From assembly GCA_027603065.1 (NCBI GenBank), contig JADGJP010000053.1, positions 60,018 through 124,017 of the forward strand: DNA of 64,000 nt, given 5' to 3'. Of the stretch, positions 1-64,000 are shown piece after piece (position 1 is the first letter of the stretch; every line of letters begins with the position of its first letter). The notes under the pieces are model-generated. The model searched no databases and had not been told where the DNA came from. It saw only the letters and a program-made list of their open reading frames with translations. A program made the position numbers and the translations under genes. The stretch is from Geranomyces variabilis. Taxonomy: Eukaryota > Chytridiomycota > Chytridiomycetes > Spizellomycetales > Powellomycetaceae.

Positions 1-131
1 CGTTGACCACCTTGTTGACAGCTCCCAAATTCAGGGGCGGCCGCTCCGCCGAACTGCCTAACAGGTATTTGCACGACCAATTAGGTTGGATAGAAACCGA
101 AATGAATGGATGAGTGTATGAGTGTGGCGAG

Positions 132-1629
132 ATGGCCTCTACCGACATGAGTGGAGTCCACGTTAATGTGGGGGTTTTGACGTGTGCGCTGGGCTGTCGG
201 TAAGCGTTGTGAGCTGTGTCGTCAGATCTCGGACAATAGCGCCAAGAAAGAAGTTAGCGATGCATCTGTGGCTATGCATTCAATTCGTCACGACGCGCGA
301 AATCGACAGCTTCCCGTTTTTCGGCCCGCGGACACAACAGGCGGGTGCAAAGCATGCAGATTCCGGTCGAGAGCGTCATACCACTCCAGGCGGGATCGAT
401 AATATGCGGGATTGCTTTAACACTATCCACACAAGCGTTGACCCGGCATGGGGTATCGTTGCGCCTGGTCGGCGATGCCGATCGCCAAAAATTTCTCTCC
501 TTGCTATGCTTCATCATTGTTGTGGCCGGAATCATCAGCCTCGGACTCAATCAAACGCTGCAAGCCTACGTGCTTCAGGATATATGTCTTTTGATAATCT
601 TTTGGGGAGTGCAGGTGGGTGGCTGGCCGCTGTAGGGTGCGTAGTTGGAAGAGCTTGGCTTACTCACTGCGAGCTTCTTCGACAGTTGGGATTGTGCTGC
701 CTCAATCACAACACCATCGTTCGCTTTTACCTCGCCTTCTCAACGCGCACCGGCCAGGTGCAGACTGTGGCCCGCTACTGCCTAGTTTTGTACCCGCTGT
801 CACTGGTGGTCTTAATTCCAATCTACATCGCCTTCCCGGAAACCGTAACGGCGCATGCTGGAGTAAATCGTGCGCCGATAAATGCGAGAGTGTTTAAGCC
901 GTTAAATGTCGCGCTGGTGTTTGCGGTAAGCAATCGAGATGCTTCTGAGTAAGCGGCTCATTGCAGCGGCGGGACTTTATTAAGCCATAAAAGTTTTCCA
1001 TTGAAGACGGAAGCTTTGGCCACTGCATCAGATATTTTGTTGTTGTATAAAGTTTTCCGATCTACCTCTGGGTCTGGAAGGACGTCGGTGTTGCCCATCG
1101 TGAGGAGTAACCTGCTGAAAGAATACACAGTTGTCTGGACATCGGTCGTTCTGGACGTGATATTAAAGGTATGGGAGGTAGGCTTCCGAACAGAGAGTGG
1201 ACGGAAAAAACTGCTGTATTTCTGACAATTGTGCTTGCATTCTACTCACAGCTTTTGATATTCGCCGGACAACCAGTTCTTTTCGACAGCCAAGTCTCAA
1301 ACCTAACGCTTATCCTTCGTGCTCGCACAAATTTGCAATATGGCTTGACGCTGCAAGAAATGTGGGAAGCGGCCGTCAGCGTGCGGCCGAGTTCGCTCGA
1401 TGAGACTCAGTTTGTGAGCCAGAAAACTGAAATACGGCCTCCGCCGCGCAGCCACTCTTTCGGCGCCAGCAATGCACAAATGGACGACATTGCGGAGGTG
1501 GGCGACTCGAAATGTTCTGCTGACAGGCCCAGCTCCGACAGTTCGCCGAATTTGTCAAGAGCTCCAACATCGAACATAGATTCATTAGGGAGAATGCTGG
1601 ACGGAGACTTGGGTGAGGCATACGACTAG
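132..1629 (+). CDS. Multi-pass membrane protein, 7TM-like orphan (5 exons)
   Basis: Exons 132-199, 341-614, 686-948, 994-1168 and 1252-1629 join in frame from an ATG at 132 to TAG, giving about 385 residues. All introns are GT-AG. The 949-993 intron is only 45 nt and its acceptor is the least certain. Hydrophobic stretches lie near residues 42-56, 74-92, 100-120, 146-164, 190-200 and 245-265, consistent with six or seven membrane helices. A Ser/Pro-rich, probably cytosolic tail of about 110 residues follows. A motif of the type W-x4-LD-x2-LK lies in the last helix. No catalytic or ligand motif was recognised and no function is assigned. The start could lie further upstream. Confidence 0.6.
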
Positions 1630-1919
1630 TTGGTTTGTGAGGGAACCATATTCCCACTCTTTGCAAACAATGGTTAAAAATGGGAGTTGTTGGATTACTC
1701 CCGTACGCTGCCTGATTGGGGTCTCCGCGACCTTTCCTGGGCGTTGCTGCCTCTGCCAGCTTTCCGGGCACAACGTAAGATTGAAAAACGCTAGGGGCGG
1801 GCATTTACGGATGAATACGGCAGGCAGCGCACTATATGACTCGTATTCACAACTGCCCAGATTGCTGCAGATTTAACAATCGCGTAAAAAAAAGGTGCGC
1901 CTGCGAGTACCCAACCAGT

Positions 1920-4238
1920 TTATGTTACATTGGCCCACCACTTATATGTCATCAAGCTTTTTGCCATGGCGTGCTCTCCCTCGAGACAGAAAAGCGCATC
2001 TTTCAGAACGACCTTTCTCGCAGCGGGCTCGGTCCCGCCGACACCGCGCCGGCCGGAACCTGGTAGCCGCAAGCCCGAATATGTGCCGCCGGGCTGTCCG
2101 TTGCTACCATCACCTTTGCGCTTCCGTGACGGAACGACCTTTAAGCCGCCGGACCCAGAAGCGCCTGGCGTTGACGCAGCGCCGCCTGCGCCCGCGCCCG
2201 CAACCATCCAGCTCTTCATGTAACCGCCGCCTATCGCTTGTGACAGCGCAGCATTTGCTCGTTCAAGTCGAATGTGCTCGGGCAGGTCCTTGTCCTTCAC
2301 GGTTTTTCGCTTTTTTGCTTTCTGCGCGCTCTCGTCACCGCCTCCCAGCACATCCCCATCTCCTCCGCCGCCCACCCCACCCCCGCCGTCGGGTCCCAGC
2401 CCAAGCGCCGCTTCCTTAGCGGCGCGCAACCGCAGCTCTTGATTTCGTTCCCTCTTTTCAATGCCTGCTAGCTCTTTTCGAGGGTCGCCTCTTGTCACGA
2501 CTTGCAACTCCAATGCCTCCTCGCCCTTGGCGACCAGCTCGCGCTCAATTCGTAAGAATCGCTCGTGCAGAGCGCCAGTGCGGTGTTTTGCGGCTTGGAC
2601 CATTCGCTGCAACAAATCCCGCATGCGCTCCTGGGCTGCAAGCGCGAGATATGGCAAAAGGTCCGGGTCGACTTCCGCAACGTCAGCCGCTCGCGCAAGT
2701 GCATCGACCTTTCTCTTCAGACTGGGTATGTTGAGAAAAGATTGCTCTTTGAGGCGGCTGGCGCCACCGACAAGGTGGTGTTGGTAGAGCGGCGCGCCGG
2801 CCATAAACGAGTTGGTAATGTTGTCCTCCTCTTCGCGCATGTTGACGCCCGCGTAGCTCGTGACGTCCATCATGTCTGTTACATCGACCCTCCCCTCAAT
2901 GTCCTGCCCACTTCGACTGGATCCAGACACCGGCGGGCCCTGCATTTGTCTGACTGCCGAAATCAACATAAAGAGTTAGTCCGTCATTCAAAAAAACCCC
3001 CGTCGCAGTAAGGAGAAAATGCGGGCTTACATGGCTGAGGGGTTTGCATATTTGACGGTGGTCGTTGTGATATTGACGGGATCCGATTATGTTGCGGTGT
3101 GGATCTTCTGCAATAAGAGCCGAACCGGTCAATCAAGTGCAATTTTTCATAACGCCAACATGGCGATGCTCCATACCCAAAATTTTGTGTATATTGTTGT
3201 CCGTGAGATTGTCGGGCACGCATATTATCCAATGCTGGGCCAACTGATGATGGATGGCCGGCAGACGAGACCTAACAAAGCGACCGATTAGCTTGCAATC
3301 CTGCATACCATGAGAAAGTATGAACGCCTTACCAGAGGGGAGGACCGGATGCCAAATGGTGGCCTTGCGGAAGACGGAGCAGATTGTGGCAGAGATAGCA
3401 TGTCCTTGGCGCGCGCAGTAAACTCGTCAGCAGATAACTGCTTATTTTGCAGCTGTGCGTAGAGGCTTCGGAATTCAGTATGTTTTTCAACCGGTACTTG
3501 TTTGAGGAGGCCCTCAATGACCTGGGCAGGGTTGGCAGCATGCGGCGTTTGCCCTGGATTAGGTCGTGAAGCATATGCTGCTCTCGGTTGAGGCGGTCGC
3601 GACGGTGTGACCTGCGCAGCGCTAGAGCCTGCTGCTGGTCCGGGAATGTGTGCCGGCGGGACATATGGTGCCGGGCGGTGAGATGCTGACGGTGGTGGTG
3701 GTAAAGGAGTGCTGGTACGACTCCTTTGTGGTTCCGCTTTGATCTGAACTAGCGGTGCTGGTGGCGTCTGCCGCGTTGCTGGGGGTATGGGACTAGAATG
3801 CGCTGTTCCCAGCGCTTCTTGCGAATGAGAACCCGCATCGTCGGTAGCAAATACATCGTGACTTCCAGTCTGCGAAGTGTCCAACGCATCGAGATCGGCC
3901 AGCAACTCGGCGTGACTCGAATCAATAATTAATGGTGCAGGCATGCCGGGCATGTCTGCGAATATTGCATCCATTTCCTCGGCGTTCGGCGGCGTCTCAA
4001 AGCCGTGCACCATCTTCGGCGGTTCAGCGGAGAACAGCGCCATTTCATCGTCGTCCTCCGGATACAGGTGCGAGGCCGACTGCGATTGTGAGGGTGCTAC
4101 TGGAGCATCTGCAGAATCCGAAGCGTTTGCCCCCGGCGAAACTGTGGCGCCCGGGGACTTTAGCTGCAGCGGCTTCTCGTGGTCCGCCACATCGGCGAGG
4201 ATGTCGAGAGCGCCGTGGCCGTGAGATGGTGCGCTCAT
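1920..4238 (-). CDS. TAF4: TFIID subunit TAF4 (4 exons)
   Basis: TAF4 is a histone-fold subunit of the general transcription factor TFIID, pairing with TAF12 in the nucleus. Exons on the minus strand are 4238-3333, 3271-3177, 3107-3031 and 2953-1920, which join in frame to about 703 residues. The N-terminal half is Ser/Pro/Gln-rich and ends in a helical block (VIEGLLKQVP, then LYAQLQNKQLS) like the family's co-activator domain. The C-terminal half begins with the TAF4-type segment DPDLLPYLALAAQERMRDLL and ends with VVLKDALFCLEGE and TYKWWA, as in fungal and animal TAF4. A glycine-rich insert and a KRKGD-type basic patch lie between. The 69-nt second intron was inferred because it restores a Q/P-rich frame. 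Confidence 0.88.
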
Positions 4239-4972
4239 GAAAAACTTAGTGCTTCAAAGCAGACAATCCGTACGCCAAAAAGGAACGCCTGCTCAGGCGA
4301 GGTGAACTTGCGGCGCTGCTTTGAGCCTCTCTGTTCCGCAGGCCGCGCAGGGTTGCAATGGCGATGATTTGTTCGGACAGGCCTGAGGTTGCTGCGTGGT
4401 TTTGCAAACACACTCGCTCCTAAATCTAGGATGCCGACGTTCCAAATGAATGAGACCTGAACAGCCTCCCAATTCTGGCGTCTCTGCACCTGCTGCACAC
4501 GGCAGCCCCGTCCTATACTATTCTGCATGAACTTGGCCAGATTAACCAGGGTCAACGGAGTTGACGATGAAGCAAGGTGGATGTGGACGGGTACTTAAGG
4601 GCCTTTCACAATCAGCCCCCGAAAGTCACTTTTTATTGCTCGTGCCTGTATTATTTCGACCTTTCAACCCACGCTACCCTTGCACTTGTAGTCCCTCGAA
4701 CACAGCTTCGAACCCCGCGCTCGCCTTGTATCATACAGCCATTGAGAAGCTCTGCAAACGCCAGAATGTCAAATGGCAGTAACGGGAAAGATGTTAGTCC
4801 GATTGTGAATATCTCGCCGGAGAGTAAAGCAAGCGGCTTCTGACCTATAGGCCTTTAAGCAGTAATGCCTCCGTGCCGTGCCAGTCCGGGACGCTCCTCC
4901 GCTGATCTGAAAGCAATGTTCAAAGTCGGTTTTAGACTTAACGTCAGTTACGTCAAGGACACAAGCTGTACT
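4239..4972. other. Intergenic, no gene recognised
   Basis: Upstream region of TAF4 and downstream region of the low-complexity gene. Only short overlapping reading frames without family resemblance are present, including a 25-codon plus-strand frame at 4766-4843 that is not called. Confidence 0.5.
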
Positions 4973-5776
4973 TTACCCGGGTCCTCCAAGAGGAACGATC
5001 TTGTCTCCATTCTTGACGATTTTGCCACCGTTTGCAAAGAGGTTAGACGAGCCACCAGAGCCATTCCCGCTTTCAACGACGTGTTCAGAGTGGCCTCGGC
5101 GAGGAAAGTTGCCGTACTCGCCGTTGGTGGTCTCGGGACGGCGGTATGTGTAGGTGTCAACGGCTTGGACCAGGTTAGATCCACTTGGTTGGTAGGTCGT
5201 GGTGCTGAGCGTAACGGTGTGCGTCTGCGGGTCGCCATTGACCTGCGTGTAGGTCGTCCCGGCGCGGTGGCTTTCGCCGCTTTTGCCGCGGGAGTCCTCG
5301 TTGGCCTGCAGAGAGGTGCTCGCGTTGTACGGCTGTGCGTGACGGGAAGACAGAACCGATCCTTGCTGCTGCTGCGAGCTGTAACCGGAGCCGGCACTGT
5401 CGCCAATGCTGCCTGCGTTTTGCAGTTGCGCATAAGCGTTTTGCGCAACCTCGCTGGCATCACTGGTCGTAGAGTACTCGCGGGCTGCTGGGTTGAATCC
5501 TCCCCTGCCGGAAGGTACGAGGCCCTGCGACGCCGAGCTTGAGAGACCAGCGTTTCCGCTATGAGTAATACCACCAGAGGCAGGAGTAGGAATTAGCTCC
5601 GTGCCCATGCGAAGTCGGTCAAGCTCGTTTTGGGCTTGGTAAGGCTTGATGGGGTTGGGCGCAAAGCCATCCCCACCGGTTACGATGTTGACTTGCGCTG
5701 GCTGGTAGGCGAGTGGTGTTGAGCCGGGTCCATTGCGAGGGGCATTGGTACCAATGTTCCAAGGAGCTGTGCTCAT
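4973..5776 (-). CDS. Low-complexity Ser/Gly/Asn/Gln-rich protein, unknown
   Basis: A single minus-strand frame of 267 residues from ATG at 5776 to a stop at 4973. Composition is dominated by S, G, N, Q, T and P, with a short QQQQ run and no signal peptide, membrane segment or recognisable fold, so it is probably intrinsically disordered. A TATA-like stretch (GATATAAGG on the minus strand, about 5972-5981) lies some 200 bp before the start, supporting transcription in this direction. Two other frames of over 200 codons overlap on both strands, as is common in GC-rich low-complexity DNA, so the choice of frame rests on the ATG, the promoter-like sequence and the length. No function can be assigned. 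Confidence 0.45.
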   Translation of the reverse strand: MSTAPWNIGTNAPRNGPGSTPLAYQPAQVNIVTGGDGFAPNPIKPYQAQNELDRLRMGTELIPTPASGGITHSGNAGLSSSASQGLVPSGRGGFNPAAREYSTTSDASEVAQNAYAQLQNAGSIGDSAGSGYSSQQQQGSVLSSRHAQPYNASTSLQANEDSRGKSGESHRAGTTYTQVNGDPQTHTVTLSTTTYQPSGSNLVQAVDTYTYRRPETTNGEYGNFPRRGHSEHVVESGNGSGGSSNLFANGGKIVKNGDKIVPLGGPG

Positions 5777-6273
5777 TTTCAGGAAATTCCAATGATGTGT
5801 GGAGAGAAGAGAACTGACGATTCAGAAGCTGACGATCCGGCGAGCGGTGCGTATATCGAGCGGGTTTCGACAGGTGCGAAGCTTCGACACAAAGCTAAGA
5901 TGAAGGCAAAAAACTGTCTAGATGAAGGAAAGTGGGAAATTGACAGGTTTAAGGGATGAAGGACCCTGCACCCTTATATCCATGTTTGGGGCCGCTGTCG
6001 GGGTTTTGGGTAGCTTGTGCTTAGTCAGCCGAAAGTCCGACAGCTGTCCGGTTTTGGGACTATCAGCCCGCCAGCCCCCCAGGCCTGCAGAGCTCCCCAC
6101 TGTGAGCGTTCCTTGAACGTTGTTCTTATTCAAGCAATTTTAGGGCGCTCTGTTGTCAGCATCTATGACGCCGCGATCGGAAACACGTTGCAATGCAATG
6201 CACTTCCCTCGAGCAAGCGCCTTTGATTAATCGGCCCTTTCCCTTCATTGTTCACAGGCTGGCTTTCGAGAAC
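5777..6273. promoter_or_regulatory. Divergent intergenic region with TATA-like box
   Basis: Separates the start of the low-complexity gene (minus) from the CFAP210-like gene (plus). A TATA-like sequence for the minus-strand gene lies near 5972-5981. A ttcacag acceptor-like site just before the plus-strand ATG (about 6250-6256) hints at a 5' leader intron for CFAP210. Confidence 0.35.
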
Positions 6274-8510
6274 ATGCCCGCGCAGATCTGTGCGCCAGTG
6301 GGGTCAAGTCCCTCCGGCACTGCGCAGAACGGTAAATTCGGCGGTAGCCCTTGCGGACTGCATGCTAATACAGAGAACTCATTAACGCCTCCGACTATGC
6401 GTGTATCACGTCGGTTAGGTTTCATTCCCTACACCGCCAGAATGGACCGGGCACCTGATGGTGCCCCGGCCGCAACGGCTGCGGCAGCAGAGGTTGCAAT
6501 TCGCGTGCGACAGCAGGACATTGAGAGCGCAAAGGCTCTCGCGGAACCCAGCAAACCGGACCTGCTTCTGCGTGCTGCAATCTTAAAAGAGGTTATATTT
6601 GACCTGACCCTCTGGCGAATCTTACTAACGAAAGCTGACTACACTTTCCCAAGCGCAGAGAGAAGAACTGCATAAGAAGTCAATGGACCGGGCACGAGGA
6701 TGGGGAAACACCATTATGGGCGGGCGCAGGCAGCGACTTGCCGCACAGGCTGGACGCCAGCAGAAACAAGAGGTCTGCCTCGCGCAAGTGCGCCTGAGGG
6801 AGCTTTCCACTAACGCGGGTTGAGATCTGCAGGAGGAGCGGCAGCGTGTTGACATTGAATGGGCAGCGGTCAAAGCCAGCGAGCGCAAGGCAGCTGTGGA
6901 TCGCGCAAGGAATATACTTCGTTACCAAGACCCTCGCATCAAGAAGCTTCACTCGGCGCTTGTGCTTTCCAATGTTCTCCAGGTTTGATTCAACCACACC
7001 CTAGCTTCTCATACCCGGCTGTGAAAACCGCTTTGTTACAACTTGTGGTTCTCTCCAGGAGCGCGATGCACAAGTCCTCCAACGGCGTGCGGAACGGGCC
7101 GCTCGAGAGGCTTGTGACGCCGCTGAGGCAGCGTCTCAATCAACCGCAGCCCAGCACGCAATTGTCGTCGAGGCTGAAGCAAGATTCCGCGCACGAATGG
7201 CAGCTATTAGCTGCAGCCGTGAGCAGCAAGCGCAAGCGCGGATTCGCGCGGCCGAACTTGCGGTTCTTGCAAAGGGCGAAGTCCTATTTAGAAAGACGGG
7301 CGAGGACATTTCTGGCGTCATTGCAAATGGCCGTGGTGTTCTGACAGAAAAGGAAGCCGACATCAATTTTGCGGCTATCAAGGCACAAGAAGTGGCAAAC
7401 TTGAAGAAAGCGTGGGAAGAAAAGATCGAGCGAGAAAAGGCACAGAGGATAGCGCTGGATGAGGCCACTGCACTACGGCGTGTAAGTTGCAATCAAACTT
7501 AGCCTCGCTGCCCGAAAAAGAAATTCAATCGTTTGCGACGTTTGGCAGCTCGAGAAGCAAAAAGCATTGGAGGCCAACATGCGCGTGGATGCCGAAAACA
7601 TAAAATTCGCTCAGATGAAAACTGTTTTTGACGCCCAGCGCAAGCAAGCAGAGACTCGCGCTGTTCGGTACGCCTTATTGACTAACAGAAGTAGTTGCTT
7701 CATGGTGTCGCTTATTAGCAGCGTTTTACAGGCAGCGGCAACACGCTTCCGACGTTGCGGGAAAAGTTGCGGCTGCAGAAGCGGTGAGCAAACGCGAGGC
7801 ACAAGATGCGTTCAGCGAGCGTCTATTGCATTCGCACGATGGTATTTGGGAGCATCGCGTCGAAACAGAGCGCCAGAAACGCAATGAGGCATTGGAGGGA
7901 GAAGAGGCGTTTAGGATTGCCCACGTGAGTGGCATAGGCAATCGCGGATCCACCGAACAGAGCTAATGGTTTGGGAAATTTCAGGCTGCCGAAGTTCATG
8001 AGCGGTTGATGCGAGAGAAAGCTGAGGCCGACGCTGCCAGGATTCAAAACATGGTTGATGACGCCGCAGATATAAATGAGGATTTGGAAGCTGAAAGGGC
8101 TCGGAAAGCATTGATTGACAATCTAAAAATACAGCATCGACAGGAAATTGTAAGCAAAGCTTCCTTCTTTTCCTTGACCGCTGATGACTTACAGATCGTT
8201 CTCGCAACAGCGTGACCATGAAGCCAATGCCCGGGCAGCAGCTAAAGTCCGTCTCGACAACGAAGTGGATGTCTTGGCATCCGCGGATGCCCATGACGCT
8301 GAATTCGACGCCTATGCGCTTGAGCGCATCGACGAGTGGCGCAGGTTAGGCCGGGACATTATTCCTCTGCTACATGTTTTGCGGCAGGAACGTAGCGCTC
8401 AGCCCCCAACGTCACCTGTCGAAAGCATCACGGCAAGAACGGCAGAAACGGATACATTTGTCCGCCTAGGGTTTGGATACTCTCAACGATCAGGCCACCT
8501 GACAGAATAG
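6274..8510 (+). CDS. CFAP210: CFAP210/CCDC173-like axonemal coiled-coil protein (8 exons)
   Basis: Exons 6274-6591, 6659-6787, 6833-6982, 7059-7481, 7549-7667, 7732-7924, 7985-8149 and 8211-8510 join in frame to about 598 residues. After a disordered N-terminus the product is almost wholly charged, Glu/Arg/Ala-rich coiled coil. It carries TPH-domain hallmarks: GWGNTIMGGRR, then EERQRVDIEW, then DPRIKKLHSALVLSNVLQER. These match the CFAP210 branch of the trichohyalin/plectin-homology family, which are inner proteins of doublet microtubules in cilia. The introns at 6592-6658 and 6788-6832 (45 nt) each carry an ACTAACG branch-like site. The gene implies a flagellated life stage. CFAP45, CFAP53 or MNS1 are less likely alternatives. 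Confidence 0.72.
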
Positions 8511-8913
8511 GATTTTGGATAGCTCTCCTTAGCTAGACCCCACTTGCATAGCGGAGAACGTGATGTGTCACATGGCGGCGGAGAGTCAAGTGTGCATGAG
8601 CGCAGTTAGAAGTGAGATCTTAGTATGCATCCGTCTGTCGTTTCTCTGGAACAAACTATAGCACCACTAGCTCTGCCAGTGCGGCAACCTTGATGGGCCA
8701 TTTGTTGCACTCAGCAGTTGGTCCAACCTCAATGCCGCAGAATCAGCTAAAGGCTAGCGGAGAACTGGCTGAAAAACCTAAGGAAACTCATATCGTACCC
8801 CTAACAGTATGTAGGCAGCGAGGGACGGGGTCGTGTGCTGCTTTGGCAAGGAAGATATTAGGGGGTTTTGGAATTTTGCGTCATAATGACGCACCCCTGC
8901 TGTCCTACAACAA
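8511..8913. other. Intergenic, no gene recognised
   Basis: Between the CFAP210-like gene and the first tRNA-Met. No open frame with family resemblance was seen. Confidence 0.5.
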
Positions 8914-8986
8914 GCGAAGTTGGCTCAGTTGGCAGAGCGTGAGTCTCATAATCTCAAGGTCGGGAGTTCGATCCTCCCACTTCGCA
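8914..8986 (+). tRNA. tRNA-Met (CAU), elongator type
   Basis: A 73-nt cloverleaf without intron. Acceptor stem gcgaagt pairs with acttcgc at 8979-8985, with discriminator A at 8986. The D arm is gctcagttggcagagc, the anticodon loop ctCATaa, and the T arm gggagTTCGATcctccc. A T run follows at 8992-8996 as a Pol III terminator. The first pair G-C and the D/T arms fit the elongator rather than the initiator species. Its sequence is identical to the copy at 14067-14139. Confidence 0.95.
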
Positions 8987-9479
8987 ACAATCTTTTTCGG
9001 GACGCCCATCTCTTTTGTCAGGCAGGCTCGTTGCGCCGGGGTTTGAAGGGTGCTCTGAGTGCCCCGCTAGGGCTCAAATATGTGGGTGAGCTGGCCCCGG
9101 ACTTAGCAGTTTTCGCCTTTTGGCAAGAGCCTCGAGCCGGCGATAAACACTTTGAAGTGGAATGTATTTACACTGAGAAAGAAGAGAAAAAAACGAGAGC
9201 TCAGGCTGAAAGGGAACACTAAAAAAAAATGCGACAGTACGGCAGGATCGGTGCTATGAACTAGAAAGATATGATAGATAGGAGAGGGGCCGGCAGATCC
9301 TGTCGTGGACCGCAGCGCTGGTGGTGTATCGAAAGTGGATTCGGGAGAGGGAAATGGCGGAGGATGTGTGGCGGAGTGAGCGGCAGAAACCGACAGCTAA
9401 AAAGTGTCTCGCGTCGGCGCATATCGGTGAGGGAGAGAAAAGGTGGTTGCGTTGATTGCTGATGGGCTCGAACGTTTTT
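8987..9479. other. Intergenic / NOP56 3' region
   Basis: Lies between the tRNA and the NOP56 stop codon. The minus-strand open frame that extends into it is a read-through of a NOP56 intron and has no support. Confidence 0.5.
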
Positions 9480-11170
9480 TTACTTCTTCTCCTTTTTGCT
9501 CGACTTTGGAGTCTTGTCCTTCTTCTCGCTCTTCTCCTTCTTCGACGTCTTGTCTTTCTTAGGCGTCTTTTCCTTCTTCTCGCTCTTGTCCTTCTTTGAC
9601 TTCTTCTTTGGCGTCTTTGGTTCCTCGTCCGAGTCGTCCGAGTCGGATTTACGCTTCTTCGGTGCTTCTGCAAAAAAAGCGGGACACAGTTAATTTCAGC
9701 TCGGTGACGACTAAAGTAAGCCCGCTTTATCCGCAACATACCCTCGGCGTCCTCTTCGTCGTCATCGTCAACAACAGCATCGATCAGATCTTCCATGCCC
9801 ACGGCCGCAAGTGCCTTTTGCATAACCTCCGCGTTCTTGCGCGGTGTGACGCCTTCCTCGTAGAACTTCACGCGCTCCTCAACCTGCTCGCGGAGCAGCT
9901 CGCCAAACTTGCTCGTTGGCTTGTCAAGGAAGCAGTCAATGCGGGATGCGATCGAGCATTTATTCGCAAGAACGCGCGAGATCCGACCCTTGTTCTTTTG
10001 CGCCGCGCGGCCAATAAACGTCGAGTGGTAGATAAGACCGTATTTGGGCGTGTTCCCCTTGGTCTTGAGCGCACGGAAAAGTGCCTTTTCGGCGCCGAGA
10101 ATCTGCACGGTCGAGGCAGGGTACTTGGCAAGGTTGGTCAACGATCCAGCGTGAGCAATGAGACGGGCGCCAACCATCTCGCCAATGAGGGCCGAAAGGT
10201 TGGGTGCAACCTGGTGCATTTTGCTAACGAGGTAGCCATGCAGCTGCTTGCGGTAGTCGGTCAGCGAAACAACCCGCTCGGCAAAGCTGAGGATGTTGGT
10301 CATGTCAATTTCCGAAATGTCGGTACCCATGGACGCGCGAGCGGCGTCGAGGATTTGCTTGGCTTTAATCGGGTCACCCGCCACGGCCTCGAGCTGCTCC
10401 AGAGAATCTTCGCCAAGGTCACCCTTGTTCTTGATAAGTCTGACGAGCTTGGCGTAGATACCATTGTCGGAGCAGATCTTGACAAGTTCCGGGAAGTGCC
10501 AGCCGTACCATTCACGCACGCGCATCGAGAACGTGTTGACGTCCTTGTCCAACTGGTCAAGCAGGTTGATCGACTGCATAATCATGTTGTCGGCCCTGTT
10601 AACGTTGAACTTCACTTTGGCACGCGAGTAGGCGTGACCGAGACCGAGCTGCGCTTTGTCCAGATCGCCTTCCTTCAGCTGCGCGAGCAGGCGGTCGGCG
10701 TGCAACCTGATACCACGCAAGAGCTCCCGAACAATGTCGTTGTGAACGCAGTCGTATCCCAGCTCCGCCTTAATGCCACCTCCCAAGTTGCTCTCGGACA
10801 CTCCAAGCTGGACCGCCTGCTTCTTGCTCGCTTTGGGCAAGTTCATTTCGAGGAACGCCTTCAACGACGGGTTGACGACACCTGGAAAACGATAAACCGC
10901 AGCGCCATTAGCGACACGTTCTTACTTTTTGAAACAAACCCAGTCAGCGTACAACGCCGCCTACACACCTTCGGAAACATCCATAATGTTCTCAAGAGCG
11001 TGCGCCGCGCTCTTGAAAGGCGCAAACGACCTTAGCTTAATGGATTTGCTGAAGCGTGATAGGTCCGTCACGCTTTGCTGGACTTCTTCCAACTCCTGGC
11101 CAATCTCCTCGGACTCGATACGCTCAAAAAGAGCGTATCCCGAGGCCGTTTCGTGCAAAATAAAAAACGA
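9480..11170 (-). CDS. NOP56: NOP56, box C/D snoRNP core protein
   Basis: NOP56 is a nucleolar scaffold of box C/D snoRNPs that guide rRNA 2'-O-methylation, with NOP58 and fibrillarin. Minus-strand exons are 11170-10969, 10881-9742 and 9667-9480, about 509 residues. The N-terminal domain starts [13 protein letters not shown] and includes FLEMNLPK. The NOP domain carries [20 protein letters not shown] and [20 protein letters not shown], the NOP56 version rather than NOP58. The last exon encodes a Lys/Glu tail with repeated KKDK/KSEKK units ending before TAA. The start codon is not in the first listed exon, which begins at an AG acceptor with no ATG in frame. A short upstream exon between about 11175 and 11330 is expected but not resolved. 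Confidence 0.93.
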
Positions 11171-11703
11171 CTAAGAAAAGGTCAAGCATCAGTCATTTGT
11201 GCCGACTTTTGAAAACACCCATCGGCGCTCTAAGAAATAAAGGCAAATCTCGCCGCCTCCGACAAAAAGCCAGAATCACCGCGAGAGATGCCTTCAGGGA
11301 GCTCGACCGTCGACCAGTCGGAGCCATTGTCCTACCATAGTGGTAAGCGCGCACGCAGCGAAATAAGGCGAGAGTCTGCGGTTCAAATGCTAGTCGCAAC
11401 GATTCAGAAAACAACGAGCGACGGCGGAGCGGCAGCTTCGTTGCTGTTGATGTTGCTGGTGTCGGTGGTTGCTGTTAGCCCCGAAAGAACCTGTGGAAGT
11501 CGGCACAAAAAAAAGGAAAATGCGGGGAGAGGGGGAACCGGCTCGTGTGTAGCGAACGCAAAAACAAAAACAAGAAAGCGGCGCACGTAAGCATGCCGTC
11601 CTAGATATAGCACGGCCCTCGCCATTTAACAAGTTTCGCGCCGCGCCAGTCGTGCGCCCTCGCGTCCTGCTTTGGCCTTACCCATCTCGCCGTAATTTTA
11701 TCC
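11171..11703. promoter_or_regulatory. Divergent upstream region of NOP56 and the proton channel
   Basis: 533 bp between two head-to-head genes. It should hold the first NOP56 exon and both promoters. No further gene was recognised; several short overlapping frames exist. Confidence 0.4.
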
Positions 11704-12429
11704 ATGGAAGCTCCCCGTGAGACACCTCCTGAGGCTGTCCGCGTCAACGTCGGGGAGCACTCTCCGCTGTTGCTGCAAGAGTCTGTCGAGCTGGTATCGA
11801 TGAGGCGCCGGTAAGCATGTTTTACAAGACCGCTGAAGTGGGAGCCGCGGACCGCCAATGCTCTTTTCTGTTCCCTTGCTACACCTAGTATCGCAAACGT
11901 TCTCGAATCACATCTTGCTCATATCCTCGTTCTCGTCCTTGTTTCGATTGATCTGCTTTGTGTTTTGATCGAAATCCTCATCTCTTTCCTCGAGCAACAA
12001 GACGCTTGCCGAGAGGGAGGCCCGGTGCCGCCGTCCCACGCAGAAGAGACGATATTTCAAAGTGTCCTCAAGGTCATCAGCTTAATCATTCTCGGCGTGT
12101 TCTGCTGCGAGCACGCCTTGCGACTCTTTGCTCTTGGCCTCGCCGACTACATTGACAATCCCCTTCACGCGTTTGATGCGGGTGTCGTCTATGGATCGTT
12201 ATTCCTTGAGATAACGCTTAAAGGCACTGCGGCCGAGTTTGCAGGCTTGTTGATTGCGGCAAGAGGCTGGAGGATTGTCAGGGTGATTGACAGCGTAGCC
12301 ACTGCAGTCAAAGTTGAAAAGGAGCAGGAGTTGCGAGCGCTCCACGAGGAGACTGAAAGGCTGCGGCAGGAATTAAGCGATATAAGAGCGGCAACGGGAT
12401 GGACTGCAGGTCCTCATGCCGTGCAATAG
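11704..12429 (+). CDS. HVCN1: Voltage-gated proton channel, Hv1/HVCN1-like (2 exons)
   Basis: Exons 11704-11810 and 11889-12429 join in frame to 215 residues, close to the compact Hv1 size. The protein is a lone voltage-sensor domain of four helices without a pore domain. S1 (about residues 44-68) contains an acidic residue in LVSIDLLCVL at the place of the Hv1 selectivity Asp. S2 includes FCCEHALRLFALG, S3 starts FDAGVVYG, and S4 reads LLIAARGWRIVRVIDSV, with the R-x-x-R-x-x-R spacing of Hv1. The C-terminal 40 residues form a heptad-like coiled coil (ELRALHEETERLRQEL), which in animal Hv1 makes the dimer. It would extrude protons across the plasma membrane on depolarisation. Confidence 0.85.
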
Positions 12430-12615
12430 ACACAAGGCCAAGGCACGATGCCAACGTCCTTTTCTGTACCACAAATGAAGCCAAATTCGGAGACTCGCCT
12501 TAACTCCGCTCGCTGAGCCTAAGGCGTGAGGGCAACATTTTGACGCGAGGCGCAGCACATGCTGAGTCATCGCAATAACTGTTCTGTTATTCCGCACCCT
12601 TTATCCCCTGCTGTC

Positions 12616-12630
12616 CTTTATATACAGACA
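12616..12630 (+). promoter_or_regulatory. TATA box of the endonuclease III gene
   Basis: A ttatatac stretch about 75 bp before the ATG at 12696 and downstream of the proton-channel stop. Confidence 0.45.
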
Positions 12631-12695
12631 CTCATCAAGACGCATAACATAGAAACAACCCCACGGTCTACATTACTGAGCCCATTCAGTACAAA

Positions 12696-13940
12696 ATGAA
12701 TACTCGCGCTGCGGCCGCAAGAGCAAGAGCCATGTTGGCTCCCTCGCCTCCGGTGAAGCTAGAAGGCGCAAGTTTACCCGCCGACTTTAGACAGCGTAAG
12801 AAAATCGCCGACAAACCTAAGAAAGAAGCGAAAGCAGCTTCGAAACGCGAACGAGATTCAACTGAAGAGCCAGTTGTGGGATCCGACAAAAAGCGGCGCA
12901 TGAAACTAGAACTTGTGGAGTCTAAACATGAACCAGATGAGAAGGGAGACCAGTCTCCCGCCGCGCGTACCTCTTCCACACATAAAAAGAAAGCCGCTCA
13001 CCTTGCCAATTACGGCACCTCTCCGTTCCCAACGTTATCGCGCCCGACCGCTGCGGCCTGCAAGCTTGTTACCGATCGTCTCGCAGAGCTTCATGGTCGG
13101 CCGCGCCGGCCGGTTGAGCTGCCTTCTAATCCGTCCGCCGCTGGCTGTGGCGCCGTACGCACCGTTCTGGATGCGCTTGTTCGAACAATTCTCTCCCAGA
13201 ACACCACTTCGGCTAATTCAACGCGGGCCTGGAAGAGCCTGGCTGATAAATTCGGCGTTGGGCGGGGAGGCGATGAGGAGATGTTTATGCGGTTACGAGC
13301 CGCGCCGGTCGAGGAGATTGAGGATGCGATCCGCTGCGGTGGCCTGGCCAAGGTTAAAAGCCGGGTCATTTGGAAAGCGGTGAACAAGACATACGAAGAG
13401 AAAGGGAGTTGCTCGTTGGAGCATTTGCGAGCTTGCGATGATGTGAGCGCCATGTCAGAGCTGATGGCGTTTGATGGAGTCGGACCAAAAACAGCGTGAG
13501 CTCAGTTTATGAATGGCAGCAGTTCATTTCTTGTGTCATCCTACTTATTGGCCCCCTTTTTTGTTTTCAGATCTTGCGTGTTGCTTTTCTGCCTGTCTCG
13601 CCCTTCATTCGCTGTAGACACTCACGTATTCCGCATTTCCAAATCCCTGGGCTGGGTTCCACCTCGTGCAAATCGGGAACAAGCGCAAGCTCATCTTGAG
13701 ACTATGGTCCCGCCAGACCTTAAGTATGCACTCCACTGTCTCCTTGTGACCCATGGCAAGACGTGCGCAAGCTGCGGCGCGCGTTCAGTCGCGAAACAGA
13801 AGGGGGCTTGTCCGCTAAAGGGGCTGCGCGGAGGCGCCGACGTCAAAGAACCTGAGCACGGAGGCGATGCTCAAGAACTGAGTGAAACGGAGGAGATTGA
13901 GGAAAAGACAGAGACACCTAGGCAATATCACGGAATATAA
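12696..13940 (+). CDS. Endonuclease III-type DNA glycosylase/AP lyase (2 exons)
   Basis: A base-excision-repair glycosylase of the HhH-GPD superfamily. Exons 12696-13495 and 13571-13940 join in frame to 389 residues. A basic, Lys-rich N-terminal 100 residues could hold nuclear localisation signals. The fold includes LVRTILSQNTTSANS, the helix-hairpin-helix LMAFDGVGPKTA with the catalytic Lys, and VDTHVFRIS with the catalytic Asp, so it should be bifunctional. The iron-sulphur region is unusual: C-x2-C-x11-C instead of the bacterial C-x6-C-x2-C-x5-C. A disordered acidic tail follows. The intron (13496-13570) splits the hairpin right after GPKTA. Closest known types are Nth and fungal HhH-GPD proteins. 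Confidence 0.85.
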
Positions 13941-14066
13941 TACATCTATAACGTCCTGCTCATAGTTCTTATTGATCATTCACGCCGGCGTCGTGCTGTT
14001 GACAATACTTCGAGAATGACAGAGAATGAGAATAACACGCACCGGGAGAAAAAGAAAATATGACTG

Positions 14067-14139
14067 TGCGAAGTGGGAGGATCGAACTCCCGACCTTGAG
14101 ATTATGAGACTCACGCTCTGCCAACTGAGCCAACTTCGC
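14067..14139 (-). tRNA. tRNA-Met (CAU), second identical copy
   Basis: On the minus strand, the same 73-nt sequence as the copy at 8914-8986, including the acceptor stem, CAT anticodon and T arm. An A-rich stretch just below 14067 gives the T-run terminator on the transcribed strand. The two copies are 5.1 kb apart in inverted orientation. Confidence 0.95.
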
Positions 14140-14369
14140 TTCATGTATGCCACTATCAACATGGACTTGATGACCATATAACTAATATCTCAACCTATCT
14201 TGGTGAGCTGGGAAGAACTGCAAGAAGCAAAGAAGGGTGTGTGATGCGATGAGCGAGTAAGAACGGGGTCAGCGGGGGCCGGGGACAAAGTGGAGATCGT
14301 CGCGCGTCGTGTGGTACTTTTGTATGACAGAACGAGCGCGCCAATCGTTTCTGTACAAACGCTTTTGCC

Positions 14370-15593
14370 ATGATCCTCTCCCCGCGACTCAAAGAGAACG
14401 CTAAGTTACCTCCCGTGCTAACTTCTGTTCACGGCAAAGAGGTGAATCTTGTGCACCTCGCTCGTGATTTCAACGTGATAGTTATTACGTTAAAAGTAAA
14501 AAAGGACGGCTGCGCGGGGTGTCGCTTTGGTTCAGCTGCGCGTAAAGCTTACCTTCCCCGCTTCTTTCTGGAAAAGGCTCCCTGGTGTCCGGTGTGCCCA
14601 ACTCTGCTTCTCGTTTTATCTTTCCTTGGCCTCGAGCAACCGACGGGCAGTGGAGTAGCACAATGGGTGGACCCTTTTACCGGCGGCACACGCAGAGTCA
14701 CCGCTCAAAGTCAACGGTTCAACAACCTCCTCCTTGGACGTGACACACATTTTCTCATACTGTGTCCCGGATCGGCCGAGGCGCTGAGCGACATAGCCTC
14801 TAAGAGCGGTTGGGATGACGTTTCCAACGCATCGTTTGTTGCCGACGTGGACTGGTCGATCACTGATGGACTAGGTCTCCGCATGGCGGCCGGCGCTTGG
14901 CCTTCCACGCTTCTTCTGCAAGCTGATCTGAGCGTGCACACAATTCAAATCGGGAGAGCCCCTGGATTTTACGGAGATCATGAGCTCATGGCGGCGCTAG
15001 GAGCGATCAGGCGCGACCAGGAGCTCCGCGCAGTAATGTCCCTCAAGCAAGGTCGAATGCTGGCCCGGAAGCTCAACAATGCATGCTTGGCCGCCACCCG
15101 ATACGACTACCCTGGGCGAGACAAATTACCCATTGAACTCTTAACTTCTGTGATGAAAGCCGTCGCGTGGACCGAGCTGATGTCTATCGCAGCAGCGAAC
15201 ATACTGGCCCCTCCAGCGAGAGCGGTGGCTTCCTCGCCACTCCATGCTGCGGCCTGTGCTTGCAAATCATGGCGCTATGTCGCGCTGTCCACGGGACTCG
15301 ACATTCTGCAAACGCACACCCACCGTGTCGACTCTTTGCTCGCCCACGATCCCGCAACTGGCAGCCCCGTTGCATGTGGGGGAACGGCGGCCTGGGGTTA
15401 CCCGGACGCTGTGACTCCACCCAGGGCTGCGGTCTTGCAGCTTGAAAGGGAAGTGCATGCACTCGTACGCTTGATAATGTGGCTAAGTGCTATCTTTCGG
15501 CGTTTGGGCGACATCAAAGCGACCTTGCAGCGGCCAGACGGTCCCGAAACCCTAAACACAGCAGCTGCCGACTTGCCTCTCTGCGCTTCGTGA
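14370..15593 (+). CDS. Thioredoxin-fold protein with F-box-like C-terminus
   Basis: Reading starts at ATG 14370. An in-frame 81-nt intron at 14496-14576 (GTAAAA...AAAAG) is likely, because its removal joins VIVITLK directly to APWCPVCP, a thioredoxin/peroxiredoxin-like strand followed by a C-x2-C motif. The spliced product would be about 380 residues; without splicing, 407. Residues 50-190 look like a peroxiredoxin-type domain (FLILCPGSAEAL...WPSTLLLQADL). Around residue 220 comes KLPIELLTSVMKAVAW and later ACACKSWRYVAL, which resembles a split F-box. An F-box would link it to SKP1, also encoded in this window. The redox substrate is unknown, and the combination may be specific to zoosporic fungi (inference). 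Confidence 0.55.
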   Translation: MILSPRLKENAKLPPVLTSVHGKEVNLVHLARDFNVIVITLKVKKDGCAGCRFGSAARKAYLPRFFLEKAPWCPVCPTLLLVLSFLGLEQPTGSGVAQWVDPFTGGTRRVTAQSQRFNNLLLGRDTHFLILCPGSAEALSDIASKSGWDDVSNASFVADVDWSITDGLGLRMAAGAWPSTLLLQADLSVHTIQIGRAPGFYGDHELMAALGAIRRDQELRAVMSLKQGRMLARKLNNACLAATRYDYPGRDKLPIELLTSVMKAVAWTELMSIAAANILAPPARAVASSPLHAAACACKSWRYVALSTGLDILQTHTHRVDSLLAHDPATGSPVACGGTAAWGYPDAVTPPRAAVLQLEREVHALVRLIMWLSAIFRRLGDIKATLQRPDGPETLNTAAADLPLCAS

Positions 15594-15904
15594 AAGGTTC
15601 ACATGCTAAGCTGGGGTACTTGCAGTCTCTTTCGAGTACTTCGGTGCAAAAGTTCCTATGCCACATATTGTTACTACAAATACAGCTAGCCTGAATCTTG
15701 GCATTGAATCTGACGCCTTTTCTCGTGATTTGGCGGCCGGCGGAGAGGCCGAAGGGAGGGTGGATGGGGTGGTCGGGCTGTCGAAAAAAACGGCCAACCG
15801 GTCGGTGGCGGTGCATTTCATTTGATGGCCACGTTCTTTCTGCGCGCACTGACTTTCTCCTCTTTCTTTGCCGACATTTTGCTTCCATAACCAACGCTGC
15901 CCGC
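15594..15904. other. Intergenic, ELP1 upstream region
   Basis: About 310 bp. The ELP1 frame stays open upstream to 15698, but the first ATG that gives a conserved N-terminus is at 15905. No other gene was seen. Confidence 0.4.
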
Positions 15905-18900
15905 ATGCGGAGTCTCTTTCTTCTATCCGAGGCCCGCGCGGCGCTGTTCCCCGCAGGTGCAGCTTTCGCCGATGGTCCGCGCTGGCTGACTACGATCGAC
16001 ACAGAGACCGCAGCTGCATTTATCTCGGTTGGGTCCGCGGCACAAAGTACGGTTTACCGTGTCGCGTCCGACAGCTCCGTAGCCGAAGTGGCCAGCTTCC
16101 CAAATGGAGTCCACGAGACCACCGCACCGTATGAAATTGTTGGGCTGCAATACCTTCCAGAGTCGCAGGCATTGTGTGTCTGCCTCGCCGGAGGCGACAT
16201 AGTGCTCATTCGCACTGACGACGTGCACGACGATGCTTATGACGACCTTCCGCAGGAAGTCGTCGGGACGGTTGACTCGGGCATTCTGAGCATGGAGTGG
16301 AGTCCGGACCACGAGCTTGTCATCATAGTCACAGGAACGGGGACTCTGTTGGAAATGACGAAAGACTTTGACGTTATCACCGAGGTGCCGATCCACGTCG
16401 AGGCGACGGGAGAGGCCACTCAAGTCAACGTTGGATGGGGCCGAAAAGAGACGCAGTTTCACGGCTCAGAAGGCAAGCAGGCTGCACAGAAACCTGCTGT
16501 TTCGCTTGCTGGCAAGCTACTCTCTGATGCTGACGACCTCCGGCCGCGAATATCATGGCGTGGGGATGGTGCCTACTTTGCATGCTCGGCGGTCGATCCA
16601 AACGGTGAACGCCGCGTTGTGCGCATGTATGACCGCGAGTGCGTGCTGCAGTACACGAGCGAGCTTGTGCCAAAGCTGGAGCATGCATTGGCATGGCGGC
16701 CTTCGGGCAATTTGATTGCAGCCACCCAGCAGCTTCCGCATCGACACGACGTGGTCTTTTTTGAGAAAAATGGCCTCAGACACGGAGAATTTGCTCTGCG
16801 AGATAAGAATGCCGTGGTGGTCGAAATGGCATGGAACCTTGACTCGACGGCTTTGGCGGTCTGGCTCATGTTTCCGGAGGCGGAGATTGTGTCATCATGT
16901 GTGCAAGTGTGGACCATGATGAACTACCACTGGTACTTAAAGCAAGAAGTTCGCCCCACCTCTCAAGGGGACAGCATCGCTGGCGTAAACTGGGATCCGG
17001 AGCGCGCGCTTCGACTTCATATCGTAACGCGAAGCGGTTTCTATCGGCGACTGGATTACGCCGCTGACAACTTTATCAGCAGCTCCCTCGCGGGCGATAA
17101 CCCAGCCACTGTTGCCGTAGTTGATGGCGTATCATTGCTCTTGACGCCTTTCAGGCATCTGAATGTCCCGCCACCGATGAGCGCTTTGCAGATCTCTCTC
17201 CCGGCCCCTGTTGCATACGCGACTTTCGGACCGGGATCCGCAGGTGACGATCTTGCCGTGTTGCTCTGCGACTCAACGGTTCATCTGTTCACAAGCGGTA
17301 GCGTCTCTAAACCGGTCAAAGCCCCAGCACTCGTCGGCTCGTTTTCCCTGGCGATCGAAGATCAAACCATGACATACCGCCAGCTGGTGTGGGTTGCTGC
17401 ATCAAAAGTAGCAGCTATCGCCTATAATGAGGAGGCAGGCGCAGATTCCGTGGTAATCCTGTCACTCGACGTTTCGAGCGTCTCCGGCATTTCCGTCACC
17501 AGCCGTCGCGAGGTCTGTTTTGCCCGCGATGCGAGTACGCGCACCTTATCACGGCTGGAGTATAGCATTTCATTGGGGATCTTGTACGCACAGGGTGCTG
17601 ATGGTCAGATTGCCGAGATTGACATTAATGAAGAAGCAGCAACTCTGCAAATGCGGGCGGGCCTTCCAACGATGTGCCCGTGGGTCGCTGTCGTGGATTT
17701 CGCTCCACAGCTCGCGGAAGAGACTCAACGTGACCGCGTTTACGTCGGCCTCAGTGAACGCAACAAGCTGTATGCCAACGCGGCTCTCATCGCCGCTGAT
17801 TGCACCTCTTTTTACCTGCACAACGACTTTTTGATCTTCACTACTTTCACCCATGCCGCTCGCTTCGTTGACCTCAACTGTCCGGCCTCCGAGTTTAAGA
17901 TTACAGACGCGTCTGCCGCCGCATCTGCATTCGACGAACACTTCCGCCGTGTCGAACGCGGGTCCAAGATAGTTATCGCTGTCCCGAGTGACACCTCGCT
18001 CGTGCTGCAGATGCCTCGAGGCAACTTAGAAACAGTCTATCCGCGTGCCTTGGTCCTCGCGGCCATACGTCGCGCTATCGTCGGAGTGGACTACCGTACG
18101 GCATTTGTGCTGTGCAGGAAGCATCGGATTGACATGAATTTCTTGGTTGATTGCGATCGAGCTGGGTTCGAAGCACACGCTGAACAATTTGTGCGGGACA
18201 TTGCAGACCCGGACTACCTCAACTTGTTCGTTTCAAGCTTGAGAGATGAGGACGTCACACTCACTATGTACGCAGGAGTGAAAACAAACGCAACTACTGC
18301 CCCGATGATTCCGACGGGAGCGCAAGCGTCGCAGCTCTCGACATATCAGCTCAAAAAGCTCGGACGTGTGGATGGCAAGGTCAATAGTATTTGCGACATG
18401 GTCCGGACGGCATTGGAAACTGTGGACGCCCCACGCTATGTGCACTCAATCTTGACTACCGATGTGAAGAAAACTCCTCCGGATCTCGAAACGGCCATGC
18501 GTCGCATTCTCACAATCAAACGTAGTGGCTCGGCTGACGCTGCTGACGCTGCGCTGAAATACGTCATTTTCCTTGCTGATGTGGACAAGCTATACGACGT
18601 AGCGCTGGGAATGTACGACTTTCCTCTCGCCCTCATGGTCGCGCAACACAGTCAAAAGGACCCGCGCGAGTATCTACCATTTTTGTCTGAGCTGCAGAAG
18701 TTAGAGACGAACTATCAGCGTTTCCGTATCGACGATCACCTCGGTAAGCGCGAAACAGCCCTGGCTCACCTTGCTAAAGCTGGTGAGGAGCACTACAGTG
18801 CATGTCTGGCATATGCGGAACGGCACGGTATTTACAAGGCGGCACTGCGGGTGTTCAAGAGTGATCCCGTGAAGCGCCGCGATGCACTGCGCTTGTACGC

Positions 18901-20058
18901 TGTGGACTTGGATCAGCGGTCAGAATACGCTGACGCGGCGCTTCTGTACCACGCGGCTGGCGACGACCGTCTCGCAATTGCGAGCTACGTTCGCGCATGC
19001 ATGTGGCGCGAAGCCTTTGCATTGGCTCCCCGTGCAGAATTCTCAAAAGCCGAGACCGTGTCAATGGCTGTCGATCTTGCTGATGAGCTTGCACGGCGAA
19101 CACAGTTTTCTGATGCGGCACGCGTGCTCCAGGAGCACGCTGGGCGCGCGGAGGAAGCTGTGCGCGTGTTGGTCCAGGGCGGGCAGTGGTCGGAGGCAGA
19201 GCGTGTCGCGTGCGCGACTGGCAATGAAGCGATGCTCGATTCCTGCGTAGCACCCGGCGTAAGAGAAGCATTCGACCGCGCGCTCGACGAAGTGCGGGAT
19301 ATGTCAGCAGAGGTGGATAAACGCGTAGACCGGCTTTCTCGATTCCGCGAGGAAAAGACGAGACTTCTGGCGCAGGCTCTCGCGCGAGGCGGCGATGACG
19401 AGGGCGAGAATGACTCGCGGCTGGACGATATTGACATGTTTTCTGACACGACCAGCATGGCAACCACTCGGATAACGGGTCGGTCGGACTATACTGGCCG
19501 CACCGGCCTTACGAGCATGGGTTCGCATGCCACCACGCGCACCGCACGGACCAAGAAGGGCAAGCGGAAAGCAGAGATGAAGCGTAACACGGGACGGGAT
19601 AAGGCTTTTGAGGACGAGTATTTGGTCAAATGCTTACGCGGGCTGATTGAGAGGTCCAACAATATGCGACGTAAGTTATCATCCCGCTCATCCGTCATTT
19701 CCCGAAGTGCGTGATGCGGCCCAAAAATTTTATATGCTAACCAATTTATTTTATAGCCGACATCCTGGCTCTTGTCCGCGCCCTCCTTGTCCACGACCGG
19801 GAAGACGATGCGCGAACCATTCAGCACGCGTTCCGGGACCTAGTCGCAAAGCTCGCTGGCCGCATGGATGAAATCTTTCGTCCCGACCCGCCCGGCTGGC
19901 GCGTGAGTGACGTTGAGACGATGGAGGAGTACAAAGCGAGGGTATTGGATAGAGCAGGAAACGAGCTCGCGGTTCCGCCACCGCCGCCGCCGGGACGCGC
20001 GGCTGACCCGCCCCCAAAGCTTAGCGATGCGCAGTATGGAGTGCCCATTTTGGATTAG
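15905..20058 (+). CDS. ELP1: Elongator complex protein 1 (2 exons)
   Basis: ELP1 (IKI3/IKAP) is the scaffold of Elongator, which adds carboxymethyl groups to wobble uridines of tRNAs in the cytoplasm. Exons 15905-19670 and 19757-20058 join in frame to about 1355 residues, the normal family length. The first 700 residues form the WD40-like propellers (for example FACSAVDPNGERRVVRMYDR). Helical TPR-like repeats follow, with the conserved HLGKRETALAHLAKAGEEHY. Near residue 1210 comes the basic tRNA-binding segment RTARTKKGKRKAEMKR, followed by FEDEYLVKCL. The intron carries a GCTAACC branch-like site. The gene ends 57 bp from the end of the convergent AFG2B gene. Confidence 0.95.
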
Positions 20059-20114
20059 ACACCTGAAATAAGTTTTAGGCCAAGTATGGAAGATTGACTC
20101 TCAATATCAGCTTT

Positions 20115-23100
20115 CTAAATGTCGGAGTCTTCCACCCCTTTTCCGAACACTTTTGAGAACGCCCGATACTGCTCCAGCATTTCGTCTGACAGCGTCGGCT
20201 TCAGTCCGGCAAGTGCGGCTTCAAAATGCCGCAATGACTAGAAGGGAATGGAAATGAGACAAACGGCCACTTTGCGTTATACACACCCTAGATCGGTCTT
20301 ACTTACCACCATACCCGCGACTCCTCGGCCCTCTCGCAACGCTTCCATTGCCGCCTCTCGGCACACAGCCTTGAGATCTGCACCTGTGAAGCGCGGCCCC
20401 GTAACAGCAGGACTTGCAAGCCTTGCGAGGTCAATATCGGGACCGAGAGGGAGCGTCCGCGTGTACATTTTGAGAATTTGCAATCTCGCAGCATCGTCTG
20501 GTGGCGGTACATATATGACCTTGTCGAAGCGGCCTGGGCGGAGCAGCGCGGCGTCGATAAGATCCGGTCGGTTCGTGGCTCCCTGCGACCAAGAATTCGT
20601 TGAGAAGAGACGCTTTCTTTTTAGCGAGAGCGTATTTTGGTCAGTCATGAACACAGCACAAGGTACGCACCACGACCAAAACGTCCTTTGCCGTCTCGAC
20701 GCCGTCCATCTCATTCAGGAGTGCTGACAGCACGCGTTCCTGTACCGAGTCACCTTTTCCGCCGCCACCGCTGGAACCGAGTCCGCGTTTTCCAACGATA
20801 GCGTCAACTTCGTCAAAAAACACCACGGATGGTGCGCCCGATCGTGCACGCTGAAATGTTGCTCGTACTGCAAGTGGTGTAAATATTTAAGTGAACTGCC
20901 CGCATATATGGGATGTAGGAACGCGTTCATGTGCATACTTGCTTGTTCCGAATCTCCGACAAAAGGAGAATACAGCGCTGCGCCGTTTAGTGACAGAAAC
21001 GTTGCGCCAGATGTCGCAGCAATGATCTGAATGCAAAGAAGCTTTAGTCGTACGGCGCAAAACCTTTGAAAACCTGGCAAATGAGGTATTTACCTTAACC
21101 AATGTCGTCTTGCTGCAGCCGGGCGGGCCATACAGCAGTACGCCTCGCGGCGGCCGCAAGCCCAGCCTTTGGAATGTTGCCTTGTGCTGCAGCGGCCACT
21201 CAACCGCCTGCCTCAGGCGCTTCTTAACACCCTCAAGCCCGCCAACATCATTCCATGTCAAACGCTCGACGGACACGCTAGCTCCGCGCTGTGTTGACGG
21301 ACCGCCAAGATGCGCAAGGGCGGCTACAAAGCACGCATGGTTGACCTCATTGAGCGCAGGCTGGATGGCACCAGGCGCGCTGGTGCTGCCGCCGCGAACA
21401 GCTATGAGGGCAGCTTCACGGCTAAGAGCTGCAAGGTCGGCGCCGACATAGCCGTTCGTAGCGGCCGCAAGGGCCGGGATATCGACGTCATCAGCGAGAG
21501 GGAGGGATTTGCAAGTGGAGGCAAGAATTGCAAGCCGGGCGGACGCGCTTGGCACGTCAATCGCAACCTCTCGATCGAATCTTCCGGGTCGCCTTAACGC
21601 TGCATCGATTGCGTTTGGCTTGTTTGTCGCGCCAATCACTATCAGTGATCCTCGTCCAGACATCCCGTCCATCAAAGTCAATAGCTGCGCAACGACGCGA
21701 CTCTCATGTGTCCGCGCAGATTCTCGCCGCGGCGTGAGTGCGTCCATTTCGTCAATAAACAATATGCATGGAGACGACGACGATGACGGCCCTTGCGCTT
21801 CACGAAACTTTTCTCGCAGTCGCTCTTCACTCTCGCCTTGGTAAGCGCCGAGAACCTCAGGACCATTAATGGTAACCATTCGCGCTCCGCACGCCCGCGC
21901 TACGCTTGAAACGAGATACGTTTTGCCTACGCCAGGTGGGCCATGGAGAAGCACACCTAGATAGAGGCTGTATTAGTAGATGATTTCGTCTCATTCAACT
22001 TGTATTTTCGCTCTACCTTTGGGAGGCTCAATTCCTAAGGTCGCGATCATGTCCGGGTATAATAAGGGATATGTGATAATGTCCATCAGGCCACGATATG
22101 CTGATTCCAACCCCGGAAGCGTCTCCACGCTTGCGTCCGGTCGCAAATTCGTGGCCGACGCAAGTTTAAGGTTTCCCAAAAGTGCCGTGAGATCGCCGAG
22201 GGAGTCTGCACCCGCTGGTGACGAGCGGAGGTCCGTCGCAGACGCAAGATTGAGACCCGCAAGATTTTTAGTGAGATCGCTAAGTGAATCGGATGGAGTA
22301 GCTGCAATCTGGCCTTGCGGGAGCTTGTCCGACTCCAAATCCAAGCGTGTGGCCTTGATGATTAGCACTTCCTGGCATGGCGGATGAACATCCAGAATCT
22401 GCAAAACGGGCCAACGCTTAGCATATGTACTCGGGAGCATAAGCTGACAAGCATAAGCCAAACCGCCTATGGCCTCACCTTGATGTCGAGCCCGGTGGAG
22501 CGTCCAACTGTACATCCACGCGACACCAGCAGGCCGACCAGTAATGCACGAGCGGCAACACGTTTGGCCTGACTTTCAGCTGCCCGAAAGGCAGGAAAGG
22601 CAACCGTTTCATCAATATGCCCTGCCGTTGCGATGGTTACGGATATCCGAACGCGCGATGCATGGACATAGGGCTTGGTAACTTTCTCGAGAACGCCTTT
22701 TGCGACAAGCTGCAGAATGAGCTTAGAGACTGTGGCACCACAATCCATCAAATCTAAGTTTACATTGCGTTCGTTTGAGTGACTCGCTGGCAAGAGCTCC
22801 ATCGTCGCTATCTATATGCCGCCCGGTGACCAGCGAATCGGCTTGGCAGTAGGTCCAATCTGCGCAGGTTGATAGCGAGGGCCAAACTCTACAATAATGC
22901 ACTTCCTAACCAGTGCTGCTGCCATAAGTAAAGAAAAACAACGGATGTCTACGCAGGCGGCCGAGTCGTTTACCTCTGAGGCAGTATGAACCCTGACCCA
23001 GTCGTCCGGACGCAGAAGTTTGGAGCTGAGGAGGCCGGAAGCAATGCGACACCGTGCAGAGCCAACATCGAGAGAAGCGGGCGAAGCCAGAAGCAGCAAG

Positions 23101-23219
23101 AGTGGCAGCGGCAGCTCTGCTAGTGCAGGCATGAAGGCGAGGTGGATCGCAGACTCAACGTCGGCGACTTGCGCATCACGGTCGACCTTGCGAGAACGCG
23201 CGAAGACGAGACGGAGCAT
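20115..23219 (-). CDS. AFG2B: AFG2B/SPATA5L1-like double AAA ATPase (9 exons)
   Basis: A type II AAA ATPase; AFG2-family members recycle assembly factors from pre-60S ribosomes in the cytoplasm. Minus-strand exons are 23219-22974, 22905-22764, 22729-22479, 22398-22017, 21956-21094, 21026-20939, 20867-20671, 20582-20307 and 20237-20115, about 855 residues. The D1 domain has Walker [12 protein letters not shown] and Walker [12 protein letters not shown]2 has Walker [16 protein letters not shown], then [12 protein letters not shown] and Walker [21 protein letters not shown] and SPFVGDSE favour the SPATA5L1 branch over AFG2A. The N-domain is divergent, and exon 4 holds a tandem duplication of about 28 residues. 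The intron 22763-22730 is only 34 nt and is the least certain junction. Confidence 0.85.
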
Positions 23220-23575
23220 TCGGAGCCTGCCCCGCTGCGGCGGCTCCGGATGACTCACCAATGACAACGTTTTCGCCTTCCAAAAGACAGTACACATCGC
23301 GACGCCGCCCGGATGCGGGAAATGGAATATCAAGTCATGCATGCCTCAAGGTCCGAGGCCGTGTACAGGCTGTGAGAGTTATATGGCGTAAACGTATAGC
23401 CTGAGATCTCATCAAGATAGCGCCTAACTAGCGCTGGGAAAGCGCGGGAATGATATTAATGCGATAGATAAACTCGCCAAGAAAAACTCGATTAACGAGA
23501 GACAATGCAAAAATGGTACATTTGGAAGGAGTTCGTGCGATTGCGACAAGGAGAATCCATGGCCAGGGCGGTAGA
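23220..23575. other. AFG2B upstream / CNNM downstream spacer
   Basis: About 356 bp between two minus-strand genes. The AFG2B frame is open upstream of 23219, so an earlier start (for example the ATG giving MCTVFWKAK) cannot be excluded. Confidence 0.4.
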
Positions 23576-25765
23576 TCATAGAGCCTTCAGCAACGGTGTC
23601 CGTTCTCCTTTGGCATCCGCCTCGGCGTCCTCCAGCTCTTCTGGAAAGTCGGCGGCATGCTCGACGTCCAAGTCGCCGCCTTGAATTGATCCAGGTGCGC
23701 TGACCGTGACAGGCGGCAGCATTCCGGTTGCGCTTTGAGCCCGGCTTGGCGGCCGAGTGCGACTAAGTACTTTGCGGCAATGCCGATCGTCTGGGTTGAG
23801 TGGGCTAACAGTCCATCCAGCGTCAACAAGCCGCTCATCTCGCGTAGTTGCCTCGCCGTCGATTTCTGCGTTAAAGAATGACTTGGACGCTTCGTCGAGG
23901 TTTACAGTGGTTGTCATATTTGACGGTATTGGTGATACTGGACTTGACAGATCACCGTTACCGATTGGGTCAAGAAGCGATGCCGTTAAGAGGTCCACGC
24001 TAGGCGTTGCCGGGCGGGGACTGACCGGCAACGTGTGCGCGCGTTGTACAACGCTCGGGGTGTGAGGGGGTGGGCGGGACTTGCGGCGGGCTGAAGCTGG
24101 AGTGCCGGCATTCGATGCGCTGGCTGAGCGTGGAGGTGCGGCGGAGCCGCCTGAGCTGCTGCCGCCTCGGGTGATGTTCGTGACCAAAAGCTTTGCGAGC
24201 GTTTTGGTAATAGGCGTACGCTTGACGGGAATTTTTGAGTGCACGTCGATGTACTCGTCAAACTCGTCAATAATTTCTTCGCCAATCAGCTCCTCAATCA
24301 CATCCTCCAGTGTGATAATCCCAAGTATCTTTCGCTCCGCCTTTCCGTTATCGTCGTTTCCCGCACGACTTCCGTCCGTCCGTCCAGCTACTGCTGCCAT
24401 GTGGCTCCGGCCTTCTTGAAAAAAGTTGAGCATATCGAAAAGGTTTGTCTCCGAGTCGATCATTGGCAGGTAGGACAGAGGCATGTCAGAAACTCGCTTA
24501 GCCTTTTCTACATTGTAACCTATGAGGCGCTTGGCCAGCAGAATCGCGACGATGTTGTTGCGATGATGTTGATATATGGGAATTCGAGAGTGCCCACGCG
24601 TAATCAGCTGCCGAATGATTTCAACGTCGATGACTTGTGAAACTTCCATCATGAAAACATCTTCTATAGGCGTCATAATCTGCATCACTGTCTTGTCTTT
24701 CAGGTCGAGCACCGCCGAAATAATCCCAACCTCGTCATGGATCAAGTCGCCGGAGGAAAGACCGGTTTCGGTGTTTCCCTGCTCATGGAAACGGATGAGG
24801 GTTTTCAGTTCTGCCAGAGACGCAAATGAAACGATTAGATTCAGCGACCAGATAGCGGATACCACTCATAGTTGCAAGACCACATACGGGCTCTGGCATA
24901 AACGGTGCCTTCGTCGTGACCCAGTATAAAATCTAGGAGCTTTGCGATAGGCCAAGCAATTGGTGCCATGAACCACATGCAGACTTGTACGATGGGCGCA
25001 AACGTAGCGCCAATTGCCAGGCCATTTCTCGCACAGACAGCGTTCGGAATGATCTCGCCGAAAAGAACCACGAGACCCGTCGATATAATGATTGCCGCAA
25101 CACCGCCGCCAACGAGACTGTCAAACAGAATTGGAAGCGTCTCGTTAATGACAACGTTTCCTAGAAGCAGCGTGGTCAAGACCCAATGCCCGTGCTGACG
25201 GATCGGCGCTATCTTGGTGGCGTGAGCGCGTTCAGAGTCGGTCCCGCTGTTCCTCAGGATCTCCAGATTTGTTGTATCGAGGGACATGATGCCGATGGTT
25301 AAACCTGCAAGCAACGCAAAGGGAGTGAAGCTTCGTTAGATCGAAGACGAGTTTCGGGAATGAGCCCGCCACTCTTCGATCTGAAGTCTGCGTACCAGCG
25401 AAAATTCCGCCAATCAGGACAAGTATCACGGTGGCCGCGAGCGTCCACCAGAAGCGCGGCGAGTCGGGCGAAATGGGAACATGGCCGTTTGCGGCATGCA
25501 TTTCATGACCATGACCGCCATGCTGCTCGTCGCCATCACGTCCGACAACGCTTGCGCGCGAACCGTCGGCGCATACGCAAAGCGAGCGGTTATCGGCGAA
25601 GCATAGCGGAGTTGACCGGTCTTGGCATATGAGTGGCGAGGACTGCAGGGTCAAAGACGAGAAGCTCAACTCCGACGGAAGCGGCGAGCCTTCGGCAGCG
25701 GTAGCGACGAGAAGAAAAGAGAAGAGAACGAGGGCGAAAGACCTTGAGTGGTGAAACGGGCGCAT
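23576..25765 (-). CDS. CNNM/Mam3-type membrane protein with DUF21 and CBS pair (3 exons)
   Basis: CNNM and yeast Mam3 proteins act in Mg2+/divalent metal handling at plasma or vacuolar membranes. Exons 25765-25396, 25304-24888 and 24810-23576 join to about 673 residues. A signal peptide (FALVLFSFLLVATAAEG) precedes a Cys- and His-containing luminal segment. The first membrane helix runs into GGIFAGLTIGIMSLDTTNLEIL, a hallmark of DUF21, with further helices through WPIAKLLDFILG. The CBS pair contains KTVMQIMTPIEDVF, GHSRIPIY and IITLEDVIEELIGEEI. A 190-residue Ser/Pro-rich tail ends before TGA. The start at 25765 was chosen because it begins the signal peptide. Confidence 0.88.
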
Positions 25766-26499
25766 TCCTTTCGTTTCTGCGGACGCCAGGGCTCGCCGAG
25801 AAAATGGTGTCGAGCGCGACCGCAAGCGCGCTTCTCCTGCCCGTTTCCCCACTGCCGCCCAACGAGGCGGCAGGGTCACTCGTTCAACAAACCTCCCTCC
25901 TGCCTATTGTTTCTCGCAGCCATTGATGTGAGCGGGTGCGAGACCAGCAAACGCAGCTGGCGGGTATCCACATCCTCAGGCTAAGTCGGCCGCTTGCCAC
26001 CACGCGTCACTTAGAAGCACGGCCATGTCCGTCCATGCAGATCAGGCGCCTATGACGACGCGCCACTCCTGCTTTCAAACGGCTTTATACTTTTGCACGA
26101 TGAGTTGATCCAAACCATCGGGCTGCGGCAAGACGATGCATGCTAGCAGCCCGGCTCGAGACAGGCTAAGGACTTGCCGTTGCAGGAGGCGTGTCAGAGA
26201 ACTCTCCTGCGCGTATATGCGATCGACAGTACGCTCACGAAACAAACCCGACATGGCATACCTTTGATTCAGGCGGACTTGGCTGGCGCTTTTCATCGAT
26301 TCTGTGGACGATTCTAAGAAGTTGGCTGCCCGACGATTCGTGCACAGCTGCAGGTTTCGACAGCTCTCAGCGGAAAAACAAATGTGAATTAATTAGATAC
26401 AATAAAAGACAAGATGAAACCGGACTCATGTGAGAGGCGTCAGGGTGATGAAGTTACAGCTTATATGACCCATGGGTGTATGCCGGGCCGCGGTCCTCT
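25766..26499. other. Intergenic, no gene recognised
   Basis: About 730 bp between the CNNM start and the end of the cyclic-nucleotide-binding gene, both minus strand. Only short frames without resemblance to known proteins were seen. The CNNM promoter should lie here. Confidence 0.5.
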
Positions 26500-28252
26500 T
26501 TATTCTTCCTCCTCTTGGATCGTGCTGAATGCGGCGTTGATCCGCACCCTGGACAAGAGCGCCGTCTCTCTTCGCGAGCGCACCTCAGCCATGCGCGCAG
26601 CAACTACTTTTTCAAAACGTGCCGAGATGGACGGAAACCCTTTCAAGACCTCTTGCAGGTCGTTGCGAGAGAGCACCATGCAGAAACTGTTCTGTAGCGT
26701 ACGCACTGACGCAGTTCGCGGAATGTCAAATAGAACCCCAAGCTCACCTGTTTGAGAAAGGCAGGGAATAGCAAAATTAGCATCGAGCTGTCTGAATTCT
26801 GAAAAATGAGAGGCTCTTATGGTGCATCGTACCGAAAAAGGATCCCGGACCAATCGTACTGTACACGGTCTTTCCATCGCTCGAGACCACCTCCACCTTT
26901 CCCTTGCTCAAGAAATACATTTCGCGGCCAACCTCCCGCTTGCGGATCACATACTCTCCCGCCAAAAAGATGGCAGGTGTCATGCGGGAGTTGAGTTCGC
27001 GCTCGAAATCCGGAAGCTCGCGCGCAATCGCCGAGGTCGACGCTGTCACGGTCGAGTGCCTTCGGGACGATGAGCCCGAGTTTGTCTGCGATACTGGTTG
27101 GGAACGAGGCGGGGTATTTGTAGCGGCGGAGGTGGTATACGGGTCCGGGAGAGAATATCGGCGGGCGCGAGCGATCCTTGGTTGTTCGACAGGCAATGGC
27201 GGCGCGGGTTCGGGGGTGATGTTTAACAACGGCGGCGGTGCATTAGCTGGAGGAGTGCGGGGTAAGGCGATGGCCGCGGGCGTAGGTCGGGCGGCCGAGG
27301 CTGGCATGGAATTGCGTCTCATGCGGCCAATTCGCGGTGGCGGTACAGCGGGCGCATCTACCTTTTGCGTGCCTGTATCTGAAGGCTGGCTGTCTATTTC
27401 GTTCCGCAAGCCTGATGGGGCTCCACACAAGCCAATCTTTCGGAAATCCATCATCGTGGGCAAAACAACGCCGAAAGCAACCAGCGTCGTCAGCTCGTCA
27501 ATGGTTGCCGTTCGCAGTTCCCCGCCCACCATAATCTCGTGTGTCGCCTGCTTTAACGCGCCTCCACCGTCAACAGACGCCGATTCGCACAAGGACAGAG
27601 TGCGGGGACTGGGCTGTTGTGGCGGCGTGTCCAGCCCTTCGCGAGCTTCCGCCACCGTCATCTGGCCACCGGGCGTCATGATATACTCCTGCTCTGCTGG
27701 CACATCCGCCGCAGCAGATGGCAGGTCCTGCACCGTGCCTGTGGAGTTGCGCCTGTGCCATCCCGGTCCCGAACCTCTTCGACCTGACGATAGCTGTGAT
27801 GCCGATCCCGTCCCTGGCCCGGATGCATCGACCGTGAGCGCCGAATTGTTGACATCGGAGTTAGCCGATTCCTGACGAGATTCGATCTTGAGGGTCTCAG
27901 GGAGCGATGCCACCCGATCCTCAACTTGGATGTGTTTCGCGACGACATTTTCAATAGAGTCTGCGGTATTCGTCACAGTGGTGCGGGCACGCGCGACATC
28001 CGCAGCGTCAATAGAAAACCGGCGAAGGCGGTCGCGAGCCGGTGGTACCGCGCTGCGATTGTTAGAGCCTTGGAAAACGCCGGCGTCTGATTGCCGGCGA
28101 GGAGGACCAGCAACGCGCGGCGGCTCTTCCGGCGGCCACTGATCAAACGTAGAAAGACTTTTGACTGTGGAAGGCCGTTTTGCGAGAAAAAGACGCTTGA
28201 CAGAGTTCAAGAAACCCCGTTTCTGTTGTTGTTGCTGCGTGAACTCGAGCAT
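26500..28252 (-). CDS. Cyclic nucleotide-binding domain protein (2 exons)
   Basis: Exons 28252-26833 and 26747-26500 join in frame to about 555 residues. The first 420 are disordered, Pro/Ser/Arg-rich, with several R-R-x-S sites (RRNSMP, RRYSLP, RRHSTV) that look like protein kinase A targets. The C-terminal 120 residues are a cyclic nucleotide-binding domain: FLAGEYVIRKREVGREMYFL, then the phosphate-binding cassette GELGVLFDIPRTASV, which the intron splits after its first base. No kinase, GEF or channel region precedes it, so it could be an anchoring or sensor protein in cAMP signalling. The start was set at the ATG before LEFTQQQQQKRGFL; upstream in-frame ATGs exist. Confidence 0.7.
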
Positions 28253-28825
28253 GGATGGAGGATGGAGGAAAAAAAGGTCAAACAAGGGATGTTCAGAGAC
28301 ACCCTTAATAATACTGCACACGAGGCAAGCGAAATATTCGGCTATATTGATGAAGGTTGTTGGTCGCAGTCGATGGATATTCTCAGACCGGGATGGGGGC
28401 GTTCCGACGGTTACCCGATTTAGCATGTTTTTCGGCCTGCGCGTCGGCGGCGAATCCGGGTGTGAAGGTTTCATGTCTAGTTGCTAATTCTGCTAGTCCA
28501 AGAAAGCCGGTAAAGCTGCCGTTTGAAGAGTGGCGGGGGTAGTTGTGCAAGGGATGCGAATGGCGACGACCAAGTGGAGAGTTCGACAGCTAAACGCGAG
28601 TAAGATGCTTTTGAGTGGGGAAGTTATGACTCACCATGTGCGGAATCGGTCCAGCTGTCCAACCGCGTTCATTACACGCTCTACCCAGGCGCGGTACACT
28701 TGAATGGCATGGTCCTCAATTGGGGGCTGCCGTACGCATAATGATGATGTTTTCAAAAACTAAATGCATTGCTCGGTACAGCTACTCGATCTACGGTCCG
28801 CTCTTTCACGCCGTATCTCAAAGGC
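28253..28825. other. Intergenic, no gene recognised
   Basis: About 570 bp between the end of alanine aminotransferase and the start of the cyclic-nucleotide-binding gene. Nothing convincing was seen on either strand. Confidence 0.5.
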
Positions 28826-30591
28826 TTATGCATAACGCTTCAAAAAACCTTCGTGGAAGCCCTTGATCCTAGCGATGAATGATTCCATATCCTTCTCAGG
28901 TGGCAAAAACGTGCTCCTAAAATGCCAAGTTCCCTTTTTCTGATGGAACCCGCTACCAGGGACCACGCACACCCCGGTTTCGTTGAGCAGCTCCATGCAG
29001 TAGAGCGCATCAGGGGCCATGCCTTGGTCTTTAGCAGCTTCAATCGCTTTCTGAGGCAGCGTGACAGACGGGAACAGGTACATGGATCCCTGGGCTGGCT
29101 GACACGAGACTCCAGGGAGAGCATTGAAGGCGGCAGCTAGACGAGCCGCACGCCTCTTCAATGATTCTGTATCGGAAAAGGAGTGCACCTAGCGTGAGAC
29201 TGATTGAAGGTGGTAGCAGCTAACCAGCGATAGGAAAAACAAACCGTAAATTTCATCGATCTCCTTCTTATACCGCGGGTACGACGCATCGCCCTTGACC
29301 GGTGGTCGGACCATCAAGTCGACCAATACTTGACCCTGCGCAGGCGGGCACAAACTGATGCTTGCGACCTTGTAGAGCATCTCCTTAACCTCATCCGAGA
29401 CGCCAACACACTCGAAGTAGCCACCGCGACGGCCGCACTCCCCAACCATTCCCTTGGAGATGGAGTGGAACGAAACAAGCTCTAAGGAGGAGAACTCCGA
29501 GCCCATGGAGCGGAGAACCTTTTTGAAACTGGTGAACGGAACCGATGGCAAGTAGGTATTGGTTTGATACACCTCATCCGCAAGAAGGACGAGTTTTTCC
29601 GAGTGGCAGAATTCAATAATCTGTGCATTGCAGACCGGAGATGATCAGCCCTTCAATCCTTTAGCTTCTGTGATAACATCATAACTGCTCCCGGACGAAG
29701 TTACCTTACGCATATTGTCCACGTTCAAGCATGCTCCGGTGGGGTTGCCAGGATTGATGACACAAAGAGCACGAACGTCTAAGCCCTTCGCCCTAGCATC
29801 CTTCACCGACCGAATGAGCTCGTTGACGTCAAGTCCCCACGTGTCCTCTTCATTGAGGAAGTATGGGACAGCATTGCCGCGGAACAGCGCGATAGAGGCC
29901 GTGTACAGTGGATACTGTGGGACCGGAATCATAATGCCGACCTTTTCATGCGCGATGAGCGTCTGAAGAATAAGCTGGACACCTGGAGACGCACTGCACG
30001 CAAGTCAGGACGACGTCAGCCGCGAACGCCGTACAAATGTGCATACCCAGCGGTAAGGAAAATGTCGTCGGGATCCGAAGGGTATCCGTCGCGCTCTTCT
30101 ATGAACTTTGCCACATTCTGTCGAATCAGAGGGATACCCTGCGAGTGCGTGTACGCGCCGACGCTGCCTCCTACGGCCTGCAGCAGCACTCTCGCCCTCT
30201 CCACCGCGTCAGGCGCAAACATGTCTCCGACTGGCGCATCGAGAAGCGCGGGGTACTCAGTCAGCGCGGCAACTTGGCGGAAGAAGGTGATAGGCGTCTG
30301 ACCGAGCTGCTGCGGGTTGCCAATATTGCAAGAGGTGACTTTTGCAAACGGGTGTGTCGTGCGCTTCGAGGCGAGCTCTTCGCGGAGTTCTTCAGCGCGG
30401 ATAGCCAAAGCACCTCGCACGGCGTACTCGCAGTTCACTACGGCCTGGTTGATTTTCGATAAGGTGAGTACCTTATCCGAAGGCGAATTTGTGGTCGTGG
30501 AGCGAAGGCGGGAGAAAGCCAGGACCACCGGGCGCGACACCAGTGTCAGGCGGAGATACCCCGGCGCGGAAATACCAGCGAGGGAGAGCAT
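28826..30591 (-). CDS. GPT: Alanine aminotransferase (4 exons)
   Basis: PLP enzyme that interconverts alanine + 2-oxoglutarate and pyruvate + glutamate. Exons 30591-30047, 29993-29705, 29620-29245 and 29166-28826 join in frame to about 516 residues. The N-terminus (RLTLVSRPVVLAFSRLRSTTT) is Arg/Ser-rich without acids and looks like a mitochondrial presequence. Conserved blocks include SCNIGNPQQLGQTPITFFRQ, VINPGNPTGACL, LLADEVYQTN and SFHSISKGMVGECGRRGGY, whose Lys binds PLP. The last exon starts inside an open frame: using the AG at 29167-29168 restores the family sequence EIYESLKRRA, while the upstream AG would not keep the frame. Confidence 0.93.
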
Positions 30592-30879
30592 CTTTTCGCC
30601 AACTGGTACCGACGACGGAGAGCTCGCAGTGGAGAGGAGACGAGAGCAATAGTAAAATTTGGAAGCGAGGCCTCAGGTTTTCTTTCCTTAAGTACACACC
30701 GGGGATGCCGAAAAACTCAGACGGTGGGCGCGACTTCTGCAAGATTGCCCAAATTGTAAATTATGCTTTTTGTCAAAGGAGTCATTTTGCCGCACAGGCT
30801 GCTGTCACGCTCCTCTCTGACTTTTGTTACTGTGTTGGGCCCTCGCTGTCTTCGATCCGTACACAGAGTCGCAAACAGC

Positions 30880-32044
30880 ATGTCGCAAGAGGAGTCCATT
30901 GCTTCCTCGCTTGCGATGATTCGGCAGCGTGTCGCCACTGCCGTGACCACTAGGGGCGAAGGAAAGGAGGTAGTCACACGGCGCGGCCTGCACAATGCAG
31001 GACATATCGAAGTTTCTTAATGTTTTAAAAATCGCAGATGCGCCTTGTCGCAGTCAGCAAAACGAAACCCGTGGCCGACCTCATGGAGGCGTACGCTGAA
31101 GGTCAACGACATTTCGGGGAAAACGTAGGTCCTGGGCCACCTCCAACGCAACGACGAGGCTCGCTTGCTCACGTAGTTTGAGTAGTATGTACGTCAGATT
31201 CCACCTATTCCATAGCAAGGCAAAACAAGTTCGAGATAAAACGGGCTCATCTTTTAGCACACGTGCCGATAGATTCAGGAGTTGGTCGACAAGGCGGCTG
31301 AGGTGAGGCATAACATTGCTCGAGGGTGGTTGAACGTTAGGACGCTCATTGCTCTTTATAGATGCCAGAGGACATCTGCTGGCACTTCATTGGCACACTT
31401 CAATCAAACAAGTGCAAGCTGCTGACGCCAGTCCGCAATTTGTGGGCGGTCGAAACAATAGGTGCGTACATATGTTTTAACAGAAGCTTACGCCTGCTCA
31501 TGCAGATCATCTCCCTCATAGATAGCAGCAAAAAGGCCGATACAATGAACAAGTTCTGGCCAGAAGATAGAGAGCCGCTGCGAGTATTTGTGCAGGTCAA
31601 CACCAGCGGGGAAAGCTGTACGTCTGACTTGCCGAAATACACCAGGGGAATGAATGCGCGTCTCAAAGGCTTGTCGTTGCAGCTAAAAGCGGTGTGGAGC
31701 CCGCTGGTTGTCTCGCAGTGGTGGAGCACATTGCGTCAGCGTGCAAGAATCTCAAAGTTCATGGTCTGATGACCATTGGCTCAGCAGATAACACCGGAGA
31801 GCAGGAGAACCCAGATTTCAAGGTTCGGTTGTAATGGAGGTTTATCATTCCCCTCCCAATGACTACTCAACCCTGGCGATTTCAGTGTTTGGTGAACTGT
31901 AAGCAGGAGGTCGATGGCAAGCTCAATATGGACCTCGAACTCAGCATGGGCATGTCCGGCGACTTTGAGACGGCGATTTTGGCCGGCGCTACCAATGTTC
32001 GAGTTGGAAGCAGCATTTTTGGAGCGCGGAACTATCAAAAGTGA
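30880..32044 (+). CDS. PLPBP: PLP homeostasis protein, YggS/PROSC family (7-8 exons)
   Basis: A single-domain fold-type III PLP carrier that buffers cellular pyridoxal phosphate. Exons 30880-30969, 31038-31124, 31273-31302, 31362-31461, 31522-31617, 31683-31822 and 31886-32044 give about 234 residues. Motifs are LVAVSKTKP with the PLP-binding Lys, [46 protein letters not shown] and [11 protein letters not shown]. The family has Tyr between GEN and the next residue (GENYxQE). Direct joining of exons 2 and 3 omits it, but a TAT at 31186-31188 flanked by AG and GTACGT could be a 3-nt micro-exon. All other junctions are clean. Confidence 0.88.
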
Positions 32045-32504
32045 TAGTCCCGCCTTCTCACCACCACTAATTTAATCCAGTATAGACCTGCAACCATGAT
32101 GATATGGCCTGAAGCCATGAAAAGAGGTGGGGAACCTCGCCGGCGATGGTTGAGGGCTCCTCTGCTACCAACATTTTTTTAAGTTACAAGACATCGCCAA
32201 GACATCGCTGCATGGGCACATCCTTATAATAAGAGCGAGAACCTCCTTTTTCACTGGGTTTTGTTTATTCGGCGATGATATTTGGTTCGCCTTTACGAAA
32301 AATTGTGATAGTCCAGCCCTGGAACATAAGAGCGCGATGCTCTGCTCTTTCTTGACGACAGGGAATGGAGGGATTGGCTGAGTTTGATAGTGCGAGGCGA
32401 GGCGGGAGGAGATGGTCGGGCCGCGATTACGGGACCCTGGAATGGCGGGAAATACGTTAAGAAGGTGTTTGGAGAGTGGTTTCCATAAAAATGGAACGCT
32501 CGGT
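32045..32504. other. Convergent 3' regions of PLPBP and SNF7
   Basis: About 460 bp with no gene recognised. The minus-strand frame that runs through it is SNF7 intron read-through. Confidence 0.45.
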
Positions 32505-33454
32505 CTACATGGCCATCGACGCTCGGAGCTCCTCAAGTTCTGCATCGTCGTCGCTGGCCACCGGCTGGGCGCGTGTCGGGCGAGGAGGTTGCGCGATTGC
32601 TGAAATGAAGGAGAGTGAGTTCTGCGAAACATCAAAGAGTGGTATTTCATCATCATCTGCGTGGGCTCACCTGGCACAGCAACGTCCGGTACGTGTGGCG
32701 CGGCATCCAACCCAACGTGCATGAGTCGTTCGTCGAGTTCCTCCTGCTCCAAAAGCTCCAACTCTCCCTCCAGCTCCTCGTCATCGAACTCGACACCAAA
32801 GTTAACTGGTTGACTAATGGCATCGGATATTTCATTTGCGAGATCCATCTGTTCGCGAATATCGTCCATCGTTGCGTCGACTTTGTTGATGTCGAGATGG
32901 CCGTGAATCTGCTTCATGGCTTCCGCACCAGCCTTCATCGCGTTCATCGTTTCCAGGTTGACGTTGGCGTTCTCAATCGCCATCACTTGCTGCTCAAGAG
33001 TCATTCGTGTTCCCATGATCTTATTGATGTCCTGCTCGTACGCTTTCTTCCTCTTGAGCGCCAACATGGCAACTATACGCGGTGAGGATGATAGGTTAGT
33101 TCATCGTTTTACCTCAAAGCGAGTTTCTGCCCGTCGCCACGTTTCTCGGCCCAAGCGGCACCAATCAATCTGTCTTCTCTTTGCCAATGACATTTGTTTG
33201 GTTCATTGCTCCTTCTTGCTGGCCTGGTAATTTGTGTGGCTCCCTCCCCATCCCGGCCTTCAAGCCGGCTTCGCAGAAAGTTTCCACATACCTCGCTTGT
33301 TCTTCGTGACATTCAGCTTTGCTTGCCTGAGTTCATTGTCGATTTTTGTTTGCAAGTACCGTTCCCGCTTCTCCAGCATTTCCAGGTTCTCTCGCAACCG
33401 GACGATAGCGTCCTTTGGAGCCGTTTTCACCGCGGCTGAGCGAAACAAGTTCAT
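32505..33454 (-). CDS. SNF7: ESCRT-III subunit SNF7/CHMP4 (3 exons)
   Basis: SNF7 (Vps32/CHMP4) polymerises on endosomal and other membranes during scission. Exons 33454-33292, 33072-32671 and 32599-32505 join to 219 residues, exactly the family length. The N-terminal basic hairpin contains LRENLEMLEKRERYLQTKI and NVTKNKR, followed by ALKRKKAYEQ, TLEQQVMAIENANVNLET, KVDATMDDIREQMDLANEI and the acidic segment FDDEELEGELELLEQEEL. The third exon gives a C-terminal MIM1-like helix, DDDAELEELRASMAM, for Vps4 binding. The start MNLFRS was chosen by length. A TATATATA stretch on the promoter side lies at about 33531-33538. Confidence 0.95.
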
Positions 33455-33901
33455 GTTGCGGGCGAGCAGGTGAAGCTCAGGGATAGATAGGCGCAAAAGA
33501 CGAAGCGAGCAGGCCGCAGGTGGGGCTTGGTATATATAGCAGCTATGGCAGCTGGGGATTCGTCAAGATGAGTGGGACGGGTGCGGGGCAACTATGTGAG
33601 CAGTGAGAAGCGGAGTGGACAGTAGTAAGCGAGGAGTCGCGGGAAGTTTCTCCAGCTGGCTCCAAAGTACCAAGACGAAGGCGAAGTAGAAGGAGATGGG
33701 TTTGCAGACAACGCTCTGTCTTTGTACCGTAAGGACGGTGGATGGTGACTGTGATGGCAAAAAGTAAAAGGGATTGCGAGTTTGACGACGTCCGCTCGGC
33801 AGCGCTCATCCTTCTTTCAAACTGCGACGACACATACGTCCTCGCGCATAATATATTTTTAATACACTCGCCCACCCTCGTGCCCGTACGCCCTTAACGC
33901 A
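33455..33901. promoter_or_regulatory. Divergent promoter region of SNF7 and CASC3
   Basis: 447 bp between head-to-head genes. It holds TATA-like sequences for both: TATATATA near 33531-33538 for SNF7 and AATATATTTTTAATA near 33849-33863 for CASC3. No gene was seen. Confidence 0.45.
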
Positions 33902-35842
33902 ATGAGCCGTCGCTTTTTGGCAAGCAGACGCAATACCGCTGCGGACGATGAAGACGAAGAAAACCGCTCGTCGGACGACGCTGTGATTTCCGACAATGAC
34001 GACTCCGACTCGGCAGGTTCTTCCGCCGAGTCGTCAGACACAGAGGATGAAGACCTCGCCGCCGCTTCTGTGGCCGACGATGCCGTTGCTTCGGAACTCA
34101 ATGAGCCCAGTAACGAGGCTGATGTTGACCGTCACGTAGAGCAGGTCGTTGCTGGGCTTCAATCTTTAAATACCCATTCTGACGCCGACCCACAAGGCCA
34201 AGACAGCGACGGCGATGCCTCTTCGACCGACTCCGACGGCGGCGAAGAAGAAGAAATTGAGTTTGATGCCGGCGCAAACACCGCCGCGGATTCTAAACGG
34301 AAAGCCAGCCCGTCCGCTGTGCACGCTCCGCAGCCCCAACTTCGCGGAGCGGCTGCGATGGAAGAGTACCGCCGCAAGCTGAAGGAAGATCCGGCATTTA
34401 CGCCAAGTATTGGCAAGTTTTGGGGCCACGATGATCGTTTCGCGCGCGGACAGGGCCGAGGTCGCGGCCGAGGTGGATTCCGAGGCGGACGCGGAGGAGG
34501 TCGCGGCGGCCCCTCTACGCTGCATCCGGTGGGATCTGCGCATGCCAGCGCGGTCGGTGCCGGGGCGTCGCACGCGCCCACGTCTGATGCGGACAAAGAC
34601 TTGCCGCGCGAGTTCGCTGTCGGCGCAGCAGCACCGGTGGCGAGCGGATTCTTTTCACGCACGCTCTACGATGCAGAAAACGATCCGACGGAAAAGAAAT
34701 GGGTGCACGATAAGTTTGACGATGAAGCGCCTGCGCGGCCGCCGAGAACATGGAAGAAGCATGACGGTCCGCGAAAACCCAAGCCGGCTGCGCAGCATCC
34801 CGTCCAGCAGAACTTACATGCTGAAAGTCCCGTCGGACGATCTTCTCCGGCAGGAGACGGTGTTCCTATCCCGTACAATCACCAAGTGCAGCCGAAGCAA
34901 AGCAAGCGATATTTGAAGACCGCCCGACCCGCAGGTCCTGAAGCGGGTCCGGATGCAAGTGCGAATGATAACTCATCAATGCCCACTACTAGCGCCACAC
35001 CGGATGCCATAACTAGTGATGAGCCCATTTCCACAGCCGCACCGATCTCGTCCCTCGGCGCTCCTAATCGGACGTTTCACACTTTCGCGCCGTCGGCGGT
35101 GCCTCGCTCAAAGACATCGCCGAAAAAGCGCGCGTCGAAGCGCTGGAGCGGAGGTGCCACAGCGCCAGTAGAAATCAATGGAACAGAAGGGCTGCAGCAA
35201 CCGCCGGCTGCCGGTCAGAGCTCGTTTTTGCCTGCACAGCCGCAACATTTTCGACAGGACCATAAGCGCCCTCAACAGCATCAGCAGCAGCTGCAACATT
35301 CAGTCGGACAGCATCAACATCAACAGCGGCATCAGCAGCACCAGCAACAGCACACTCAGCAACAGCAACAGCAACAGCAGCGACAGCCACCCTTCTCCGG
35401 AGCCTTCGATCCCGAGCAACAGCAACAAGCCGCGCCGTTTGTTATGACTCCATCCGGTCTCTTTGTGCCTGCCCACCCTCCGCCGCTCGACCCATACGCG
35501 GCGGCGGCAGCAGCAGCGGCCGCAGTCAACCCATACGGCAACCCTTACATCTACGCTCCTGACCCGTATGCATACGCGCCATACGACCCTTATGCAGCGG
35601 CGGTTGCCGGAGCCGCGGCAGCGGGTTACTATCCAGCCGTGTACTATCCCCAGCACGCCGCCTACCCGCCGCCGGGCACATTTGTATTTGGCGCCAGCGG
35701 TGGTGGTGGCGGAGGAGTTATGACCAGCGCGGTTGAGGACGGGTGGACGGGTGGAGTCGGCACAGGCGGTGGCGAGAGAAGGAAGGTGACGGTGCGGAAA
35801 GCGGATGGCGGTGAAGTCGATTTGACCGCGTTGGCGCGTTAG
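33902..35842 (+). CDS. CASC3: CASC3/Barentsz-like exon junction complex protein
   Basis: A single open frame of 646 residues. After an acidic Ser/Asp/Glu-rich N-terminus it shows the SELOR-type module that clamps eIF4AIII in the exon junction complex: RRKLKEDPAFTPSIGKFWGH then DDRF, and after an insert KKWVHDKFDDE. Between the two halves lies an RGG-rich stretch (RGQGRGRGRGGFRGGRGG), probably RNA-binding. The C-terminal half is low complexity: a Gln/His tract near residues 455-495, an Ala run near 535 and a Tyr/Pro/Ala-rich region. Presence of an EJC factor suits this intron-dense genome. The GC-rich frame creates several long antisense shadow frames. Confidence 0.8.
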   Translation: MSRRFLASRRNTAADDEDEENRSSDDAVISDNDDSDSAGSSAESSDTEDEDLAAASVADDAVASELNEPSNEADVDRHVEQVVAGLQSLNTHSDADPQGQDSDGDASSTDSDGGEEEEIEFDAGANTAADSKRKASPSAVHAPQPQLRGAAAMEEYRRKLKEDPAFTPSIGKFWGHDDRFARGQGRGRGRGGFRGGRGGGRGGPSTLHPVGSAHASAVGAGASHAPTSDADKDLPREFAVGAAAPVASGFFSRTLYDAENDPTEKKWVHDKFDDEAPARPPRTWKKHDGPRKPKPAAQHPVQQNLHAESPVGRSSPAGDGVPIPYNHQVQPKQSKRYLKTARPAGPEAGPDASANDNSSMPTTSATPDAITSDEPISTAAPISSLGAPNRTFHTFAPSAVPRSKTSPKKRASKRWSGGATAPVEINGTEGLQQPPAAGQSSFLPAQPQHFRQDHKRPQQHQQQLQHSVGQHQHQQRHQQHQQQHTQQQQQQQQRQPPFSGAFDPEQQQQAAPFVMTPSGLFVPAHPPPLDPYAAAAAAAAAVNPYGNPYIYAPDPYAYAPYDPYAAAVAGAAAAGYYPAVYYPQHAAYPPPGTFVFGASGGGGGGVMTSAVEDGWTGGVGTGGGERRKVTVRKADGGEVDLTALAR

Positions 35843-36164
35843 AAAAACAAAAATGTAGAAAATTGGGAAAAATCTGGATCACACAAGGAAATATTCATAG
35901 AGCTCACGGCTCCAGCACTGGGTTTCGACGCTTTGTTTGTCGAGCAGCATCATAGAAGTTGCGCAAGGCTTGTCGTCAGCACCTGCGTTTTGGGCATGCA
36001 TTCGCAAGAAGCGAAGGCGACTACTTTGGCCAGCGCTTTCCTAAAAAGTTACATCCCCGGAAAGGGCTTGACGCGTCCGGTGATAAGCGAGTGCGGTTGG
36101 AACCACCGCGCGCTATAATTGAAACTGTGTTTGTTCCTTCCTCTGTTCGCAACGCCTCTCCTCC
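35843..36164. other. Intergenic, no gene recognised
   Basis: About 320 bp between CASC3 and the F-box gene, both plus strand; nothing convincing was seen. Confidence 0.45.
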
Positions 36165-36878
36165 ATGCATTCTTCTCCAATGTCAAATCCCATAGCGTCT
36201 CTCCCCGTCGAGCTTCTTGTCCAGATTCTCAATCTCCTCAGCATAAACACCCTCGCAGCACCTCGGGCTACCTCTCGCAGCTTCAATGTCGTCGTCGGAG
36301 GGGAGATAGATACTCGCTGTGCTTTGCTCCTCAAACCGGAGGGGCCACTCGCTCTTCACAATACCGCGTTTGCTCTTGCGGACAACTTTTGGCAGAAACT
36401 CAATTCCTTTCAACCACGCTGCGCCGTCGGATTCAATCTTCGCCTTGCGCGCACAGAGCCTTCGCTCGCCGCCATAGTACTGGTCCCGATAGGCCCACCA
36501 GCGCAGAAGATGTACTTTCCGATGACCAATGGCCTCATCAGGCCGGTCGTTGGTATTGACGCACGCCAGCCGCTTGCTAGCACTCTTACTGCTTTTGATT
36601 CCGCCGCACCGCCAACTTTCCATGTCACCGTCGCCTCGTGCACTTTGCGCTTACGCGCTGGAATAAGCTCTTTCGTGGGCCGCCACCGTGCTGTGCTGGC
36701 TGACAGGCGAGGTGGCGGCCGTGCGTGCGGAGAAGTCCGGTATCGCGTTGAGATGTGCACTTGCCAACGGACAACGAGCGCTGAGGAGCACCAGCCCTCG
36801 GGTCGCTCAGGCTGGTGCGAGCACCGAATGTTTGTCATTGAGGAAATATGGATTGGGCTGGTGGCGTTGGGTTTGTGA
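36165..36878 (+). CDS. F-box protein
   Basis: An intronless frame of 237 residues. Its N-terminus is an F-box: IASLPVELLVQILNLLSINT followed by APRATSRSFNVVV. It could recruit a substrate to the SCF ubiquitin ligase through SKP1, which is encoded at 48385-49232. The rest resembles a beta-rich, unclassified domain with no WD40 or LRR repeats. A second in-frame ATG at 36180 (MSNPIASLP) may be the true start. A minus-strand frame of similar length overlaps but shows no motif. Confidence 0.62.
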   Translation: MHSSPMSNPIASLPVELLVQILNLLSINTLAAPRATSRSFNVVVGGEIDTRCALLLKPEGPLALHNTAFALADNFWQKLNSFQPRCAVGFNLRLARTEPSLAAIVLVPIGPPAQKMYFPMTNGLIRPVVGIDARQPLASTLTAFDSAAPPTFHVTVASCTLRLRAGISSFVGRHRAVLADRRGGGRACGEVRYRVEMCTCQRTTSAEEHQPSGRSGWCEHRMFVIEEIWIGLVALGL

Positions 36879-37405
36879 GAAGGCGCATAAGGAGGGCCGT
36901 ATATCCGTGCTGGTTGCTATACCTATTATTATGCGCTGGGCTGCCGTGGCCGGAGTGACAAAGAAGAACGTTGTTTGCAGAATAACATTTTGTGTGCATC
37001 CATATGGGAACGTACAGAAATCGCCATAAACCACTCCTCGGTTCAGTGTCTCTGAGCAGATCTTGCTGCATGGCAAGGAAATAAAGCAGGGAAGTATAAG
37101 GAAATTGAGTGCAGATATATATGATTGCCAGACGAGGCGCACCAAAAGTCGCCTGTTCTATAACATTCGCAAAACTTCTTAGAACAAGCCACGAGGGGGA
37201 AACGCAGAGGGGTATGCAGACGGAAAAGACAGCACGGCGAGGAGTGGTGGGTGGGGGGTTAAAAATAGAAAGAATGTACAAAAGAAGGCGAGCTGGAGGA
37301 AGTGTTCTTTCAAAGAAACACGTTCTCGTGCCCGTCGTGGCACCTGCTTCCTGCTTCAAAATGGCTCCTTTTCTTGCTGATGGCGCTTCCCGACGTGTTT
37401 GCTCC
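36879..37405. other. Intergenic, no gene recognised
   Basis: About 530 bp between the convergent F-box and unknown genes. A 174-codon minus-strand frame crosses it but has no family resemblance and overlaps the F-box coding end. Confidence 0.45.
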
Positions 37406-38147
37406 TCACATGATCGCGGGCGCCAGCGACGCTTGTGGCGGCGACGGCGTTGTCGAGTCGTTCAAGGGAGGTGTGAGAGGTGGGTTTGGAATGCACTGAT
37501 AGAATGCAGAAGATGGATACTTTGGGGTCAGTCTAAAATTGCCGTGCCGCACGACGATGGGTCCTCTTCGTCGATTCTCACCGGCGGGTTTCGTCCGTGC
37601 CAGCGGACGATCGTCTCTCCCTGGCCAAACGTGATGTTGTAATCGAGGACAAACTTGAATAGAAATCCAACCTTTGGCGTGATATGCTCTTGGGTAAGAA
37701 ATTTGGACTCCACAATGAATCCGCTAGTAGGCGCGTAGATAACTTACCCATCCGAGATCCGCAGCCATGCATAGCAAGCAATCGGTGGGCGAGGTCGGGT
37801 TGATGTGGATAAGGCGGATAGATGGTTCAGTTTGCGACAGCAACTCGCAAAATGCCTGATATGTCGCTGCGTTGGTGGAAGCAAAGAAGAATGTTTCAGG
37901 CCCAAACGGCTTGTTCTCGAGCAAGTTGTCGGATTCTATTTACGACGGCAAAAAGCGAAAGGGGTGAGTACATGTGCAGTCGAAAGTTGCAAGTTGGATG
38001 TTGCGAAGCGGGGTGATGTCACATACCTCTTCGCGTGAGTTCGTTAGGGGCCTGCACATGCTTTGGAAGCGCTGATGGATACCGCCCGCTTGCTGTGCGG
38101 GAGGTTGGGGACGACGGCAGCTGGACTTGATCTGGAATAGCGGACAT
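37406..38147 (-). CDS. Unknown small protein (4 exons)
   Basis: Four minus-strand exons (38147-38027, 37935-37748, 37671-37582, 37495-37406) join with matching phases and good splice sites (GTATGT, GTAAGT, GTGAGA) to about 162 residues. The N-terminal 40 residues are disordered. A compact central part follows (FGPETFFFASTNAATYQAFC, then IHINPTSPTDCLL), and an aromatic-rich segment VGFLFKFVLDYNITFGQGET ends in RWHGRNPP. The tail is Pro/Ser/Thr-rich. Cysteines occur at several places but form no evident metal site. The family was not recognised, but the consistent exon phases argue that the gene is real. Confidence 0.5.
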
Positions 38148-39179
38148 CGTTGTTTTGTGCTGCGGATATTGGATCCCGAATGCAAGGAACGGCTCGTGGG
38201 CAATATCTATTTGATGGACCCGCCGGCAAGGTTTCGACAGAAGTCAGGCGACGAGTATATGCACGACGGACGACAGTGCAAGTGCGACAAAAGGGTAAGT
38301 TTGTATCTGCGGTCGGCTCAAAGAGACGGAATTTGTGTGTACGGCGGGTGTACAGCGCTGTCCCCTTTATATATTATTTGTCTAAAACGGCAATTTGTTA
38401 TTTGAGCCCGCGTGAGGGACGAGGGGAGAATGGATGGCGGATGGAGGAAACGGGACGGGAGGGAGGGAGACAGAGTGGGGGCACGGCTGCCTTCAGCCCA
38501 ACCGCAGTGACGGGCATTGGGCACCTTCTTACGCACGGCCATGGAATGATGACACGGTGACGACGCAGATCCATTTATGTGAATTATAGGTCTTGGATAC
38601 GGTTTTGCGCATGATCCGCGGAGCCCCACAATACGGGAACCAGCCAGGTGTCACTCTTGGAACGCCAGAGGGTTGTTGCGACGGAGTTTGATACTTAAGT
38701 GCTTCGTGCTTCGTGGTAAATCACCGTCCCCCAGCTTCTCCCCTGCGAGGGCTGGCGTGGGAAATCACCGTCATACCGCGAGAAGCTGGGGGACGTTGAC
38801 ATAGACGCTCTCCTCTCTCTCTGTCTCTCTTCTCTCTCCGCAAGCGCAAGTGCTGCTGTGCTGCGCGTCACTCTGTTTCCCGACAGCACGTCATTGTCTC
38901 ATTGTCCCCGCGCATGACTCACGCACGGAATCTGTGTGATTACGCACATGCAATAGTCGCAGAGTACGGGTGCACGTGACTTTTGCCTGTCGGTGCCTGC
39001 GCCCGCCGGCCGCCCCCGCCCCGGCCGGCCTACCTCGAAATCGCCTGTGGGAAGTCAGCGCCGCGGTTCTCTCCTTTCCCGAGCTGTAAGCCTCGTCGTT
39101 CACATTCCGAGGACTCGCACCTTGAGAGAACGCTCATCCCCTCCCTTTCCCCGAAAAGGTCACATCCCCAATCAGCAAA
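38148..39179. other. Gene-poor RACK1 upstream region with inverted repeat and CT tract
   Basis: About 1 kb. It contains a perfect 16-bp inverted repeat (38725-38740 with 38780-38795), a 16-bp near-perfect direct repeat containing AAATCACCGTC (38713-38728 and 38757-38772), and a CT-rich microsatellite at about 38806-38840. A pyrimidine-rich stretch lies just before the RACK1 ATG. No protein gene was recognised. Confidence 0.5.
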
Positions 39180-40945
39180 ATGTCCGACACGCTTATGCTC
39201 CGTGGCACCCTTAAGGGTATGTGTGTGTGATCTTAGAGGCAATTGCCATTGCACATGGCATGTGTCATTCGCCTGGCCTTTATCGACCTGAGTGTATGCT
39301 AATGGTTGAGCTCTGCTAATGCAGGACACAGTGGCTGGGTCACCGCCATTGCCACCTCGCCCGAGAACCCCGACATGATTCTGTCTGCATCCCGCGGTAC
39401 GTGGGCGAAAGCGCTGCCCGAAACAGCACCCTTCTTCACCCATGCGTTATGGATAGAGAGGCTGTTGGAGGAGGGACGCAACCGCATATGAGCCAGAAGG
39501 ATGGAAGCCCTTCCCACATCGAATGGCCGGCCAGATGGATGGAAGGATGGATGGATGGATCACTGGACGGATGGATGGATGGATGGACATCGCGTTACAT
39601 GGGTGCCATCCAGATTGGACATCTGCCCAAATTTGGCACTAGCTGACCCCACAGGCTTCCGCTGGGACCTGCTGGCGGAACGGCGGACTACGTGAAACTG
39701 CACACCCGCTCGTAGTGTAGTCTGTTCAGCGAGTGCGCGGAGTTGATTGGGATGCGGAACTTCTGCATCTGGAGTTCGCGAACCCGACGCTGAACGTATC
39801 TTTCTTCTCGCTCCAGACAAGTCTATCATCGTCTGGCACCTCACCCGCGACGAGTCCAACTACGGCGTGCCCCGCAGGGCGCTCACCGGCCACAACCACT
39901 TTGTGTCCGACGTCGTGATCTCGTCCGACGGCCAGTTCGCTCTGTCCGCCTCGTGGGGTAAGTTAACAGCTGCCTGATAGGAGGACGCTTTTTTGCAAGT
40001 GACTCAGGCGGTGTCGTTGCTGTCTTTCAGACAAGACCCTCCGCCTGTGGGACCTCAACAGCGGCCACACCACCCGCCGCTTCGTTGGCCACACCAACGA
40101 TGTCCTGTCCGTCTCGTTCTCCCCCGACAACCGTCAGATCGTCTCGGGCTCGCGTGACAAGACCATCAAGCTGTGGAACACCCTCGGCGAGTGCAAGTAC
40201 AACATCACTGAGGATGGCCACACCGAGTGGGTTTCGTGCGTGCGCTTCTCGCCCAACGCCGCCAACCCCGTCATTGTGTCCTCGGGATGGGACAAGCTGG
40301 TGAAGGTACGTTTCTTCGACCGCCACACCCACACAGCACACGGGAAGGAAGCCGATATCGAGCTCGCGAAGGATTATACAACGAATTATATTTGCTACTT
40401 CAGAGGCCTACGGGTCGATGAGAACAATATTCCACCTTCGATAATGATGCGAGCTCGATCGGGCTGGGGTAAAATACTTTCTGCGAACATTTCCTTAACG
40501 AATTCTTGCTGTGTTCTTAAAGGTGTGGGACCTCGGCAAGTGCAAGCTGAAGACCAACCACTTCGGCCACACTGGTTACATCAACAACGTGACCATCTCG
40601 CCCGACGGTTCGCTCTGCGCCACTGGTGGCAAGGACGGCATCACCATGCTTTGGGACCTTAACGAGGGCAAGCACCTCTACTCGCTGGAGGCCGGCGATG
40701 TCATCAACGCCCTCTGCTTCTCGCCCAACAGGTACTGGCTCTGCGCTGCCACCGGATCTGGCATCAAGATCTGGGACCTCGAGAGCAAGTCGATTGTCGA
40801 CGAGCTCCGCCCGGAATTCCCCGAGCAGGGCAAGAAGGCCACCCCTGCGCAGTGCATCTCGATCGCCTGGTCTGCGGATGGTCAGACCCTGTTCTCTGGT
40901 TACACTGACAACCAGATCCGCGTCTGGAGCGTTATCCGGTCGTAA
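39180..40945 (+). CDS. RACK1: RACK1, ribosome-associated WD40 protein (5 exons)
   Basis: RACK1 (Asc1/Cpc2) is a seven-bladed propeller on the 40S head that links translation to kinase signalling. Exons 39180-39216, 39325-39396, 39817-39957, 40031-40305 and 40523-40945 give 315 residues. Typical blades are visible: [56 protein letters not shown] and [15 protein letters not shown]. Codons are strongly biased to C-ending forms, as expected for a highly expressed gene and as in RPS28 and RPLP2 nearby. Intron 2 (39397-39816, 420 nt) is far longer than the window norm and contains GGAT repeats. Confidence 0.97.
39533..39588 (+). repeat. GGAT tetranucleotide repeat in RACK1 intron 2
   Basis: Interrupted run of GGAT/ATGG units inside the longest RACK1 intron. 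Similar runs lie in the RPS28 and RPLP2 introns. Confidence 0.85.
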
Positions 40946-41510
40946 TGACATCTCATTTCTGTATTTGCGTATCATCCCTGCTTTTCACTTTAATTTTTTT
41001 CTCGGGAAAAATTCCTTGAGAAGCGGCACGCGAGCGTTTGCATGAGGGACAGTACGGCATGGGGTGATGGGGCGGGCGGCCGATGACGGCGCGGGTATAG
41101 GGGGTGCAGGTCTTTTTGTATATTATGTGCCTACAGTCCCGTGCTGTCGCCGAAATCTAGAATGTTTGCTGCAGCTTCCACACCTTTGGCTATACCAGTC
41201 CGTGACGCTCTGACCCGCCCGTGTGTAGAGAGACGCTTCAAACCCGATTTGCGATACGGCTTGCGGCCTGGTATAACAATGTTGCTGTTCGTACGTCTGT
41301 AAGCATATGCTACGCACAGTATCCGCCGGGAGTGGAAAGGCGAGAAGGTGAGTTCGTCAGGTGAAAATCTCGAAAGGAAGACGTTGACGACTGTGTGGCT
41401 GTGCAGTTTACTTAACCAGAAAGAGCCAGGCGCACCGGCCCTGTTTCCCCCTCGCATTGCCCATACGCTCGCGTTCTCGCCCTTTCCCCGCTCGATACAA
41501 CGCATTCGAA
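40946..41510. other. Spacer between RACK1 and RPS28
   Basis: About 565 bp; holds the RACK1 3' end and the RPS28 promoter and leader. A pyrimidine-rich stretch lies just before the RPS28 ATG. No gene was recognised. Confidence 0.45.
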
Positions 41511-42362
41511 ATGGTACGCATCAACGGCTAGCTTCTCGAGGAGGATGGGACGTGGGCGGAGATGAATGTGCAGGGGGAACCTCTGCCTCGCGGGGATGGA
41601 TGGATGGATTTGACGGATGGATGGATGGACGTGCCGACCGACCGACGATGCCGTGAGCCATGACCGTTGGCATGAGGAGACTGCCAGCGTTTGCGCCAAC
41701 TTCAACTCGCCATATGACATGCTGTTTGTCGCTGTAGGAGGGGACTGGGGCGTTGCTCTGCAGTCAAGACATTTGCTGGCCTGGGTGGGGCGTTGCATTC
41801 AGTAAAGCAATTCTCGGCCGACAACGACACAACCTTGGACCTTATGAGCTACGGACGAGCTCGGTCCGAGGCGCAACCAGTTATACTGGCTGACTCTAGC
41901 CGCCATGGCCAATAGCCGCGGCTTTTGACTAGTCACTCGGACCTGCTGGAGCTAGGGGGAGGGGACGAACTCGGGCGAAGGAGCCTCTGATTGAGGGAAA
42001 CACAAACGATGGAGAGGAACCATTTTCTGACTGCTTTGATTTCTGCCATTTGCAGGACGCCAAAGCTGCCGCCCCCAAGCTTGCCCGTGTTGTGAAGGTC
42101 CTCGGCCGTACCGGCTCCCGCGGTGGAGTCACCCAGGTCCGCGTTGAGTTCATGGACGACTCCAACCGTTCCATCATCCGCAACGTGAAGGGCCCCGTCC
42201 GCGAGAACGGTAAGGGGGGCAGAGTGCTGTGCCGGCAATGCGAATCACGCGAATCGCCGCGCGAGTGTTTATTATGTGTACTGAGTGGTGGTATCCTGCG
42301 TTTCCCCAACAGACATCCTCACCCTCCTCGAGTCCGAGCGTGAGGCGCGTCGTCTCCGCTAA
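41511..42362 (+). CDS. RPS28: 40S ribosomal protein S28 (eS28) (3 exons)
   Basis: Small-subunit ribosomal protein at the mRNA exit region. Exon 1 contributes only the ATG (41511-41513), directly followed by a GTACGC donor. Exon 2 is 42056-42209 and exon 3 42313-42362. The product is 68 residues, the standard length, with [32 protein letters not shown] and [16 protein letters not shown]. Intron 1 is 542 nt, the longest unambiguous intron of the ribosomal group, and contains GGAT repeats at 41594-41630. Splicing is needed to join the start codon to the body. Confidence 0.97.
41594..41630 (+). repeat. GGAT tetranucleotide repeat in RPS28 intron 1
   Basis: Two short runs of GGAT units separated by a few bases within the 542-nt int intron that follows the start codon. 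Confidence 0.85.
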
Positions 42363-43779
42363 GCACTCTACCGAATTTCCTCCCCACCGATGCGCAGTGA
42401 GCGGACGAACACGACACCGCATTGTATCTTTAACAATTGTTCCTATATCGTGCGTCGGGGTTTTAAAGTTTTTGACGAGCCTCGCCACAGTTTGATCACA
42501 TCATTGGTGTCAGCCGCCGGCGATGGAGTGGGATGGAAACGCGAATCCTGGTGTGTGGGGATGGAAGGGAGGGGTTCTGGGCCACATTTCGCTTGTACAG
42601 TTTGATGGAGAGGGCGAGGAATAGATTTATGTCTCGTTCTTTACTGTCACCCCGCTGAAGTCTTGAAAAGCCGAGACAGCTGTCGCACGCTGAGTGCATT
42701 TTGCGTTGGGGGTAGCGAATCGAGCGATTCACCGACGGCAGAAATGACATGTGGCGCAGTGCTAGGCGAGTGTTAAAAGCAGTCTCGGCTGCAACGGCCC
42801 ATTCTCGCCCTCTTCCCAAAGCCTGAGCAACCTCCCTTCCCCTCTGTTCTGGCGAACCAACGCAAGCTCGTTGAATGAGAGGATGCATCCGGCTGCGAGG
42901 CATATCACCGCGTCCTTCCTTGCCGCTGCCGCCTCTCCCTCAACCAGTCTCTTTAAGGTTGCGAGCTTCAGTCCACCCCCGAACAACATGGATCACAGCC
43001 TGTGCGGCATCGTATGTCGCACTTGTGGCAGTGGTTCACTCCCGTTGGGTCGATTAGGGAACATGAAAACTTAAAAAAGCCGCCTTCAAATTCGCTTCCC
43101 GCTTCTTTCTATATGTGGCGGGAAGTCTATAATGTGCCGGCACATTTTTTTGTGCTCACAAAGCAGCTGAAATCACGGTCACATACTTTGACAGTCACGG
43201 CCGTGGTTTTCGTCCGGCTGCCATGCGAGGTGTTGTGATCACACTCGTGCACTTGCCTCTGCCCACACGTCTGGCAGTCTGCAGCGCTGTAGCCTCACTG
43301 TGTCGACGCTCTTGTGATCTAAAGCGTCGGACGCCCTCGCCGTCCAGTAATGCTAATATTCGGACCGTCAGGACGAGGCCGGCTGCAGTGCTACCGCCTT
43401 CCTTTCAGAGGCTGTGCCCTTTGCACAACCCCATTCACGTGCTGTAAGGCTCATCGAGGACAACGCTAGTTGAATGCAATTATGGCATGTACACTTTGGA
43501 GGCCCATGGCGGCTCGCAGGCATGGGAGGTTGACGGCGGCTCCCACGCAGAGGAGGTCGATAAGTCGGATGCGTATGCAGCGGAGAACGGTTCACATGCA
43601 GCGGACGTGTCCGGCGTGATTTGAAGACTCTGTTAGGTGGCCACAACCGGGCAGGAGTGTCATCTTTGCGGCCAGGTTGGCTCGACACAACGCCAACATC
43701 GAAAACCTGGTTGCTCATGGACACTAATGTGCGTCCAGCCTGATTGAAAAGCTGGAACTGTTCTCGATACAGGAGGGGA
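42363..43779. other. Gene-poor region with a palindrome plus T run
   Basis: About 1.4 kb without a recognisable gene. At about 43133-43153 a perfect palindrome (ATGTGCCGGCACAT) is followed by seven T. Just upstream, TTCCCGC and GCGGGAA form a second small inverted repeat around 43096-43125. The longest frames, for example minus 43368-43790, have no family resemblance. Confidence 0.4.
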
Positions 43780-44345
43780 ATCGATGCCACCGCTGGATTA
43801 TGAAACAGTTACAGCCTTCTCAATCAAATCGACCGCGGGAAATCGGCTGAGAATTCTGGTCGACTTGTGTCCCTAGTGGCACAGAGCTCATATGTCGGAA
43901 GCTCTTGAAATCGATCACTTGCATTCGGAGCAAAGAGATCCCACAAATTTGAGGCCTTCGACACAGGCGCACCTCGTTCAGCCGCCCATTACCGCCAGTT
44001 TAATGTACGTGGGCCTTACCAAACAGTACGGCAGCGATGCATGTCCTTCGCGACATCCACGAAATTGCGGGCTTTTTGTTGAAGCGCCTGGGATCAATCA
44101 AAGTAAAAGCGGAGCCGTACACATGCATGATGGCGTTTGGAATGCTCACTGGTATTCGACTACGCAACATGGCGGCAGCCGGGGACGCTCGCCATGCGTC
44201 TCGCACCAAAACACAGCATGGACGTATTCGACAGTAACGCAGTCGGTGTGCTCATCCCCCACTGGCTGCCTGTCGTTTTTTCGGCTGATGTCTACCAGCG
44301 TTTATGCAATGGTTGTGCCAAAAGACTAGAATTGGGTGGGGGCTG
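43780..44345 (+). pseudogene. Possible decayed coding sequence, unknown family
   Basis: Adjacent plus-strand frames each contain protein-like segments that would run on from one another only with frame changes. HVLRDIHEIAGFLLKRLGSI to MMAFGMLTGIRL lies in one frame (44037-44160). MDVFDSNAVGVLIPHWLPVV with FSADVYQRLCNGC lies in another (about 44221-44320). Stops and shifts interrupt them and no splice sites reconcile the frames. It may be a pseudogene or transposon remnant. The family was not identified. Confidence 0.25.
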
Positions 44346-45150
44346 ACCGATGGCGAGTGCACATGCACATGCACAATCTTCTTCAGAAAACTGCAGCGAT
44401 GTGCCGTAATGGAAATTTGGAGAATTTGAGCTGTACTGAATCAGATTTATGATTTATTGCCGTCGCAATCTATCTAATCCCCATGACGAAGACCCGCCGC
44501 CCTTGCGCTTCATTGTACGTGGCGAAAACTGTTTCGTTCTGCAGCGCCCATATCATAGTCCAATGAAGAGACGATGGGGCTAACACCGTCCGCTTTGACA
44601 CTAAGGGCAAGTTGAATTTTGCGGGCCTATTGCCTTTAAGTTTTGCTGTAACAGGCTGCTTCCGAGGGGACTTTGTCCGGGCAGTCGCATCGCGCCGTGT
44701 GAATCTTTTCGTCGTGTGGCGCAGCGAAGATGTCAATCTCGCGCTGTCGGCGGTGCCAGTCAGGCGACGGAAACCCGAGAGCAGTCACCTAGTTGCGTTC
44801 CCCGTGCCTCGCAACATTGCTCAACAGGCCCTGGCCTGGGTGGATTAGCCGAGACCCAGGTTTAGGCGGCACACAGTCAAGTCTAGTCACTCAAGTATGC
44901 TGAGGCCTGGCTGCCGGCGACGCTAAGGCAACAACGGGGATTGACATGATGCGATAACCGGTGGCAAAGGAGGGCAGACTGTAAGAGAGATATCTTTATA
45001 CGTTTGGTTGTGTCATGGCAAACAAAAGTATGATTTGGGAAGGACGCTAGTTTTATACATAGGAACAGCGATGCAGAGAGAGATATATGTACGGTACGGT
45101 ATTGGGTGCGCGAGGCGGGGCGGAGCAGGTGTCGATCTTTGTGTTTTCGA
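44346..45150. other. Intergenic, no gene recognised
   Basis: About 800 bp. Two short overlapping frames (minus 44470-44736, Lys/Arg-rich; plus 44612-44848) show no resemblance to known proteins and are not called. Confidence 0.4.
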
Positions 45151-45592
45151 TCAGATGTGGGAAACACGCAAGTTTACGACGCCGGCGTGACGGTGAACAA
45201 GGTGACGGTGCAGCTCAACGACTACGTCTTTCTGCTCGGCGCCGATGTCACCGAGAGAAACCGAAGCGCTGCCGAGCTTGTCGTCCTTCATGGGGTCCTT
45301 GTCGTAGACTGAAAAAGCAGAGAAACTTTTAGCAAGCGCTAACACTATTTTTGCCTTCGGGGCTTTTTGCGCATCGTTCCTCACCTTCAACGTAAAGCTT
45401 GGCGTTGGGCTGGGGCAGCACGTCAAAGGTGAACAGTTCGTCGAATACTGCCTGCTTGCCCGCACCCTTCTTCAGGCTGCTCTTGACCCAGTTCTTCTCG
45501 TCGGTGCTGATACGGACGTACAGGTCGTTGGAGCCGATCGTGTCCTCATCCTTCAAACCAGCTACTGAAATTAATTTCACCGCGAGAACCAT
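45151..45592 (-). CDS. Small C2-domain protein (2 exons)
   Basis: Exons 45592-45385 and 45308-45151 join in frame to 121 residues, essentially a lone C2 domain. It starts MVLAVKLISVAGLKDEDTIG with SNDLYVRI, then QAVFDELFTFDVLPQPNAKL and VYDKDPMKDDKLGSASV. Asp residues in the loops (DEDTIGSND and DKDPMKDDK) sit where Ca2+ ligands are expected, so it may bind phospholipid in a calcium-dependent way. Similar stand-alone C2 proteins occur in fungi and plants. A TATAAAA box (minus strand, about 45670-45679) lies 80 bp before the start. Confidence 0.82.
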
Positions 45593-46275
45593 TGTGATGT
45601 GTGTGTTGTGTGTGTGTGTGAGAGTGAGTGGTGTGACGTTTGGGGGGCAGCCGCAAGGGGCGGGCGGTCCTTTTATACCCGCGAGCCTCCCTTGGCTTCC
45701 CTGGTGCAAAGCCGCTTGCTGTGCGCGTGCCAAGCGCCCACGTCACGGCGGGAGGCGAGTCACTGAGTGACCGAGGCAGCCCCGTCGGGCGTCACCCGTG
45801 CAACAAGAAGGAGACACAACGAGACAAGAACCTCCCGCTCCGCATGCGTGCGTCATGGCAGAATGTTCGGGAACTGAGCCATCATGCGTCGCCCGCAGTT
45901 CTCAGCTGAAGGCCTAGGGCTAGCACGCGCGATTAATTCGTGATGTTGTGCAAATTTCAAGCGTTTTTAAGCTCGTCGTTTGGAGAGGTCTGCGCTGCAC
46001 TTGAAGCTGAGAATCAGGAAATGTGGTTGCGGCGACGAAGCTCTTGCTGCAGGGGCCCGCCCGTGTTTGACTCGCGGTCCTCTTCATGCGACGCTCAGCG
46101 TATAGGGGGGGGGGGGGGACTGCAGGGGAAGGTGACTCGCACTGTGGTGGCTATGCATCTCATTTAGCTTCCCGCGTCCCCCGCTCTTTCACCCCCAGCG
46201 CCGGTGCGAGCTCCTGCCTTCCCCCTTCAAGAGCCTTGCCCGTCTTTACGACTCAAATCGGTAACCTCGTTCATC
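45593..46275. promoter_or_regulatory. Divergent upstream region of the C2 gene and RPLP2
   Basis: Holds a TATA box for the C2 gene near 45670-45679, a GT/GA-rich microsatellite at about 45598-45635 in the C2 leader, a run of more than ten G at about 46106-46118, and a pyrimidine-rich stretch (46180-46260) likely to be the RPLP2 transcript leader. No gene was seen. Confidence 0.5.
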
Positions 46276-46610
46276 GTAAGTCGAGACTGCGTGCACAACC
46301 TACTTGCAGGGCGGCCATGACGAACGGACTGGCGATTCCAGCGGTGGATGGATGGATGGATGGATGGATAGACGGACGATTTTGGGCCCGACGCATGCAG
46401 GGGCAGGAATGAATGGCACATGCCCTTTGCCCACTCGCACTTGTGGGTCACCCGCCTCCAATGCCTTCAACCTGTGGCAGCAGCGACGCTTTGTGAATCT
46501 GTTGCACGACCAGCCGAGGCGTCACCGTTGACGTGAAGCCGGGGAGCAGGGAACAGGACTTTGCAGAGAAAGTCTTGCTAAAAATCTTACCTAGACTTGG
46601 CCCTCCCCAG
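46276..46610 (+). other. 5' UTR intron of RPLP2 with GGAT repeat
   Basis: A GTAAGT donor at 46276 and a CCCCAG acceptor ending at 46610 precede the RPLP2 ATG by 12 bp. This 335-nt stretch contains five or more GGAT units at about 46344-46370, like the long RACK1 and RPS28 introns. Confidence 0.55.
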
Positions 46611-46622
46611 ACTTCGATCAAA

Positions 46623-47108
46623 ATGAAGCTTCTCGCCGCCTACATGCTTGCCACCCTCGGTGGCAACACCTCGCCTTCCGCCGCTGACGTGAAGAAGATC
46701 CTTTCCTCCGTCGGAGTTGAGGCTGAGGAGGAACGCCTCACCAAGCTCATCTCTGAGCTTAACGGCAAGGACATCAACGAGGTATGCCGCGCTGCAATTT
46801 TTCTATTCGTAACAAGAGCTGGAAGGGAAGCTGACTGATTTCTTCTGTGTATCACCATAGCTGATCGCTGAGGGCTCCAAGAAGCTTGCCTCCATGCCCG
46901 CTGGTGGTGCCGCTGCTGGTGGCGCCGCGCCCGCCGCCGGCGGTGACGCCGCCGCTGCCCCCAAGGAGGAGAAGAAGGAGGAGGCCAAGGAGGAGTCTGA
47001 CGACGACATGGACGCCTTCGGTATGTGTCTGGCTGGCTCGACTACGGCGCGCTTTCAAAATGCTTGTGCTGATGTTTCATTTCTTTTCCTACAGGTCTCT
47101 TCGATTAA
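46623..47108 (+). CDS. RPLP2: 60S acidic ribosomal protein P2 (3 exons)
   Basis: P2 forms the flexible ribosomal stalk with P0 and P1 and recruits elongation factors. Exons 46623-46781, 46861-47020 and 47095-47108 join to 110 residues. The N-terminal dimerisation domain starts [15 protein letters not shown] with [18 protein letters not shown]. An Ala/Gly hinge follows, then the acidic tail [14 protein letters not shown], conserved across eukaryotes. The last intron splits the GLFD codon run, leaving a third exon of only 14 coding nt. Codon use is strongly biased. A leader intron probably precedes the ATG. Confidence 0.97.
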
Positions 47109-47378
47109 GCGCCTGGCTTCACCTGATTGTTTGCACTCAAATAATATGATGAATTTGCGCTTATTATAATTGCACAGTGAATCCTGATGGAGGGGATGAT
47201 TTGGGCAAATTGGGCGGGTTATATGAATCTTCGTCGAGCACGGCAAATCGGCCGCACCATACTATCGACCGGCAGTCGCCGAGGTCCCAAGCGGGCGAGA
47301 AGATACAATGCGTCCATGTAATTAATCTCTGCTATGCCCGATCAGCGATGTTTCTTTCTACCTCAAGCACAGCAAGAA

Positions 47379-48121
47379 TCACAACTTGGATTTTTGAATC
47401 CTGCCCAAGAAGGCCAGCGCCTTCTCCGGTCCTCCCGCCTTGGCAAAGACGTCTTCGAGCTGTTGAGCCAGAAGCAGGTCTCCAACAATCCGTACGCGCT
47501 GGGAGGCGTATGCCTTGAGCGGGGGCAGGCCGCCCGTTATAAAGTTGAGAATGTCCGCGTCTTCGATCTCGATCAGCACGACAGGAAGCGGCTGGTCCTT
47601 TGTCGGTGCGGGAAGGGACGGGCGGGCTTGAGAGATGGTGGGAGTTTGGTTGAGGCCTTTGAACAGGAGATACCTGGAAGAAAGAGCGTAAAAATTGAAC
47701 ATCAAGTCGGTTATCAGACGGTCTGCACGCAGGTCGAAGAACCGTGAGGACCGCCATCTGCATCCCAGCCAGTCCCGCTTTTCGTCAAATGCCAGCTTCC
47801 TGCTAAGCTTCCTGCGTAGCTACCCGCCACATTGTGCTGACTCTTCTCTCGTCTCCTCTCGCCGCAAGACCGCCGCCCCGACTCAGTGCGAGATGCCCGT
47901 GATGTTCGTCTGATGGCAGCATTTGCTTACCACTCATCCCGCTTGGTTCCCCTCTGCATCACTGTAACGATGAACAGACCCTGCAGGTTTCTGGCAAGCG
48001 ACGGGTCTGCGTGCAACTCCCGCGCCAGCTCTGGGAAAAGCGTCTCGGCGTGCGTCGGCGGCTGCTTGCGCTTGGCGCGGTGCGGCATAAACTCTGCGAG
48101 CTTGTCCTTGAGTTCGCCCAT
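47379..48121 (-). CDS. SCP2 sterol-carrier domain protein with peroxisomal signal (2 exons)
   Basis: Exons 48121-47931 and 47673-47379 join in frame to 161 residues. The second exon carries SCP2-fold features: WYLLFKGL, VVLIEIEDADILNFITGGLP and QRVRIVGDLLLAQQLEDVF, matching the lipid-binding tunnel and the GD-x2-LA motif. The C-terminus is KSKL, a canonical PTS1 tripeptide (SKL), so import into peroxisomes is expected. The first 60 residues (MGELKDKLAEFMPHRAK) are basic and helical. The protein would transfer sterols or fatty acyl-CoA. The 257-nt intron is long for the window. Confidence 0.8.
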
Positions 48122-48322
48122 AATTTTGCGGTATGTGTCGTTGTGGTCAGCGAGTGGTTGGGCTGGGGGCGGTTGGGGCAGACGGATGGCGCCGTGCTAA
48201 TAACAAAACGCGGGCGGCCCTGAGGCTGCTCGTGCGACGTGGGTCTCACATGTCACCATCTCAAAGTGACTCGCACATGACAAGTTGACAACAACCCTCT
48301 GCGCGCTGTCGGATTTCTTTTT

Positions 48323-48340
48323 CCCCTATATACACAAGAG
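48323..48340 (+). promoter_or_regulatory. TATA box of SKP1
   Basis: A ctatatac stretch about 55 bp before the SKP1 ATG at 48385. Confidence 0.45.
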
Positions 48341-48384
48341 CCTCTTTTTGCCGTTTCGTCCAAGAAAACGCACATAATAAAAAA

Positions 48385-49232
48385 ATGGCCACAATCAAGT
48401 TTACCAGCAGCGACGGCATTGCGTTTGAAGTCCCGCGGGACATCGCTTGCGTATCCGTCCTCATCAAGGATATCCTTCACGACGTTACCGAAGCCTCCGG
48501 TCCGGTTCCCCTGCCCAGGGTCTCAGGAAAAGTCTTTGAAAAGAGTAGGACTGTAAATCAACGCATATTTACACTGCTGGTCATTACCCACGTAGCGAAA
48601 TCGCAAAGCACTGTCTCACTCTGCAAGTTTTACAGTAATTGAGTATGCTACGTACCACCAAGAACACGACGACAACCCCTCGCTGCGGCCCGCAACCTCC
48701 AGTCCTCTCGCGCTCAAGCACGCCGAAGATCTTCCTGAAATTTGCGATTTGGACGCCAAATTCATTGCGTCGCTCGATCGGCCCATGCTGATTGAACTGA
48801 TGTCCGCGTCAAACTACCTGGACATCCAAGGGCTGCTGGAGCTTACCTGCCGCACTACCGCCGGAATTATCAAAGACATGCCTGCAGATGAAGTCAAGAA
48901 GGTAATAGTGAAGGCTTCCAGGAGTTTCTGCACATACAGGACAGTTTCCCATGAGGCGCATGTTTTCTGCAGGTGTTTGGAATCACAGAGGTCAACACGC
49001 CCCAAGAGCAGGAACGGATCCGGCAGGTATGTGGAGGGCGGTGCGAACCAATGAATGAGTCGCCGCATTGCGCTTTGCTTTCGTCTATCGGCTCACGATT
49101 TCGCAGGAGATGCTCTGGTTTGAGGAAAGAACAAACCGCGTCGTCAAAAGGAGCCCAGAACCCGGAAACCGCAGTCTTTCAGGGAAAAGAAAGGTCGCCA
49201 CCAGCACTAAAAAGAAAAATCTTCGTAGGTGA
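48385..49232 (+). CDS. SKP1: SKP1-like SCF ubiquitin ligase adaptor (4 exons)
   Basis: SKP1 bridges cullin-1 and F-box proteins. Exons 48385-48544, 48636-48901, 48973-49026 and 49107-49232 join to 201 residues. Visible motifs are IKFTSSDGIAFEVPRDIA, IIEYATYHQEHDD, FIASLDRPMLIELMSASNYL then DIQGLLELTC, and VFGITEVNTPQEQERIRQ. Family members usually end near a WxED motif. Here EMLWFEE is followed by about 35 extra Arg/Lys/Ser-rich residues (KKKNLRR at the end), an unusual tail that may affect F-box binding or localisation. The BTB/POZ part also lacks the usual long acidic loop. Confidence 0.88.
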
Positions 49233-49412
49233 TAGCACCGTCATTTTGTATCAAGCCCAGTCCTTTTGTTTGCAAAACTCCCCTTCGCTGCGTAATTCCT
49301 CGCTTCCCAAAATATATTCAAAAATCCCAAAACGTGCATAACTCAGCCCGCAAAGACCATCCGATCTTCCCACTCGCACCGAGCGCATTTCTCATTTTTG
49401 TTTGTTTTTTGA

Positions 49413-51654
49413 TCACCACGCCTCTGGTTCATTTTGTCGGCGGGGCTCCACTTCAGTCATCGCGTGTGTTAGAGTTTGGACTATATCGTCCCATACCCGA
49501 GTCCGGGCGTCCGGCGCCCAGATCAGGTCCATATGTTCATAGTCCTAAATATCAATCGAACCAGGTCAGACGCGTACTCAATCGCATTAGTGACCGCCGC
49601 ATGCGTGCGACATACTTGTACCACGGAGACCTGCGCGTTCGGCCCAAACGCCGTGGTATAATGCGCGTTGACAGAGATGTTGTCATTTCCGCCACAGAAA
49701 AGCCGCTGTTTACGATGCATTCCGGATAAGTCGCGCCAAGGTTTAGGTGAACGCGACAACCGAGTAAAAGCTTACCATTGGAGTGGTGATGTGATGTGTA
49801 GGATACGGGCACGGCCCGATACGCTCTGGAGCGAACGTTCTGATATTACTGCTGGCGTGCTTGCGGTCACTGTGATCTGGCGCTGTGGAAGATGATGTCG
49901 GCAAGGCATGTGGCGCTCGTTCGTGGTCGTAAGGTGTGAATGTTTGCTCCGTCATGATCTTGAACCAGTGCTGAAAGAGCAAGGATCGAAGCGTATATCA
50001 GATGCGAACCATGCATGCTGTGACGGAGCAAACGAAGGAGCAGAACTTACCACAATGTTACGCACACTGCCGCCTCCATACAAGTGCGTGTACATGGCGG
50101 GCCACCAGCTCACGGGAAACTTGTCATTCTTCCAGCCGAGGAGTCCAAAGATGCTGTGGTGGATAATCCGGGCATACAAAGAAGAGACAACGTGACTTCG
50201 CATCCACTCGGCCGGCGGGATTGCGGACCAACATCCCAGTCCAAATAGGATCGACGGTCCAAGCACACGCGTGGCGGTGTTGAGGATCACGTTCATGACA
50301 GCTGCAAACAGATGAAGCAAGTGCAACGGCCTTTGAGTTTGTCATCGAGGCGATCAAGGTCGGTTAAATGCTGAGCGCCAAAAAACAACTTACGTTTCGG
50401 TTTTAGCGCGGGCGCAAGACCGACAAACACCGCAATCTTTTCGTTCATTTCCTCGCTCAAGCTGAGGCTCATGAACAATTGCGCGGTTCCCTGTGAAAAT
50501 CCCACGTATCCAACCTTGCTCCAGCCAGTTGTCCGCAGTACATAGTTCACAACTGCAGGAACGTCGAATTTCGCCATCTCGTCCATCCCGCAGCTCGCCC
50601 AATACTTGGAGTGGAACATGATTTCGTCGGCGCTAGGGAGATGCGCATGTTTTCGTGACGCCATGCTGCCACGACTGTTTGCCAACCATATATCAAAGCC
50701 TTCGCTTGCGAGAAACAGAGCTAGGTTTGTTTCGGTCCCGCCAGGGGAGCAGACAAACGCGGCTGAGTTGATGCAAAGCCCGTGCCAAAGTACCACAGGC
50801 GGGCGAGCATACGGCGTAGGCGCGCTGTATGATGTGAAGCCGTGCTGAGGGTTCGGAATTCGGTGCATGGTAAGGAGGTAGCCGTCTAGAGTTTGAACCG
50901 TATGGCTCTCGCAAGGATATCTCCAGAATTCAATGAGCAGCTTTGCATCGAGCATGTAGGGAATTCGGGCCGCCGCTTCCGCTTCGGTTGGAACGGGAAG
51001 TGGCTGATAAGTTTGCGAGTAGCTGCGTGGTCGAAAACGACGCGCAGGTCCACGTCTCGTGATATCTGCGTATGAGGAGATTGCAGGGTTCTCTTTACGG
51101 TCTTGATAGAACACTGAGGCTCCGCTGTCACTTGCAAGGCCATCCAATGGTACGTCGATGTCACTGCCTTTATCAGTCCAGCCTTCCGCGTCGTCCGCAT
51201 CCTCAACCTCTTCGTCTTCCTCCTCAATAGCCTCCAGAGTCACAGTCGCTCGTCGAAAGTTAAAGCTCGGAGGAGATATAGAAACTGCCATGTCTTTAGG
51301 AAACGGCCCGTTTCCCCAGGGAAGAACCTCGTCGTCGAGGGAGAGTGCTTCTTCGCTAACATATGCCGAATCAACGAGCATTGGCTGCGGCCTGCATAGT
51401 TGACATGATCCGTTTGAATTATTTTAACTACTATAAAATTGGTGGTAGGACTCAAACCCGAAATCTCTGAGCACGCACATTTTGAGGTCGTCGACAGCAC
51501 CGCTGTCCACTGCAAATTTCGCATCCAGTGGTGGCAGGTCCCCGACGAATTGGGCCAAGCGCTCCGAGGCGAGCCCGAGTTTGCGCGGCGTATCGTCCGT
51601 CGAGGCATACGCACCGTCTTTCCTCGCTGAAAAGGGCGGCGGGAGGGCCATCAT
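49413..51654 (-). CDS. Acid lipase / steryl ester hydrolase family (6 exons)
   Basis: An alpha/beta hydrolase of the gastric/lysosomal acid lipase family (fungal Tgl1/Yeh-like), acting on steryl esters or triacylglycerol. Exons 51654-51458, 51391-50394, 50301-50051, 49970-49776, 49705-49616 and 49544-49413 join in frame to about 620 residues. Motifs are VQTLDGYLLTMHRIPN, VVLWHGLCINSAAFV, GFDIWLANSRGS and the nucleophile elbow VGYVGFSQGTAQ with the catalytic Ser. Catalytic Asp and His are likely in LFCGGNDNIS and YEHMDLIW. An acidic disordered N-terminal 190 residues is extra compared with secreted lipases, and no signal peptide is evident. The first exon and its GTTTGA donor are the weakest part. 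Confidence 0.85.
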
Positions 51655-51896
51655 TGTGGCCACAATGTGGGGTTTCCGAAGAAACGCGCGCGCGAGCTTG
51701 CGATGATGACTGGAGCGCACAATAGTCTGGAGACCAAGTTCCTTGTTCGCGGTCTTTTCAATTAATTCGACCTTGAGAATGCATTCCAACAACCGTCAGG
51801 CACGAAGGGCTCTATGAGTGTCGTTCGAGGGATCAGCAATGCAATTGATTAACTACTAAGATTCAGAATAATTTACGGACGAATGTCTAACGAGTT

Positions 51897-54800
51897 TTAC
51901 TGTGCAGCGCCTTTCGCTCGTGTTGCAACCAAAGAAGGTTTCGCGGTCGCCGGTACAGTCGCGGGTTTTCCAGGCGGTTGAGGTGTGGAATCTCCATTGC
52001 CGGGGTTTTGAGCAACGGCCGCAACTTTCGCTGCGTCTTTCTTAGCCGCCGCATCGTACTTCCCTTTTCGTACCGACGCAAGTTTTAACCTCGCGCGCTC
52101 GAGCTCCTTCTCCATCTTCAAGATGGCGACTTGAGCGTCCATCTCGGCCACTCTGCTCTGCGTGGCACCTCCCTTGGCTCCAGCGGCCATAAGTGTTGAG
52201 AACTGCTCCGCGTCCTCAAACGCCATGTTTTCCTCGGCTGCGCGTACAAGACTTTCCGTGGCTGTCGTTACAGACTTACCGGCAGCGCGTAGACGTATCT
52301 GCGCCTGCGAATTGGGATCTGCCCGCGCCGTAGCGGCGGAAAGAAGCTGCGCTGTTGAAGCGCTGACGGCTTTCGCGCCCACAACAACGCGCTCGCGTTC
52401 CAATTTGCCCTTAATCGCTTGGTTGGCCGTCTCGCAAAGGTCTGACGTTGCGCCAGCGACCATCTTGGCCGCGCTGACCAATCCATCGCTCCAAGTTCCG
52501 TCGGAAAAGTACATGGCTTCCTCTTTGGGTCCAGTGCGGCCACGCGCAACCAGCTCACGCTGTGCGCCGGTTGCAGACCGCACGAGCGCGGCTGTTGCCG
52601 CTGCAATAGCTTTAGCTGCTTCTAATATCTGATCCTCAAAGTTGAGGTTCTCGTTTGCTTCTTGAGGTCGTGGAGCCGGTTGCAGAGCGGCGAGCTTGCG
52701 CGCCGCAGCCTCAATGGATGCCGCCGCCGCCAAAAGCTCGCGTTCGGCAATGACGTTGGGGTCGTTGACATCAACGTAGCCGGCGGGGAGCAGAGCAGAC
52801 GCAGCGTTGACCACTGTATTGACGGACATGGCCACTTCTTTTGCACCAACTTGGACATTTGTCTTGTTCTCAGGCGTGCTGAACTCTTGCTGCGTTTTGA
52901 TCCGCCCCAAAAGACCCTTTACAGCAAGGCCAGCCTTTTGTACGGCATCTATCACTGGTGCCTTTTGTTCTGCCGGCGCTTTCTCCGTGGCAGCCTTCGA
53001 CGCTCGCACAAGATCCTCGAGCTGCTTTTTGATTGCATTGGCCGCCGAAACGAGTTCCTCTTGAGCACGAGATGACGCCGATACAAGACTGGCTGCTGCT
53101 GTTGCCAGTTGTTTGGCAGATCCGGCCACTTCTTCCGGTAGCGCAGTGCCTTGGGCTGGTTCTTTCGATTCGAGAACTCCTATTGCCAGGTCAATCTCGG
53201 CCATTGCGCCCTCTAGGGCCCGCGTTCCCCTCGTAGCCTCGTCGCCCAAAACTCTCGTGGCACGAATCAGCTCGCGCATTGCCAAGAATTCGATTTTCAC
53301 TTTTTCGGCCAGCTCCATCATGACGGGGTCGTCGGGTGCCCGACCGCAAGCGTTTATTGCGGCTCCGATCAACGCTTGCAAACCCTCCGCGACGGACTTG
53401 GCGGAGCCCAGCAACTGTTGCTGCATATGCTTATCGGCCGACGTGACGGAGATGGCTCCCGAGCGCACATTATTTCGGAGCACCTCGAGTGCTGCAACTG
53501 ATGCGGTCGCCACGGCACCGAGCTCGTCTTGCGTACCGCCGACGGCCGTGATGTACGCTTTAATCGCTTCGGTGACGGCGCGCGCCGCGCTCAGCAATGG
53601 ATCTTTATGCCGCGCGAAGTTGTCTTTGATGTCAACTGGGTCCAGCTGTCCAGCCGACGCGAAGATGATGTTACCCTCGATTTCGGCAATGATTCCATTG
53701 ATGTTTTCAATGGCATTTTTGCAAAGCAAGAGACCCTTCGACCCTTCTTTTGTTGTAGCCATGAGGCCGGCCACAGAGCCGGAAACTTCACGAGCCGCAG
53801 CGCTGAGCTTGTTTCGCGAGACCTGATCTGCGGCGCTCTTTCCGCTGGCGTGGCGCATGGCCTCAATGAGTTTGACACTAGACGCCCCAAGCCCGCGCAG
53901 GCCGTCTTGGATACCGTCTCTGACCTTCTGATCGCCGGTGGCCCGAACCGCACGTCCGCCTTTGGTACATATGTCGTCGTATAATACCGCAAACTGCGCC
54001 GCATATTGCCGGAACTGGGCGGGCGTTTTGGCCTTGGAGATTGCATCGCCGACTGCCCCGACGATCTGTTTTCCCGCGGCGTCCATCTCCTCCTCAAAGA
54101 TGTGATACGCCTTACTCACTGTGTCGGGGACACGGCCCTCCAGCCCACCGACTGCCATTTCAATCGACTCGACCGCTTTGGTAAACTCGCCGCTTTCATC
54201 ACGCGAGCCTTCAAGCGACGCGACCAGTTTGTTGATGGCCGTGCGAAACTTAGCGCGCTCTTCGTCGACCTTCTTGCATCCGCCTGCGTTTCGCCCATTG
54301 CCTCCGTTGACTTTGGCGGCGTAGACAAAAGCGTTCATGGCCTCGCCGAGAGCCTTGACTTGATCCAGAACGGACATCTGCTGTTGCATGTCGATCATGT
54401 TGGAAGCAAGGCCGACGGCTCCGATAGCCACCTTAAGGACAAAAGTAAGTTGAGCAAATCTTTCGCTTCTGAGAAAATCTAATCATGCAAGCTCACCCGC
54501 CCAAAAGAAGTTGGAAGCTCCGATACTGCGGTCCCAAGTGCTCTCGCATCTTCCTTGGCCGCTTTGGCGACGACATCCGCCAGGCTCGCAATCACGCGCA
54601 CATTGTCTGCGAGCGCTACAGTGGTCATTGTCTCAGGCTGCGGGGCCAGGTTGTTCACAGTGGCTTCCACGATGGCTCCATCAATTGTGGTCACGGCCTC
54701 CGAGAGCTTTTCCAGCGCGAGGTCGCATTCTTTTTGCCCAGGCGCTGAACTTGTGACTGTCTGCAGGGCTTCCTTGACCGCGTCAGTCACTGCGCGACTT

Positions 54801-57800
54801 TGTGCCTGCAGTAATTGCAGGGAGGCTTCGTCCCTCGGGTTACTGCAGATTAGTTTGACCGTGCCAATCAAGTCCTGCACACTCGTGATGATGCTATCCG
54901 ATCCGTCAAGAATCGGCCGCTGCGAAGCAGCCGCCGTAGCGCCTACTTTTGCATCTGTCCCAGCAAATTCGGAAGACATGGAGAACAGCACGATTTTATC
55001 CACTGCGTCCGTAAGCGGCAATGCGGCCTCCTGGCAATTGCCTCGCGTCTCCTCGTTAGGATTCAGCGCCATCAGTTTTATTGTTGCCACAAGCGCGGAG
55101 GTTTTCGTGGCGAGGTCTTTCGCGGCGGCCAAAAAATGCGATTTGGAGGCGGGTGTCACTTCCGAATTTGCACCTGCCTCGCGGCACGCAGTGCAGAGCG
55201 CTGCGGTTTGTTTCGCAATCTGACCCGCAATCTCCAATATAATGGTTTGCGTATTTGTCGGATCCACTAATTTAGCACAAGCGCGCTTGATGTCAAGTGC
55301 GGCGGCGGAAAACTCGACTTGGTCAACGATTGGAGGAATGGCGGCAATGGACATTTCATCAGCCACGCCGACAAGATACGCAGCGCGAACATTTCCCTCG
55401 GTAAGCGTTACAACCGCGTTAGCGAGATCAACGGAATCATTAGCCAGTTTCATCACGTTTCCCGTACGAGCATTGCTAGACATTGCTGTGAGCGTTGCCG
55501 CCAACTGCTTTGAGGTAGCAGATACTTTTGCAATGCTCTCGCCATACGTGTCATCATTAAGGGTTGCGTCATTGACGGATCCGAGTTTACCGGATGCGAC
55601 ATTAAGTATCTGCAGAGCATTGTTGCATTCTGCGTGACCAGGAGCCGCCGCCGAGCACACCTCGAGCAGCTTGTTGATTCCATCACTAATCTCTTTCGTT
55701 GCACCCATAAGCAGAGATCGCAGCCCAGCGTTCGAAGGGTCGAGTGCACATTGCTTGGTCATATTGAGCATATGTTGAGAGGATGCGCCAAGGCCAGTGA
55801 GCATTTCTTGAAGCTTGCCCATGGCCCCGTCGTCTGTCGTAACTTGCGCATACTGTCCAGCAGAATCGGCGAGTTTTGCATAAGCCGCTGCAAAGCTTGC
55901 TGCGTTTTTTGTGAGCTCTTCCGGCGCCGCCCGTGACGCCGTAACAACGCCGTTAGCCGTGACCGCCATGCGGGATGCAGCGGCCTGCAATTTGTTTTGC
56001 GACACCTGGAACGAGGTTGGTGCTGCTGATGAGGGACTCGTGACAGCGGCCGCCAGTCCCTTCTTTTCCACGGTTCGCTGCACTTTGTGAATGCCGGCAA
56101 TGGACCGGTCGATCTCCCGCTGTCCGGGTAGAAAGCGAGCGAGCGTATCCAGCGCACCCGCCATTTTAGTGGCATTGGTTTCGAAGCTGGCGCGTCGGGC
56201 AGGATCGTCGACAGCCTCCTTGGTGCTCCCTAAAAGACTGGATAATGCACCTGTGACCATGTTGGCAGCCCCGAGAAGCTCCTTCCGAAATCCCACGTCC
56301 TCTTCCGCAGAGGCGAGAGCGAGCGCGGCGAAGGATAGCGCTTGGAGTGCCGCCACAGCATCGGTCGCTGCCTGGCCTGCGGTCTTTTCGTTCCCTTGCT
56401 GCACCCCCCCTGCAAGCTGCGCGAGGTCTGTCTGTAATGAGCGCACCGCCGCAAGAAGTTCTGTCTGACCGCCCCCCTCCCCGATACTCGGGAGACCGGC
56501 TTCGGCGCGCTCCGCTGGTGTCTGTAAGGCGGCTGGATTGGCCACTGCGGCACGAAGCTCCTGCTGATATGCCACCAAAGAGTGCATGGCGCTCTCAAGC
56601 TCAAGCCCGGCGCTTGCCTCTTCTGCATGCGCATATGCTTTTTCCAGCTTGACAAGATCTTCCGATATTTGATTCACCGCGTTCTGTAAACCAGCTTGTG
56701 CGGCTGCATCAGCGATGGTCGGCGCAGCGACTCGCGCATTGGCAAGAAGGGTGTTGCCCGGAACTAGGAACTTTTTCGCAGCCTCCATCAACTTCATCTG
56801 CGCGACTAGGTTGTCCGGTTCATTGGCGCTCGTCTTCATTGCCGCAGCGAGCGCAGGAGTCAGCTCTGTGACACGCCTCGCGGCTTGATTGAGTTGCAGC
56901 TGAGAGGCTTGGTTTCGATTACTCTGCGCGGTGGACCGCGAGGCGGAAATGAGCTGATTGGATGACGCTACACAATTACGAACAGCCTTTACAAGCTTTC
57001 CGAACGCTTTCGCGCGCAGCTGAGGACCCGCGGCAGAATTGCTTGCGCTGCGCACCGCAAACACAGCTTCCTGCAAGCGAGCCTGACTTGCAGGCTCGTT
57101 CAGGTTGCGAGCAGTGTCCTTTGCGGCGGCGACCATTTTGGCTGTGGCGTCTCCAAGCGAGCGAGCCGCATTTAAGAGCCTAGTACGCTCTTCAAAATCT
57201 GTGGTATCAGCTCCAAGCGCTTTGATCATGTTGACATATTGCATCGAGATCATAGTCAGATCACGCGCGCCGTTGACAATTCCATCAACGGAGTCAACTT
57301 TATCGAGCATGCGGTCGACGGAAGCGATTACGGCGTCATACTGTAGATCCACAGGATTCTCGACAGACGTGTCGCCTCCCTTTCTGGCCATTTCTACAAG
57401 CTTTGCGATAGCCTCGTTTGTTTTCCCGGAATTCTCTTTCAAAGGAGCAAAGAGCTTAGGCGTCACGCCCGCCGCCTCGCACGACGCCAGAAGCTGCTCA
57501 ATGGCCTCGCTCATGAGTGCCGCCGCTTCTGCAAATTGGTCAAAGCACTGGGTGTTGTTGATGGCCGGGCACACTGCTGATGTGCATGCAATCAGTGCCG
57601 GCGCCAGATCTCCGACGCGCTTGGCGTCAGCGATGATCACCTGTTGTGTCGTATGATCTTTCACCGCAGCGGCGAGCGGGCGAGCCGCCGCTATAAGCTC
57701 GCTCGCCATTTTAGTCACCCCACGCGCAGATTGAATCATTCCTTCCTGTCCACTCTCATCGACATCGAGGCGGCCCATCAACATTAAAAGGTCCGCTGAC

Positions 57801-59850
57801 GCCAGGGCTACCTCTCGCCCTTGGGTGTGGAAGTCTTCTCGATTCAGTTGTCCCATGCAAATCGGTTGCGCAGCGTCAAGAAGCTTAGCGCAAGAATTCG
57901 CAATCTCGCGTCCTGCTGACAACAAACGCTCCTGGTCTTCGGCACTCTCTTGCAATCCCGCAAGTAACTTGATTCCTTGTGCCATTTGACTGAGGTTGGA
58001 AGTCATCGTCACGATGTTCGCGCCAATGATTTCGTAGTCCATCTCCTCAATCAAGCCCGTCACGTTGTTGATGAGGGATCCCGCGGCGGCAAGATTTGAA
58101 ATGATTTGTGATGCCACGGCTTCGGCGTTGACGTCCACGGTGTGCTGCTTCCACTGAATTGCGGCTGCATCGTTTCCAAGCGGCGGCAGATTGGCAGCAA
58201 CTTTCATGTCAGTCCGCGCGTTATTGACCATAGCAAACCCGTTGCTGATACTTTGCATTAACGTCTGCTGAGCGCCTGTGATTTCAGACATTTGCGGTGT
58301 GTAGCCTCCGGCCACGCTACCGTATTGTGCCGCGTAAAAGTTGGTACCGCCCCGACCCCATCCGGCGCGCATCCCGTCTGCCACCATAGGCGGCATGGCA
58401 ACGGCCTTGGTTTCCACCGCCGTCTTTGCCCCGGCCGTAACCACTCCGACGTTTGTGGCCCGACTTGGGGTAACGTACTCCTCCATCGTAGCCTGCTCTT
58501 CCTCGTCAATTTCGACAACCTTTTCCGCCTCCTTCCGCTTTTTGATGATAATGTCGATGTATCCTGCAATAAGCTGTGAGATCTGCTCTCCTTCGGTCGT
58601 GCGGACGGAAAAGTAGGCATCGGCGTAATCTCCAAAGTCCATGGTGAAGCTGCTTGGCGATGCCGCCCACCGCCGCAATTGTGTTAGCCGCCACTCCCGA
58701 ATAATCTCCTTTGTGATCGGGTCGAGCTTCACAACGCTCTGTTTGGTCACGCCTAGAAGCATGGCTGAATCCTTTTTCTTTTTCACCGTCTCGTCCTCCA
58801 CAAAAAAGAATGTGATTCCATATGTTTTTAGAGATCGGGATAGCTGGACATAGCGAAATTTGGCGTTGAGTTCCGTTAAGCCTTGGAGCTTACTATGCTC
58901 GGTGTAGATGCGCTTTTCAACATCTTTATTTTTCTGATATTCCGGAGGTACCATTTCTTTAAGTCTAATAGGAAATAAGATGATGAAATCATTGTCAGCG
59001 AGGGTTGCTGTTAAGAGGAAGCAGAAGCAAAAGCAACCTACTTGTGAAAGCCAGGCTTGTGTTTGTCGGCCTCATGGTTCCCGGACTGAACCTGTAATTG
59101 GATAGCCCCGAACTGGCACGCCTCTTCGGCCGTGCATGGATGCTTGCCACTTATAATCATTTCCTTGGCTTGATTATACATCAAATTGAGTTGCACAGGA
59201 TCATTCCGATCAATGTTCTGGTCGGTGAAAAAAAACTTTTTCTTCAGCAGAACTGTGTCTTCTTCGGTTACGCTCTGTTCCCGAAGCGTCTTTTCCGGAT
59301 GCAACCACCGTTGAGCTTCATTTTCCGCCGCGTTGGCAGCGGCTGCCGCGCTAGGCTTATTTCCCTTTGGCGGGAGAGGAGGCGGTTGATCCGAATGACT
59401 CTCGCGGATAATTGAATACTCTTCAGGGTTCTGAATACCAATGCGTTCGCAGATGATTTCGACTAGTTGCTGAACAGGCAACGATTCGTCGATCAAGATT
59501 GCCTTCACAGATGAATCCATGGTACGCACTCGAAGAGCGCGGTGTTTTTTCCGATATTCAAGCGAGTCCCCCGAGTTCATGTCGTAAAAATCCAGAATTT
59601 TGGATGGTTGCAGCCATTTGCCAGTCTCAGGCCACATGAGCCCGTGGTCAGCACCGCCGGCGGCGTCGCCGAACTTTTCTCGGATTTCCCGACAAACTTC
59701 ATGCACGGACATGTCGCCCGAGAACTGTTGCAAACGCAACGTGTATTAGAGAGGCAACCTCCATTCTCTTAATGCCATACGTTATCGCACCTGCATTGTC
59801 TTGGTTAAACCAATGCCCACCACGGTGATCTTTAATGATAAATGAGACAT
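51897..59850 (-). CDS. TLN: Talin, full length (4 exons)
   Basis: Talin links membrane receptors such as integrins to actin. Exons 59850-59791, 59724-59042, 58964-54497 and 54431-51897 join in frame to about 2581 residues, the normal talin size. The N-terminus MSHLSLKITVVGIGLTKTMQ splices to FSGDMSVHEVCREIREKF, as in the talin F0 domain. The FERM region includes NSGDSLEYRKKHRALRVR, KPGFHKLKEMVPPEYQ and the F3 segment SFTMDFGDYADAYFSVRT. Long Ala-rich helical bundles form the rod. The C-terminal I/LWEQ actin-binding module has TWSDGLVSAAKMVAGAT and EKELERARLKLASVRKGKY. No integrin gene lies in the window. Confidence 0.95.
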
Positions 59851-60079
59851 GGCGGCGCGGTTCCTCTGAGTGAGATTGGATAGAGCCCAAGCGCGACGAC
59901 GCGATCAAAGGCGCTCGCTGCGCGAAGGGTTGTAGGGGCCGCTGTATGGAGGGATAGAAGATTATGCGAGCCTCAACAGGTTCTGAGGGCTCTCTCGCCG
60001 TGCCTATTTTTGGAGGGACGCGCTGTCGGAAAAAAATTTGGAGAGCCTCCTTCATTTATATACAAAATCATTTTTGGAC
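59851..60079. promoter_or_regulatory. Talin upstream region
   Basis: Spacer between the talin start and the first direct repeat. It contains a partial extra copy of the repeat motif ATCATTTTTGGACGAG at about 60067. No TATA box is obvious. Confidence 0.35.
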
Positions 60080-60236
60080 GAGCCGCGAGACATGCTTGCT
60101 TCGCGGTTTCCGCGAGACATGCTTGCTTTGCGGTTTTCCAGAGTTTTGAAACATCATATTTTGGATGAGTTTCGAAACAGCCATATGTCGAGTTTTGAAA
60201 CATCATTTTTGGACGAGTTATAAAACGGGCGTTTTG
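60080..60236 (+). repeat. Direct repeat A (about 157 bp)
   Basis: Starts gagccgcgag and ends ttataaaacgggcgttttg. A second copy (about 160 bp, diverged) lies at 60855-61014 in the same orientation, 775 bp away. Inside it, a ~31-bp unit around CATGCTTGCTT is itself repeated, as is a TTTTGAAACATCAT block. The end contains a TATAAA sequence and the small inverted pair AAAACG/CGTTTT. The two copies bracket the 161-bp tandem repeats. Confidence 0.85.
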
Positions 60237-60265
60237 ACAGAACGCATGTTTTTCCTCTTTGTGGA

Positions 60266-60690
60266 GCCAGTTCGAGTTATACTTGTGGGCGGCGCTCTGA
60301 CAACATGTACGGCACCGAGATGAGTCTTTTGTACTTGAGGTGCTCTTTGTAAAAAAATCTGTGAGGCGACCGCCACTAAGAGTGAAGACTCAACTCATAT
60401 GAAATTGGTCAACTCTGCCGTGGTCAGCCAGTTCGACTTATACTTGTGGGCGGCGCTCTGACAACATGTACGGCACCGAGATGAGTCTTTTGTACTTGAG
60501 GTGCTCTTTGTAAAAAAATCTGTGAGGCGACCGCCACTAAGAGTGAAGACTCAACTCATATGAAATTGGTCAACTCTGCCGTGGTCAGCCAGTTCGACTT
60601 ATACTTGTGGGCGGCGCTCTGACAACATGTACGGCACCGAGATGAGTCTTTTGTACTTGAGGTGTTTTTCATAAAAAAATCTGTGGGGCA
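60266..60690 (+). repeat. 161-bp tandem repeat, about 2.6 copies
   Basis: Units begin at 60266, 60427 and 60588 with gccagttcga and are nearly identical through tacttgtgggcggcgctctg and gcgaccgccactaagagtg. The third copy diverges after about 60662 and fades by 60690. The period is exactly 161 bp. There is no open frame through the array and no spacer/repeat alternation, so it is not a CRISPR-like array. Confidence 0.92.
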
Positions 60691-60854
60691 ACCAGCAGTT
60701 GCTCTCCCTTACTTGGCCCATTCACTCCAAGACATCGCTTGCATAGAGAATCCGTTCCAGGGCATTGATGAGTGGTTTTATGACGTCCGCCGGGGGCGTT
60801 GCTGAGAACGCAAGATTGAATGTTGGCAATGGGGGGAAGAAATGGCAGCCGCGA

Positions 60855-61014
60855 GAGCCGCGAGCCATGCTTGCTTCTCGGTTTCCGCGAAACACAGCTC
60901 CTTCTCGGTTTTCCAGTTTTGAAACATCATTTTGGAAATTTGGACGAGTTTCGAAACAGCCATTCGCCAGTTTTGGAACATCATTTTCGGACTAGTTATA
61001 AAACGGGCGTTTTG
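60855..61014 (+). repeat. Direct repeat B, second copy, next to the Fanzor promoter
   Basis: Diverged copy of repeat A, ending in the same ttataaaacgggcgttttg 280 bp before the Fanzor ATG. It keeps the order of sub-blocks (CATGCTTGCTT, GTTTTCCAG, TTTGAAACATCAT, GAGTTTCGAAACAGCCAT). Confidence 0.85.
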
Positions 61015-61138
61015 TTTCCGACAACACTCTGCGCGTCCTCGCACAATAGAAAGTCCTCGCCGTACAGCAGCGCCCAACCATTCCCTCCTACGCAGACATC
61101 TCTTTTTCTTGTGTCGCCCTCCTCTGCCTGCCTTTGCC

Positions 61139-61292
61139 CACTATATATGCTGCACGCCGCAGCATTCTGACTGTGCTGCTCTCTCTCAGGTAAGTCCAGT
61201 CTCATGCTCATGCAGTGCACTCGCCGCACTCGCCGCACTCGCCGCACAGCAGCAGCACCTAACCTTAGTGTCCTCCTTTCTATGCTCCACAG
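61139..61292 (+). promoter_or_regulatory. Fanzor promoter and probable leader intron
   Basis: A CTATATATG TATA-like sequence at about 61140-61149 lies 150 bp before the ATG. A CTCAG/GTAAGT donor at 61190 and a CTCCACAG acceptor ending at 61292 would remove a 103-nt leader intron just before the start codon. Confidence 0.5.
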
Positions 61293-61294
61293 CC

Positions 61295-64000
61295 ATGTCT
61301 CGCCGCCGCCGTCGCTCATTCAACCTCCAATCTCTTCCACGAACGCCACCTCTCGGTTCCCCGCCCAGCAAGCGTCAACGTTGGAATGAGGGGGCCGTCC
61401 GCCATGCTGCAATCTTTGTAGGAGACACCAACGCAATGCAGCTGGATGAGGTTGAACAGGTGGATGCTGGCGCACAGCTGGACGAGGTTGAAGAGGTGGA
61501 CGCCCACAACAGCTTGCAATGGCGTGCACCTCAGAGGTGGGCCAATTCACATGGCCCTCCGCCACCACCGCTGCCGCCTGCTGAAAGAGCCAAGCGCTCG
61601 CCACCCAGCAACTACGTGTGCGTGAAAGCCCGTTTCGGTTCCATCATCCACAACAACAAGGCCGGTGAGGTGGCAAGACTTCAAGTCTTCCTTCGCCATG
61701 TGCATCTTATACCTCAACGGGCGTCATGGATAATGAAGCTGTGGGACGCCAATATGCCACACCCGCAGGTATGTGTTGCTGATTCAATTCAAAGCATTAT
61801 TATGCATCATACAGTATATTGACTTTTATCTTTTTCAAGCGCGCACAGATTTTGACAGACAAGGACGTCAAACATCTGCTGGATGCCCTCAACTACGGTG
61901 AAATCACTCGCGGCGGCATCTTTCAAGCCACGCTGCATGATTATGACATCAACGTTGAGAATCTGACGGCAGTATCACAAGGCCCAGGGTGTGGACGTAG
62001 CTATCTGCAAAATACAATTAGCTACACCGCTACCAACTTGGTTACAAACCTTGAAGTCAACGTGTCTGTCAACTTCATGAAGAAGTTGCGCCAATACGTC
62101 GAGCGCAGGTTTGACATTAAGACGATCTTGCGGGAGTTCAACCACGTTACCGACAAACGCATACGCAAGTTCCTGTGTAAACGTCTGCGGCATTGTTTTA
62201 ACCAGCTGTGGAGGCTGATCACGAACCAGAATGTTCTTGTTGATGGCAAACTACCGGCCTTTGAACTGGCTTCGGCTTCCGACAGCGTTTTCTTTGATAT
62301 TTGGGGTGGGATTTTGTGCATCCTGCTGGCTGATCCAAAATCCCTCGAGTTCAATCTTGCATATGCGGTGGCATGCGAACCCGCTAAATATATCGACGCA
62401 TACTGCACACTCTCTCGCTTATGGCAAGCGGCGCGATTTCCGGCCCTCTTCTCGGCTATCCCTGTTTGCACCAGTCATGTTCAATCATATGTTCCCATCG
62501 ACACAAGAGCGCTCCTCAATGTCATACTTTGCTTAAATGCAAGCTTGGAAGCCCACTCAACTCTCAAGCAGAAGCTGAGATATTGGAACATGCTTTGCAA
62601 CGTCAACTATAGGTCTTTTCAAGATTGCGGAAATTTTAAATTTTCAGGTGTTGTGACTGACGCTGTCTGTATGTATACATTACTATTATACTAATGCTAA
62701 ACCTCCATTAGGAACAATACTTACAAACGGTGTCGGTGGTCACTGTAAATGCAAGAAACCGTCCCATGATGCCAAAACCATGCAAGGTATCACAGGCAGC
62801 CAAGCGCGCGGCAGTCGACAGGCTCTACATCGACACACCAGAAAATGCTGCGGTTATTTGTGACCGCATCTTGCATTCAGACCCCAATGCGCCGGTGGTC
62901 CTCTGTGATCCGAATATCCGCAACATGCTGTATTCGAAAGAGTACGGCACTGACAATATCATGCAGTACACACTCTCGCAGCAGAAGAAGGAAACGAAGA
63001 CTCGCGAGCGTGTTAAGTAGTGCAACAAGGACCGGCTCCGCAACTTGCCAGCGCCAGGCGGTACTACAGGATCTTTAGAGGCAACAATGCCGGGGCACAA
63101 GTCAATACTGGTAAGTTATAGTGGTGGTAGTTGGAGTGCACAGCGGATGCTGTGATGCTGTGGTGCGCGATGCTGTGACGCGGTGCCGCTGGATTGCATG
63201 GTGGATGATGTGATGCGCGATGCTGAGATGTGCGATGCTGGGGTGCTGTGATGCGCAATGCTGAGATGTGCGATGCTGGAGTGATGAGATGCGCGATGCT
63301 GAGATGCGCGATGCTGAGATGCGCGATGCTGAGATGCGCGATGCCGCTGGATTGCATGGTGAATGCTGTGATGCGCGATGCGCGGTGCAGATGTTGAGGT
63401 GCATAATGGATGCTGAGATGCGCGATGCTGAGATGCGCGATGCTGGAGTGCTAAGATGCGCGATGCAGATGTTGAGGTGCACGGCGGATGCTGAGATGCG
63501 CGATGCTGAGATGCGTGATGCCTCTGGATTGCATGGTGGATGCTGAGATGCTGTGATGCTGAGATGTGCAATGCTGTGACGCGGTGCCGTTTTCAACATC
63601 AGTCACCGGTAACTAACTTTTTTTTGTTTTTGTTTTTTCTATTTTTTTTTTTTTTTGCTAGGCCATTGATTTCAATCAATGGCTGGCATTTCAAGTGCAA
63701 CATCGCCTGGCATTTGAAAACTGCTATGCTGCAACTACCCGATGGCGCCGCCGCCGATTTGAGGCCTTACGTCTGGTGCGCAAAAGCGAGGACAAGTTTG
63801 TTAACCGGCTTTGTGAGCAGTTTGGCCAGGATCCCCTTATCATCATGGGAGATTGGTCTGCGGCGCCACACAGCATGCGTTTCCAGCCTCCCATCAAGAC
63901 GGCACGTTTCCGTACAATGCTTTGCCGCCATCATATACTGATGATGTACATTGATGAGTTTCGGACGTCAAGCCGCTGCCCATTTGTGATCCGCAACCCT
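61295..64000 (+). CDS. Fanzor: eukaryotic TnpB-like RNA-guided nuclease, partial and possibly disrupted
   Basis: Exons about 61295-61768, 61840-62647, 62712-63110 and 63662 onward; the gene is cut by the window end. A basic N-terminus (SRRRRRSF, PPSKRQRW) resembles nuclear localisation signals. Then comes NYVCVKARFGSIIHNNK, as at Fanzor N-termini, and a helical middle with SYVPIDTRALLNVI. RuvC-I is VVLCDPNIRNMLYS with a conserved Asp, followed by YTLSQQKKETK. The last exon has SEDKFVNRLCEQFG, LIIMGDWSA and MMYIDEFRTSSRCP, the RuvC-II/III block and first zinc-ribbon Cys. DPN replaces the usual DPG. A TAG at 63018 lies in the RuvC-I frame, and the junction to exon 3 does not continue the exon 2 frame, so this copy may be inactive. 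It is likely a mobile-element or domesticated gene. Confidence 0.85.
63130..63590 (+). repeat. Minisatellite (GATGCTGAGATGCGC units) in Fanzor intron
   Basis: About 460 bp built from 15-bp GATGCTGAGATGCGC units and variants, with a higher-order pattern in which GGATTGCATGGTGGATG recurs several times. Nearly identical GCTGTGACGCGGTGCCG sequences lie close to both edges. It lies inside the intron 63111-63661 (GTAAGT donor, long T tract, CTAG acceptor). The frames of 90-165 codons that cross it are products of the repeat and not genes. Confidence 0.9.

Follow-up and report, generated by a model that had tools for sequence, protein, structure and literature searches.

The right edge of the window, that is, the whole analysed stretch of 64,000 nucleotides of Geranomyces variabilis, very probably carries a broken member of a Fanzor1 mobile-element family with many copies, the right end of which would provide a guide-RNA scaffold followed by a guide. 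Fanzors are eukaryotic cousins of the CRISPR enzymes. Four coding exons of a Fanzor1-type protein were located at 61295–64000 on the plus strand, and the copy is cut within the last of them because the contig ends at window position 64000. The exon edges were set by alignment of ten copies from the same genome (the window copy and nine relatives), with GT donors and AG acceptors at the exon borders wherever the ten copies extend. Exon A (61295–61768) encodes a basic start (MSRRRRRS), a KRQR stretch, an acidic tandem repeat (QLDEVE) and a proline-rich stretch, and directly before its ATG a possible 5′-UTR intron (61190–61292, plus strand, GTAAGT ... ACAG) can be read. The N-terminal half of the conserved core is encoded by exon B (61840–62647), which would represent the REC/WED region in the alignment to SpuFz1, while exon C (62712–63110), also aligned to SpuFz1, carries the RuvC-I CDPN with the catalytic Asp codon at 62907–62909. 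Exon D (63662–64000) contains GDWSA, the relocated Glu codon (63956–63958) and the first zinc-ribbon Cys codon (63977–63979). The motifs named in the first-pass annotation were all located in their places, with LCDPNIRNMLYS in exon C, MMYIDEFRTSSRCP holding the Glu codon in exon D, and the KKETK block and LIIMGDWSA likewise in the window copy; its minimum of four exons agrees with the four in the window and the five coding exons of intact relatives. The intron between exons C and D (63111–63661, plus strand) contains a minisatellite at 63146–63576 with a unit of about GATGCTGAGATGCGC; repeat-rich DNA occupies the matching intron position in other copies. Further upstream, a 161-bp unit occurs in three tandem copies (60265–60747, plus strand; third copy 67% alike). 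Pieces of this unit also occur ahead of L015 and L028 and, as judged by eye, ahead of L062 and L068. The unit is either part of a variable left end or an older repeat.

Compared with its nine relatives, the window copy has a frame-breaking deletion of 29 nt near 62740 in exon C, and an in-frame TAG is found at 63018–63020 of the same exon. By its sequence, the window copy is a pseudogene from which the full protein can no longer be made; the earlier label of a Fanzor gene was right as to the family and its residues, and the damage to this copy had been overlooked. Recoding of the TAG was considered and dropped, since the nine relatives have no TAG at that position and the deletion breaks the frame regardless. 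The contig stops in exon D, ahead of any right end that this copy may still have.

Other genes of the window include Elp1, Nop56 and, beside the Fanzor copy, a complete-looking talin gene on the minus strand (51900–59745), which spans three reading frames and comprises FERM, middle, rod-repeat and I/LWEQ parts, with talin-1 chains as the best matches of its tail. Elp1 and Nop56 may score best against animal proteins. Long open frames overlap on both strands at 9257–11032 and 26780–28483, the minus-strand frame of the first being Nop56. The integrin-beta family had no match in the genome, which proves nothing as no control genome matched either, and the GH72 family had none in a search whose control matched in one genome, a bacterium.

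The assignment of the right edge to the Fanzor family was borne out by comparison with solved structures. Exon D of the window alone matched SpuFz1 (E 9.7e-12) and the Parasitella Fanzor1 (E 3.8e-9), and matches to two solved Fanzors indicate that the motif set is not due to chance. The full spliced protein of an intact relative (L011, 784 aa) matched SpuFz1 of Spizellomyces (8gkh) with E 9.2e-68 over residues 91–777 of 784. With Parasitella parasitica Fanzor1 (PpFz1, 9cf0) it shares a homologous core including the GNWSA and IDEFRTSS blocks, but the similarity is lower (E 2.9e-26) and the first zinc knuckle of PpFz1 is CxxC in the alignment. The earlier designation as chytrid-type is justified only in that the closest solved protein, SpuFz1, comes from a chytrid. 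A profile built from three copies retrieved SpuFz1 and PpFz1 and otherwise two chance-level chains (E 0.73 and 1.5), and the few stray PDB chains in the sequence searches had E values of 0.3 or worse. TnpB or Cas12 chains were not retrieved by sequence from the PDB chains at E 10. Searches of the five exon pieces and the whole protein against Pfam brought up no Fanzor model and a single weak hit, to Nipped-B_C (E 0.037), which fell short of the cut-off of that family, and the full protein had no Pfam-A match at E 0.1. In these profile and sequence searches an unrelated family was not found above cut-off or chance level. Scanning for viral relatives by pattern gave 57 and 6 matches, none of which was confirmed.

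The residues of the active site are also retained. In SpuFz1, two magnesium ions are bound by D383, N385, E541 and D606 (PMC10432273), and these align with D507, N509, E672 and D750 of the L011 protein. CDPN with the RuvC-I Asp was found in the window copy, L011, L012, L013, L015, L016 and L026, which are the copies with a readable frame there; the RuvC-I motif thus has the form DPN, like SpuFz1, versus the usual DPG, a form described as "near exclusively" that of Fanzors (PMC10711439). According to the same source, the relocated Glu of Fanzors precedes the zinc motif by six residues, and DEFRTSSRC in the window has this arrangement, with six residues separating E672 and C679 in L011. The suggestion that the Glu of DEFRTS is the relocated catalytic acid was correct in that it aligns with the Mg-binding E541 of SpuFz1. 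The last RuvC Asp, that of RuvC-III, and the second pair of zinc-ribbon cysteines, expected beyond the contig end, are supplied by the fifth coding exon, which is seen in the relatives only (4547–4807 in L011); the Asp lies in NRD (residues 748–750), aligned to D606, while L015 has NCD followed by a stop at this position. The Fanzor1 motif of Bao and Jurka, D-X(125,275)-[TS][TS]-X-X-C4-X(5,50)-RD (PMC3627910), occurs in L011 with D507, T675-S676, C679 and R749-D750.

The zinc-ribbon cysteines of L011 are C679, C693, C724 and C729. Its first knuckle is C-X13-C and not CxxC, as in all five readable copies (L010–L013 and L015), and the same spacing can apparently be followed through a frame change in L027, a broken relative of greater age. 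Six other Fanzor loci were read, of which L019, L020, L021, L024 and L025 have CxxC and L022 is unreadable there. The C-X13-C knuckle marks this subfamily; the second knuckle is two residues shorter in L013. Judged from the sequences, the feature is a Fanzor1-type gene of five exons, encoding a near full-length homologue of SpuFz1 that has the three catalytic residues D-E-D and the four cysteines of the zinc ribbon.

Further copies, which the first-pass annotation had proposed to look for, are present in the same 23.8-Mb genome as a multicopy family with intact members, and the match counts given here are lower bounds. Exon D has at least 25 matches, of which at least 18, including the window's own, reach 82% identity and seven are divergent, and the 89-nt right end has at least 31, at least 28 of them at 93% or more. 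Among the ten modelled copies, which exclude the partial copies L010, L014 and L018, two are intact at full length (L011 and L013), one (L016) has an open frame as far as its contig end, and seven are broken, namely L012 (one stop), L015 (two stops), L017, L023, L026, L028 and the window copy. Values of dN/dS range from 0.24 to 0.33 (10 pairs of 5 copies; codons with stops omitted), and from 0.26 to 0.36 for the same five copies without exon A, indicating that purifying selection acts between the copies. The acidic N-terminal repeat differs in length among copies. Divergent Fanzor lineages, several of them degenerate, also occur in this genome (L019, L020, L021, L022, L024 and L025 on contigs C71, C23, C26, C19, C38 and C6, respectively). 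Contig ends host 21 of the 28 close right ends, and 14 of these retain just 75–78 nt of the element, so that the assembly is evidently interrupted by these repeats. A Fanzor right end likewise opens the contig of the window (L044, C49 positions 1–77), so that both of its ends are Fanzor copies.

A hairpin-rich stretch that extends for up to 86–91 nt and lies 3′ of the stop codon is common to the close right ends, and beyond it the DNA is unrelated. The similarity ends at GGGCTTGTA, with two exceptions (L035 with one internal base and L043 with the last base), and the 30 right flanks compared, of 31, have no mutual similarity at E 1e-4. In the six copies measured, the core of the right end starts 14–52 nt past the stop codon, and its mean identity is 96.1%, compared to 91.8% in the fifth coding exon (exon E) and 65.6% in the intervening UTR. 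For the right end of L011 (L029), a fold of three hairpins was obtained with −42.3 kcal/mol (z −2.96); the third hairpin, TACAGGC...GCTTGTA, closes flush with the element end. This fold is 96.1% paired over 14 distinct rows versus 39–49% when slid, the fold itself being drawn from one of these sequences. A single compensatory pair was detected, and the shuffle control was not significant (89–125 of 500 shuffles reach the observed score for paired cells and double changes); covariation gives almost no support since the copies are too alike. The divergent right ends L057 and L058 fold weakly (z −0.45 and −1.11), with the terminal stem kept in both, and the terminal hairpin of L057 holds the one compensatory pair. 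A longer subset (L032 and L034–L036) has an extra upstream hairpin, folded for L035 and L036 only. Rfam searches with three right-end loci gave no match.

The position of this stretch resembles that of the RNA of SpuFz1, in which a 75-nt scaffold lies between the stop codon and the right end and a guide of 14–15 nt comes from the flank (PMC10432273). Beyond the first stem-loop the scaffold is described as variable between Fanzor1 species (PMC11423790), so that a different fold here is no objection. The right-end stretch is likely a guide-RNA scaffold with an adjacent guide, as an omega-RNA would lie, and we regard it as a candidate. It is quite unlikely that it is a DNA terminus only, that is, a transposition hairpin and not an RNA scaffold: such right-end hairpins also define Helitron-type elements, including the Fanzor1 elements CRe-1 to 3 (PMC3627910), and the covariation is not decisive, but three hairpins over about 90 nt, so close behind the stop codon and more conserved than exon E in the six copies measured, speak against this, and the SpuFz1 scaffold occupies the same position (PMC10432273). 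The stretch may serve in both roles at once.

The left ends vary among the 21 places located, all of which were inspected. GACGC..TGGTTGATTTTTATTACAAG is common to seven of them, apart from minor differences, eight carry what appear by eye to be pieces of a Copia reverse-transcriptase gene of varying length, and the remaining six form small groups. The Copia-like pieces are joined upstream of the Fanzor gene (L012, L015, L026, L061 and L063–L066). Fanzor1 elements of the Helitron2 group are reported to have a 3′ end that stays intact, a 5′ end that varies, and captured sequence (PMC3627910), and the left-end pattern with its Copia-like pieces fits Helitron-type Fanzor1 elements; the Helitron2-type combination of a fixed 3′ end with a hairpin and a variable 5′ end is present. 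Terminal inverted repeats above chance were not found when nine of the 21 left ends were locally aligned to the L013 right end in reverse orientation, as in every case at least 20 of 200 shuffles scored as well; by eye, one left-end group has a short likeness, TACAAG.CCC. The flanks of the five copies with both sides available share nothing longer than 7 nt as a target-site duplication, with chance-like words of 6–7 nt in three. A mobilising enzyme was not found in the genome by the Helitron and resolvase searches: the Helitron Rep/helicase (PF14214) had no match there, which proves nothing as the control genomes were also matchless and the search thus lacked a positive control, and the serine recombinase of IS607-type elements, the Fanzor2 partner (PF00239), had none while its control matched in 10 of 14 genomes.

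A family of host-domesticated or repurposed Fanzor relatives, for example RNA-guided binding proteins, would also account for the purifying selection between copies, the variable acidic N-terminal repeat and the changed zinc knuckle. This is very unlikely, however, as there are many copies with unrelated flanks and a single fixed right end, seven of the ten modelled copies are broken and the intact ones keep the catalytic residues, which together give the look of a mobile family. An origin of the copies by ordinary segmental duplication, or as an artefact of the assembly, is scarcely credible: although most close right ends are located where contigs terminate, as happens when an assembly fails at a repeat, seven of the 28 are within contigs with sequence continuing on both sides, and the 30 compared flanks differ, whereas duplicated segments would share them.

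Under the mobile-element reading, the intact copies would encode a nuclear RuvC endonuclease, and the right-end RNA with its three stem-loops, the last flush with the element end, would form the omega-RNA scaffold, with the first ~15 nt of flanking DNA as guide. The complex would cut matching DNA beside a short motif, by which the element may keep or gain copies, and mobilisation by an enzyme supplied in trans would fix the right end and leave the left end free to vary. Tentatively, we add an idea that is itself somewhat unlikely, namely that one right-end hairpin stretch doubles as guide-RNA scaffold and as the fixed terminus in a one-ended (rolling-circle-like) transposition. Each insertion, with any left end, would then arm a new right-flank guide, and the protein made by the few intact copies would also receive guides in trans from broken copies that keep the right end.

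Compared with known systems, the family is a further member of the already known Fanzor1 kind. With SpuFz1 and its element SPu-1 from Spizellomyces punctatus it has in common homology over nearly the whole length, the DPN RuvC-I, the four metal ligands, the multicopy state and a conserved noncoding stretch between the stop codon and the right end. However, SPu-1 is described as an element of ~2.1 kb with one ORF, inverted repeats of 30–33 nt and putative TA duplications, while in the present family the gene is divided into five coding exons, one intron holds a minisatellite, the protein has an acidic repeat near its N-terminus and a C-X13-C first knuckle, and the left ends are variable, with no inverted repeat above chance. 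CRe-1, 2 and 3 of Chlamydomonas (Helitron2 group) are alike in their spliced gene, which has five exons in CRe-1, and in an intact 3′ end with a hairpin, variable 5′ ends and captured sequence (PMC3627910), but no convincing target-site duplication was seen here in five copies, and the Helitron protein was not found in a search without a positive control. Among the matches listed from the open-access Fanzor literature, no such family is named, which shows little, and the chytrid Fanzor there is that of the SpuFz1 paper.

Experimental work has so far covered few Fanzors. The present family offers intact relatives, a candidate scaffold with a defined end, about 30 candidate guides and an altered zinc knuckle. 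With right ends that are fixed and left ends that vary, it allows one to ask by what means Fanzor elements are mobilised, and whether their copy number benefits from the nuclease.
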